From positions 1 to 35,711 of IMG/VR virus record IMGVR_UViG_3300045257_000049: a stretch of DNA of 35,711 nt. One strand, written 5' to 3'. Positions 1 to 35,711 of this stretch are shown here, one piece after another. The position numbers and the translations under genes were made by a program. The notes below the pieces were generated by a model. The model worked only from the letters and a program-made list of their open reading frames with translations, had not been told where the DNA came from and searched no databases. The number at the start of each line of letters is the position of its first letter. Positions within the stretch are counted from its first letter, which is position 1. This DNA is from a virus.

Positions 1-98
1 AACTTACCGGGAATAGGTAGACGCTGTTCTACCTTCTCGGCAAGATAGCCTTGATTGCGTAGATGTTTCAGGCTCCTAGATGTGGGACTCGTCTTCAT
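1..98 (-). CDS. Nuclease-like phage protein, N-terminal part only (cut by window edge)
   Basis: Only the first 32 codons are present, starting with ATG at 98 and running off base 1. The visible residues (M-K-T-S-P-T-S-R-S-L, then R-N-Q-G-Y, then V-E-Q-R) resemble the start of a common phage family thought to be PDDEXK/VRR-NUC-like nucleases, whose N-termini read similarly before a conserved D-L-F-G motif. The catalytic part lies outside the window, so the assignment is tentative. The start codon overlaps the stop of the upstream gene as ATGA, consistent with translational coupling in the leftward operon. Confidence 0.5.
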   Translation of the reverse strand, partial: MKTSPTSRSLKHLRNQGYLAEKVEQRLPIPGK

Positions 99-442
99 GT
101 CTTGAGTTTCCACAGGCGAATGACCCGTGCGTGAGCTTCAGGGCGCTTCGCTGGCCGATAGCCTATCAGTTGCCACTTAATTCTACCGATGTCTCGAAAC
201 ACGCTTCCGCTTGCGTTACCTAGTGTCCATTCAAGACCTCTTTTCGCCCATTCAGTGCGAACGTCCTCGATAGTGATGTGAGCACCACGCTCGGCCAGAA
301 CGTAGGCGAGATACTGCGCCTTTACCAAATCGTCTCTGTGGTTCTTGGCTGCTTTCCTCATCCCGCGTTCTTTGAGCATATCTCCGGTCATGGCGAGAAA
401 CTCCAGTTCTGCTTGAGCCTTTGGGTAGAACTGAGTAGCCAT
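95..442 (-). CDS. Hypothetical phage protein, possible winged-helix fold
   Basis: This 115-residue protein starts at ATG 442, right after the stop of the preceding gene, and ends in an ATGA overlap with the nuclease-like gene. The N-terminal half is helical and charged. The C-terminal half (about residues 55-115: I-T-I-E-D-V-R, then a Gly/Ser turn, then W-Q-L-I-G-Y and V-I-R-L-W-K-L) has the helix-turn-helix plus beta-hairpin spacing of a winged helix, as seen in phage proteins next to small nucleases. No catalytic motif is visible. Function is unknown. A DNA-binding role is an inference from predicted fold pattern and from the neighbouring nuclease. Confidence 0.7.
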   Translation of the reverse strand: MATQFYPKAQAELEFLAMTGDMLKERGMRKAAKNHRDDLVKAQYLAYVLAERGAHITIEDVRTEWAKRGLEWTLGNASGSVFRDIGRIKWQLIGYRPAKRPEAHARVIRLWKLKT

Positions 443-922
443 TTAGTCCTCCTCTTTGACCAGCTTAACCTTTACGGTTTCATCCTTCGCAACAATCTGA
501 ATCGTGATTCCGTCCCTCTTGTAGAAAGTCTTTTTGTTCTTCTTCATCAGGTCGAGAAGGCTGGCCTTCAACTCAACCTCGGCCTCCAATAGCCTCATCC
601 GGTCGTCACGAGTATTCGCATATTCTCTGGCAGCGTCTTCGAGTTCTTCCAGAATTGCGTCGTCCATCCCCGGCAACCGCTCGGTCTTGCCCTTCTGCGG
701 GTCTTTCACTACCTGCGGCTTCTTGGCCTTCTCCTTGCGCTTCTCTCTCGTCGCCGCTGCACCATCCAAGAACTCCTTGACCTCTTCGCTGGTCGGTGGT
801 TCAGGCTCGGGTACTCTCAGCGGAGTCTCGAAGTCCTCAACCGGGTCGAGCGGCTTTACTCCTGCACGTCCTGTACGCTTTGGAGCCTTGGCTGGTAAAT
901 GCTGTGCTGGATTCTTCGTCAT
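443..922 (-). CDS. Hypothetical charged phage protein with central coiled coil
   Basis: This 159-residue protein has a Pro/Lys-rich, probably disordered N-terminal half (residues 1-75). A Glu/Ala/Leu helical segment follows (about 85-130), and a short beta-like C-terminus repeats Val-Lys-Val-Lys. The layout recalls phage proteins in recombination clusters with a host-nuclease-inhibitor-like helix followed by a small beta domain, but I do not recognise a definite family. The ATG at 922 overlaps the TAA of the 55-residue upstream gene as TAATG, and the stop is immediately followed by the ATG of the next gene, so it sits inside one leftward operon. Function is unknown. Confidence 0.75.
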   Translation of the reverse strand: MTKNPAQHLPAKAPKRTGRAGVKPLDPVEDFETPLRVPEPEPPTSEEVKEFLDGAAATREKRKEKAKKPQVVKDPQKGKTERLPGMDDAILEELEDAAREYANTRDDRMRLLEAEVELKASLLDLMKKNKKTFYKRDGITIQIVAKDETVKVKLVKEED

Positions 923-1089
923 TAATTCTCCTTTGTTGCTATGACATACGGCAAATTAGACTCAATTCGTTCGCCGTTATTCAAGTTGTCGAAAATTATC
1001 TTTCCCGTTTCCAAATACACTACTTCGGCTTTCTCGTATTCCTTAACTCCGCCATCTGGTTTATAAAGCATCACAACTTGACTTTTCAT
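922..1089 (-). CDS. Small hypothetical phage protein (55 aa)
   Basis: A 55-codon reading frame begins at ATG 1089 and ends with TAA at 924-922, overlapping the next ATG by one base. The product is a compact beta-rich polypeptide (V-V-M-L-Y-K near residue 5, V-V-Y-L-E-T near residue 23, I-I-F-D-N near residue 31). A modest purine-rich site (AGGATGAACCG) precedes the start. It fills what would otherwise be an unexplained 233-base gap. No family is recognised. The tight TAATG junction is the main support for it being real. Confidence 0.65.
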   Translation of the reverse strand: MKSQVVMLYKPDGGVKEYEKAEVVYLETGKIIFDNLNNGERIESNLPYVIATKEN

Positions 1090-1155
1090 CGGTTCATCCT
1101 ACTCTCTTGCAAACACCGTTACAAGAACTATCTTACAACCCCGACTTCCCTCACC

Positions 1156-1677
1156 TTAGGGTTTTCCCCTCTTAGCCGCGTGCAGCGCAACATCACTAAG
1201 TATTCCTTTGAACTGGCGGCTTAGTGCTTGGCAACACCCATCCCAATAGGCCACTGTTCTGCTGGGGTTGAGAGCAGACTCACCGGGTTGCTTGGGATTT
1301 TTCTTCCTGTGTTGTGAGGAATACACCGCGCTCTGTCTTGTTTCAAGGATGCTCGCATACAAGGCGTCGTAGTCGAGAACATTTGACGCCCCGGCATATG
1401 CTGCCAAGAATGTCGTCTTGAGCCTATCGTCATAGGCAGACTCACTTGGACGAGCAGTTCTCGCTCCGGGATTGCGAGCACCCATGAGGCAAGACTGAGC
1501 CAGCTTCCCCATAAAGGGGCGTGCCACTTCATTCGCGCCGAAGCGCCAAGAGTGAAGCAAATAGACTTGGAATAGTGGTTGATGGTTGCCGACCATTCTA
1601 GGAATGTCTGGAGCGGTGCTGGCGATGGTCGGCAAGACAATCTTACCAACAGCCGCCCCAGTGGAATTCCTATTCAT
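1156..1677 (-). CDS. Hypothetical phage protein (173 aa)
   Basis: The start was chosen at ATG 1677 because a full Shine-Dalgarno site (GGAGGTAAAACG) precedes it. An upstream in-frame start at 1707 would lie inside the previous gene. The protein is mixed alpha, with Trp/His-containing and basic C-terminal segments, and ends R-G-K-P. I recognise no domain. A second minus-strand frame (1221-1649) lies inside it and looks like a shadow. The 66 bases downstream, before the next gene's start at 1089, hold only the ribosome-binding site. Confidence 0.65.
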   Translation of the reverse strand: MNRNSTGAAVGKIVLPTIASTAPDIPRMVGNHQPLFQVYLLHSWRFGANEVARPFMGKLAQSCLMGARNPGARTARPSESAYDDRLKTTFLAAYAGASNVLDYDALYASILETRQSAVYSSQHRKKNPKQPGESALNPSRTVAYWDGCCQALSRQFKGILSDVALHAAKRGKP

Positions 1678-1681
1678 CGTT

Positions 1682-1885
1682 TTACCTCCACTTCTTGAAC
1701 TTGTCAACCTTATCCTTCTTGAACACCTTCACTCGCGTACTAGGAGGAACCTCCCGAATCATGGCGCAGCATGGACAACTTGCGGAGTCGTGCCAAACGA
1801 GTTTCGGGTGTCGTGTGCAAATCCTCATCGGTCGTCCCATCAGGTTCTTCGCCTCTTTCCTTTTCGCCCAAAGGTCTAAGTTCAA
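1682..1885 (-). CDS. Small Cys/His-rich (zinc-binding-like) protein
   Basis: This 67-residue product ends four bases before the start of the next gene. A Cys-x-x-His segment near residue 23 is followed by S-C-P-C-C near residue 37, a pattern seen in many small phage proteins that bind zinc. The C-terminus is very basic (K-V-F-K-K-D-K-V-D-K-F-K-K-W-R). The start is uncertain. A TTG at 1885 has a GGGAGG site five bases upstream, while the first ATG (1840) has a weak site. It overlaps the 66-codon frame 1740-1940 by 146 bases in a different phase, which is unusual. Confidence 0.55.
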   Translation of the reverse strand: MNLDLWAKRKEAKNLMGRPMRICTRHPKLVWHDSASCPCCAMIREVPPSTRVKVFKKDKVDKFKKWR

Positions 1886-1940
1886 CTTTCCCTCCCATCT
1901 TGTATCCCCATCTACAAATAATGGCTACAGGTTCTTTCAT
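1740..1940 (-). CDS. Small hypothetical protein overlapping the Cys/His gene
   Basis: This 66-codon frame has the best translational context locally: GGAGG nine bases upstream of ATG 1940 and an ATGA overlap with the stop of the HNH gene. The first 25 residues look like a normal protein; the remainder is Arg/Glu/Ser-rich and may be an out-of-phase reading of the next gene. Either two genes overlap, or a single protein was split by a +1 shift near 1870, with this frame supplying the N-terminus and 1682-1885 supplying the Cys-rich C-terminus. The sequence alone cannot decide. Confidence 0.45.
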   Translation of the reverse strand: MKEPVAIICRWGYKMGGKVELRPLGEKERGEEPDGTTDEDLHTTPETRLARLRKLSMLRHDSGGSS

Positions 1941-2338
1941 ATCGAAAGTCCTCCAAACTCTTTCAACCCGACACTGAGAGCGAAGTGAATCACTTTAGAG
2001 ACTGGATAGTTCAACTTCTTCAAGCCTTGCAGGTAGGAAAGCACGTCTCCTTGGTAGAGTCGATCTTCGAGCTTCGCCTTCGGAGCATGACAATACTGAC
2101 AGGCACTTATCATTCCGAGCGGGTGATGCGAATAAATCCCGTGTTCATGGAGCCACCGGCGAGGAATCAAGTGTTCAAGAATTTGTTTTGGGTAACGAAT
2201 CTTTCCCTGTTCCACTGTGTAGGCTCTCCCATATTCTCTGTGGCACACTTCACAGGCAGTCCTGTTCACTTGTCTCCGCACGTAGTTCGGTATCCGCGTG
2301 AACTTCCCCCTAGAGCGGTCTACTTCATTTTTGAGCAT
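1937..2338 (-). CDS. HNH endonuclease
   Basis: This 133-residue protein carries the hallmarks of an HNH nuclease: C-E-V-C near residue 29, E-H-L-I-P-R-R (the His of the first beta strand) near 55, and C-Q-Y-C-H-A-P-K near 80 as the second zinc pair plus the terminal motif. Such enzymes cut DNA using a beta-beta-alpha-metal active site. In phages they act as homing nucleases, nicking enzymes or packaging factors. The N-terminus is basic. It lies inside the leftward operon, overlapping the upstream gene by 14 bases and the downstream gene by ATGA, so it may be a domesticated operon member. That is inferred from position. Confidence 0.8.
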   Translation of the reverse strand: MLKNEVDRSRGKFTRIPNYVRRQVNRTACEVCHREYGRAYTVEQGKIRYPKQILEHLIPRRWLHEHGIYSHHPLGMISACQYCHAPKAKLEDRLYQGDVLSYLQGLKKLNYPVSKVIHFALSVGLKEFGGLSI

Positions 2339-2792
2339 TGAGCATCCCCGCTGAATGTTGCAACTCTTCGTCTGTCGCTAACTCCAACTGCGCGTTCAAG
2401 AACTGCCAGAACTGATTGCTTGTCGTGAACCCCAGTACCTTCGAAACTCGCCATGCGTTCTGATTCGCGGCGTCGCGGATCTCCGGTGCCACCATCCACT
2501 TGAGGACACACTGCTCGTCCTGCCGTCCGTTGCGCTTGTCGGTGACGAACTTGGCCATGCACGCTCTCTGCCCCATGTCCACTACTTGCGCGTAGGCCAT
2601 TCCTGATTGCTTGGCCAGATGAACTGCCTCAATCTTCCGCAGTAAGGTGCTCTTGCCGAGTCCCGCAGCCGCAGCGAGGGCTTTCCCTGACTCCGTGCGC
2701 GTTCGACGGTCCATCTCCCAGACGGTACACACCAACGCTTCCCATTGCTTCTTGGAACCAGAGACAAACTGGTTTGCTGTGTCGCCGGTCAT
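2325..2792 (-). CDS. Hypothetical protein with possible helix-turn-helix segment
   Basis: This 155-residue product starts at ATG 2792, overlapping the stop of the recombination-like gene as ATGA. The segment from about residue 40 to 75 (A-A-A-A-G-L-G-K-S-T-L-L-R-K-I-E-A) resembles a helix-turn-helix. Its G-L-G-K-S-T stretch superficially resembles a Walker A loop, but no Walker B or other ATPase motif follows, so I do not call it an ATPase. The remainder is helical, with a Gln/Phe-rich patch near 125. Function is unknown; position suggests a replication/recombination accessory role. Confidence 0.65.
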   Translation of the reverse strand: MTGDTANQFVSGSKKQWEALVCTVWEMDRRTRTESGKALAAAAGLGKSTLLRKIEAVHLAKQSGMAYAQVVDMGQRACMAKFVTDKRNGRQDEQCVLKWMVAPEIRDAANQNAWRVSKVLGFTTSNQFWQFLNAQLELATDEELQHSAGMLNAQK

Positions 2793-4315
2793 GGGAACAA
2801 CCCCGGACTACCCGCCTCGCGGTTCTTCTGAATCACGGGCAGGTTATCCTCGAACTCCAGCGCTCCGATGCGCTTCAGGCCCACCAGGTTCCAATACTCG
2901 CCGCGCTTCTCGATGTAGAGTTCGGCTTCCTTGCCCTTGCCGCGAGTCAGGTGCTCGAACCAGTCTTTCTTGAACGCGGAGTACCACTGGCTCTTGCCGT
3001 CTGCTTTGACCATGATGCTGAGATACGGCACAGATGGCCTCGCCTTCGTGCCGCGCTCCGGGTTCGCTGCGACACCTCTCGTCATCTTCTCGGCTGTCTG
3101 CTCGATGATGCCCTTGAGCACGATGGGCTCCGCAGCAGGGGCGGTGGTAGCCTTCGGCTTTCCGCCCCCTTCCCGTGCTGCGGCCTTCGGACTATTGGCG
3201 CTGCGGCCCGAAGATGTCTCTGGCAGGATTTCCTGAAAGCGGTACTTCGCTGCGGCACAGGCCTCCCCGATCTTCACCGCGTCTTCCGCCTTCACATGCC
3301 AGAACTCGTCTGTACCCCAGTGGAGCAAGGGCTTCAATGCCTCGATAGCGTCGGCGTCACCCGTCACTACAGGGTTGTCCTTGTCGTGCCAGTCAATCAG
3401 AACTTGTTGCGCGTCTGCTGGCAGGTCTGGGAGTGGCTGTACTACCGTGGCTACTGGGATGTCGCTGGTCCTCGTCAGGTCTGGGTGTATGGACAGAATG
3501 AGGTTTGCGGCCTCTTCGGGAGCACTCACTGACTTCCCCACCTGCCTGCCCAGTTTAAAGGCCTTCTCAGAGGCTTTCTGCGATTCCGCGAGCTTTCTGT
3601 CCTCTTCCTCGCTACGCTTGAGCGCTGCCTCTGCCATTAGCGCCTGTGGGCTACCTGGTGCGTGGCCGTGGGCTGCATTCTCATTCAGGGCTGGCTGCTC
3701 GGCAGGTGGCGCGTCACGGTACTGGTAGATTCTACCGTCCGGCGTCACCCCACCCACCACCTGCATCGTGTCGAGCTCCGACTCGTCCAGAAACGCCAAA
3801 CCCGCGATGGAGAGAGTCGCTCTCCTTTTAGCCTTCGTGGAGCACTTCATCAAGGCGTTGGCCAGGTCCTTGCCCGTGTAGTCAATCCTTTTGCCGTCCT
3901 TCACCTTCCAGAGTGGCACCACACCCATAGACATATCCGTCCTTCCGGTTCTGTCTTGGACCTGAACCTCGACGTAGCACATATCGTTCTCGATCTTCTG
4001 GGTGTGCGTGAGCACAGAGATGCCGTGTAGTTTTCTCAGTTGCTCGGCGCAACTCTTCGTGGCGTAGAGAGAGAGCTTTGCTGGCCCCATTCCCGGCTCT
4101 TGAAAGAGGATGTACATGAATGGACTCGTCAAAGGGTTAAGTCCCAATGACATACATACCTTCTTGTAGTAGTCCACGCGCTCTGCCGGAGTCAGTGGAG
4201 ACAGGTCGCCAGCGATCAAGACCTTCTCGACACTCTCGGCAAGAGACAATGGCGCTATCTTGGCGAGTGGTAGAGGCTTCTCAGCCTTCTTGAGTGTCTT
4301 CTTGGCTTTTGGCAT
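2789..4315 (-). CDS. Putative phage recombination / single-strand annealing protein
   Basis: This 508-residue protein starts at ATG 4315 with AAGGAG seven bases upstream. Residues about 25-180 match a widespread phage family with the pattern S-L-G-L-N-P-L-T-S-P-F, L-S-L-Y-A-T-K-S-C-A-E-Q-L, D-R-T-G-R-T-D, A-L-M-K-C-S-T-K-A-K-R-R, then L-D-E-S-E. I associate this family with RecT-like/annealing recombinases, but I recall the link from family resemblance and cannot test it here. A Pro/Ala-rich linker and helical middle follow. The last about 95 residues form a beta-rich, OB-like module. If correct, it pairs homologous strands during phage replication with help from the nearby nuclease genes. 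Confidence 0.65.
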   Translation of the reverse strand: MPKAKKTLKKAEKPLPLAKIAPLSLAESVEKVLIAGDLSPLTPAERVDYYKKVCMSLGLNPLTSPFMYILFQEPGMGPAKLSLYATKSCAEQLRKLHGISVLTHTQKIENDMCYVEVQVQDRTGRTDMSMGVVPLWKVKDGKRIDYTGKDLANALMKCSTKAKRRATLSIAGLAFLDESELDTMQVVGGVTPDGRIYQYRDAPPAEQPALNENAAHGHAPGSPQALMAEAALKRSEEEDRKLAESQKASEKAFKLGRQVGKSVSAPEEAANLILSIHPDLTRTSDIPVATVVQPLPDLPADAQQVLIDWHDKDNPVVTGDADAIEALKPLLHWGTDEFWHVKAEDAVKIGEACAAAKYRFQEILPETSSGRSANSPKAAAREGGGKPKATTAPAAEPIVLKGIIEQTAEKMTRGVAANPERGTKARPSVPYLSIMVKADGKSQWYSAFKKDWFEHLTRGKGKEAELYIEKRGEYWNLVGLKRIGALEFEDNLPVIQKNREAGSPGLFP

Positions 4316-4562
4316 CTTGCTTCTCCTTCGGATGGTCTATCCGGTGACAGATGTAGTTCTCTCGCACATGAGCTGCGAAGTGGCTTCCGACACTCGGCGC
4401 GTTCAGGAATGCCTTGTAGCGGTCATACGGCACGTTCGCGTACTGATAGTACTTAGGCGGTTCGCCTTCCTTCTTCGGTAGGAAACAAACCTCTAGCGTC
4501 TCCGTTGCGGGGTCGTACGCCAAACTCTTGATATTGCTCGATTTTACGTTTATGTGTTCCAC
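4281..4562 (-). CDS. KTSC domain protein
   Basis: This 93-residue protein has a near-complete KTSC domain: V-K-S-S-N-I near residue 6, A-Y-D-P-A-T-E-T-L-E-V-C-F, Y-Q-Y-A-N-V-P-Y-D-R-Y, then S-V-G-S-H-F near 57. KTSC domains (named for Lys-Thr-Ser-Cys) are short beta-rich modules common in phages and have been linked to lysyl-tRNA synthetase-like and nucleic-acid proteins; the biochemical role is unsettled. The start is GTG 4562, with AAGGAG nine bases upstream. The acidic/Lys C-terminal tail extends 35 bases into the start of the recombination gene, implying translational coupling. Confidence 0.85.
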   Translation of the reverse strand: MEHINVKSSNIKSLAYDPATETLEVCFLPKKEGEPPKYYQYANVPYDRYKAFLNAPSVGSHFAAHVRENYICHRIDHPKEKQDAKSQEDTQEG

Positions 4563-4683
4563 AGATTCTTTCTCCTTCTTCGATGGCTGACCGCTCGCCG
4601 TTGACGATTCGTTGCGCGAGTCGGAAGTCGCTCGTCAATCTTGCTACGGCGTCGGCCAGCCTGAGATGTGCCGAGGTATACAT
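4453..4683 (-). CDS. Possible small helical protein overlapping the KTSC gene
   Basis: This 76-codon frame starts directly at the stop of the coiled-coil gene (TAG then ATG) and fills the 121-base space before the KTSC gene. The first 40 residues form a plausible amphipathic helix (L-R-L-A-D-A-V-A-R-L). The last 35 overlap the KTSC frame out of phase and have low-confidence composition. No Shine-Dalgarno is visible, so any translation would depend on coupling. It may equally be an untranslated leader for the KTSC gene. Confidence 0.35.
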   Translation of the reverse strand: MYTSAHLRLADAVARLTSDFRLAQRIVNGERSAIEEGERICGTHKRKIEQYQEFGVRPRNGDARGLFPTEEGRRTA

Positions 4684-5496
4684 CTAGATTGCGTCTTCCG
4701 ACCAGACCTCAATGCCAGGAATGGTCTTCTCGGCCAGAGCTTTGTCCTTCGAACTCCTCACGAACCTGCCAATACTGGCCTCATCCGGCATTAGGAAGCT
4801 ACGGGGTATCTTCGTGGCGTCCACAACCTTGAACGTCCAGTTGATTCTTTGTCGTAACCCAGCCACTTTGGGAGTCGAAGCCTCCACCTTCACCTCCTGG
4901 ACATCATTGGCCACAAACTGCGCTTCCTCTGCGGCTTGGTCTACCTCGTACTCTTCCTGTCTCTCGGCTTCTTTCTTCAACTTCTCGGCTTCGCGCTTTT
5001 TAATCTCGCCAGCCTTGAGTTGTGCGGCAATTTCCTTCTCCCGTGCTTTCCGCTTCTCTTCCGCCGCTGCCTCTTCCCTTTTGCGCTGTTCCTCGGCCAG
5101 CCGTGCCGCTTCCCTGCGCTTCTCTTCGTTGATTCGCCGTTCCTCTGCGGCTGCGGCCTCTCGCTCTCGTCTCTTGAAGTCCACCATCTTTGGTTCGAGT
5201 ATTCCCTCGATGCGCTCGCCCAGGTTCAACTCGGCTTGCTCCATCGTGCGGAACTTCTCGGCTATCGTCTTCGTGATGCTCTTGAGCGGATTCATAACCC
5301 AAGCGGCTTTCTTCTTCGCGTCTCGTACCCTCTTCAAGAGTTCGCCTGCCTCGGCGTACTGCTCGGGCGTCTCGACCTTGATACGCTTGGCTTCGAGTTC
5401 GTAGTCAACGAGCATCAAGCGCACGTCGCCTAGCTCTTGTGTTGCTTTCTGGATTCCTTCTTGGGGCACCTGTAATACAATCTCGGTGTTCACCAT
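4684..5496 (-). CDS. Phage coiled-coil protein of unknown function
   Basis: The 270-residue product has an N-terminal helical domain (residues 1-100) and a long Glu/Lys/Arg/Ala-rich coiled coil (about 105-195). A short globular C-terminus (about 210-270) reads I-N-W-T-F-K-V-V-D then K-I-P-R-S-F and P-G-I-E-V-W. This three-part layout, especially the C-terminal motif, is common in phage early operons next to recombination genes, with no established activity. The start ATG 5496 follows GGAGAATAAC. The long charged helix suggests oligomerisation or scaffolding of a replication complex; that is inference. Confidence 0.75.
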   Translation of the reverse strand: MVNTEIVLQVPQEGIQKATQELGDVRLMLVDYELEAKRIKVETPEQYAEAGELLKRVRDAKKKAAWVMNPLKSITKTIAEKFRTMEQAELNLGERIEGILEPKMVDFKRREREAAAAEERRINEEKRREAARLAEEQRKREEAAAEEKRKAREKEIAAQLKAGEIKKREAEKLKKEAERQEEYEVDQAAEEAQFVANDVQEVKVEASTPKVAGLRQRINWTFKVVDATKIPRSFLMPDEASIGRFVRSSKDKALAEKTIPGIEVWSEDAI

Positions 5497-5497
5497 G

Positions 5498-6373
5498 TTA
5501 TTCTCCTTCTTTCATCGAATAACCCAACTCATCTTTGCCTGTCGGTAGCGCGATAGCCAATCCATTGGCGTAGGCATCGCGAATGCCAGTAGTGTATTTC
5601 AGGGCGGGTGTCTTCACCCATTCTTGTTTGGAGGCGTAAAATACTATGAGCGCATCCCGCGCAGCCCGCGCATCCCACGCATCCCGCGCATCCCACGCAT
5701 CCCGCGCATCCCACGCAGCCCACGCATCCCGCGCAGCCCACGCATCCCGCGCATCCCGCGCAGCCCACGCATCCCACGCATCCCACGCATCCCACGCATC
5801 CCACGCAGCCCACGCATCCCACGCATCCCGCGCAGCCCACGCAGCCCACGCAGCCCACGCAGCCCACGCATCCCGCGCAGTTTTATATTCTTTAATAGAC
5901 CACCGGAGGTCGCGCTCCGCGAGCGCGTCTTGAAGTCCCCGAACGACGGCTGCTTGATTATTTTCCGGTCTGCCAAGAGCGTACCTCCATGAGATTTGCT
6001 CCGAAGTCATTTCAGACTTGAACTTACCGAAGGCTTCGGAGAGCTTTTCGATTCCCTGTGCAATCCGTACTTCTGTAGCTAGGTTGACGATTCGCAATCC
6101 AGATGACCGCCACTTATCCGAGCGCTGAATCGCGTCCTTAGATGGTTCAACGATAGCGACGATAGATGGCCTTCCAGTCTTCCACATCCCGGCAATTCGT
6201 AAACCTGTGGCGATGGAGTCCACGAAGTTCCAACCCGCTCCGCATTCAACATGGGAATCGTCCAGATCAACAGTTGGCAACTCAAACGGCACAGAGCCAT
6301 CCCAGTGTGCCTTTCCGCCTTGAATCGGTGGAGTGTAATCGCTGTTGAAAATCTTGAAGAACTCTTGCGGCAT
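5498..6373 (-). CDS. DUF7666-like protein with Asp/Ala-Ala-Trp/Arg tandem repeats
   Basis: This 291-residue protein starts at ATG 6373 after AAGGAGAGAAT. Residues 1-105 resemble a phage domain (F-K-I-F-N-S-D-Y near 6, C-G-A-G-W-N-F near 44, V-E-P near 75) that I relate to the DUF7666 group, whose members often end in Ala-rich repeats. Residues about 167-241 are 25 three-residue units in which position 1 is Asp or Ala, position 2 is Ala, and position 3 is Trp or Arg. A unique tail follows. The periodic Trp/Arg suggests a helical or solenoid surface. Function is unknown. Confidence 0.75.
5652..5876 (-). repeat. 9-bp tandem repeat (25 units) inside the DUF7666-like gene
   Basis: Exactly 225 bases are built from the plus-strand unit GCA[T/G]CCC[G/A]C. 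Only two of the nine positions vary, and each takes two states, giving four unit types that encode D-A-W, D-A-R, A-A-W and A-A-R on the minus strand. There are no indels out of the 9-base register. Because the unit is a multiple of three, copy-number change would preserve the reading frame. It is coding DNA, not a CRISPR array: there are no unique spacers. Confidence 0.95.
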
Positions 6374-6384
6374 ATTCTCTCCTT

Positions 6385-6396
6385 AGGCTTTCGCCT
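6385..6396 (-). promoter_or_regulatory. Leader hairpin with GAAA tetraloop before the repeat-protein gene
   Basis: Read on the minus strand, AGGC-GAAA-GCCT forms a 4-bp stem capped by a GNRA tetraloop and is followed within two bases by the AAGGAG ribosome-binding site of the gene starting at 6373. Two other leaders in this operon (see 6709-6779 and 7512-7578) also place an AGGCGA/TCGCCT hairpin directly before the ribosome-binding site. It may stabilise the transcript or mark processing; that is inference. Confidence 0.45.
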
Positions 6397-6432
6397 GTCT
6401 GTAACTACGTTTGCAACAAAAACAGCGATTTG

Positions 6433-6711
6433 TCAAGGTAAAATCGAGTCGATGAACGTCTCGGCCAAGATTCTCTGCAATGGGTCAGGCGAATCAAGGT
6501 CGAGTACAGCGGCCTCAATCATCTTGTTGCGTGCGTGCCAGCGATCAAGAAGATAGGCTTCGTGCTGGTCTTCGAGGTATCTGCGCCAGGTCTTGAGCAC
6601 TCCGTAGAGGAGCCAGCACACGACACCAGCGATGAAGCACCAGAAGAGAATGCCCAAGAAGATGGCGACAGCCTGCCACAGGTTGAAAGCGAACTCTTGA
6701 AGGGATTGCAT
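6433..6711 (-). CDS. Small membrane protein
   Basis: The start is set at ATG 6711, giving 92 residues, because an upstream in-frame start would translate the structured leader. A GAGG site sits six bases before this ATG. After a short N-terminus, residues about 10-38 are a strongly hydrophobic segment rich in Phe, Leu, Ile, Val, Trp and Cys (A-V-A-I-F-L-G-I-L-F-W-C-F). A basic, helical cytoplasmic tail (W-R-R-Y-L-E-D-Q) follows. One or two membrane passes are possible. There is no holin-specific signature beyond size and hydrophobicity, so I leave function open. Confidence 0.65.
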   Translation of the reverse strand: MQSLQEFAFNLWQAVAIFLGILFWCFIAGVVCWLLYGVLKTWRRYLEDQHEAYLLDRWHARNKMIEAAVLDLDSPDPLQRILAETFIDSILP

Positions 6712-6779
6712 CTTGTTCCTCGTTAGGCGAAGTATCGCCTTGCTGGATGCCTCTTGCGAAGCACCTAGCAGCGCGTTAC
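6709..6779 (-). repeat. Structured leader repeat, copy A
   Basis: This stretch is a near-exact direct copy of 7512-7578: the first 43 and last 19 bases are identical. It covers the start codon, the GAGG site and two hairpins of the downstream gene. On the minus strand, a long imperfect hairpin (arms around 6741-6751 and 6761-6770) is followed by a 6-bp hairpin, AGGCGA-TACT-TCGCCT (6725-6740), right before the ribosome-binding site. The only difference from copy B is the loop of the first hairpin (nine bases here, five there). The conserved stem with a variable loop suggests the RNA structure is selected. Confidence 0.85.
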
Positions 6780-6782
6780 TAC

Positions 6783-6962
6783 TTACCAAATTCTGGCTAT
6801 TACTTGCTCGGCTCCAACGGGGTCGGATTCATATTTTTGTATCAGATGCCCATATTTATCGACTCTCACAATGCGCCCGTACCATCGAATGCGGTCAAGA
6901 TATTTTTCCCTTGCTAACCATTCGGCGAGGCTAATAAGCTCTATTGCTAATCGTTTTCTCAT
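6783..6962 (-). CDS. Small basic hypothetical protein (59 aa)
   Basis: Start chosen at ATG 6962, preceded by AAAGGA with six bases spacing; an earlier in-frame start at 7013 would overlap the upstream gene without a ribosome-binding site. The product is an N-terminal helix (R-L-A-I-E-L-I-S-L-A-E-W-L-A) followed by a short beta segment (I-R-W-Y-G-R-I-V-R-V-D). Two bases separate it from the preceding stop. No family recognised. Confidence 0.6.
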   Translation of the reverse strand: MRKRLAIELISLAEWLAREKYLDRIRWYGRIVRVDKYGHLIQKYESDPVGAEQVIARIW

Positions 6963-6964
6963 TG

Positions 6965-7228
6965 TCAATCCTTTCGTGGAGCGCGAGGTTGGGCCGAGCG
7001 CTGACAAGTACAATTAGCGCAGTCTAAGACATGCTGTACGATGTCCCCAAAGCACGGGCAATCATCATCGTGAACTTCTTCGATATGGCACTGGAAATCT
7101 TCTTTTATTGTCCGGCAGCCACACTTCTTACATAGGCGGTTCTGGAGTTCCAGCTGAATATCGGTTGAGCCGCAGCGTGGACACGCTTCTAGCCCTTCTT
7201 GATTATTGACTTTGCTGTACTTAATCAT
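6965..7228 (-). CDS. Cys-rich zinc-ribbon-like protein
   Basis: With ATG 7228 as start (ATGATTAA overlap with the preceding gene) this is 87 residues. C-P-R-C near residue 16 and C-K-K-C near residue 32 form a classical zinc ribbon, resembling the Lar-like restriction-alleviation zinc-ribbon type of phage protein. A second Cys/His-rich stretch follows (C-H-I-E-E-V-H, C-P-C, then C-A-N-C-T-C), for more than eight Cys in total. A longer start at 7300 is possible but would lie within the upstream gene. The assignment to a named family is tentative. Confidence 0.65.
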   Translation of the reverse strand: MIKYSKVNNQEGLEACPRCGSTDIQLELQNRLCKKCGCRTIKEDFQCHIEEVHDDDCPCFGDIVQHVLDCANCTCQRSAQPRAPRKD

Positions 7229-7514
7229 TTGCCACCATCCGACAATCAGCGATAAGATAGTTCTGTCCAAATTGCGTATCGAGTTTAACCTTCGCATCAA
7301 TCATGTCTCCACGGTACCAGCGGCATTCTTCGCCGTCGTGCAGGAACTTTCCAAATACCGCCCTGCCAATTGCGTGTGGTGAGCAACCAAAACCTCCATT
7401 GGCTTTGAATAGGCGTGGCTGCTCCTTGTAGGCCGCTGCCAAACTGGACTTCCGAATCACTACTACCTTGCCTTCCAGTTCCTGGCCGCTGATCGAGATT
7501 GTTTTGTATTCCAT
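7221..7514 (-). CDS. Conserved phage protein of unknown function (97 aa)
   Basis: This starts at ATG 7514 directly behind the structured leader copy B. The product shows two beta-rich segments around a conserved-looking core: R-L-F-K-A-N-G-G-F-G-C-S-P near residue 34 and I-G-R-A-V-F-G-K-F near 48, then D-G-E-E-C-R-W-Y-R. The K-A-x-G-G-F-G-C-x-P plus G-R-A-x-F pattern recurs in small phage proteins of unknown role. No catalytic assignment is possible. Confidence 0.7.
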   Translation of the reverse strand: MEYKTISISGQELEGKVVVIRKSSLAAAYKEQPRLFKANGGFGCSPHAIGRAVFGKFLHDGEECRWYRGDMIDAKVKLDTQFGQNYLIADCRMVAND

Positions 7515-7578
7515 CTTGTTCCTCGTTAGGCGAAGTATCGCCTTGCTGGATGCCCAAAGGCACCTAGCAGCGCGTTAC
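7512..7578 (-). repeat. Structured leader repeat, copy B
   Basis: This is the second copy of the leader described at 6709-6779. It begins at the ATG of the gene starting at 7514 and extends upstream to the end of the previous gene. The small hairpin before the ribosome-binding site is identical to copy A. The larger hairpin has the same stem but a five-base loop. Two unrelated coding sequences therefore share one 5' untranslated module. Confidence 0.85.
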
Positions 7579-7590
7579 GTCTGGACCTTG

Positions 7591-7983
7591 CTACGGCTTC
7601 CAGCGCTCTCCCTCTTCACGGTCATGGAATTCCTTGCGCACTTTTTCGTCAGCCTCTTCGCCCTTACTTGCCCAATTGCTCGGTCTAAAGGCGTGTATAA
7701 AATGCTCTACCCATTTCTCATAAGCACTCAGGCTGCCGCCAAACTCGGCCACCCAATAGCACGCGCAGCCATTGCAGGATGGCACAAACTCATGGATTAT
7801 CAGTTGCTTGCGCAGTATCTCGTCGACGAACACCTTTCGGTCGCAATCGTCGCAAAACTGAGCGACTGTCTTGTAATTGGCGCGTACTTCTGAGCAGAGC
7901 CAAGAATACAGCGTGCAGTTCGAGCAGCTACCGCGCTGACAGCCTTTAACTAGCTTTCTTTGCGTGAGCGGATATTTTGTCAT
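7591..7983 (-). CDS. Cys-rich hypothetical protein (130 aa)
   Basis: ATG 7983 was chosen because GGAGG lies eight bases upstream; the longer frame to 8016 has no such site. The protein contains paired cysteines: C-S-N-C near residue 18, C-D-D-C near 43, and C-N-G-C-A-C near 70. Hydrophobic and Trp-containing segments and a Glu/Lys-rich C-terminus follow. The spacing suggests one or two structural zinc sites. No match to a known enzyme is recognised. It is the second gene of the leftward transcript. Confidence 0.65.
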   Translation of the reverse strand: MTKYPLTQRKLVKGCQRGSCSNCTLYSWLCSEVRANYKTVAQFCDDCDRKVFVDEILRKQLIIHEFVPSCNGCACYWVAEFGGSLSAYEKWVEHFIHAFRPSNWASKGEEADEKVRKEFHDREEGERWKP

Positions 7984-8017
7984 GTTTGTGTCCTCCACTG
8001 TGGGAAAGCACCCCATG

Positions 8018-8051
8018 AGACTGACTCTTGCGAATCAGTCTGAGGAAGACT
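8018..8051. promoter_or_regulatory. Intergenic double hairpin
   Basis: Between the first two leftward genes, AGACTGA and TCAGTCT (8019-8042) can pair with a ten-base loop, and CTGAG and CTCAG next to it can form a second short hairpin. No U-run follows on the minus strand, so it is not a typical intrinsic terminator. It may be a processing or mRNA-stability element. Confidence 0.35.
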
Positions 8052-8052
8052 C

Positions 8053-8346
8053 TCAGAGAAGAACAAGCGCGAAATGAGCGGGTTTGTCAGATTGGCCTAG
8101 ACTATTCCCAATCGCCACAAAATAGCGATTCTGAACAATTCCAATGTCGCCGTTCGGAAACTGTACTTTGTGCTCGTTGTGAGTGTATTCAGACAGGATA
8201 ATTACTCGCGTATCCTGTTCAGTGCGGCAAAAGTCTCCACCGTAAGGATAACCGCGATTCACGCGCCAATACCCTGTTCCTGATTTAACAAACGATTCGA
8301 ACGGATACTGCGATGCTGAACTATTCTTAAGTGATTGTGAACTCAT
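8053..8346 (-). CDS. Hypothetical protein, first gene of leftward operon
   Basis: This 97-residue product starts at ATG 8346 with AGGAG eight bases upstream. The central part is rich in Gly, Tyr and Arg (G-T-G-Y-W-R-V-N-R-G-Y-P-Y-G-G-D-F-C-R-T near residue 22). Beta-strand-like stretches follow (R-V-I-I-L-S-E-Y near 47, I-G-I-V-Q-N-R-Y-F-V-A-I near 69). This resembles a small SH3/barrel-like fold, but no family is recognised. It is the promoter-proximal gene behind the operator-controlled leftward promoter, so it is likely expressed early; that follows from position. Confidence 0.65.
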   Translation of the reverse strand: MSSQSLKNSSASQYPFESFVKSGTGYWRVNRGYPYGGDFCRTEQDTRVIILSEYTHNEHKVQFPNGDIGIVQNRYFVAIGNSLGQSDKPAHFALVLL

Positions 8347-8423
8347 TCGCTTATCTCCTATCGGGAAGATTAGGATTGCTTCGCTGTAAAGAACGCTTGG
8401 ATTGTTCTCGTACAGTAAAGCCT

Positions 8424-8457
8424 AGAGAATAAAGCGGATGGCCCGCTTTTGTTCTCT
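8424..8457. promoter_or_regulatory. Strong hairpin between leftward promoter and first gene
   Basis: AAAGCGG (8431-8437) pairs with CCGCTTT (8443-8449), and flanking AGAGAA pairs with TTCTCT, giving about 13 base pairs with a small bulge and a five-base loop. It lies in the 5' leader of the leftward transcript. It could be an attenuator, an RNase III-type site or a stabilising leader. A T-run suitable for termination is short on both strands. Confidence 0.5.
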
Positions 8458-8464
8458 CACGCAC

Positions 8465-8494
8465 AATATAATCCCAATGGGATTTACTTGTCAA
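8465..8494 (-). promoter_or_regulatory. Leftward sigma70-type promoter
   Basis: On the minus strand, TTGACA (8494-8489) is followed after exactly 18 bases by TATATT (8470-8465). The -35 box is a perfect consensus match and the -10 matches at five of six positions. It points at the leftward operon. Operator 1 occupies the spacer and touches the -10 box, so a bound repressor would block polymerase. Confidence 0.7.
8470..8484. promoter_or_regulatory. Operator 1
   Basis: AATCCCAATGGGATT is a 15-bp palindrome, perfect except for its central base. It is the first of four related sites and lies in the spacer of the leftward promoter. Confidence 0.65.
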
Positions 8495-8500
8495 GCAGAA

Positions 8501-8515
8501 TGTTCTATTGGGACA
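8501..8515. promoter_or_regulatory. Operator 2
   Basis: TGTTCTATTGGGACA matches the shared half-site pattern TGTCCYAW/WTRGGACA. Its centre is 31 bases from the centre of operator 1, about three helical turns. It lies between the two divergent promoters. Confidence 0.65.
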
Positions 8516-8521
8516 AAATAG

Positions 8522-8550
8522 TTGCAATCACTGTCCTATTAGTACATATT
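8522..8550 (+). promoter_or_regulatory. Candidate rightward promoter
   Basis: TTGCAA (8522-8527), a 17-base spacer and CATATT (8545-8550) form a moderate sigma70-type promoter. It mirrors the leftward one in that operator 3 lies in its spacer. The predicted transcription start would be only about 15 bases before the first gene's ATG. Confidence 0.45.
8532..8546. promoter_or_regulatory. Operator 3
   Basis: TGTCCTATTAGTACA is a third copy of the palindrome, centred 31 bases from operator 2 and located in the spacer of the candidate rightward promoter. Confidence 0.65.
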
Positions 8551-8564
8551 CAGTCGAGGAGGAA

Positions 8565-8579
8565 TGTCCTAATGGGAAT
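8565..8579. promoter_or_regulatory. Operator 4, spanning the first rightward start codon
   Basis: TGTCCTAATGGGAAT is the fourth copy, centred 33 bases from operator 3. It lies between the GAGGAGG ribosome-binding site and the coding sequence and includes the ATG at 8572. Confidence 0.6.
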
Positions 8580-8952
8580 GTACGCGCTTAATGTTTGTCT
8601 CTGTGAAGTCTGTCATCACGCTTGGTTATCGTTGCAGCGACCGGCGAGGTGCGCGAAGTGTAAGTCAACGAAATGGAATGAAGCGAGTGTCCCAACGGAA
8701 CAGGTTGAAAGTTATCCGCCTGAGCCGGAGATTACCTCAGAGCAAGCGGAAGAGTTCATTGTTGACTTGCAGCCAAAGAGAAGCCAATCAGCTCCCAAAG
8801 TGCAGCCGATCATTAAGGAAAGGACACGCACGCCAATCCCCAAGCGGAAAGAGAAGAAAGAACAACCAGCCGGCAAAGGGAAATATTGTCCGCACAAGTT
8901 CATTCGCTTGGATGACGGAACAACAGCTTGTAAACAGTGCAATGGCGCATGA
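8572..8952 (+). CDS. Zinc-ribbon-like protein with two Cys clusters
   Basis: The start at ATG 8572 is supported by GAGGAGG nine bases upstream; the longer open frame back to 8449 crosses the promoter region. The 126-residue protein has an N-terminal ribbon (C-L-C-E-V-C-H-H-A-W near residue 9, C-A-K-C-K-S near 27), a Glu/Pro-rich linker, a basic middle (K-R-K-E-K-K), and a C-terminal pair (C-P-H-K-F near 104, C-K-Q-C near 121). The first ribbon resembles small phage proteins of unknown role. It is the first rightward gene after the operator array, so it could be a regulator, but no helix-turn-helix is seen. Confidence 0.7.
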   Translation: MGMYALNVCLCEVCHHAWLSLQRPARCAKCKSTKWNEASVPTEQVESYPPEPEITSEQAEEFIVDLQPKRSQSAPKVQPIIKERTRTPIPKRKEKKEQPAGKGKYCPHKFIRLDDGTTACKQCNGA

Positions 8953-9235
8953 ACGGCAATCAATCGGCAAGCTCGCGGAGGGCCCCTGATTGGTTTTCTC
9001 GAGCCCCCACTCGGAGGAAAAGGGTAGCGCGCACTAGAGCTAGACACCCATAGGTAGTCTGAGTCTATACCTGTAGTAACGGGGTTATATCCACAGGTTT
9101 GAAGTTCCGGTACCCATGATTTAGCTTGTAACGCCGTTAGGGTGTGTGGTAGGTTACGCAAAGCACTGGGAAACCTCGGCACAGGGCGGGGTGGACTGCA
9201 CCCCACGACAGCGCCCCGCCTAGAATTGAGGAGAG
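8953..9235. other. Non-coding stretch with several potential RNA hairpins
   Basis: No convincing gene lies here. Visible pairings are CGAG/CTCG near 9000-9014, AGGTA/TACCT near 9052-9072, CCTGT/ACAGG near 9071-9098, and AGGTT/AACCT near 9151-9175, plus the GC-rich element at 9185-9220. It separates the early regulatory gene from the glycan cassette and may be a leader or terminator region. I looked for a tRNA and did not find one. Confidence 0.5.
9185..9220 (+). promoter_or_regulatory. GC-rich element with two mutually exclusive hairpins
   Basis: GGCGGGG (9185-9191) can pair with CCCCGCC (9214-9220), while GGGGTG (9188-9193) can instead pair with CACCCC (9199-9204) around a five-base loop. 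The two stems share the same G-run, so both cannot form at once. The element ends 15 bases before the next gene, a layout compatible with attenuation or translational control. No ligand is suggested. Confidence 0.4.
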
Positions 9236-9487
9236 ATGGGTAGATTTAGCCGGAAAGAGAACAAGGGCAAAGATTACGCGACATGGAAATCATCTTCAAA
9301 ATCGGTCGGTGTGGATTCGCGGCAGCAGAGAAGGCGGCGGCTTCATGTGGCAGTGTGGGAAGGGGTAAGCGGTCAGAATGCGATTCGGGACGAGCACGGG
9401 ATTGTGCGGCGAAAGGTTCGGAGGAGTATCGTGAAGATTCAGGTGAATCGTGGGTGGAAGTCGTCCGTGAAATCTGGCCGGGGGTAG
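9236..9487 (+). CDS. Small Arg-rich protein of uncertain reading frame
   Basis: ATG 9236 follows a GAGGAG motif at very short spacing and opens an 83-residue, strongly basic frame with G-ending codons typical of coding DNA. A competing 83-residue frame (9283-9534) overlaps it. That frame ends in a plausible segment (W-V-E-V-V-R-E-I-W-P-G-V-E-V-E-R-L) and reaches the start of the next gene, but it lacks a ribosome-binding site. I favour the first frame by translation signal. A frameshift joining the two is possible. No family recognised. Confidence 0.4.
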   Translation: MGRFSRKENKGKDYATWKSSSKSVGVDSRQQRRRRLHVAVWEGVSGQNAIRDEHGIVRRKVRRSIVKIQVNRGWKSSVKSGRG

Positions 9488-9523
9488 AAGTAGAGCGGTT
9501 GAAGCGGTACTACGGGGTGGACT

Positions 9524-10069
9524 GTGGCGATTGACGTATTCATACGCACGATGAGCGATATAAACAAGATGAGGGTGGGACTTCGGATGGCTACGTTTGA
9601 GCGGTGGGATATGGACCCGGAGGCTCACCCGCAATTTATCGTGGACCGGGGAATCCGGGAGGCTCGCCTATGGGCCGAAGAACAGGCTACTACTGACCCC
9701 TATATCTTCACGGACGACGATGTGTTGCCGTGGGGTAAGGATTGGCTTCGCAGGGGTCTAACCGCCATGCAGAATCACCCTGAGTTTGCGGCGTGCTCGT
9801 CTAGGTCGGTGATTGCGGAGGAACGTGGCAATTACCAGATACCGGATGGCGTGGAGATTATGGAGGTGCCGTGCGTCGGTGCTCCGCTCTGGATGCGGAA
9901 GGGAATCTTGAAGGACGATATTCGGGAGTTTCTGTTTGTCGAAGAGTGTATCGAACTACACAACTATTTAAGGTTGAGAGGCTACAAGGAAGGGATTATT
10001 GCCGGGTTAGAGCATCTTCATTTGGGGTATGGGTTCGCTACTAATCCTTCTTTGGTGAGGGGCTATTGA
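9524..10069 (+). CDS. GT-A-type glycosyltransferase (short)
   Basis: This 181-residue protein starts at GTG 9524. It has an N-terminal strand V-F-I-R-T, an aspartate cluster T-D-D-D (residues 63-66) after P-Y-I-F consistent with the metal/nucleotide-sugar DxD motif of GT-A enzymes, and A-P-L-W-M-R-K near 120, resembling an acceptor-side loop. It is short for the fold (family members are commonly 220 or more residues), so it may be a minimal or specialised enzyme. The stop overlaps the next gene as TTGA, placing it first in a tightly coupled glycan operon. Donor and acceptor cannot be read from sequence. Confidence 0.75.
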   Translation: MAIDVFIRTMSDINKMRVGLRMATFERWDMDPEAHPQFIVDRGIREARLWAEEQATTDPYIFTDDDVLPWGKDWLRRGLTAMQNHPEFAACSSRSVIAEERGNYQIPDGVEIMEVPCVGAPLWMRKGILKDDIREFLFVEECIELHNYLRLRGYKEGIIAGLEHLHLGYGFATNPSLVRGY

Positions 10070-10761
10070 GCGTCAAGCTCCAAGGTGGCATGGGCAACCA
10101 GATGTTCCAAGTGGCCTACGGACTATCGAAAGGTTGCCGTACCTTCGACATCTCTTCCTTCGATAATGATACGCTTCGCCACTACGAAATGGACCAGTGG
10201 GACTTGGACATCGAACTTGTGCGCGACCCGAACGCCGAAGCCGGGTACTGGCAGGATGAGAAGTACTTCGATGCTCCACTGGTTAGAAAGATATTCGCTA
10301 ATCCCAAATGGCCCCCTAGTCCTGAGTGCTTAAGGTTCGCTCGATGGAAGATTCAAGATGCGGAAAATTCTTGTTTTATTGGTATTCGTCGTGCTGACTA
10401 CTTGTGGCCTGAACGCATTAACTATCACGGCGTTCTTTCCATCGACTACTACCGTGAAGCGATATGGAGAATGCCGTTCGGCACTCGTTTCTTCGTCTTT
10501 ACTGACGACATTCCGTGGGCTACCGAAAATCTTTGCCCGTTGGCTAAAATCGTTGACGTGAACGGCCCCAACGAAAAGGCTTGGGACATCTGGCTTATGT
10601 CGCTATGTAAATCGGCGATAATTGCAAATTCGACGTTCCATTTTTGGGGAGCTTGGCTACAGAACGATACCGGAACTGTGATTACTCCAAAACGCTGGTA
10701 CGCCGATGAGAAAGTCAACGCCGAGTGTACGATTGTCCCCGGAAGGTGGATAAAGATATGA
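10066..10761 (+). CDS. GT11-family (alpha-1,2-fucosyltransferase-like) glycosyltransferase
   Basis: This 231-residue product starts at TTG 10066, overlapping the previous stop. It shows the GT11 signatures in order: L-Q-G-G-M-G-N-Q-M-F-Q-V-A at residues 5-17 (GDP-sugar loop), G-I-R-R-A-D-Y near 106, H-G-V-L-S-I-D-Y-Y near 121, F-F-V-F-T-D-D near 142, and N-S-T-F-H-F-W-G-A-W near 188. GT11 enzymes transfer L-fucose from GDP-fucose in alpha-1,2 linkage; the exact sugar is inferred. It is shorter than typical (about 280-300) but contains all motifs. It acts in the host cytoplasm. Confidence 0.88.
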   Translation: MSVKLQGGMGNQMFQVAYGLSKGCRTFDISSFDNDTLRHYEMDQWDLDIELVRDPNAEAGYWQDEKYFDAPLVRKIFANPKWPPSPECLRFARWKIQDAENSCFIGIRRADYLWPERINYHGVLSIDYYREAIWRMPFGTRFFVFTDDIPWATENLCPLAKIVDVNGPNEKAWDIWLMSLCKSAIIANSTFHFWGAWLQNDTGTVITPKRWYADEKVNAECTIVPGRWIKI

Positions 10762-10922
10762 CCCGAGAAGAATTGGAAAAACTTGATGCTCAAGCCGAGA
10801 AGGTAGTGAAAGATACCGCCGATAGATTCATTGAAGCATTAACTCTGTTCGTTAGACTGAGAGTTCAGAAGGACATGCTCTTTCTGGAAACTGGCGATAA
10901 AACCCTGGTGGATAAAAAGTGA
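10758..10922 (+). CDS. Small helical protein (54 aa)
   Basis: Start chosen at ATG 10758, which overlaps the preceding stop as ATGA and has GGTGG upstream. The product is a single charged amphipathic helix (E-E-L-E-K-L-D-A-Q-A-E-K-V-V-K near residue 4). It ends in a GTGA overlap with the GT31-like gene. It is embedded between two glycosyltransferases, so it may assist one of them; no direct evidence. Confidence 0.6.
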   Translation: MTREELEKLDAQAEKVVKDTADRFIEALTLFVRLRVQKDMLFLETGDKTLVDKK

Positions 10923-11608
10923 AACTCCTCCTCGCCGTCAAGAGTTGCCGCCGCGACCAGCAAACAGGGTGCCACGAAGCTATCCGTGAAACCTACGCCG
11001 CAAATCTTCCCGAAGGCGTAGACGTTCGCTTCTTCATGGGAGGCGAAGGTCCAATCCTCATGGAAGCCGACGAAGTGCTTCTTCCTGTTCCTGATGACTA
11101 CTGGACGCTCACTCCAAAGACGAAAGCTATCTGCCGCTATGCCGTTATGAACGAATACGATTTTACTTACACTTGTGACACCGACACTTACCTGATTCCT
11201 TCTCGAATGCTTGAAAGCGAGTTTGCGAAGTACGACTTCTCCGGTGGGCACCTGTGCCACGGTGAGCATGGGCAGGAATTGGGTAAACCATACCCCGGCT
11301 GGACTTCTCCGCAAGGTGGGGTGGCTGACCCGTTCTACGCCTATATGTCCGGTGGCGTAGGAATGTTTCTGTCCCATAAAGCCGCTGAGATGGTCGCCAC
11401 AACCGAGTACTACCACCACTCCGAAGATGTCTGGGTCGGACAGGTACTCGGACCATTTATACAGAACGGTGAACTCACAGGAGCTGTACTAAAGAACTTC
11501 GAGTATTACGCCGCTTGGCACCTAAACTGTGGCTATTACGGTGGCGGCCACGCGGAAAGATTGTCGCCTGCCGAGGCTATAAGAAGGAAACACAATGAAC
11601 CAAGATGA
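10919..11608 (+). CDS. GT31-like (galactosyltransferase/fringe-type) glycosyltransferase
   Basis: This 229-residue protein starts at GTG 10919. Ordered motifs match the GT31 group: K-S-C near residue 8, R-E-T-Y (an R-x-T-W-like motif) near 23, V-R-F-F-M-G-G near 36, C-D-T-D-T-Y at 86-91 (DxD metal site), G-G-V-G-M-F-L-S near 145, and E-D-V-W-V-G at 169-174 (catalytic E-D motif). GT31 enzymes typically form beta-1,3 linkages from UDP-sugars. There is no signal peptide, so it would act in the cytoplasm. It is well supported as a glycosyltransferase; the sugar is unknown. Confidence 0.82.
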   Translation: MKLLLAVKSCRRDQQTGCHEAIRETYAANLPEGVDVRFFMGGEGPILMEADEVLLPVPDDYWTLTPKTKAICRYAVMNEYDFTYTCDTDTYLIPSRMLESEFAKYDFSGGHLCHGEHGQELGKPYPGWTSPQGGVADPFYAYMSGGVGMFLSHKAAEMVATTEYYHHSEDVWVGQVLGPFIQNGELTGAVLKNFEYYAAWHLNCGYYGGGHAERLSPAEAIRRKHNEPR

Positions 11609-12230
11609 GTTGGCGAAGTACGCGCAAGAGAATGCTGAACGCTTCTGGAAAGATGCCGGAGAACACTGGCTAAACGACCGTCTCGACCTGAAAGCCGATG
11701 CCCACGTCGTTGAAGTCGGAGGATACCTCGGTAACTGGGCAGACTACGTTGCGCGCAAGTATGAGTGCTACGTAGAAGTCTACGAACCAGTCAAAGAGTT
11801 CTACGACCACATGCTAAAGCGGTTCTCCAATCGCCCGAATATCCAAGTAAAGAACGTCGCGGTCTTAGATGGTATCGGTGAAGCGCATATCGCGGTCATG
11901 GGAGAAGGCTCAACCTTCTACACGCCGGGAGCCTGCGAAGGGCCAAACGTAGCCATAACGGACATCGACAAAATTGTTAGACCAGTATGCGGATTAGTGG
12001 ATTTACTGGCTCTCAACTGCGAAGGCTCCGAGTACGACATCCTCGACCGCCTACTATTTACCGGAAACATCTGGAGAGTAGACCGGCTACTTGTCCAGTT
12101 CCACGCGAATCATCTCAATGCCGAAACTCGCCGTTCCGCTATCCGCGAGAAGTTAACAAAGACTCATTCCGAAGTCTGGGCCTACCCCTACTGCTGGGAA
12201 CTCTGGAAGATTCATGGAGAAGGCGTATGA
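11595..12230 (+). CDS. FkbM-family methyltransferase 1
   Basis: This 211-residue protein starts at ATG 11595 with AAGGA upstream and overlaps the previous gene by 14 bases. It has an SAM-binding strand-loop (V-V-E-V-G-G-Y-L-G-N-W, residues 38-48), an acidic E-P after the second strand (E-V-Y-E-P), and the FkbM hallmark N-C-E-G-S-E-Y-D-I-L (141-150). FkbM enzymes O-methylate sugars or polyketide hydroxyls; here the setting argues for glycan methylation. It is the first of three such genes in the cassette. Confidence 0.82.
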   Translation: MNQDELAKYAQENAERFWKDAGEHWLNDRLDLKADAHVVEVGGYLGNWADYVARKYECYVEVYEPVKEFYDHMLKRFSNRPNIQVKNVAVLDGIGEAHIAVMGEGSTFYTPGACEGPNVAITDIDKIVRPVCGLVDLLALNCEGSEYDILDRLLFTGNIWRVDRLLVQFHANHLNAETRRSAIREKLTKTHSEVWAYPYCWELWKIHGEGV

Positions 12231-13030
12231 GAATCCTCATCACTGGAGCGCAAGGCTACATCGGAACTCGATTACAGGAATACGTGCGCCACGCCTACTC
12301 TGGGGACGATATCGGGTACTGTGACAAGAAGAATCATCGGGCACAGGACTACGCCCTCATCGAGAATGATTCCTTCGACGTGGTATTCCACCTCGGCGCT
12401 ATCTCGACCATCATGGACTCGTTCGCTCGCGCCGACGAGATGATGGAAGTTAACGCCTTCAACCTGATTCCCTTCCTAACGAAGAACAAAATAGGAAAAC
12501 TCATCTTCACCTCTACTGGGGCCATCTACGGAAACTGCTCTCACCCGATGAAAGAGGAAGAAGCGAAGTGGATGGATTGCCTTTCTCCCTACGCGCAATC
12601 CAAGTATGTTGCCGAGGGCATCATTCGCAAGCTACAGCCGAATCACGTCATCTGTAGATTGGGAAATGTCTTTGGTGGCGACTACTCGCCCCGCGAAGAG
12701 TGGCTATCCATTCCACACTTCATGAAGGACGATCCCATCGTGGTCTACGGTGGAGAGCAGGTCAGAGACTTCATCCATATTGCTTCCGTATGCTGGGCTT
12801 TGGTCGAAGCCTCGCTCGATAAGAAAGTAGTCGGCACCTACAACATTGCAAGGGGCGAAGGCCAGCTACTCAAACAGGTTGCCGAACAGTTTTCTCGTGA
12901 ACGTAAAGTTCCCATCGTCTATGAGCCTCATCGACACGGAGACGCCAAGAACGTCGTGCTAGATGTAACCAAAGCCACGCAATGCGGACTTCTTCACGAC
13001 TGTCCACCTCCAAATGACTACCACCTATAG
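12227..13030 (+). CDS. NAD-dependent sugar epimerase/dehydratase (extended SDR)
   Basis: The start is ATG 12227 (ATGA overlap); an upstream in-frame extension to 11987 is a shadow of the methyltransferase. The 267-residue protein has the Rossmann motif G-A-Q-G-Y-I-G (7-13), T-S-T-G-A-I-Y-G (95-102), and the catalytic Y-A-Q-S-K (Tyr122, Lys126) of extended short-chain dehydrogenases. These remodel NDP-sugars, for example by C4 epimerisation or 4,6-dehydration. It probably supplies or tunes the nucleotide sugar used by the neighbouring transferases, with GDP- or UDP-sugar unresolved. Confidence 0.88.
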   Translation: MRILITGAQGYIGTRLQEYVRHAYSGDDIGYCDKKNHRAQDYALIENDSFDVVFHLGAISTIMDSFARADEMMEVNAFNLIPFLTKNKIGKLIFTSTGAIYGNCSHPMKEEEAKWMDCLSPYAQSKYVAEGIIRKLQPNHVICRLGNVFGGDYSPREEWLSIPHFMKDDPIVVYGGEQVRDFIHIASVCWALVEASLDKKVVGTYNIARGEGQLLKQVAEQFSRERKVPIVYEPHRHGDAKNVVLDVTKATQCGLLHDCPPPNDYHL

Positions 13031-13706
13031 CCAGTTCCTAAAGGAAGGAAGTCTCGCGTTCGATGTGGGAGCCTATGGAGGCTCCCGCACCGATATGTTT
13101 CTGGAACTCGGATGCGCGAAAGTGGTGTCTATCGAACCAGTCCGAGAATACTGTGACCGTTTAAGGAAGAAATACGAGGGAGATAATCGGGTTACTGTCG
13201 TTGAATCGGCACTGGGAGCGAAGAACGGAATAGGAACACTATTTATCCACAAATCTCAGTGGCCCAATGGTACTCCGATGGATAGCGCTCTATCTTCGAT
13301 GTCCGATGAATGGATTGCTTCCGTGGAGCAGCATCCCGAATGGAATCTTCGTTCTTCCGATTGGAGCGGGAGGCAACTTGTGGTTATGGCTACGCTCGAT
13401 ACCTTCATCGAAGGATTTGGAGAGCCTGACTTCATTAAAATTGATGTCGAAGGATGGGAACAAGAAGTCATAAAAGGACTAACGAAACCCGTCAAGGCAC
13501 TCTCTTTTGAGTTTCACTCGCTCCTCCACATGGACTGGACCGAACGAGTTATCGACTATCTTCTGACTCTAGGAAACTACGAGTTTAACTACGATGTTGG
13601 CGACAGTACGGAACTCGCTTCTCCGGTCTGGATGGACAAGACGGAACTCTTCTGGCAAATACTCGACAAAGACATCTACGGGGACATCTTTGCGAGGCGA
13701 GTGTGA
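13014..13706 (+). CDS. FkbM-family methyltransferase 2
   Basis: This 230-residue product overlaps the epimerase by 17 bases. The SAM motif is A-F-D-V-G-A-Y-G-G-S (15-24), the acidic residue after strand two lies in S-I-E-P-V-R-E-Y, and the FkbM motif is I-K-I-D-V-E-G-W-E-Q-E-V-I (141-153), the most canonical of the three copies in this cassette. It is expected to methylate a sugar hydroxyl. The three copies differ in length and motif detail, so they probably have different acceptor positions rather than being recent duplicates. Confidence 0.85.
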   Translation: MTTTYSQFLKEGSLAFDVGAYGGSRTDMFLELGCAKVVSIEPVREYCDRLRKKYEGDNRVTVVESALGAKNGIGTLFIHKSQWPNGTPMDSALSSMSDEWIASVEQHPEWNLRSSDWSGRQLVVMATLDTFIEGFGEPDFIKIDVEGWEQEVIKGLTKPVKALSFEFHSLLHMDWTERVIDYLLTLGNYEFNYDVGDSTELASPVWMDKTELFWQILDKDIYGDIFARRV

Positions 13707-14611
13707 AAGTATTTACCGCCAACGACTGTAGCCCGGAGTTTGTCGAATTGCAGTACCGTTCGTTCGAGAAATACCTTCACGAACCATTCGAGTTCTTTGT
13801 CTTCAACTGCGACCAGTCCATCACGAAGACTCCTGATAAGTCAGCGCAGGTAAACGAAGTCTGCCGCTCGCTCGGCATTCAAGTAATCGAAATTCCCAGA
13901 GATAGGGAAATCGAACAGTACCGCCTCTCACTCGCTCCCGGCGAAAGCCTATTCAATTCAGATGGTAGATTTATTAGAGGCATCGGCGGGGACACGTTCA
14001 ACTACATGCTTCAGTGGATATGGACGCGATACTTTCCCTTACAGCAGGAGCAAATATGCTTCTGTCACAGCGACGTGTTCTTGATCGAACCAATACGGTT
14101 GAGCGATTACCTGGTGGATTATTCGCTATGCGCTCCACTATCCCACAAGGAAACTGGTCAGGCTCCTCGCAGGGATGGGCTACAGATTGGCACAGGGGCA
14201 CAAGGCGAGCACGACCTAAAGAGTCGGCACTCTACCATCAACTATCTCTGGGAAGCGTTCATGCTAGCCGACCTGCCCAAACTCCCCGACCTCACGTCTC
14301 TCGACTGGTGGCCGAACGTAGTCGAAGGTATCTGGACTGATACCGGAGGACGGACGCACTACTGGCTTAAGGAACATCCCGAAATCAAACTCTTAGAAGT
14401 CGGCCAGTCCGGTTGCCATGACGACGCTAGTTTGGACTTCCATCCATCGCGCTACTCGTTCTTCCATCTTGGCGATAAGAAGATTCTTCACTACTATTCT
14501 GGTTCAAGATGGTGTACGAACATGGGAACTTATTGGAATTTTACGAAAGAACAATCCGAGGACTACCACGCAAGAAAGTTAGAGTGGACGAGGAGAATGA
14601 TTGGGTTATGA
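13703..14611 (+). CDS. Glycosyltransferase-like protein
   Basis: This 302-residue protein starts at GTG 13703 (GTGA overlap). It has an N-terminal beta-alpha pattern (V-F-T-A-N-D-C-S; F-E-F-F-V-F-N-C) and a C-F-C-H-S-D-V-F-L segment (119-127) in which H-S-D stands where GT-A enzymes have DxD. A His/Trp-rich C-terminal half (F-F-H-L-G, I-L-H-Y-Y-S-G) resembles phage or bacterial transferases of unassigned family. I call it glycosyltransferase-like from fold pattern and its place in the cassette. Cofactor and sugar are unknown. Confidence 0.6.
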   Translation: MKVFTANDCSPEFVELQYRSFEKYLHEPFEFFVFNCDQSITKTPDKSAQVNEVCRSLGIQVIEIPRDREIEQYRLSLAPGESLFNSDGRFIRGIGGDTFNYMLQWIWTRYFPLQQEQICFCHSDVFLIEPIRLSDYLVDYSLCAPLSHKETGQAPRRDGLQIGTGAQGEHDLKSRHSTINYLWEAFMLADLPKLPDLTSLDWWPNVVEGIWTDTGGRTHYWLKEHPEIKLLEVGQSGCHDDASLDFHPSRYSFFHLGDKKILHYYSGSRWCTNMGTYWNFTKEQSEDYHARKLEWTRRMIGL

Positions 14612-14829
14612 CGAAGGGAAAGATTTTTCAGTATTATCGGTCATGTCTGAAAAAATCTAAGTATTCCACGCTTCGAAACGCTAGAAGAGCAGCAGTATTG
14701 ATGCAGATGAAACATCCAACCGAGAGAAGATATTTTTCAGGGTATAAATGCGAGTTCTGTGAATTTTTCCATGTTGGACGAGCCGGGAAATACCGACCGC
14801 CTAATTATCCAGATGGATGGGACAAATGA
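14608..14829 (+). CDS. Small zinc-finger-like phage protein
   Basis: ATG 14608 overlaps the preceding stop as ATGA, giving 73 residues. A Lys/Arg-rich helical N-terminus is followed by Y-K-C-E-F-C-E-F-F-H-V-G-R near residue 46, which fits the small phage family with C-x-x-C followed by a W/F-H-x-G motif, sometimes annotated as zinc-finger-like. The function of the family is not established. It interrupts the glycan cassette between two transferase genes. Confidence 0.65.
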   Translation: MTKGKIFQYYRSCLKKSKYSTLRNARRAAVLMQMKHPTERRYFSGYKCEFCEFFHVGRAGKYRPPNYPDGWDK

Positions 14830-15419
14830 ACCTGCAACGATTAGTAGCCGAGCATACCATCGACGTGGACCTACTTCCTGAGTCTCCGCTAGTCCTAGAC
14901 GTAGGTTGCCGTAGGTTCAACTTCTGTGAGGAGATATTGGCCCTTAGGCCGAAGGCTCAAATTATAGCTTTTGACCCCGGCCCTGACATCGAAGCTCTAG
15001 ACGACATGCGAATTACCTTTATGAATTTTGCCTTGATGCACGGCGCTCATGAAGGGGCGTGGTTGAGCATGAACGATTGCAGTAGCATCGTTAGTACCGT
15101 TTACCAGGATGGATTAGTGGAAGTTCCGGTAATCGGAATGGACGAAATACTCTACCACTGGCCGTACTTCGATTTGATGAAGTTCGATTGCGAAGGATGC
15201 GAGTTCGCTATTCTGGAGAACTGGCCGGGAAAGTGTGCAGGTCAAATCAATATCGAGTTCCACGACAACATGGTTTCACCGGATGGTAAGGGACTACCGC
15301 AAAGCTACTTTGACGAATTGTTCCACGTGAAACTTTCTGATTACCGCGTTATCCAGAACGAGCCGGATTCGCTTGGAACTCATGCCGACGCGCTTTTGGT
15401 CCTGAACTCTTCCATCTGA
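14826..15419 (+). CDS. FkbM-like methyltransferase 3
   Basis: The start ATG 14826 gives an ATGA overlap typical of this cassette; ATG 14817 in the same frame is an alternative. The 197-residue protein has V-L-D-V-G-C-R-R near residue 23 (SAM loop), I-I-A-F-D-P-G-P as the acidic second strand, and M-K-F-D-C-E-G-C-E-F-A-I-L near 119, the FkbM signature. It ends by overlapping the 3' end of a minus-strand gene by 40 bases, so transcription converges here. Confidence 0.78.
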   Translation: MNLQRLVAEHTIDVDLLPESPLVLDVGCRRFNFCEEILALRPKAQIIAFDPGPDIEALDDMRITFMNFALMHGAHEGAWLSMNDCSSIVSTVYQDGLVEVPVIGMDEILYHWPYFDLMKFDCEGCEFAILENWPGKCAGQINIEFHDNMVSPDGKGLPQSYFDELFHVKLSDYRVIQNEPDSLGTHADALLVLNSSI

Positions 15420-15634
15420 CGCCGGATTTTCTCTTTCATCTGCTGAACATGCCCATTGAACAGTTGAGGTGCGAAGATGGCTCGCATAGTGGCCGATAGT
15501 TTTCGCTTACGTTCCTCGACAGCAATCTTTATCCCATAGCACGCGCAGCATAGGTAAGTCTTTTCATCCACATATCCGTGGCACGCGCACCCGAGGCATA
15601 TTTTGTTGGGAATCAACTTGAGAAGGATATTCAT
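15380..15634 (-). CDS. Small Cys-rich protein, minus-strand cassette
   Basis: This 84-residue protein is read against the surrounding plus-strand genes. The N-terminus has C-L-G-C-A-C-H near residue 13 and C-C-A-C-Y near 29, suggesting a zinc-binding knuckle, then a long basic amphipathic helix (V-E-E-R-K-R-K-L-S-A). The start ATG 15634 has GAGG and overlaps the stop of the companion gene as ATGA. Its 3' end overlaps the methyltransferase gene by 40 bases. No family recognised. Confidence 0.6.
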   Translation of the reverse strand: MNILLKLIPNKICLGCACHGYVDEKTYLCCACYGIKIAVEERKRKLSATMRAIFAPQLFNGHVQQMKEKIRRQMEEFRTKSASA

Positions 15635-15819
15635 TTGACCCTCGGCAATAACTTCCCGCGCTTCGCAGCCTGAGCCTTCTTGATGTTCTTTAGCACTGCT
15701 CTACGCTTCTTCGGGGAGCGAGAGCGACCGAGTTTAGCCATACGAATCGAGAGTTCAAGTTTCTGCTTGGCCAACAACTTAGCTTCGATTTGTTTCCGTT
15801 CTTCTTCGGTGACGGTCAT
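15631..15819 (-). CDS. Small highly basic protein, minus-strand cassette
   Basis: ATG 15819 has a strong GGAGG site five bases upstream and gives 62 residues. The sequence is a charged helix (T-E-E-E-R-K-Q-I-E-A-K-L) followed by a very basic half (S-R-S-P-K-K-R-R-A-V-L-K-N). It is likely a nucleic-acid-binding or structural small protein. It is transcribed away from the late promoter at 15880, forming a divergent pair. Confidence 0.6.
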   Translation of the reverse strand: MTVTEEERKQIEAKLLAKQKLELSIRMAKLGRSRSPKKRRAVLKNIKKAQAAKRGKLLPRVK

Positions 15820-15879
15820 CTTTGCCTCCGCGAGAAGCGTACCACCACCCAAACGATGTTACAAGACAAATAACGCCGC

Positions 15880-15909
15880 TTGACAATTTCCCATATTCAA
15901 ACCTACACT
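15880..15909 (+). promoter_or_regulatory. Rightward late-region promoter 1
   Basis: TTGACA (15880-15885), an 18-base spacer and TACACT (15904-15909), followed by CC. The same arrangement recurs at 23186-23215. Predicted transcription start is about 15916, which coincides with an in-frame GTG. Confidence 0.6.
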
Positions 15910-15915
15910 CCCTCT

Positions 15916-16530
15916 GTGCGAAGGAAACTTACCCCCGAACGCAAACTAGCTCTCAAGATGCGAGCCAGGGAGAAGCGTAAACTCCAAGAAGAAAAAGAAG
16001 AACGGTTACTGGCGCGTTGGCTTCTCTTCGGCAAGGGCAACGGCCAGATGAAAAACCTAACCGTAAGGAAAGAGCGTGAGTTTATCTGGTCGGTTATCCA
16101 CAAAGCCTATGACCGCTACATGAGCGACTTGACGATGGGAACGAAGACGAGACTCAAACCTCACAGGTTAGTCATGACGAAGTACACGCCATCCCGACCG
16201 CCTTCCTTCAAGAAGTACCGTAGAATCTGGTACGGTTGCTCGAAAGGGCAGTATCGTCGCTGGGATGTTCCAAGGCTCATGCGAATGAAATGGGAGGCAT
16301 TACAAAATGGCCGCACAGATTCCCCGCTGCCGGAATGCGGTGGACGGTACATGCAAGAACTCAGACGTTCGCTTGGTGAACGAGAACGAGGAAACTTGGA
16401 TATTCCGTTGCGAGACTTGCAGGTGCATCCAAGCAGTGTCGAAGGACAACATCAGGGACAAGAGCAACTTCGAGAACGCCGCAAAAAGACGCCAGCAAGC
16501 AATCGAGATGCAGCAACGGTGGGAGCGTAG
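15916..16530 (+). CDS. Basic hypothetical protein, possibly translated from a leaderless GTG
   Basis: The frame is open from 15880 but that part is the promoter; the first usable start is GTG 15916, seven bases after the -10 box, or ATG 15958. There is no ribosome-binding site before either, so a leaderless start is plausible. Residues up to about 130 are Lys/Arg/Glu-rich and helical with a Trp/Tyr-containing basic middle. The last about 75 residues overlap the next gene (16307-16549) out of phase and look like a shadow extension, perhaps because an original stop was lost. No family recognised. Confidence 0.55.
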   Translation: MRRKLTPERKLALKMRAREKRKLQEEKEERLLARWLLFGKGNGQMKNLTVRKEREFIWSVIHKAYDRYMSDLTMGTKTRLKPHRLVMTKYTPSRPPSFKKYRRIWYGCSKGQYRRWDVPRLMRMKWEALQNGRTDSPLPECGGRYMQELRRSLGERERGNLDIPLRDLQVHPSSVEGQHQGQEQLRERRKKTPASNRDAATVGA

Positions 16531-16549
16531 AAAGAAGATATTTACATGA
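16307..16549 (+). CDS. Small zinc-finger-like protein (80 aa)
   Basis: ATG 16307 is preceded by GGGAGG nine bases upstream. The product has four cysteines (C-R-N near residue 8, C-K-N near 16, C-E-T-C near 35) followed by a basic helix (E-N-A-A-K-R-R-Q-Q-A-I). This is consistent with a small Cys4 zinc module. The stop overlaps the next ATG as ATGA. This frame, not the longer overlapping one, carries the translation signal. Confidence 0.72.
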   Translation: MAAQIPRCRNAVDGTCKNSDVRLVNENEETWIFRCETCRCIQAVSKDNIRDKSNFENAAKRRQQAIEMQQRWERRKKIFT

Positions 16550-16914
16550 GTTCACGCAAACCAGTCGAGCCGCAAACAGAACGCCGAGGCCACCCAGAAT
16601 TAAAGCACAACGCTAAACTCGCGGAGCAATTCGGAATCACCCCCGGCGCTGACCGTCCTCGTGAACTCGTCAAAGTAGCCCACATCCCGACCCCGCCACC
16701 AGAAGTTGACCAGTTATCTTCTCCAGAGGAAGAAGCAATGGTAGCGGGAGATGCGGTATCTAACGTCGTAAGAGAAGAGGTGGAAGAGCTAGGTACTAGG
16801 CTAAAAAGATTCGGAATTAACTTCAATCCTTCCCAGCAGCAGACGGTTGTGGACTATACCATGTCAGTGCTCGCAGGATTTGGAGGAGGAGGAGCACTTG
16901 CTAGAAGGCAATAA
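16546..16914 (+). CDS. Hypothetical protein (122 aa)
   Basis: This protein starts with an ATGA overlap and has a polar Pro/Glu-rich N-terminal half. A helical segment follows (V-S-N-V-V-R-E-E-V-E-E-L-G near residue 71), then a Gly-rich C-terminus (G-F-G-G-G-G-A-L-A) encoded by repeated GGAGGA triplets. Those triplets also serve as the ribosome-binding site of the next gene. No domain recognised. Confidence 0.6.
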   Translation: MSSRKPVEPQTERRGHPELKHNAKLAEQFGITPGADRPRELVKVAHIPTPPPEVDQLSSPEEEAMVAGDAVSNVVREEVEELGTRLKRFGINFNPSQQQTVVDYTMSVLAGFGGGGALARRQ

Positions 16915-17092
16915 TATCGTCAAAGGACGAATCACGCAGAAGCAGGTCGTTAGATGCCGCTTCCACTATAAGGAAAATCGCTACGAACTTTCCTACTATC
17001 CTGAACAGGGCCTCCTAATTTACCGCTGCCTGCTCTGCCATAAGAGCGAAGAACTAATGAGTTATCAAATCCCAAAAAAAGGAGAAAACTGA
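16898..17092 (+). CDS. Small Cys-containing protein starting at TTG
   Basis: TTG 16898 lies just after a GGAGGAGGAG run, so it is preferred over the longer frame from 16847. The 64-residue product has two beta-like pairs (V-V-R-C-R-F-H near residue 15 and L-I-Y-R-C-L-L-C-H-K near 38), with Cys/His spacing suggesting a zinc ribbon. It overlaps the previous gene by 17 bases and the next by one (TGATG). Confidence 0.6.
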   Translation: MLEGNNIVKGRITQKQVVRCRFHYKENRYELSYYPEQGLLIYRCLLCHKSEELMSYQIPKKGEN

Positions 17093-17502
17093 TGCCAACC
17101 GATGGCCAAAACGTCGCTACGGCTATTGAACTCACGTGGCGGCATTTCTATGTAACCTCCACCATTGATAAAAAGTATTTACTCAACTCAAAAGTCAGTG
17201 GTCATCTTCCGAACACTATGGAACTAGCTGTGATGCAACTGACGACGATTGTTGCCGGTGAGAACGTTAAGGAAATCAAGTATCCGCTTAACTGGGTGCA
17301 GGCGTTCCGGGAACGCTGGTTCCCCAAATTCATTCTTAAACGCTGGCCGGTAAGGTACCACTCTTGGAAAATTGACTTTCTATATCCTGAGATAGAGATG
17401 CGTGGTCAACTCCATCCTGAAATCGCCATCTATGACAGCCAGCGGTCGAGAGGATATAGGCATTGGGAAGATAAACCAGAAGAGTTAGGGGAGGAAAACT
17501 AA
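17092..17502 (+). CDS. Conserved phage protein of unknown function (136 aa)
   Basis: The start ATG 17092 overlaps the previous stop, with AAAGGAG upstream. The core W-V-Q-A-F-R-E-R-W-F-P-K-F-I-L-K-R-W-P-V-R-Y (residues 66-87) is a recognisable signature of a small family that recurs in tailed phages, often near terminase genes. Its role is unestablished. The C-terminus is polar. It is part of the pre-terminase operon. Confidence 0.72.
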   Translation: MPTDGQNVATAIELTWRHFYVTSTIDKKYLLNSKVSGHLPNTMELAVMQLTTIVAGENVKEIKYPLNWVQAFRERWFPKFILKRWPVRYHSWKIDFLYPEIEMRGQLHPEIAIYDSQRSRGYRHWEDKPEELGEEN

Positions 17503-17975
17503 TGCCTCGCGGAGTGTACGTTAGGCGTCTCCGAAGTGAAGTAAGAGCCGAAGTTATTGCTGGTAAAGCGCATATCTCACAGATTCGCCACGATGCCGTG
17601 ATGAGTCGCTGGGAGTCCGTACAGAAAGAAAAAGAGATGTGGATGCTTCCATTCCATAAGCTCGATGTCGAGAGAGCCTTACGCTACCTCGAAGACCTCC
17701 GAATCGTCTGTGCCGAAGCTGGAGCCGTACTCAATGAACGAATTAACGCAGGAACTAAAATCAAGTGTTCCGGGCCGAATTGCGGGAAGGACTTGACCGG
17801 ACTCAAACCAAACGGGCTACCGAAGTGGATTGCGAAGAAGGACTTCAAGGATTTGAAAAACCCGGAGATATTCCACTGTTTATATTTTTGTTCCTCACTC
17901 TGTGACCAAGAATTTATTCGCTCGCAAGTAGGTGAGGCTCCTGACGCTCACGGCAAGGAAAATAGGAGGGCGTAG
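17502..17975 (+). CDS. Hypothetical protein with Cys-rich C-terminal module
   Basis: This 157-residue protein is a basic N-terminal helical part (R-R-L-R-S-E-V-R-A-E-V) and an amphipathic helix near residue 58. A C-terminal Cys module follows (C-S-G-P-N-C-G near residue 88, then C-L-Y-F-C-S-S-L-C near 125), typical of a treble-clef or FCS-type zinc fold. The start overlaps the previous stop as TAATG. Its position right before an HNH protein and the terminase suggests a DNA-packaging or DNA-binding accessory role, by inference. Confidence 0.62.
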   Translation: MPRGVYVRRLRSEVRAEVIAGKAHISQIRHDAVMSRWESVQKEKEMWMLPFHKLDVERALRYLEDLRIVCAEAGAVLNERINAGTKIKCSGPNCGKDLTGLKPNGLPKWIAKKDFKDLKNPEIFHCLYFCSSLCDQEFIRSQVGEAPDAHGKENRRA

Positions 17976-18463
17976 TGGACGCGAAGCCAAAGCGCGAGCG
18001 GTACTCTTCTCACGATGACCCGCGATACTTGCGGATTCTTGAGACATCGCGTGCGTGGAAAGAGCGGAACAAGCACACCGCTAAGTACAAGGCAAAGAAA
18101 GCAGCACAAGACCTTGATTACTACCTCCGCGTTAGAAATGAAGAAGAGTTTCAAAAGAAAAGAGTGGAGATTAAGCGGAAGTATACATCTAACCCGGAAA
18201 TAGCTGAAAAGGAGCGAGAAAGAATCTATGAGTACAAAAAGAAGAGGCCTGAGACAGAGCGAGCGCACCAAGCTGTAGCCTATGCTCTAAGAACCGGAAA
18301 ATTGGTCCGTCCTAAGAATTGTCAAGAATGCGGAATAGTTCCAGAACCTAGAATAGATGGCCGTTCGAGATTACAGGCGCACCACCCGGATTATTCCAAA
18401 CCGCTGGAAGTAATCTTCCTATGTTCATTCTGTCACGGAGCCATTAACCGGAGACATAAATGA
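17975..18463 (+). CDS. HNH-type protein adjacent to terminase
   Basis: This 162-residue protein starts at GTG 17975 (TAGTG junction). The first 95 residues are a highly charged helical region. The C-terminal module has N-C-Q-E-C-G near 112, L-Q-A-H-H-P-D-Y near 132 and F-L-C-S-F-C-H-G near 147, the pattern of the H-H-x-D-Y/C-x-x-C-H HNH type. HNH proteins beside terminases assist genome cleavage during packaging in several phages; the same type also occurs as homing nucleases. The ATGA overlap with terminase favours the packaging role. Confidence 0.8.
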   Translation: MDAKPKRERYSSHDDPRYLRILETSRAWKERNKHTAKYKAKKAAQDLDYYLRVRNEEEFQKKRVEIKRKYTSNPEIAEKERERIYEYKKKRPETERAHQAVAYALRTGKLVRPKNCQECGIVPEPRIDGRSRLQAHHPDYSKPLEVIFLCSFCHGAINRRHK

Positions 18464-20217
18464 ATCTGAATGCTGCGGTCGATTTCTTGGAACGCTTCCG
18501 AATCCGAGATAGAGACAGCCATAAGAAAATACCGTTCAAGCTAAACGTCAACCAAAGGAAGATACATGAAGTCGCGCAAAAGCAGCAAGAGAAAAAGCAG
18601 CCCATTAGAATCCTTGTTGATAAAGCGCGACGTGTCGGCGTCTCGTCGTGGACCGAAGGATTACTATTCGCTCATTGTTGCTGGCTTCCTTCTGCCCATG
18701 CCCTTATTGCGGCTCACGAATTTAAGAGTTCCAAAGCCCTTTTCTCTATCCCCAAAGACTTCGCCAAGCAAGCGTACTTCCTCAACCTCCGCGACGTTGA
18801 AAGAGAAATCACGTTTCCTCACCCAACAGGGGATTCTTTGCTCCAAATCATCACTGCGGGCAAGGACACCTCGGGCCGGGGCTTTACGCTATCCGCCTTG
18901 CATCTCTCGGAAGCGGCTCACTTAAAGTCTGCCGAGCCGTACACCTCCATTATTCCCGCCGTCTCGAATCACAAGGACACAATCATCATCATCGAGTCTA
19001 CGCCGAACGGCATGGACGGAGACGGAGCTACGTTCTACGAAATGTGGCTCGATGCCATCGAGAACAGGTCTGAATACGAAGCAGTATTTCTTTCTTGGAC
19101 GGATGACCCTGCGTGTGTGGCTGATGCTGCGATTGCTAAAGATGCGCCACGCGACAAGGAAGAAAAGGAACTCTTAAAGGCGGGACTCACTAAGGCGCAA
19201 CTCGCTTGGCGAAGGCTCAAGATAGCGTCTCCAGAGTGCGGCGGATTAGTCGAAATGTTTCACCAGGAATTTCCTTGCAACTGGGAAGAGAGTTTCATTA
19301 CGTCAGGATTCCCGGCATTCGAGGAAGTAGAAAGGCAATGGGCAGCGGCAAATGTCACGAAACCAAAATGGCAAGGATTCATCGACCACACCGAAGATGG
19401 TTCGCTTAAATTGCGCGAACATAGCAAAGGTGACTTTTGCATCTGGGAAGACCCAATTCCAGGACACTACTACTATATCGGCGCTGACGCAGCTCGCGGG
19501 GATGACGAAAAAGATGGACGCGATTTTGCGGCGAATGTTGGCTTTGATGGCAACACAGGGCATCAAGTCTTTCGATATGCAGGGCACGTCGTTCCTGAAG
19601 TTCACGGTTGTTACCTCAACTCGCTCGGTAGACACTACAATCGGGCTATGCTTAACGGAGAACTCACTGGAGGTTATGGGTACAATACACTCTATGTTGT
19701 CAGAGACATCCTCAAATACCCGACTTTATACCGCTGGAAAGGCAAAGACGACAAAATAGGTTCGTGGGCTTCAGGAAAGAACGCGGTATGGTTCGAGACG
19801 ACACAGCACATGAGAACAGTTTTATTCGAATCGATGAGAGCGGCATTGCGCGAAGGCGCAGGAACACATGGAGAATATGGCGTCACTCTTAGAGACGAGC
19901 AGTTGGCAGCGCAAATACGGATGTGTACCCGTAAAGAAACCGGGAGAGTGGATGTCAAAAAGGGACATGACGATATACTTTTCGGTGCGATGCTCGCAAA
20001 CCTTGCAATGCGGCAGTACGCACCTCCTCGTACCCTTAATCAAGCCAAGTCCTTCGAGAAGGAAGAAGACGACGAAGTAAGGTCGAAGATGAAAGGCCGA
20101 GGCGATTCGATTCTTGACGATGGCGACCCGCGAGAGATGGCCAAGCGTCACATCGACAAGATTAACCGAAAGATTAGTTCGTTCCCGCAGGATGAGGAGG
20201 AATATGCCGAGCTATGA
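18460..20217 (+). CDS. terL: Terminase large subunit
   Basis: This 585-residue protein is the packaging motor ATPase-nuclease. The Walker A-like loop K-A-R-R-V-G-V-S-S (55-63) is the divergent form found in many phages. The Walker B strand ends in L-H-L-S-E (147-151, catalytic Glu151), and the coupling motif is I-I-I-I-E-S-T-P-N-G (175-184). The RNase H-like nuclease has I-G-A-D-A-A-R-G-D (340-348, Asp343) and a C-terminal H-D-D-I-L-F-G-A (near 504). It powers DNA entry through the portal at the procapsid vertex and cuts the concatemer. No separate small terminase was recognised; one of the upstream small genes may fill that role. Confidence 0.96.
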   Translation: MNLNAAVDFLERFRIRDRDSHKKIPFKLNVNQRKIHEVAQKQQEKKQPIRILVDKARRVGVSSWTEGLLFAHCCWLPSAHALIAAHEFKSSKALFSIPKDFAKQAYFLNLRDVEREITFPHPTGDSLLQIITAGKDTSGRGFTLSALHLSEAAHLKSAEPYTSIIPAVSNHKDTIIIIESTPNGMDGDGATFYEMWLDAIENRSEYEAVFLSWTDDPACVADAAIAKDAPRDKEEKELLKAGLTKAQLAWRRLKIASPECGGLVEMFHQEFPCNWEESFITSGFPAFEEVERQWAAANVTKPKWQGFIDHTEDGSLKLREHSKGDFCIWEDPIPGHYYYIGADAARGDDEKDGRDFAANVGFDGNTGHQVFRYAGHVVPEVHGCYLNSLGRHYNRAMLNGELTGGYGYNTLYVVRDILKYPTLYRWKGKDDKIGSWASGKNAVWFETTQHMRTVLFESMRAALREGAGTHGEYGVTLRDEQLAAQIRMCTRKETGRVDVKKGHDDILFGAMLANLAMRQYAPPRTLNQAKSFEKEEDDEVRSKMKGRGDSILDDGDPREMAKRHIDKINRKISSFPQDEEEYAEL

Positions 20218-20623
20218 TTTGAACCTGAAAGACCCGCAGACGATTTTGAGGATTTTGGTGTGCCTCATCGAAGCAAGTAAGAACAAAGAAGTGGAGTTTT
20301 GGGCACAGGATTACGACGGCATGGACAAGGCGCGTGTTCTTGTGATTGATTACAACCGCAAGAAGGGTGTAATCTCGCTGCGTGTTACCGCAGACAACGG
20401 AGCAGCCGTTGCGGTACAGCCGGAGGCACATAGTTGGACCCAACCACCCCAAACCGCACCCCTCGAACGCGCAAGAACAGAAGCAACGGCATCAGCGAAA
20501 CGGACGCACGTTCCAACGGACGAGGAACTAGCGGACCTAGAAGAGAAGTCGAGGCAGAACCAGAATCTTGCGAGGTTGGAGGAGGAAGGGAAAGCGCCTC
20601 TGAGAATCAGGACACAGAATTAG
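20204..20623 (+). CDS. Hypothetical protein following terminase (139 aa)
   Basis: ATG 20204 follows GAGGAGG and overlaps the end of the terminase gene by 14 bases. Residues 1-75 are a globular alpha/beta region (I-L-R-I-L-V-C-L-I-E-A near 13, V-L-V-I-D-Y-N near 46), and the rest is a polar, Glu/Arg-rich tail. No family recognised. The tail overlaps the next gene out of phase. Confidence 0.65.
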   Translation: MPSYDLNLKDPQTILRILVCLIEASKNKEVEFWAQDYDGMDKARVLVIDYNRKKGVISLRVTADNGAAVAVQPEAHSWTQPPQTAPLERARTEATASAKRTHVPTDEELADLEEKSRQNQNLARLEEEGKAPLRIRTQN

Positions 20624-20898
20624 ACGAATCCGCTCGGGCTACAGAGACAGCAAGGCAAGTTCTGACTCGTATGGGCCAAGAGTTCAATGAGTTGAGCGAA
20701 ACAAACGTAACCGATGCGTGGAAGATGTACCGCAGAAGGCTCATGGAGAATTTCGGTATCTTGTGCGAAGTGATGAGTCCGAAAGACATTACCGAGATGA
20801 GCATGAAGATTGACGAGAACCAGCGCGGCAAGAATCCCGGTGAAGGCGGAAGTCCACTCGATGCTGTGAGAAACTTCCTGAATGACGCGGTACACTGA
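20434..20898 (+). CDS. Hypothetical protein with uncertain start (up to 154 aa)
   Basis: The well-supported part is the C-terminal about 85 residues. These are a helical segment (A-T-E-T-A-R-Q-V-L-T-R-M-G-Q-E-F near residue 68), W-K-M-Y-R-R-R-L-M-E-N near 95, and a terminal G-S-P-L-D-A-V-R-N-F-L. The first about 60 residues overlap the previous gene and are low-complexity, so translation may begin at ATG 20671. No ribosome-binding site is clear for either. The stop overlaps the next ATG (TGATG). Confidence 0.6.
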   Translation: MDPTTPNRTPRTRKNRSNGISETDARSNGRGTSGPRREVEAEPESCEVGGGRESASENQDTELDESARATETARQVLTRMGQEFNELSETNVTDAWKMYRRRLMENFGILCEVMSPKDITEMSMKIDENQRGKNPGEGGSPLDAVRNFLNDAVH

Positions 20899-21062
20899 TG
20901 GAACCAAAAGAAGCGCCAAAGACAATCGTGTGTCGCTACTGCATGAAGCCGATGACCATCGCTTCGGACATCGTAATCAAGGGCGTCATAACTACTCGTA
21001 GTTTCATCTGCAACTGTCGTGGAGAAATCTTTAGAACCAACTGGCATCGAGGCCAATCCTAA
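20898..21062 (+). CDS. Small Cys4 zinc-ribbon protein (54 aa)
   Basis: This 54-codon gene starts at ATG 20898 (TGATG) and ends in TAATG with the portal gene. The product has C-R-Y-C near residue 12 and C-N-C near 38, a spacing compatible with a minimal zinc ribbon, with a beta segment (I-V-I-K-G-V-I) between. It is a likely small structural or accessory protein of the packaging block. Confidence 0.65.
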   Translation: MEPKEAPKTIVCRYCMKPMTIASDIVIKGVITTRSFICNCRGEIFRTNWHRGQS

Positions 21063-22771
21063 TGGGAGCCTTCACGAACTTCTACACTCAGCCAGGTTCA
21101 GGCTCACCGAAAACCGATAACGACGCATCCTCTAAAGACTTGCGTGTTCGCCAGATGGAAGAATTAATCCGTCAGTCCGAGGATTCCAAGAAAGAAGTCT
21201 ACGGCCCGAATCACGACCAAACAGTTCAAGAGTTTTATAACCTATTCGAGACGACAAGAAAGATGCCGTCTTATAGACCTCGCATCCTCGCTCCGCAACT
21301 CCAGATTCTACTTTTGAAGGAAGCAGAAGAAGCGACCGACTCGAATATCCGCGTCTACATCCAGAAGAAAGACGAACAGGACAAGGAACGAGAAAAGGCG
21401 TTCCAAGAGCATTGGAATAAGGATTTCTTCGGGCTGCAAACCCTGATGGCGCAAGTCTACGCGCAGTTTTCAGGGACATCCTTCTTGCAAGGTGGTAATG
21501 ACCCACTTGCACGTCAAGGAAAGGGTAGAGTGTGGCTTCGCGCTCGAAAGCAGGGCAAGGTCTACGTGGACCCGATAAGTCCGTGGTCGGAAGACTGGTC
21601 GTGGCTCATCATCGAGGACGACGTTTACATGGATAGGGTGATGAAAGAGACTCCCGACCATGCCGAGAATATCCGAAAGGAAACTGCCCGCAGCGTAAAT
21701 CTCGCCGGTAGTCCCGCAGGAACGCTTGAACTTCCACCCGGTCCAATGTCTATGACAGTAAGAGGATTGCCGACTGGCGGAGCGGAAACGACGACTAGCG
21801 GTTTGATGAAGAGGCGAACAGGCTACTTCATTGACGTAACGAAACGAAAAGTTACGGACGCGGAAAAGGCCAAGTTCGCGGACAAGAATCTTCCTGTTCC
21901 TGATTCTCTTCCGATGTATCCACAGGGAAGGATGATTGTCGAAGTCGAAGGCATAGTTGTTTCTGACGGGCCGAGTTGGTGTCCGATACCTGACATCTGG
22001 CCGATAGTTCCCGTGTGGGCGCTACCTCCGTGGGACAACGTGTGGTGTCCCGCTCCTATGAAGTACACGAAATCTTTGCAGGATGCCGCCGAACAGCAAA
22101 TGACGAACACGTATGAGAATGCAAGACGGCTGAACAACGGCATGATGATTATTCACGAGTCTACCGGACTCACTGCAAACACGGTCGGCGGGATGCCGGG
22201 AGAAATACAGGTGGTTGCTGCCAACTCTCCACCGGGACAAGGCGTGCAGATTCTTTATCCGCCGCCATTCCCGCCGCAAATGATTACGCTTCCGCAGCAA
22301 TATCTCGCCTTGCAGAAGGAACTCCGTGGGGCGACCGATGCGCGAAGCGGGAATATGGCTCCGGGAAACGTAGGGCCGGATTTGTTCGAGGCGGCTGTCG
22401 CTCAGTCTTCCGCTGGTACTCGCCTTACTGCTCGGTTCTTTTCCTATTCTATGCAAAAGGTTGTCGAACTACTTTTCTACACGATGGGAATTTCTTATAC
22501 CGAAGAGATTGCGTTCCGCAAAGGTGAAAAGGTATCGAAGTGGACTCCTCTCGATAAAGATGTGGATTACGAAATACAGATACCATCTGGAACAATCAGG
22601 CCGCTTTCTGAATCCGCTCTTAGAAACATGGTCATCGAACTAAAGAAGGCTGGAATGATTGACGTGAAGAACGCCCTTTCCATGTTGGATATTCCCGATG
22701 CGGATGAGATAGCGGAAGCTGTGGAAACTGAAATGAAGCTCGCAGCGCTGGCGAAGGGAATCAAGAGATGA
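21062..22771 (+). CDS. Portal protein
   Basis: This 569-residue protein lies directly after the terminase block. Residues 15-130 form helical, charged segments (wing/stem type). A Pro/Trp-rich stretch (P-I-P-D-I-W-P-I-V-P-V-W near residue 307) precedes a helical region, D-A-A-E-Q-Q-M-T-N-T-Y-E-N near 342. A Gln/Ala/Arg-rich stretch follows near 425, with a C-terminal helical crown. The order terminase, portal, scaffold, capsid fits the portal of short-tailed phages, which forms the dodecameric DNA channel. The assignment rests on size, order and Pro/Trp-rich core, with moderate family recognition. Confidence 0.85.
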   Translation: MGAFTNFYTQPGSGSPKTDNDASSKDLRVRQMEELIRQSEDSKKEVYGPNHDQTVQEFYNLFETTRKMPSYRPRILAPQLQILLLKEAEEATDSNIRVYIQKKDEQDKEREKAFQEHWNKDFFGLQTLMAQVYAQFSGTSFLQGGNDPLARQGKGRVWLRARKQGKVYVDPISPWSEDWSWLIIEDDVYMDRVMKETPDHAENIRKETARSVNLAGSPAGTLELPPGPMSMTVRGLPTGGAETTTSGLMKRRTGYFIDVTKRKVTDAEKAKFADKNLPVPDSLPMYPQGRMIVEVEGIVVSDGPSWCPIPDIWPIVPVWALPPWDNVWCPAPMKYTKSLQDAAEQQMTNTYENARRLNNGMMIIHESTGLTANTVGGMPGEIQVVAANSPPGQGVQILYPPPFPPQMITLPQQYLALQKELRGATDARSGNMAPGNVGPDLFEAAVAQSSAGTRLTARFFSYSMQKVVELLFYTMGISYTEEIAFRKGEKVSKWTPLDKDVDYEIQIPSGTIRPLSESALRNMVIELKKAGMIDVKNALSMLDIPDADEIAEAVETEMKLAALAKGIKR

Positions 22772-22932
22772 GATACAAATTGCACTGGAACAAAGAGATG
22801 GGATTCTGGTGGGCTTCGTACACAGATGTCAATTTTCTGGGGTTTGGCCGCCAAATAATTTCATGCTTTTATACCCTACCAGAAGCGTTTTCGGAACTTA
22901 ACAGAGTTTATAAAAGAATGTATGGACACTGA
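22768..22932 (+). CDS. Small aromatic-rich protein (54 aa)
   Basis: ATG 22768 overlaps the portal stop as ATGA. The 54-residue product is rich in Trp/Phe/Tyr (F-W-W-A-S-Y near residue 13, Y-K-L-H-W near 3) with a basic helical end. Such small aromatic proteins are often virion or morphogenesis factors. No family recognised. It overlaps the next gene by 11 bases. Confidence 0.6.
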   Translation: MRYKLHWNKEMGFWWASYTDVNFLGFGRQIISCFYTLPEAFSELNRVYKRMYGH

Positions 22933-23149
22933 GACGCATACAACGATATTTCCTCATTTCGCCTATCCTGTTCACTATCACTGGCGGTCAGTTCCTTTCG
23001 TCGCAAAACTCTACGGACGTTCGCAAAGAAGAATCCGCCAACTCTGCGAGAGAGGCTTCTTTGCGAAGAAGGGGATACCCGTTTACCAAGATAAATCGAA
23101 TAGATGGTGGGTCGCTCTACCCGAAAATCAGGTCAATAACCTCATGTAA
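22922..23149 (+). CDS. Helix-turn-helix DNA-binding protein (75 aa)
   Basis: The 75-residue product has V-A-K-L-Y-G-R-S-Q-R-R-I-R-Q-L-C near residue 27, a helix-turn-helix with an Arg-rich recognition helix. It is followed by G-I-P-V-Y-Q-D and R-W-W-V-A-L-P, which read as the wing of an excisionase/MerR-like domain. It could be a late regulator. No strong ribosome-binding site is seen, so translation is probably coupled to the preceding gene, which it overlaps. Confidence 0.65.
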   Translation: MDTETHTTIFPHFAYPVHYHWRSVPFVAKLYGRSQRRIRQLCERGFFAKKGIPVYQDKSNRWWVALPENQVNNLM

Positions 23150-23150
23150 A

Positions 23151-23170
23151 AGGGAAATTATCTTTTCCCT
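23151..23170. promoter_or_regulatory. Hairpin after the helix-turn-helix gene
   Basis: AGGGAAA and TTTCCCT pair around a short loop right behind the stop codon at 23149. No long T-run follows, so it is a weak terminator candidate. It separates the portal block from the downstream promoter. Confidence 0.4.
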
Positions 23171-23185
23171 AAAATCTGCTTTTGA

Positions 23186-23215
23186 TTGACAGCGTAAGAC
23201 TTAGCACTCCACACT
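23186..23215 (+). promoter_or_regulatory. Rightward late-region promoter 2
   Basis: TTGACA (23186-23191), 18 bases, CACACT (23210-23215), then CC. It is the same design as the promoter at 15880-15909. A GTG start codon (23223) again lies at the predicted transcription start. Confidence 0.55.
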
Positions 23216-23222
23216 CCGAATC

Positions 23223-23468
23223 GTGGAGCGAAACACCCTCATAGAACTCGATTCGATTAATCACGGTGAGTATTACCTTGCTCAGGTGGCCGTGAACGAA
23301 GTTCCTTCCGTTCCTTTTTTCGCGCACAAGTCGATTCGAGAGAAATATCCGAAGGAAAAAGATTTTTTGGCCTACCTGTTCCGCATGGGTGCGGCCACCA
23401 TCCGGCGCTGCGGAGACGCACGAAATCCTCTGCCGCAGGAAATCGTTGAAGCTCAGGAGGCCGCATGA
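23223..23468 (+). CDS. Hypothetical protein, possibly leaderless GTG start (81 aa)
   Basis: GTG 23223 is the predicted first transcribed base region of promoter 2, with no ribosome-binding site before it. The 81-residue product has a beta-rich N-terminus (L-I-E-L-D-S near 6, Y-Y-L-A-Q-V-A-V near 17) and a helical C-terminus (F-L-A-Y-L-F-R-M-G near 47). The stop overlaps the next ATG as ATGA. The family is not recognised. Confidence 0.55.
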   Translation: MERNTLIELDSINHGEYYLAQVAVNEVPSVPFFAHKSIREKYPKEKDFLAYLFRMGAATIRRCGDARNPLPQEIVEAQEAA

Positions 23469-23569
23469 AGGGCAGGGGTATGGGAAAAACTTCGACAAAG
23501 GGCGGGCTTCGTCACCGCAAAGACCGCGACACCTCGACGCGCAAAGGGCGGCGCAAGGGCGGTCGATAA
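23465..23569 (+). CDS. Tiny basic protein 1 (34 aa)
   Basis: ATG 23465 has AGGAGG four bases upstream and an ATGA overlap. The product has about 15 Lys or Arg in 34 residues with many Gly/Thr/Ser (K-G-R-G-M-G-K-T-S-T near the start, R-K-G-R-R-K-G-G-R at the end). It has the composition of a nucleic-acid-condensing peptide. Confidence 0.55.
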   Translation: MKGRGMGKTSTKGGLRHRKDRDTSTRKGRRKGGR

Positions 23570-23581
23570 GAGTTTTGTTTG

Positions 23582-23620
23582 GCCGGTGTTTGCGATCCTC
23601 CGAGAAATCGGGGTACCGGC
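23582..23620 (+). promoter_or_regulatory. Two-level hairpin between tiny basic genes
   Basis: An outer stem GCCGGT/ACCGGC encloses an inner CCGA-GAAA-TCGG hairpin with a GNRA tetraloop. It lies between the two smallest basic genes and immediately before the AAAGGAG site of the second. Confidence 0.45.
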
Positions 23621-23635
23621 AGAAAGGAGCGCACT

Positions 23636-23683
23636 ATGGCACGCAGAGGCCGGAAGCACCGCCGCGGCGGGAAACGGAAGTAA
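23636..23683 (+). CDS. Tiny basic protein 2 (15 aa)
   Basis: ATG 23636 follows AAAGGAG at good spacing and encodes only 15 residues, eight of them Arg or Lys, two His, and three Gly (M-A-R-R-G-R-K-H-R-R-G-G-K-R-K). This is short for a gene. The ribosome-binding site and a composition matching its 34-residue neighbour support it, but proteomics would be needed. Confidence 0.4.
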   Translation: MARRGRKHRRGGKRK

Positions 23684-23704
23684 CCAAGAAGTTTAGGGGG
23701 CTGG

Positions 23705-23727
23705 CAGGGGGAGACTTTCTCCCCCTG
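23705..23727. terminator. 10-bp hairpin, possible terminator
   Basis: CAGGGGGAGA pairs perfectly with TCTCCCCCTG around a three-base loop, followed by GATTTT. The stem is very stable but the T-run is short, so termination may be partial. It separates the tiny basic genes from the next unit. Confidence 0.55.
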
Positions 23728-23753
23728 GATTTTCGAGAAAGAGGAGAACGAAC

Positions 23754-23948
23754 ATGCCGGAAAAATTGAAGGGTGGCGGGTTTGATTTGCTGATTACGCC
23801 GTTGAACGAGGAAGGCAACCGTACCGGGAATGACCCGGACACGAGTAACGTACCTTCCGAAATCGACCCTCCCGACCCGCTCGGTATCACGCACGGAAAT
23901 TTCAAGGGTGGCAGTCGCAAGGGCGGCTCTCCGCCGAAGGGCAAGTAA
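23754..23948 (+). CDS. Small Gly/Pro-rich protein with basic tail (64 aa)
   Basis: ATG 23754 has GAGGAG upstream. The product is polar, with Asp/Pro-rich turns in the middle and a Gly/Lys tail (F-K-G-G-S-R-K-G-G-S-P-P-K-G-K). It continues the theme of small basic proteins in this block. It is immediately followed by a homing endonuclease gene. No family recognised. Confidence 0.65.
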   Translation: MPEKLKGGGFDLLITPLNEEGNRTGNDPDTSNVPSEIDPPDPLGITHGNFKGGSRKGGSPPKGK

Positions 23949-24401
23949 TTGAAACACGCTATCAAACCATCGGAGATTGATTGCGCCAAAATGGCGGCCT
24001 ACATCGACAGTGAAGGCTGCATTTCGATATTGTCCGCAAAGGGGAAGGCCAACTTTTCTTTGATGCTGACGATAAGCAACTGCGATGTCCGTTTGATAGA
24101 GTGGTGCAAAAACACCTTTGGAGTAGGGACTGTCTGCATGGTGATTCGTAGGAGCGACAAGCACCGGCAGTGTTATAACTGGAGAGCCTCGGCTAATCAG
24201 GCCGAAGAAATCCTCAAATTCTGCTATCCCTATTTCACCATCAAGAAAGAACAAGCCGACATCGTATTTTCTTTCCGCAGAACCTTCTTTTCCAATGGAA
24301 AACTGAACCACAAGAATAACCCCCTAGGTGCTGGGGTGATGGAACAACGGCGAGTAATGCAGGTCAATCTTTCTCAACTTAAACATGGGGTGGTCCAATG
24401 A
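23949..24401 (+). CDS. LAGLIDADG homing endonuclease 1
   Basis: This 150-residue protein starts at TTG 23949, directly after the preceding stop. The M-A-A-Y-I-D-S-E-G motif (about residues 15-23) is the single LAGLIDADG helix with its catalytic Asp/Glu. Downstream Y-P-Y-F-T-I-K-K-E-Q matches the second conserved block. Single-motif enzymes act as homodimers, cutting a long DNA target and driving homing. It is a clear relative of the gene at 27409. It is not inside an obvious intron. Its stop overlaps the next structural gene as ATGA, so it is well fitted into the operon. Confidence 0.88.
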   Translation: MKHAIKPSEIDCAKMAAYIDSEGCISILSAKGKANFSLMLTISNCDVRLIEWCKNTFGVGTVCMVIRRSDKHRQCYNWRASANQAEEILKFCYPYFTIKKEQADIVFSFRRTFFSNGKLNHKNNPLGAGVMEQRRVMQVNLSQLKHGVVQ

Positions 24402-24811
24402 GTGCCGGAGGAAACCCCAATCTCATACTTCAAATGTTGAAGTCACAAGCGGGTGGAGGTGCGGCTGGCGGAGCTACGGGAACTCCTGGTGCTTCTGAAT
24501 CTCTAGGGCCAGCAGTACGAGAATTGCAAGGTGCGGACCCTGAATACGCGATGAAGCTCGTCAACAGCATGAAGAAAGACATCGTGAACAACTTAATTCC
24601 GATGTTGGCTTTTCGTGCTCCAGCAGCTTCAAGGGCAATCGCTTCGGTACTGAAGGGACTCGACACGGCCATTAATGAGTTGCAGAAGGCTCAAGCAACG
24701 ATGAACGCAGTAGGCGGTGGCATAAAGAACTCGGCAATACCCCAACCGCAACCCCCGACAGGCGGATTGGGAGCGCCAAATGTAACGCAAGGCGCTGGGA
24801 CGGGAATGTAG
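24398..24811 (+). CDS. Hypothetical structural/scaffold-associated protein (137 aa)
   Basis: This protein overlaps the endonuclease as ATGA. A Gly/Ala/Ser-rich disordered N-terminus (residues 1-40) precedes a helical core (Y-A-M-K-L-V-N-S-M-K-K-D near 50, A-F-R-A-P-A-A-S-R-A-I near 75). A Pro/Gln/Gly-rich tail follows. It sits immediately before the scaffold-like gene, a position commonly held by small head-assembly proteins. Not assignable to a family. Confidence 0.65.
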   Translation: MSAGGNPNLILQMLKSQAGGGAAGGATGTPGASESLGPAVRELQGADPEYAMKLVNSMKKDIVNNLIPMLAFRAPAASRAIASVLKGLDTAINELQKAQATMNAVGGGIKNSAIPQPQPPTGGLGAPNVTQGAGTGM

Positions 24812-24821
24812 AGGAGAGAAT

Positions 24822-25589
24822 ATGGGAAAGACTTTAGCGGAACTTATCAGTGATGCGGCTTCGGACGATAATCTGGAATTGGCCCTAGCGGACGGGACAA
24901 AGTTCAAACTGTCCGATGTTCGCGGATTCAGGAACGGCGTTGAGACGGAACGGCAAGCAGCGACAAGCGCTCGCAAGGAAGCCGAAAAGACCGCTCTCGA
25001 AGCGAAGCAGATTTTCGATGCGCTTAAGTCCGCGCAAGACGCGATGAACGCGAACACGCCGAAGGATGACGATAAGAAATCGAAGGGTTCCGACTGGAAG
25101 AAGAATCCCCTGTACGACGAAATTGTGCCGGTCTTCGATGCGCTGGAGGCAAAAGCGAATCAGGCATTTGAGCTTGCCGGGAAGCTAGGCAAGTCTCTCG
25201 AACTCTCTCAGGCTACATATGCCGCCGAACGCCTACGCCGCGAGTGGGCCGAGTCAGAGAAATCCAGACCAAAGGAAGCGAAGTTCGAGGAAGTTGTGCA
25301 GCAAGTCCTCGCTCGCAAGGACGTAGACGACTTGGGCCTTCCAACTCTGAGCAAGTGGATGAAGGAAGCTACCGAACCTACCCGCATGGAAGCCTTTGCC
25401 GCTGAGAAGGTGGCCGCTGCGAAGAAAGAATGGGAGAAGGCCAATCACGCGGCCAACATCCCGAAACCCGGTGGCAAGTTCCAGACACGCAAGAGCGGCG
25501 AAGGACCAATCAAGAAGTTGGATGAATTGACTTCGGATGTGATTGCGAACGACCCTGACATTCCGTCGCTTGATGGGTTAGTGCAGTAA
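24822..25589 (+). CDS. Probable capsid scaffolding protein
   Basis: The 255-residue product is almost entirely helical and charged, with a predicted coiled coil around residues 40-80 and another around 120-190. It has Ala/Lys/Glu-rich composition and a basic C-terminal section (K-P-G-G-K-F-Q-T-R-K near 220) ending in an acidic tail. Size, composition, and location between portal and capsid fit a scaffolding protein that drives procapsid assembly and then leaves. The ribosome-binding site GAGGAGAG precedes ATG 24822. Confidence 0.78.
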   Translation: MGKTLAELISDAASDDNLELALADGTKFKLSDVRGFRNGVETERQAATSARKEAEKTALEAKQIFDALKSAQDAMNANTPKDDDKKSKGSDWKKNPLYDEIVPVFDALEAKANQAFELAGKLGKSLELSQATYAAERLRREWAESEKSRPKEAKFEEVVQQVLARKDVDDLGLPTLSKWMKEATEPTRMEAFAAEKVAAAKKEWEKANHAANIPKPGGKFQTRKSGEGPIKKLDELTSDVIANDPDIPSLDGLVQ

Positions 25590-25600
25590 GGGGATTTTCG

Positions 25601-25771
25601 GTGCCCACTTTGGCGAAAATGTATCCAGACCTTTACGCCAATGGTTCAACGCCAGCACTAAAAGAATTTCTGGAAAGAGTTTTATCGGACCTAGGGCTTG
25701 CAGGGAATCAGGACGTTGTAGCGGCACTAGTGGAAACGATTAAGCAGTATATCTCGGAAGGTGGAACGTGA
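25601..25771 (+). CDS. Small hypothetical protein (56 aa)
   Basis: A 56-codon frame starts at GTG 25601 after AAGGGG at seven-base spacing (ATG 25619 is an alternative start). The product is an amphipathic helical peptide (L-K-E-F-L-E-R-V-L-S-D-L-G-L near 20, V-V-A-A-L-V-E-T-I-K near 39). It lies between scaffold and capsid genes. No family recognised. Confidence 0.6.
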   Translation: MPTLAKMYPDLYANGSTPALKEFLERVLSDLGLAGNQDVVAALVETIKQYISEGGT

Positions 25772-25822
25772 AGGCTACGACCATCCATGAAGTTGTGACT
25801 GAAGTTTGTCTAGGTCATGGCG

Positions 25823-26089
25823 TTAACGACGTTGGACTGATGGCGTCTCTAACCTACGAGATTGGAGACGCATCTTCTCTTTGTAATCACGGTTCTTCTT
25901 TGAGCATTTCTCTGGATTGTCCTTCCGCCACTGAGCATAGTAGGCGTCCATGCGTTTCTTGTTTTTCTGCGCCCACCGCTTACAAGTTGCGGCGTGCTGC
26001 TCTTTGTGCGTGGCGACATATTCGCGCTGCCGTTCGAGAATGCGCTCCTTATTTCGCTCATAGTATTCCTTTTGTCGAGCGAGAATCAT
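25823..26089 (-). pseudogene. Antisense fragment resembling the N-terminal part of an HNH homing endonuclease
   Basis: This minus-strand frame encodes an 88-residue Lys/Arg/Glu/Tyr-rich segment (Y-Y-E-R-N-K-E-R-I-L-E-R-Q-R-E-Y) typical of the N-terminal repeats of phage HNH endonucleases. The catalytic His/Asn motifs are absent, and it ends early in a short unrelated tail. Upstream, the frame continues a few codons (T-K-E-H-Y-E-K-N-K) and stops at a TGA directly following an ATG, as if an original start was disrupted. No ribosome-binding site is visible. I infer a degenerate homing-endonuclease remnant inserted before the capsid gene. The plus-strand frame over the same DNA (25768-26169) is not convincing. 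Confidence 0.4.
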
Positions 26090-26110
26090 GGCTTTGTTTT
26101 TTTCGTAGTG

Positions 26111-26133
26111 CTCTTTGGTTCACATGCAAAGAG
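26111..26133. promoter_or_regulatory. Hairpin upstream of the capsid gene
   Basis: CTCTTTG and CAAAGAG form a 7-bp stem around a nine-base loop, ending 28 bases before the capsid ATG. It may be the edge of the inserted remnant, or a transcript-stability element in the capsid mRNA leader. Confidence 0.45.
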
Positions 26134-26161
26134 TATATCGCAAGCAAGGGAGAAATACTAT

Positions 26162-26253
26162 ATGGCTAGCGTCGTAGGCACAGGAATTGCTACGCCTCCA
26201 GCGCAACTCGTCAACACCGTACAGGCAATAGTGCAAAAGTACATCGCGCCCGT
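26162..26253 (+). CDS. Major capsid protein, exon 1 (N-terminal 31 codons)
   Basis: ATG 26162 follows AGGGAG at nine-base spacing. The reading frame gives a normal-looking N-terminus (A-S-V-V-G-T-G-I-A-T-P-P, then I-V-Q-K-Y-I-A-P-V) typical of a class of phage capsid proteins, and then stops at TAA 26258-26260. The remaining capsid sequence continues in another phase 3' of the intron-like element. Joining after base 26253 to base 26486 restores one frame of 325 residues (A-P-V then D-Q-V-L-L-P). A junction after 26258 and before 26488 would also restore frame; the exact splice site is not proven. Confidence 0.75.
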
Positions 26254-26485
26254 CAACTAAACGGCGGCTCTCGGCAGCAATGCCGGGATGAAAATTCTCT
26301 CTGATTGACTTGGATGCTGAGATGCAAACAGGGCGGAAGGCCAGCAATGACCACCGTGAGAGACTAAGCGAGAGAACATCCCTCTGGGATGGTGCGATAG
26401 TCCGAACTTCCAGAAATTAGAACTGGAAGAAAGTGGCAGAAATGACCACTTCTGTGCTGGAAGGCACAGTAACAAAATGCGTTGG
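26254..26485 (+). ncRNA. Group I intron-like element interrupting the major capsid gene
   Basis: About 232 bases carry no open frame and fold into a compact group I core. P2 is CGGCA-GCAA-TGCCG (26272-26285). P3 is TTCTCTC (26295-26301) with GAGAGAA (26370-26376). A P4/P6-region helix is TGCTG (26315-26319) with CAGCA (26342-26346). P7 is GACTA (26362-26366) with TAGTC (26398-26402). P8 is CATCCC-TCT-GGGATG (26377-26391). P9 is CTTCCAG/CTGGAAG (26407-26429). Two further hairpins are at 26431-26451 and 26452-26469. The ordering P3-P7-P3'-P8-P7'-P9 and the AGACTA/ATAGTCC elements are diagnostic of group I. A candidate P1 (CCGT with GCGG) has the required U-G pair at 26253. Full size is at the small end of the family. 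Splicing itself is inferred. Confidence 0.78.
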
Positions 26486-27371
26486 CGATCAAGTTCTTTT
26501 GCCGTGTCCTACGATGTGGGCGCTTGTCCGCAGAGGCAAGAAGATGGCGGGAGGCGCGTTAGTCTATCCTGAGTTCTTTCAGGAAGAGACGACGGGAGGC
26601 GCGTACTACGGCGCTCAGTTGCTTAACACCGCTCTCCAAGACGTGGTGCAGCCTGCCGAGCAACAGTGGCGGTTCTACTACGAAGCCGTAGTTATTCCCT
26701 ACACTGACATCATTCTCGGTCGCGGTGGCTACGCTGGCGTGGACATCGTGCGCCAGAAATTCCAGACGGCTGCCGGCTCGTTCATGCAGAAGTTAGCTCG
26801 CGCTCTCTACGGCAGCGCTCCTCAGAACACTTCTCTCGACATCGACAATATCGACCAGTGGATAGGTCAGACGACGAACACGATTGCGGGTATCAATCGC
26901 TCTACCGCTGGCAACACGTTCTGGCAGCCTCAAGCGAACGCCTCTGCCGGTAACGCGGCTCTCTCGATTGCGAACGCAGACGCTGCCTACTGGTCAACGG
27001 TATTCGGTTACGACGAACCTGACTTGATGGTGATGGACAACACGCGCTACGCGAACTTCAAGCAGGCGTTTCAAGCGACCACTCGTTTCGTTGACAACAT
27101 TCAAGACAAAGAAGCGCTCCAGCAGGGTTTCCGCTACCACTTCCTGTTCAACAACTGCGTGGTCTTGGCCGACCGCAACTGCTTGGCGAACGTGTCGTAC
27201 ATCATGAACTCGAAATACATGTTCCCGGTTTTCCACGAAGCCGATTACTTTGTCATCGATCCCTGGGTGAAACCGAGCAACCAAAGAGTTTTGGTTTCAA
27301 ACGTTTATCTTACATGGCAGCTAGCAAATCTTTCGCCACGCATGGGCGCGAAAATTGTGAACCAAAACTAA
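26486..27371 (+). CDS. Major capsid protein, exon 2 (main body)
   Basis: This frame carries the bulk of the capsid protein (about 294 residues). Features are P-T-M-W-A-L-V-R-R-G-K-K near its start, G-G-A-Y-Y-G-A-Q-L-L-N-T, W-R-F-Y-Y-E-A-V-V-I-P-Y-T-D, a C-terminal Q-G-F-R-Y-H-F-L-F-N-N, and F-H-E-A-D-Y-F-V-I-D. The ordering resembles HK97-fold coat proteins of podovirus-like phages. It follows the scaffold gene. In the unspliced transcript a GTG at 26433 opens this frame but would give an odd N-terminus from intron sequence, supporting the two-exon model. It is the major shell protein, assembled in the procapsid. Confidence 0.88.
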
Positions 27372-27379
27372 CGCCGTTA

Positions 27380-27400
27380 CCGTGCTAAAATAAAGCACGG
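27380..27400 (+). promoter_or_regulatory. Hairpin partly sequestering the endonuclease ribosome-binding site
   Basis: CCGTGC (27380-27385) pairs with GCACGG (27395-27400) around a nine-base A-rich loop. The stem overlaps the GGAGGAG ribosome-binding site of the LAGLIDADG gene, so translation of the endonuclease could be dampened. Confidence 0.5.
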
Positions 27401-27408
27401 AGGAGAAC

Positions 27409-27867
27409 ATGAAAGAAGCAAGCGAACTCGACCTAGCAAGACTGGCAGCGTACATAGACTCGGAAGGGTCTATCTGCATCAGTCTCTCAAAGAGAGATTA
27501 CAGTCGCCGTGGTATCTACCACGCCCTACATCTTACGGTGTCGAATACGGACGCTAGACTCCCTCTCTGGTGTCGAGAAAAATTCGGCGGTCACGCGAAA
27601 ATGATTACAGTCGGTGGCAAGCGGAGATTGAATGTTTTCCACTGGCATGTTACCGCACAAAATGCCTCAGAAATTCTTTCCGCCTGCTTGCCTTATTTCA
27701 TTATCAAGAAAGAGCAAGCGTTGATAGGAATAGAGTTTCAGAAGACCAAGGGGAACAGAGGAGAGCGAGTCAGCGACGAAGATTTTGAAACTCGCACTTC
27801 TCATCGGGAAGAATTGCAAAGACTTCATCGTGAACCAGTGGGACACGACAAGGTATCAATGGAGTAA
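27409..27867 (+). CDS. LAGLIDADG homing endonuclease 2
   Basis: This 152-residue protein starts at ATG 27409 behind GGAGGAG. L-A-A-Y-I-D-S-E-G-S-I (residues 10-20) is the LAGLIDADG motif with the catalytic acid. L-T-V-S-N-T-D-A-R-L near 45 and L-P-Y-F-I-I-K-K-E-Q-A near 95 match the blocks of the gene at 23949, making these two clear paralogs with divergent C-termini. It lies 37 bases after the capsid stop codon, in the same orientation, and therefore beside the intron-bearing gene. It may cut intronless capsid genes in trans; this is inferred. Confidence 0.88.
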   Translation: MKEASELDLARLAAYIDSEGSICISLSKRDYSRRGIYHALHLTVSNTDARLPLWCREKFGGHAKMITVGGKRRLNVFHWHVTAQNASEILSACLPYFIIKKEQALIGIEFQKTKGNRGERVSDEDFETRTSHREELQRLHREPVGHDKVSME

Positions 27868-27879
27868 GGGAGAGCGACA

Positions 27880-28329
27880 ATGGCTATCGTAAATTCCGTA
27901 GCAACATATTCAGGCGAAGGTTTTCAGCTTATCCAGTCGCTCGCTCAAGCGGTGTCTGCCGCCGCGTTGACGGTGCGCGTACCTTTGACGGGTTCAATTT
28001 CGCCCGCCGTCGCAAGAGGTCTATGGCGCTGTAAGATTTACAACCCCGGTGGCACCACGCCTGCAATCACGTCGGTAACGCTTACGGCGGGAGATGGCAC
28101 GAACACGGTTACGCTCGACAACTTTGTACCTACTGCGGGCATCACGATTACCTCTACGGCGTATATCGACGTGATGGGCGACTTCCTGCTCGACACTGCC
28201 TCGTCTTCAAGCGGCGGCTCGTCGGGTACGCTGATTTTCGGCGGCGCGACGTTCTTTACCTTCACGTTCGCAGTAACGGGTACGTCGGCGTCGTTCTCGG
28301 CAGATTGCGAAATTTCGGCAGCGCCGTAA
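27880..28329 (+). CDS. Probable capsid decoration or minor head protein (149 aa)
   Basis: ATG 27880 follows AAGGGAGAG. The 149-residue product is rich in Thr, Ser, Ala, Gly and Val with strong beta propensity (A-I-T-S-V-T-L-T-A-G-D-G-T-N-T-V-T-L near 60, F-F-T-F-T-F-A-V-T-G-T near 123) and no catalytic motifs. Such low-charge beta proteins coded immediately after the capsid gene are commonly decoration or cement proteins on the head surface. A strong terminator follows, so it closes the capsid transcription unit. Confidence 0.65.
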   Translation: MAIVNSVATYSGEGFQLIQSLAQAVSAAALTVRVPLTGSISPAVARGLWRCKIYNPGGTTPAITSVTLTAGDGTNTVTLDNFVPTAGITITSTAYIDVMGDFLLDTASSSSGGSSGTLIFGGATFFTFTFAVTGTSASFSADCEISAAP

Positions 28330-28358
28330 ACGGAGTTTGGCAAGCAACTCTCCTCGGG

Positions 28359-28400
28359 GGGCTTTGGGGCTACAAAAAGTCCCAAGGCCCTTTTTCTTTT
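28359..28400 (+). terminator. Rho-independent terminator after the capsid module
   Basis: GGGCTTTGGGGCT (28359-28371) pairs with AGTCCCAAGGCCC (28378-28390) over 13 base pairs including two G-U pairs, loop of six bases, followed by the T-rich run TTTTTCTTTT. This is the clearest intrinsic terminator in the window. It probably limits read-through from the highly expressed capsid gene into the tail genes. Confidence 0.9.
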
Positions 28401-28410
28401 GGAGGTAATT

Positions 28411-29646
28411 TTGCTAGTCGGAGATTTAGTCCAAAGTGTCCGTGAGGCCGTAACTGACCAACCGCAGGTGATGGTTCCACCTGTGATAGCCGCTCCGACT
28501 GCGCTTTCGCTCGGTGGTGGCTCTATCCTACCGGGAACTTATTTTTTTGTGCTCACAACTATAAATCCGTGGGGCGAGACGCTTGCTTCCAACGAATTGA
28601 CAGTACCACTCGGCGGAGGCCAGAACGCTTTTCAGTTTACCTATACGCCTTCTCCCGGAAGTACGGGAACGACCAAACTCTATATCGGTACGGTAATAGG
28701 TGGAGAGAATTTCTGGATTCCGATTACCGACAACACGGGAACGATTCGGGTACTCAGTATATCTCCCAATTTTGCGGGTACTCCGCCATCGCGCAACAGC
28801 GCCTATCTTCCTGACACCGATGGCGATGCTGTTTCGGCCTACACCATGTTCCGGTGGATTAACGATGCCCTAAAACTGGGTTCGCTTGTTTGTGGCGGCT
28901 TGCTCGATTATTCCGGAGTCGGCTCAGTAGTTGGCGCTCCGCAATACATCGTACCTGGAACATGGAAGAAGATTTCGTCCATGTGGTACGACGGTTATCC
29001 GCTCTCAATGGACGACAACGGAAATTACTTCCGAAGGAACGCTATTACCGCCTCGGTTCTTTCTTCTGTGTCTATCTCGACATTCAATAACCAGATGATG
29101 TTTGAACTGTGGCCACAACCTGCACGTTCGGCGGCACTGACGACGCTTTCGGCTCCTCTGTTTATCGGCCAGCTTACGGCTAGCCTTACATCCACGGCGA
29201 ATTTTCTGCTTACGAACGGATTCGCCAAGATTGGTACGGAGATTGTCTCGTACTCGGGGATTCCCGGAAACGTCCTCTCAAACCTGCAACGGGCGCTCAG
29301 TGGAACGATGGCAGCGCTCCAGCCAGCAGGCAGTTTCGTGCAGGAGTTGAATCTATTCTGGAGTGGCTGGCGAGATTATGCGCCCAACTTCCAGCCGGGA
29401 AGTTCCTTGCAAACTGTTCCTGTTCCTGTCGGTTGGGAAACAATTCTATTCGAGTACGGATTGTCGAGAATGAAGCTGGCGGAACAGAACGTAGGCGACT
29501 ACTCGAAACTTAACGAGTCCTGCAAAAAGAATTTTAGTGATTGGCTAAGGCAGAATCGCGTAGTGGTTGGCCCTCGGCAGATTGGCGATCAAACCTCGGG
29601 ACTCGAAGTTCTGCCCAATCTCGGCGGCGGATGGGTGGTGCCATAG
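28411..29646 (+). CDS. Head-tail adaptor-like protein with Ig/FN3-like insert
   Basis: TTG 28411 follows GGAGG at five-base spacing (411 residues). An N-terminal segment is followed by an Ig/FN3-like domain (about 23-95, with P-G-T-Y-F-F-V-L-T-T and W-G-E-T-L-A-S-N-E). A helical region then reads A-Y-T-M-F-R-W-I-N-D-A near 140, and a C-terminal helical part ends in W-L-R-Q-N-R-V. The combination recalls the P22 gp4-type adaptor and related head-tail joining proteins that extend the portal, with an added beta domain. It follows the terminator, so its expression needs read-through or a promoter I cannot identify. Confidence 0.65.
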   Translation: MLVGDLVQSVREAVTDQPQVMVPPVIAAPTALSLGGGSILPGTYFFVLTTINPWGETLASNELTVPLGGGQNAFQFTYTPSPGSTGTTKLYIGTVIGGENFWIPITDNTGTIRVLSISPNFAGTPPSRNSAYLPDTDGDAVSAYTMFRWINDALKLGSLVCGGLLDYSGVGSVVGAPQYIVPGTWKKISSMWYDGYPLSMDDNGNYFRRNAITASVLSSVSISTFNNQMMFELWPQPARSAALTTLSAPLFIGQLTASLTSTANFLLTNGFAKIGTEIVSYSGIPGNVLSNLQRALSGTMAALQPAGSFVQELNLFWSGWRDYAPNFQPGSSLQTVPVPVGWETILFEYGLSRMKLAEQNVGDYSKLNESCKKNFSDWLRQNRVVVGPRQIGDQTSGLEVLPNLGGGWVVP

Positions 29647-32480
29647 TGGAATACAAAGCCATCCCCGTTGCGCCGATGCTCAAAGGCCTTGCGGCTGAAA
29701 CTGATATTTACACCCAGCCGAAAGGAACTTTTCCGCGTGGTGCGAATCTTCTCTTGAATAAGCGCGGCGCTCTTGATACCTGCGACGGTTCGCAACTCGT
29801 TCATGCGTTCAATGGAGCAATTCAGTCGGGACGCGGCAAGGTTATGGAACCATTTCTATTTCAGCCTACCGGAGCGTCGAGCTACTACCTTGCGCTGATG
29901 AAGGCTTTGGATATTCCGCTTGGTGCTCCGCAGAATCTTACTGCATCGGCTGGTAGCGGAGGAACACTCGCAGCAGGAACGTACTTCTATGTTGTGACGG
30001 CGCTTGACGGAGCGAATGGCGAGACGAACATTTCAAATGAAGTGAGTGCGACGGTTGGTGCAAGTGGAAAAGTTACTCTGACGTGGAACTTCGTTCCGAA
30101 CGCGCAAGGCTACAACGTATACAGAGGAACCGCATCTGGAGGAGAGACAATCCTATCCGGTGCAGGGTTGCCGGTTCCTCAAGTACCATTCGGGAATCTG
30201 ACCGTAAGTTATGTGGACTCAGGGGCCGCTAGTTCCGCCACGACACCAATAGTTCCGGCTGCCTCCAATGGAGTAGAAAAAACCAGCCTTGTCGTTGGAG
30301 GCCTGATAGTAGTTAATTTCTTTACTCTGAGTCCTCATAATCTTACCGCTGGGAACACCATATCCGCTGCTGGCGTCACAAACGCTAATTTCAACGCGCC
30401 TTATACGGTGCTCGCGGTGACATCCAACATAACTTTTCGAGCCACCACCAATGCTCCCTCCGTTGTGGCACTTCCTATTGGAACCATCAGCGGAGGAGGG
30501 GTAGTCATCAGTTCAGGCCCTCCGCCTATAGTAGACACGACACAGCAATGTGCTCTTTTTCAGATGCCATTAATTGTTGGCTCTCCGGCACCGCTTCCAG
30601 TTGCTTACAATAACTCGAATATCGTGGCTCTTTATCCCGCTGATTTGCGTCCCATTATTCCCGATGGTGGAGGTGGCGGTGGTTCTGGCGGGGGCGGGGG
30701 CACTGGAGGAGGTGGAGCGACAGGAGGAACAACGGTTTCTGGCGGTGTGGCAGGAACACTTTCCTTCATTCCTCAAATGGTACAGTTCACGAATCGCGTA
30801 GCGATGGCGCTCGGGAATGGCTTTCCACCGCAGTTGTTTTCCGATGCGACCGGAACACCGACAAATCCGGCTACTGTCGAAGAAATAAGTTCGGTAACAG
30901 TGGATGCGTTTGGCGTGGTGACGGTAACGGTTCCAGACGGTCACGGGCTATTAACGTCACCGACACAGGTAGGTGCGAATGTTCTACTCTCGGGTATTAC
31001 TAATGCTCTCTACAATGGAGCGTTTCCAACCATCTCCATTGTTTCCTCCACCGTTTTCAAGGTCAGAAATCTTGCAGCTATTGGACAAGCGGCCTCATCC
31101 GGTGGCACTTCGACCACAACCTCAGTTCCTATTGTGTCCACATTCGTTCCCGGATTCCCCACTTGGACGACAGCGGTAGCCTATTCGACTAACTCCATCG
31201 TCACGCCGACTGTTGCGAATAACCACTTCTACAAAGCGATTCAAGGTGGCGTTTCAGGAGGCTCCCAGCCTACTTTTCCGACAACTACTGGCGCTCAGGT
31301 TTCAGATGGCTCGATTATCTGGCAGGAAGCCGGTTTAACGAATACTGCCGCACCTCCACCCCCCGGGTGTGGTCATGTGACCGTATATGCTGGCTCGCTA
31401 TGGATGTTAAATACCTCTCCAACCAACACTTCGACAGGAATTGATGGGCCATGCTCGCTGAGAATGAGCGATGTGAACAACCCGAACTCCTGGAATCCCA
31501 TCAACCAAGCATTTCTCGATAAAGACGATGGAACGGAAGGAATGGGACTCGCTTCGTTCACGATCACAGCGCAAGGTATCCCTCCAGAAGGTTCTTTAGT
31601 CGTTTTTAAGAACTATTCAGGTTATCAGGTTGTCGGAGTCTTCGGGTCAGTGAACCTTACGATTCAGAGAATCAAGAGCGATATGGGATGTCTAGCTCCA
31701 AGAACGCTTCAGTTCGTTCCAGGATACGGAATCACTCGCTTTTCGCATCTTGGATTTGCAGTATTCGATGGAGTAGAGGACAAAATTATTAGCGAGGATA
31801 TTCGGCCATTCCTCTTCCCGACAAACGATTTTCAGGAACAGGATATTGTGGTTTTGGACGCTTCCGCGCAATCCCTCATGTGGGGATTTCAAACAGCGAA
31901 TCCGCCGATGTATTGTGCTGCTATGCCGGTAGGAAATTCTGGAGGGCAACTCACACAGATTGCGTGTTACGACCTGGTGCTCAAGGCGTGGACAGCAATG
32001 GTTCAGTTACCTTTTGCTATTTCGAGCGCGGCACAGTTCAGGACAGTTAGCGCGAACCCTGTAACTATCTTGGGAGGGTTCTCGGATGGGTTGCTTTCAC
32101 GCTGGGAGGCTGGCGACCAGATGTGGGATACGGGCGGAACAGGTGCAAGGGTGCCTTCCGTCGTGAATTTCAGCGTGAAACTGCCGGAAGCGGTAGCGCA
32201 GTCTGCAGACACAAAACTAAACTGCCGAAGAGTGGCGATTCGAGGCATTTCAACTTCTGCTGCCGGTCCAATCACCGTGACGCCCATCGTAAACGGCGTT
32301 CAGAAGCCTCCCAAGAGCTACCCCATACCCGTTCAAGGTGACTGGGAAGTGTTCGCTTCGTTCATGTACGACGGATTACGCTTTTCTGCTGTAATATCAG
32401 GGTCGGGACAGTTGGAACTTGATAGGTTCTCGTTCCATATTTCAGAGAAGCCCGTTGGGGCCGCTCAAAGGGTGTCTTAG
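29646..32480 (+). CDS. Large tail/nozzle-like structural protein (944 aa)
   Basis: The start GTG 29646 overlaps the adaptor stop (TAGTG). It opens with P-R-G-A-N-L-L-L-N-K-R-G-A-L-D-T-C-D-G near residue 30, the pattern seen in nozzle proteins of podoviruses. An FN3-like domain follows (about 94-195, A-G-T-Y-F-Y-V-V-T-A), then beta-rich stretches, and a Gly-rich linker near 339-362. A long C-terminal beta/helical region contains Y-G-I-T-R-F-S-H-L-G near 695. Size and place after the adaptor agree with a P22 gp10-like tail nozzle or hub. The extra Ig-like domain may aid surface adhesion. Confidence 0.7.
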   Translation: MEYKAIPVAPMLKGLAAETDIYTQPKGTFPRGANLLLNKRGALDTCDGSQLVHAFNGAIQSGRGKVMEPFLFQPTGASSYYLALMKALDIPLGAPQNLTASAGSGGTLAAGTYFYVVTALDGANGETNISNEVSATVGASGKVTLTWNFVPNAQGYNVYRGTASGGETILSGAGLPVPQVPFGNLTVSYVDSGAASSATTPIVPAASNGVEKTSLVVGGLIVVNFFTLSPHNLTAGNTISAAGVTNANFNAPYTVLAVTSNITFRATTNAPSVVALPIGTISGGGVVISSGPPPIVDTTQQCALFQMPLIVGSPAPLPVAYNNSNIVALYPADLRPIIPDGGGGGGSGGGGGTGGGGATGGTTVSGGVAGTLSFIPQMVQFTNRVAMALGNGFPPQLFSDATGTPTNPATVEEISSVTVDAFGVVTVTVPDGHGLLTSPTQVGANVLLSGITNALYNGAFPTISIVSSTVFKVRNLAAIGQAASSGGTSTTTSVPIVSTFVPGFPTWTTAVAYSTNSIVTPTVANNHFYKAIQGGVSGGSQPTFPTTTGAQVSDGSIIWQEAGLTNTAAPPPPGCGHVTVYAGSLWMLNTSPTNTSTGIDGPCSLRMSDVNNPNSWNPINQAFLDKDDGTEGMGLASFTITAQGIPPEGSLVVFKNYSGYQVVGVFGSVNLTIQRIKSDMGCLAPRTLQFVPGYGITRFSHLGFAVFDGVEDKIISEDIRPFLFPTNDFQEQDIVVLDASAQSLMWGFQTANPPMYCAAMPVGNSGGQLTQIACYDLVLKAWTAMVQLPFAISSAAQFRTVSANPVTILGGFSDGLLSRWEAGDQMWDTGGTGARVPSVVNFSVKLPEAVAQSADTKLNCRRVAIRGISTSAAGPITVTPIVNGVQKPPKSYPIPVQGDWEVFASFMYDGLRFSAVISGSGQLELDRFSFHISEKPVGAAQRVS

Positions 32481-32854
32481 TGCTGAAGATACGCAATTTC
32501 GTGAAAGGCGAAGAGTTACCTTCCCCTCTTGCCGCTGGCTTCGAGAAGGGAAATCAGCCTGAGTGGATTTGGTTGGCCGAACGACAAGGGAAAATAGTCG
32601 CTATTCTGGTTGCGGCTCCCGCACACATCGTCGCCATCCTTCTTCGCCTTGCTTCGACCGATGATGCCGAACCAATGGATGTGCGAATCCTTCTTGTGAA
32701 CGCGATAAGCGAAATCAAGAAAAGAGGATTTGAGGGATACGTGACGTGGCTTAGTCCCGAAACGGGTGTCGAAAAGAAACTGTACGACATCATCATGGCG
32801 GGCGGTGGAATCCAGTTACCCCAACCAATGTTCTTCTGCGTGGGGAGGTTCTGA
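32480..32854 (+). CDS. Small GNAT-like / unknown phage protein (124 aa)
   Basis: This protein starts at GTG 32480 (TAGTG overlap). It has a beta-alpha arrangement (I-W-L-A-E-R-Q-G-K-I-V-A-I-L-V-A-A-P near 30, V-R-I-L-L-V-N-A-I near 68). I relate it weakly to GNAT acetyltransferase-like folds encoded near tail genes in several podovirus-like phages. Acetyl-CoA-binding Q/R-x-x-G-x-G/A is not clearly present, so catalytic function is uncertain. Overlaps the next gene as TGATG. Confidence 0.55.
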   Translation: MLKIRNFVKGEELPSPLAAGFEKGNQPEWIWLAERQGKIVAILVAAPAHIVAILLRLASTDDAEPMDVRILLVNAISEIKKRGFEGYVTWLSPETGVEKKLYDIIMAGGGIQLPQPMFFCVGRF

Positions 32855-33258
32855 TGCCGCCACTTCTCGCACTCCTTCCTGTTGTCTTAGGACTGGCGGG
32901 TACAGGAATCGGATTAGGAGAATCCCTTGCAAATCAGCCCGGTTCGCCAAAGGCTCCAACACTGGCCGACACGACAGCCTCGGCAGACAAGACGAAGCAG
33001 AATCAGATTGCGGCACTGTCTCAGCAGACGCCAAACATTCAGGCAGCAACAGGCGGTTCCCTTTCTCCCGATGCTTGGGCGCAACTCGCAGCGCTTCTTT
33101 CGGGGCAGGCAGGAAGTCCGGGTATTGGCTCATCGCAACAGGATTTGATTACGAAACTGACGACTGGGAACTCTGGCGGAACAGTGTCGGCGGGAAATAA
33201 CACGGCTCCGGGAACTCCGGGTGGTACTGGCGGATTAACGAACACGACATTCGGGTAG
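32854..33258 (+). CDS. Small virion protein, possible internal/ejection protein (134 aa)
   Basis: ATG 32854 overlaps the previous stop. The product begins with a hydrophobic helix (L-L-A-L-L-P-V-V-L-G-L-A-G-T-G-I-G-L) followed by an Ala/Gln/Ser/Gly-rich, low-complexity remainder. This fits small internal virion proteins that pass through the host membrane on infection. It could also be a membrane-targeted protein. Family not recognised. Confidence 0.6.
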   Translation: MPPLLALLPVVLGLAGTGIGLGESLANQPGSPKAPTLADTTASADKTKQNQIAALSQQTPNIQAATGGSLSPDAWAQLAALLSGQAGSPGIGSSQQDLITKLTTGNSGGTVSAGNNTAPGTPGGTGGLTNTTFG

Positions 33259-33266
33259 GAGGAAAG

Positions 33267-33836
33267 ATGCCGGAAGCAATCACAGGTTTACTGCCACTCA
33301 TCACCGCTGGAGCTGGTGGAGCCGGTTTGATAGGGAATATCCTAAACTCCATCCAGCAAGGCGGAGTTGCTTCAGAAGCCGCCCATAACGCGCATCTGTC
33401 CCCTGAACAGCTTGGAACGATGGTGTCAAAGGCCACGCAACCGCTCGACCGCAATCTCGTCAACACGGTCAACAATCAGGTACAAGGCGACATGGCATCA
33501 AGAGGGTTGGCGGAAGCTCCGGGAATCTTCGCTGCGACCGAAGGGCAGGCATTGGCTCCATTCGAGCAACAGAACCAGAACACAGCCTTGCAACTCATCT
33601 TGGAGAAGTTAGGGCTTCCTGCTTCTACACTCGCCGCGCTTCGTTCCGGTGGTGGAGGCATGGCGAATCTTTCTCCTTTGCTTCAGATGATTATGAAACA
33701 GTTTCCGGGTGGCTTTGGGAGTGCTGGAGCACCTGGCGGTACTCCGCCATTTCTTCCGTCAACACAGAGCGGCCCGTCTCCAATACCCGGATTGACTGGC
33801 GACGTTCTTAACTTCCCTCAAGGCGGTAATTCGTGA
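33267..33836 (+). CDS. Probable internal virion protein (189 aa)
   Basis: ATG 33267 is preceded by AGGAGG. The N-terminus is a Gly/Ala-rich hydrophobic segment (L-L-P-L-I-T-A-G-A-G-G-A-G-L-I-G-N-I-L). The middle is Gln/Asn/Ala-rich helical with A-S-R-G-L-A-E near 77, and the C-terminus is Pro/Gly-rich. The same composition is shared with the gene before it, suggesting related roles in the particle core or ejection apparatus. GTGA overlap with the next gene. Confidence 0.6.
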   Translation: MPEAITGLLPLITAGAGGAGLIGNILNSIQQGGVASEAAHNAHLSPEQLGTMVSKATQPLDRNLVNTVNNQVQGDMASRGLAEAPGIFAATEGQALAPFEQQNQNTALQLILEKLGLPASTLAALRSGGGGMANLSPLLQMIMKQFPGGFGSAGAPGGTPPFLPSTQSGPSPIPGLTGDVLNFPQGGNS

Positions 33837-34951
33837 ACCTAACCGGACTCTTAACGGGCGTAGGTCAGGCTGGTTCAGACCTCGCGCAAGGTAAGCTCGA
33901 CGCGGAGCAGGCGAAGCTTAAAGACCTGTTCGACAAGCTAAACCTGAGCCAAGGCAAGGTCAACCTTGCCGAGTCAGAGGAGCGCCTAAAAAGATTACAA
34001 GGCCAACCGAAGACTCCAGAAGAGGAGTATCAGCAGAAGATTGCTGCGGTGAAGAAGTTCATTCCCAATGCTTCCGACAACGACATAAGGGCGATATTTG
34101 GCTTGCCTCCGGCGAAGACGGCCCTGCCGATAGGAAATCAAATCGAAGAAGGATTGAAAGCATTACCGGAACAACAGCGCAAGATGGTTGAACCTGTGAT
34201 TCGCGGTTACATGGACGCCGGAGAACCGGACAAGGCATTGCAGGTTTTGGGTTCGATAGCGGAGAAATTCAAGCCAGAGCCTACCGACATGAAACTCGTG
34301 CAACCGCAAGGTGGCGGAGCACCATTCTCCGTGCAGGTAGGAAACGAAACACTGACACCTAAAGATGCGGGGTGGACCCCCAAGATGCAGGCGTTCCTAG
34401 AGGCTGGGGTTAAGTCGCATCAGGACTTCTTGAAATACAAGGAAGACGAGCAGACCAAGAACTGGAATCGAAGACTTATGCTGGCGAACAAACTTGCCGA
34501 GAAGAGAGACGCCGAAAAACTATTCACTGACTTCGATAAAGCGTCAAAGACGATGAAGCAGTGGAACCACCTAGAAGACGTTGCGGAGTCAGCTAATTCC
34601 TATGTTGCGAATCCCACGGGTCCCGGAGATGCGGAACTCATGCTTTCCTACGTCCAAGCCATCAAGCCGGATAGTGGGTTCCGGTTTACCACTACCGAGC
34701 AAAAGTTAATTCTGGAAAAGACTCGCGGAATCGTGGAGGCGGCACAGGCGGCTTACGCTCAAGGAACACGCGGTTTACTATTCGGTCCAGCCGGTAGCGA
34801 GCAGAGGGCGGAAATTGGGAAGATTGTTGCGGAAGCGGCGGGACAAGCAGGAAAACGAAAGGATGACTACCTGAGCGGAATAGGGAAAGTTAATCCCAAA
34901 CTGTACGACATCCTAACCGATAACAACGACGATTTGGAGCCAGTTCAATAG
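33833..34951 (+). CDS. Probable structural/internal virion protein with coiled coil (372 aa)
   Basis: GTG 33833 overlaps the preceding stop. The 372-residue protein begins with a helical coiled coil (D-A-E-Q-A-K-L-K-D-L-F-D-K-L-N-L near 24, K-V-N-L-A-E-S-E-E-R-L-K-R-L near 43). It continues with mixed helical domains (A-M-A-type repeats absent; D-K-A-S-K-T-M-K-Q-W-N-H-L-E near 235) and ends with a helical tail. It precedes a very large open gene, in keeping with a virion internal-protein operon. No enzymatic motif seen. Confidence 0.62.
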   Translation: MNLTGLLTGVGQAGSDLAQGKLDAEQAKLKDLFDKLNLSQGKVNLAESEERLKRLQGQPKTPEEEYQQKIAAVKKFIPNASDNDIRAIFGLPPAKTALPIGNQIEEGLKALPEQQRKMVEPVIRGYMDAGEPDKALQVLGSIAEKFKPEPTDMKLVQPQGGGAPFSVQVGNETLTPKDAGWTPKMQAFLEAGVKSHQDFLKYKEDEQTKNWNRRLMLANKLAEKRDAEKLFTDFDKASKTMKQWNHLEDVAESANSYVANPTGPGDAELMLSYVQAIKPDSGFRFTTTEQKLILEKTRGIVEAAQAAYAQGTRGLLFGPAGSEQRAEIGKIVAEAAGQAGKRKDDYLSGIGKVNPKLYDILTDNNDDLEPVQ

Positions 34952-35711
34952 ATGCCAAAGAACGATAAACTCGTTATCGAGAAGGGCGGGAAGAAATTCC
35001 TTATCCCGAATAATCCTGACCGTATTCGTCACTATCTTGAAAATAAGTACATGGTTTCTAAAGACCAATCGCTTGCGATTCCTAAGACTAAGCCACCAGA
35101 AGAAGAAAGCACATTAACTCAGGTTGGGCGCGAAATCCCCTTAGGAGCGGCGGCTGGCGCGGGTATCCCGGAAACGATGACTCCGATACAGGATTTACTA
35201 AAAGGGCTGAAGGAACAAGCGGCCAAGATGTTCGTCAGGCCGTACACGAATCCGGGAGCCAAGAGTTTAAAGGAAATGATTGAAGCTAATCCCGGAGTTG
35301 CTATACCTACAGGACTTGTGAATACAGCCAAAGAAACTAGCAAGGACGCAGGTTTTCGCAACGTGAACTTAGGACCTGGAGTGGATGTTCCATTCTTGGG
35401 TGGAATGCCGGACTACCCGAAGTTTGCACATGACGCGAGTTCACTCCTGACCCAAATCCTTTTACTAAAGGGAGGTAAAGAAGCCGCTAAAACCCCTCTG
35501 GCCGAGAGCGAAATGGTTCGAGGCGGAAAGGCTGTTGGAAAGGCAGCGGCAGGGGCTCCTCCAAAGATTGTGCAGTCCGCAACAGGAGCAAAGTACGCCG
35601 TAAACAAAGCGGAAAAGGCTGCCAACGTAGCAGCGCGAGAAAAGATGTCCGCATTCGAGAAGGCGAAGACCGAACGCGAGGCCGAAGTTGCGGAACAGAA
35701 GCGAATCAAGG
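34952..35711 (+). CDS. N-terminal part of a large structural protein (cut by window edge)
   Basis: ATG 34952 follows the previous stop directly, and the frame stays open to the last base (253 codons seen). The visible portion starts with a basic beta segment (L-V-I-E-K-G-G-K-K-F-L-I-P near 7). It continues through a Gly/Ala-rich hydrophobic stretch (L-G-A-A-A-G-A-G-I near 65) into a highly charged Lys/Ala/Glu helical region. Its position suggests a large internal virion or ejection protein. The end is unseen, so no catalytic claim is possible. Confidence 0.7.
   Translation, partial: MPKNDKLVIEKGGKKFLIPNNPDRIRHYLENKYMVSKDQSLAIPKTKPPEEESTLTQVGREIPLGAAAGAGIPETMTPIQDLLKGLKEQAAKMFVRPYTNPGAKSLKEMIEANPGVAIPTGLVNTAKETSKDAGFRNVNLGPGVDVPFLGGMPDYPKFAHDASSLLTQILLLKGGKEAAKTPLAESEMVRGGKAVGKAAAGAPPKIVQSATGAKYAVNKAEKAANVAAREKMSAFEKAKTEREAEVAEQKRIK

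Follow-up and report, generated by a model that had tools for sequence, protein, structure and literature searches.

A compact insertion with a group I intron core splits the major capsid gene of a phage and belongs to a large family found in virion genes

Results

The DNA analysed here, to which we refer as the window, comprises the 35,711 nucleotides of the IMG/VR virus record IMGVR_UViG_3300045257_000049. Its major capsid gene is split into two exons (table 1). As the first-pass annotation of this DNA had noticed, the reading frame that opens with ATG 26162 soon runs into the stop codon TAA 26258, and a longer frame, which extends to 27371, lies in another phase. The protein encoded by exon 2 also shows a distant similarity (27%) to the capsid proteins of the Myxococcus phages Mx8 and Mx9. 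Scanning IMG/VR with the capsid protein yielded 20 loci, 13 of them with 83-94% protein identity, and in most of the 20 the gene is uninterrupted; a search of the genome collection with the same protein gave no match. In two of these loci (L003 and L012, at about 5790-6000), the capsid frame extends 5' of the usual start (RDSYEYSGPVEL...), which resembles an N-terminal extension.

Alignment with the intronless relatives fixes the junction at 26253/26480 and delimits an insertion of 226 nt. When 26253 is joined to 26480, a protein of 327 aa results that aligns without a gap across the junction with the intronless proteins (YIAPV/VGDQVLL, with the slash marking the junction). At this point the joined protein reads MASVVGTGIATPPAQLVNTVQAIVQKYIAPV/VGDQVLLPCPTMWALV..., in register with these relatives, and the spliced mRNA is predicted to read GCGCCCGT/CGTTGGCG (also written GCGCCCGT/CGTTGGCGATCAAG). 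The first-pass annotation had assumed an intron of about 232 bases and a joined protein of 325 residues, which the measured length and the intronless homologues correct, and it had offered two candidate junctions. In the first of these, 26253/26486, the 5' boundary stands, but exon 2 begins 6 nt upstream of the proposed 3' boundary; the second, 26258/26488, does not fit the homologues and would arithmetically yield 326 aa. That homologous phages might encode capsid residues in this segment is excluded, because the intronless homologues do not have the segment.

Table 1. Features of the split capsid gene and its intron (window coordinates).
Feature	Position	Strand	Remarks
Major capsid gene, split	26162-27371	+	one gene in two exons around the intron
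Shine-Dalgarno-like AAGGGAGAA	immediately 5' of exon 1 ATG 26162	+	
Exon 1 of major capsid gene	26162-26253	+	92 nt; last base is codon position 2; start and protein sequence identical in intronless homologues
P1, exon side CCGU, with U at the splice site	26250-26253	+	pairs with 26264-26267 GCGG, U.G wobble
Very probable group I intron, ORF-less	26254-26479	+	226 nt; absent from intronless homologues; covariance-model matches
In-frame stop at intron nt 5-7	26258-26260	+	equivalent place in all four capsid introns
Candidate P10 strand AACG	26260-26263	+	can pair with CGUU 26480-26483; by eye
Internal guide sequence GCGG (P1)	26264-26267	+	sequence; pairing judged by eye
P2 hairpin	26269-26288	+	fold; L004 intron is without P2
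P3 5' strand	26295-26301	+	pairs with 26370-26376; double changes at 7 of 7 pairs in 111 sequences
P4	26309-26312/26329-26332	+	covariation, both alignments
P5	26315-26317/26324-26326	+	covariation, both alignments
P6 and P6a	26333-26357 (P6, 26333-26336/26354-26357)	+	covariation, both alignments
P7 5' strand G(a)GACUA, bulged A 26361	26360-26366	+	pairs with 26398-26403
P3 3' strand	26370-26376	+	covariation, 18- and 111-sequence alignments
P8 hairpin	26377-26391	+	covariation, both alignments
P7 3' strand UAGUCC	26398-26403	+	covariation, both alignments
P9, P9.1 and P9.2 hairpins	26407-26469	+	fold, z = -6.0
Terminal guanosine (omega G)	26479	+	G is last intron base in all four capsid introns
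Exon 2 of major capsid gene, stop included	26480-27371	+	phrog_9953 major head protein, 4.6e-24
Free-standing LAGLIDADG-type endonuclease ORF	27409-27867	+	phrog_5046, 1.2e-17; directly 3' of capsid gene

Elsewhere in the window, two related free-standing LAGLIDADG-type ORFs (23949-24401 and 27409-27867), which are 42% identical to each other, flank a region whose last gene is the capsid gene; PHROGs labels this ORF family HNH, and Pfam weakly assigns 23949-24401 to LAGLIDADG_1. The interval separating the capsid gene from a small gene at 25768 contains a small basic minus-strand ORF (25823-26089; KEYYERNKERILERQREY...), which has a distant homologue 5' of the capsid gene in L010 and, by eye, similar minus-strand sequences in L004 and L008. 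Possibly this ORF is a mobile gene whose arrival shortened the ORF upstream of it. Another minus-strand ORF (5498-6373) contains a long repeat run encoded by repetitive DNA, and ORFs within 9524-14611 resemble, by eye only, genes for sugar transfer, methyl transfer and NDP-sugar epimerase.

The insertion is precisely absent from the homologues, its removal restores the gene, and its sequence accommodates both the P3-P8 and the P4-P6 domains (folding z = -3.7 for the intron region). The helices P2, P3, P7, P8 and P9 are all present in the order given in the first-pass annotation, with its AGACTA/ATAGTCC elements representing P7, and its statement that the intron carries no endonuclease agrees with a length of 226 nt and the lack of any ORF. 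P7 has its bulge beside a G-C pair, i.e. the guanosine site, and is pseudoknotted with P3. The pairing of four bases with the guide, ending in U.G, corresponds to the P1 that a group I intron should have. P10, a pairing between the guide region and the 3' exon, is common in such introns but not universal. That P1 has only 4 bp in the window counts against a group I reading.

In three of the related loci (L004, L006 and L013), the same gene is interrupted 33 nt upstream, i.e. after nt 59 rather than after nt 92 as in the window, by related introns of 197, 233 and 235 nt, respectively. All four capsid introns are inserted after codon position 2, are preceded by CCGU, contain the guide GCGG and a stop at nt 5-7, and end with G; in all four, as also in the Roseobacter phage CRP-118 described below, the final U of the 5' exon is paired to a G of the guide. 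The candidate P10 pairings, all judged by eye, are longest in L006 (5 bp), followed by the window (4 bp), L013 (3 bp) and L004 (2 bp). Where such a pairing is strong, it fits the intron's own site: AACG can pair with CGUU in the window, and CUUGG can pair with UCAAG in L006. In L004 it is weak. Over ungapped columns, the window intron is 87-89% identical to those of L006 and L013, compared with about 81% for exon 2. In the intron tree it clusters with these two (97/94), whereas L004 belongs to another lineage despite sharing their site; thus, two lineages have arrived at one and the same site, and a single lineage is found at two sites. L153, which the tree attaches to L013 by a long branch of weak SH-aLRT support, was treated as an artefact.

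Core sequences for comparative analysis were gathered by two pattern scans of IMG/VR, each of which returned more than 100 stretches. Since the patterns used for retrieval prescribed some letters of P3, P4 and P7, invariance of these letters is uninformative. Among 18 diverse cores, changes on both sides occur at 22 of 34 pairs and 96.4% of the cells are paired, and sliding the partners by 1-3 columns reduces pairing to 36-44%. In an alignment of 111 distinct family sequences fitted to the model structure, in which P7 lies outside the model, compensatory double changes were found at 27 of 31 pairs, and 95.4% of the cells are paired, a level reached in none of 500 shuffles. The P7 pair across the bulge is G-C in 55, A-U in 42, C-G in 3 and U-A in 1 of the sequences of this alignment. 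Moreover, a base in J8/7 changes in concert with a P4 pair (UA accompanies G in 54 and CG accompanies A in 42 cases, with few exceptions) and behaves like a tertiary contact, even if common ancestry may inflate this covariation.

A covariance model of the family (R1) scores the window intron with 112 bits. A second model (R2), built from 14 sequences excluding the window, L004, L006 and L013, detects the window intron with 103.1 bits (E = 2.9e-22) as well as the introns of the other three loci, and gives no match in the intronless capsid loci. The Rfam search suggested by the first-pass annotation (Intron_gpI, RF00028) was negative for the window intron and its sister introns, both at the gathering threshold and at E up to 10. 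This silence does not discriminate, since RF00028, while finding the T4 nrdD intron with 105 bits, also misses the experimentally spliced capsid intron of phage LittleE; its seed has been described as incomplete and missing whole subgroups (PMC11878797). With the unfiltered family model, the best match in 18 kb of T4 is the nrdD intron, overlapping the RF00028 match, and the best match in LittleE is the capsid intron; at E = 0.4-0.7 these two matches are weak, and we read them as reflecting the common group I core rather than close kinship.

In 199 IMG/VR loci that had been fetched by sequence pattern, R1 produced 265 matches at E up to 0.001. Many of these introns lie in capsid and portal genes. 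Host genes were assigned via cluster representatives matching PHROGs and via capsid HMM mapping; beside the genes for portal proteins and for major head proteins from several families, they include those for a head-tail adaptor, a terminase, a tape measure protein and ribonucleotide reductase as well as a QueE-like gene. Some ORFs adjoining family introns are endonucleases. Automatically picked 3'-exon ORFs were not used for this assignment, because they were in wrong frames at several loci. Copies are also present in three deposited phages, i.e. the Manatee Spring phage MW202674.1, Desulfovibrio phage 7757 and Roseobacter phage CRP-118; in the last of these, the intron splits the ribonucleotide reductase gene inside the NPCSEI motif and has a long P1 that includes CCGU/GCGG (P1 by eye). 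A scan of a bacterial and archaeal genome collection with the family pattern gave two matches, neither of them backed by the model, and as far as an exact pattern can tell the family looks phage-borne. In the Manatee Spring phage (L232, MW202674.1 14377-19498), the record divides a P22-type coat protein (2193-3708 of this locus) into two CDSs, which are separated by a hypothetical ORF; this gap holds a family intron, and the two-CDS annotation is probably wrong. Three further loci contain three family cores each within about 0.8-1.3 kb (L081, 5900-6668; L199, 3993-5322; L111, 408-1399), suggesting multi-intron genes with short exons.

In the wider capsid family, HMM mapping places introns at several positions of this one gene, with two in some genes. 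Near-identical ORF-less introns occupy three CCU-ending sites in L143, L185, L187, L196, L198, L200 and L214, and some of these loci have two. The pairs L143/L214 and L198/L200 as well as L185 carry introns at three different sites, and sister loci show these sites empty. Among 128 intron pairs with at least 88% identity, 117 share the same site, and most of the other 11 represent flanks shifted within the same gene.

Discussion

Our analysis makes it very probable that the insertion at 26254-26479 is a group I intron, compact and ORF-less, which splices itself out of the capsid message, so that the 327-aa protein can be made. The first-pass annotation had already proposed a compact group I-type intron in this gene, and this is borne out by the precise insertion, by covariation in the core and by P1 and the final G. 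For the chemistry and efficiency of splicing and for the role of the stop codon, we infer from family membership what would happen. The transcribed intron would fold into P1-P9, and an exogenous guanosine bound in the P7 pocket would attack after U26253, which takes part in P1 through a U.G wobble. Next, exon 1 would attack after G26479 and ligate 26253 to 26480, generating the mRNA for the 327-aa capsid protein. On the unspliced message, TAA 26258-26260 would halt ribosomes just past the splice site, and ribosomes should therefore not traverse the ribozyme.

How the intron came to its site is a separate question, and its possible answers are compatible with group I splicing. Near-identical introns at several sites amid more diverged exons are circumstantial evidence for local re-insertion, in which an intron would reverse-splice into capsid mRNA, be reverse-transcribed and return by recombination, i.e. 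without endonuclease homing. For the window this origin is possible, if on balance unlikely. It would account for the grouping of the window intron with those of L006 and L013 in spite of the 33 nt between their sites, for introns that are more alike than their second exons, and for a related capsid clade with introns 87-95% identical at the three CCU-ending sites amid exons of about 70-84% identity. Similar reasoning has been applied to fungal rDNA introns (PMC1299323), where such patterns of sites and lineages are regarded as circumstantial evidence for reverse splicing (PMC1299323; PMC3984707). On the other hand, an intron may be under more constraint than synonymous sites of exons, and endonucleases of relaxed specificity or recombination are also able to move introns. 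The more general proposal, that the compact, endonuclease-free introns of the family change their position within strongly expressed virion genes by reverse-splicing into the abundant late capsid mRNA, with a guide match of only about 3-5 nt being needed before the return to DNA, and that the window copy was displaced in this way by 33 nt relative to its sister phages, is tentative and, in our estimate, rather unlikely.

The endonuclease gene directly downstream offers a different route, i.e. collaborative homing, in which the LAGLIDADG protein encoded at 27409-27867 would cleave the insertion site in capsid alleles that lack the intron. This gene adjoins an intron-bearing gene, as in cases reviewed previously (PMC3984707), and many other loci with family introns contain homologues of it. 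Yet the endonuclease and the intron are not distributed in parallel. Homologues directly 3' of the capsid gene are present in the intron-bearing L004 but also in the intronless L001, L003 and L009, where they would cut their own DNA if the intact site were the target, and they are absent from this position in L006 and L013, i.e. in two of the four intron-bearing phages. We therefore consider collaborative homing, although possible, doubtful as the main account, and prefer to see in 27409-27867 a homing gene that is free-standing and independent.

Two other readings would do without splicing. A dead insertion that leaves a broken capsid gene in a defective phage, or a misassembled contig, might be suspected from a single metagenomic record of 35.7 kb, but the same RNA with conserved pairing recurs in four capsid loci and many other contigs, the exons are open and highly identical to their homologues, and the joined frame is exact, all of which makes this very improbable. 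In T4 gene 60, ribosomes bypass a gap of about 50 nt. That ribosomes similarly hop over an untranslated gap in the window is scarcely conceivable, because, even though exon 1 reaches a stop and the gap is highly structured, the fold is that of a group I core, with covariation in P3 and P7, the splice sites have their U and G together with a guide sequence, the same RNA family is found at other sites and in other genes, and 226 nt far exceeds the T4 gap.

With group I splicing as the preferred reading, the window intron is another example of a capsid intron, a class already known and, with LittleE, Tuc2009, the Delta and Zeta crAss-like phages and the many IMG/VR loci found here, commoner than the first-pass annotation assumed in calling reports of such introns rare. 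Capsid-gene introns have precedents in LittleE and Tuc2009, and splicing of the former was shown by RT-PCR and N-terminal sequencing (PMC3706429). The LittleE intron likewise interrupts the major capsid gene, has a U before its 5' splice site and a final G and is missed by RF00028, but it is about 820 nt long, carries a LAGLIDADG-like ORF on the opposite strand and matches the model of the window's family only weakly. Delta and Zeta crAss-like phages recurrently have group I introns in the MCP gene, which in one case lies in five fragments (PMC7886860); there too the capsid gene is the target, but these are different phages, in which the introns were found via endonuclease-type domains. Within the window's own family, the intron of MW202674.1 (90 bits) also resides in a coat-protein gene, although one annotated as a different type (P22-type), and that of CRP-118 shares CCGU/GCGG in P1 but sits in a non-structural gene. 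T4 nrdD has the group I core in common, but carries I-TevII and is recognized by RF00028. The family departs from these precedents in being large, in escaping RF00028, in occurring often in virion genes and in its pattern of relocation within genes.

A capsid protein is needed in bulk, and in such phages its supply should thus depend on RNA splicing. Furthermore, a large intron family that goes unseen by the standard Rfam model leaves capsid genes to be annotated as two broken ORFs, as in MW202674.1.
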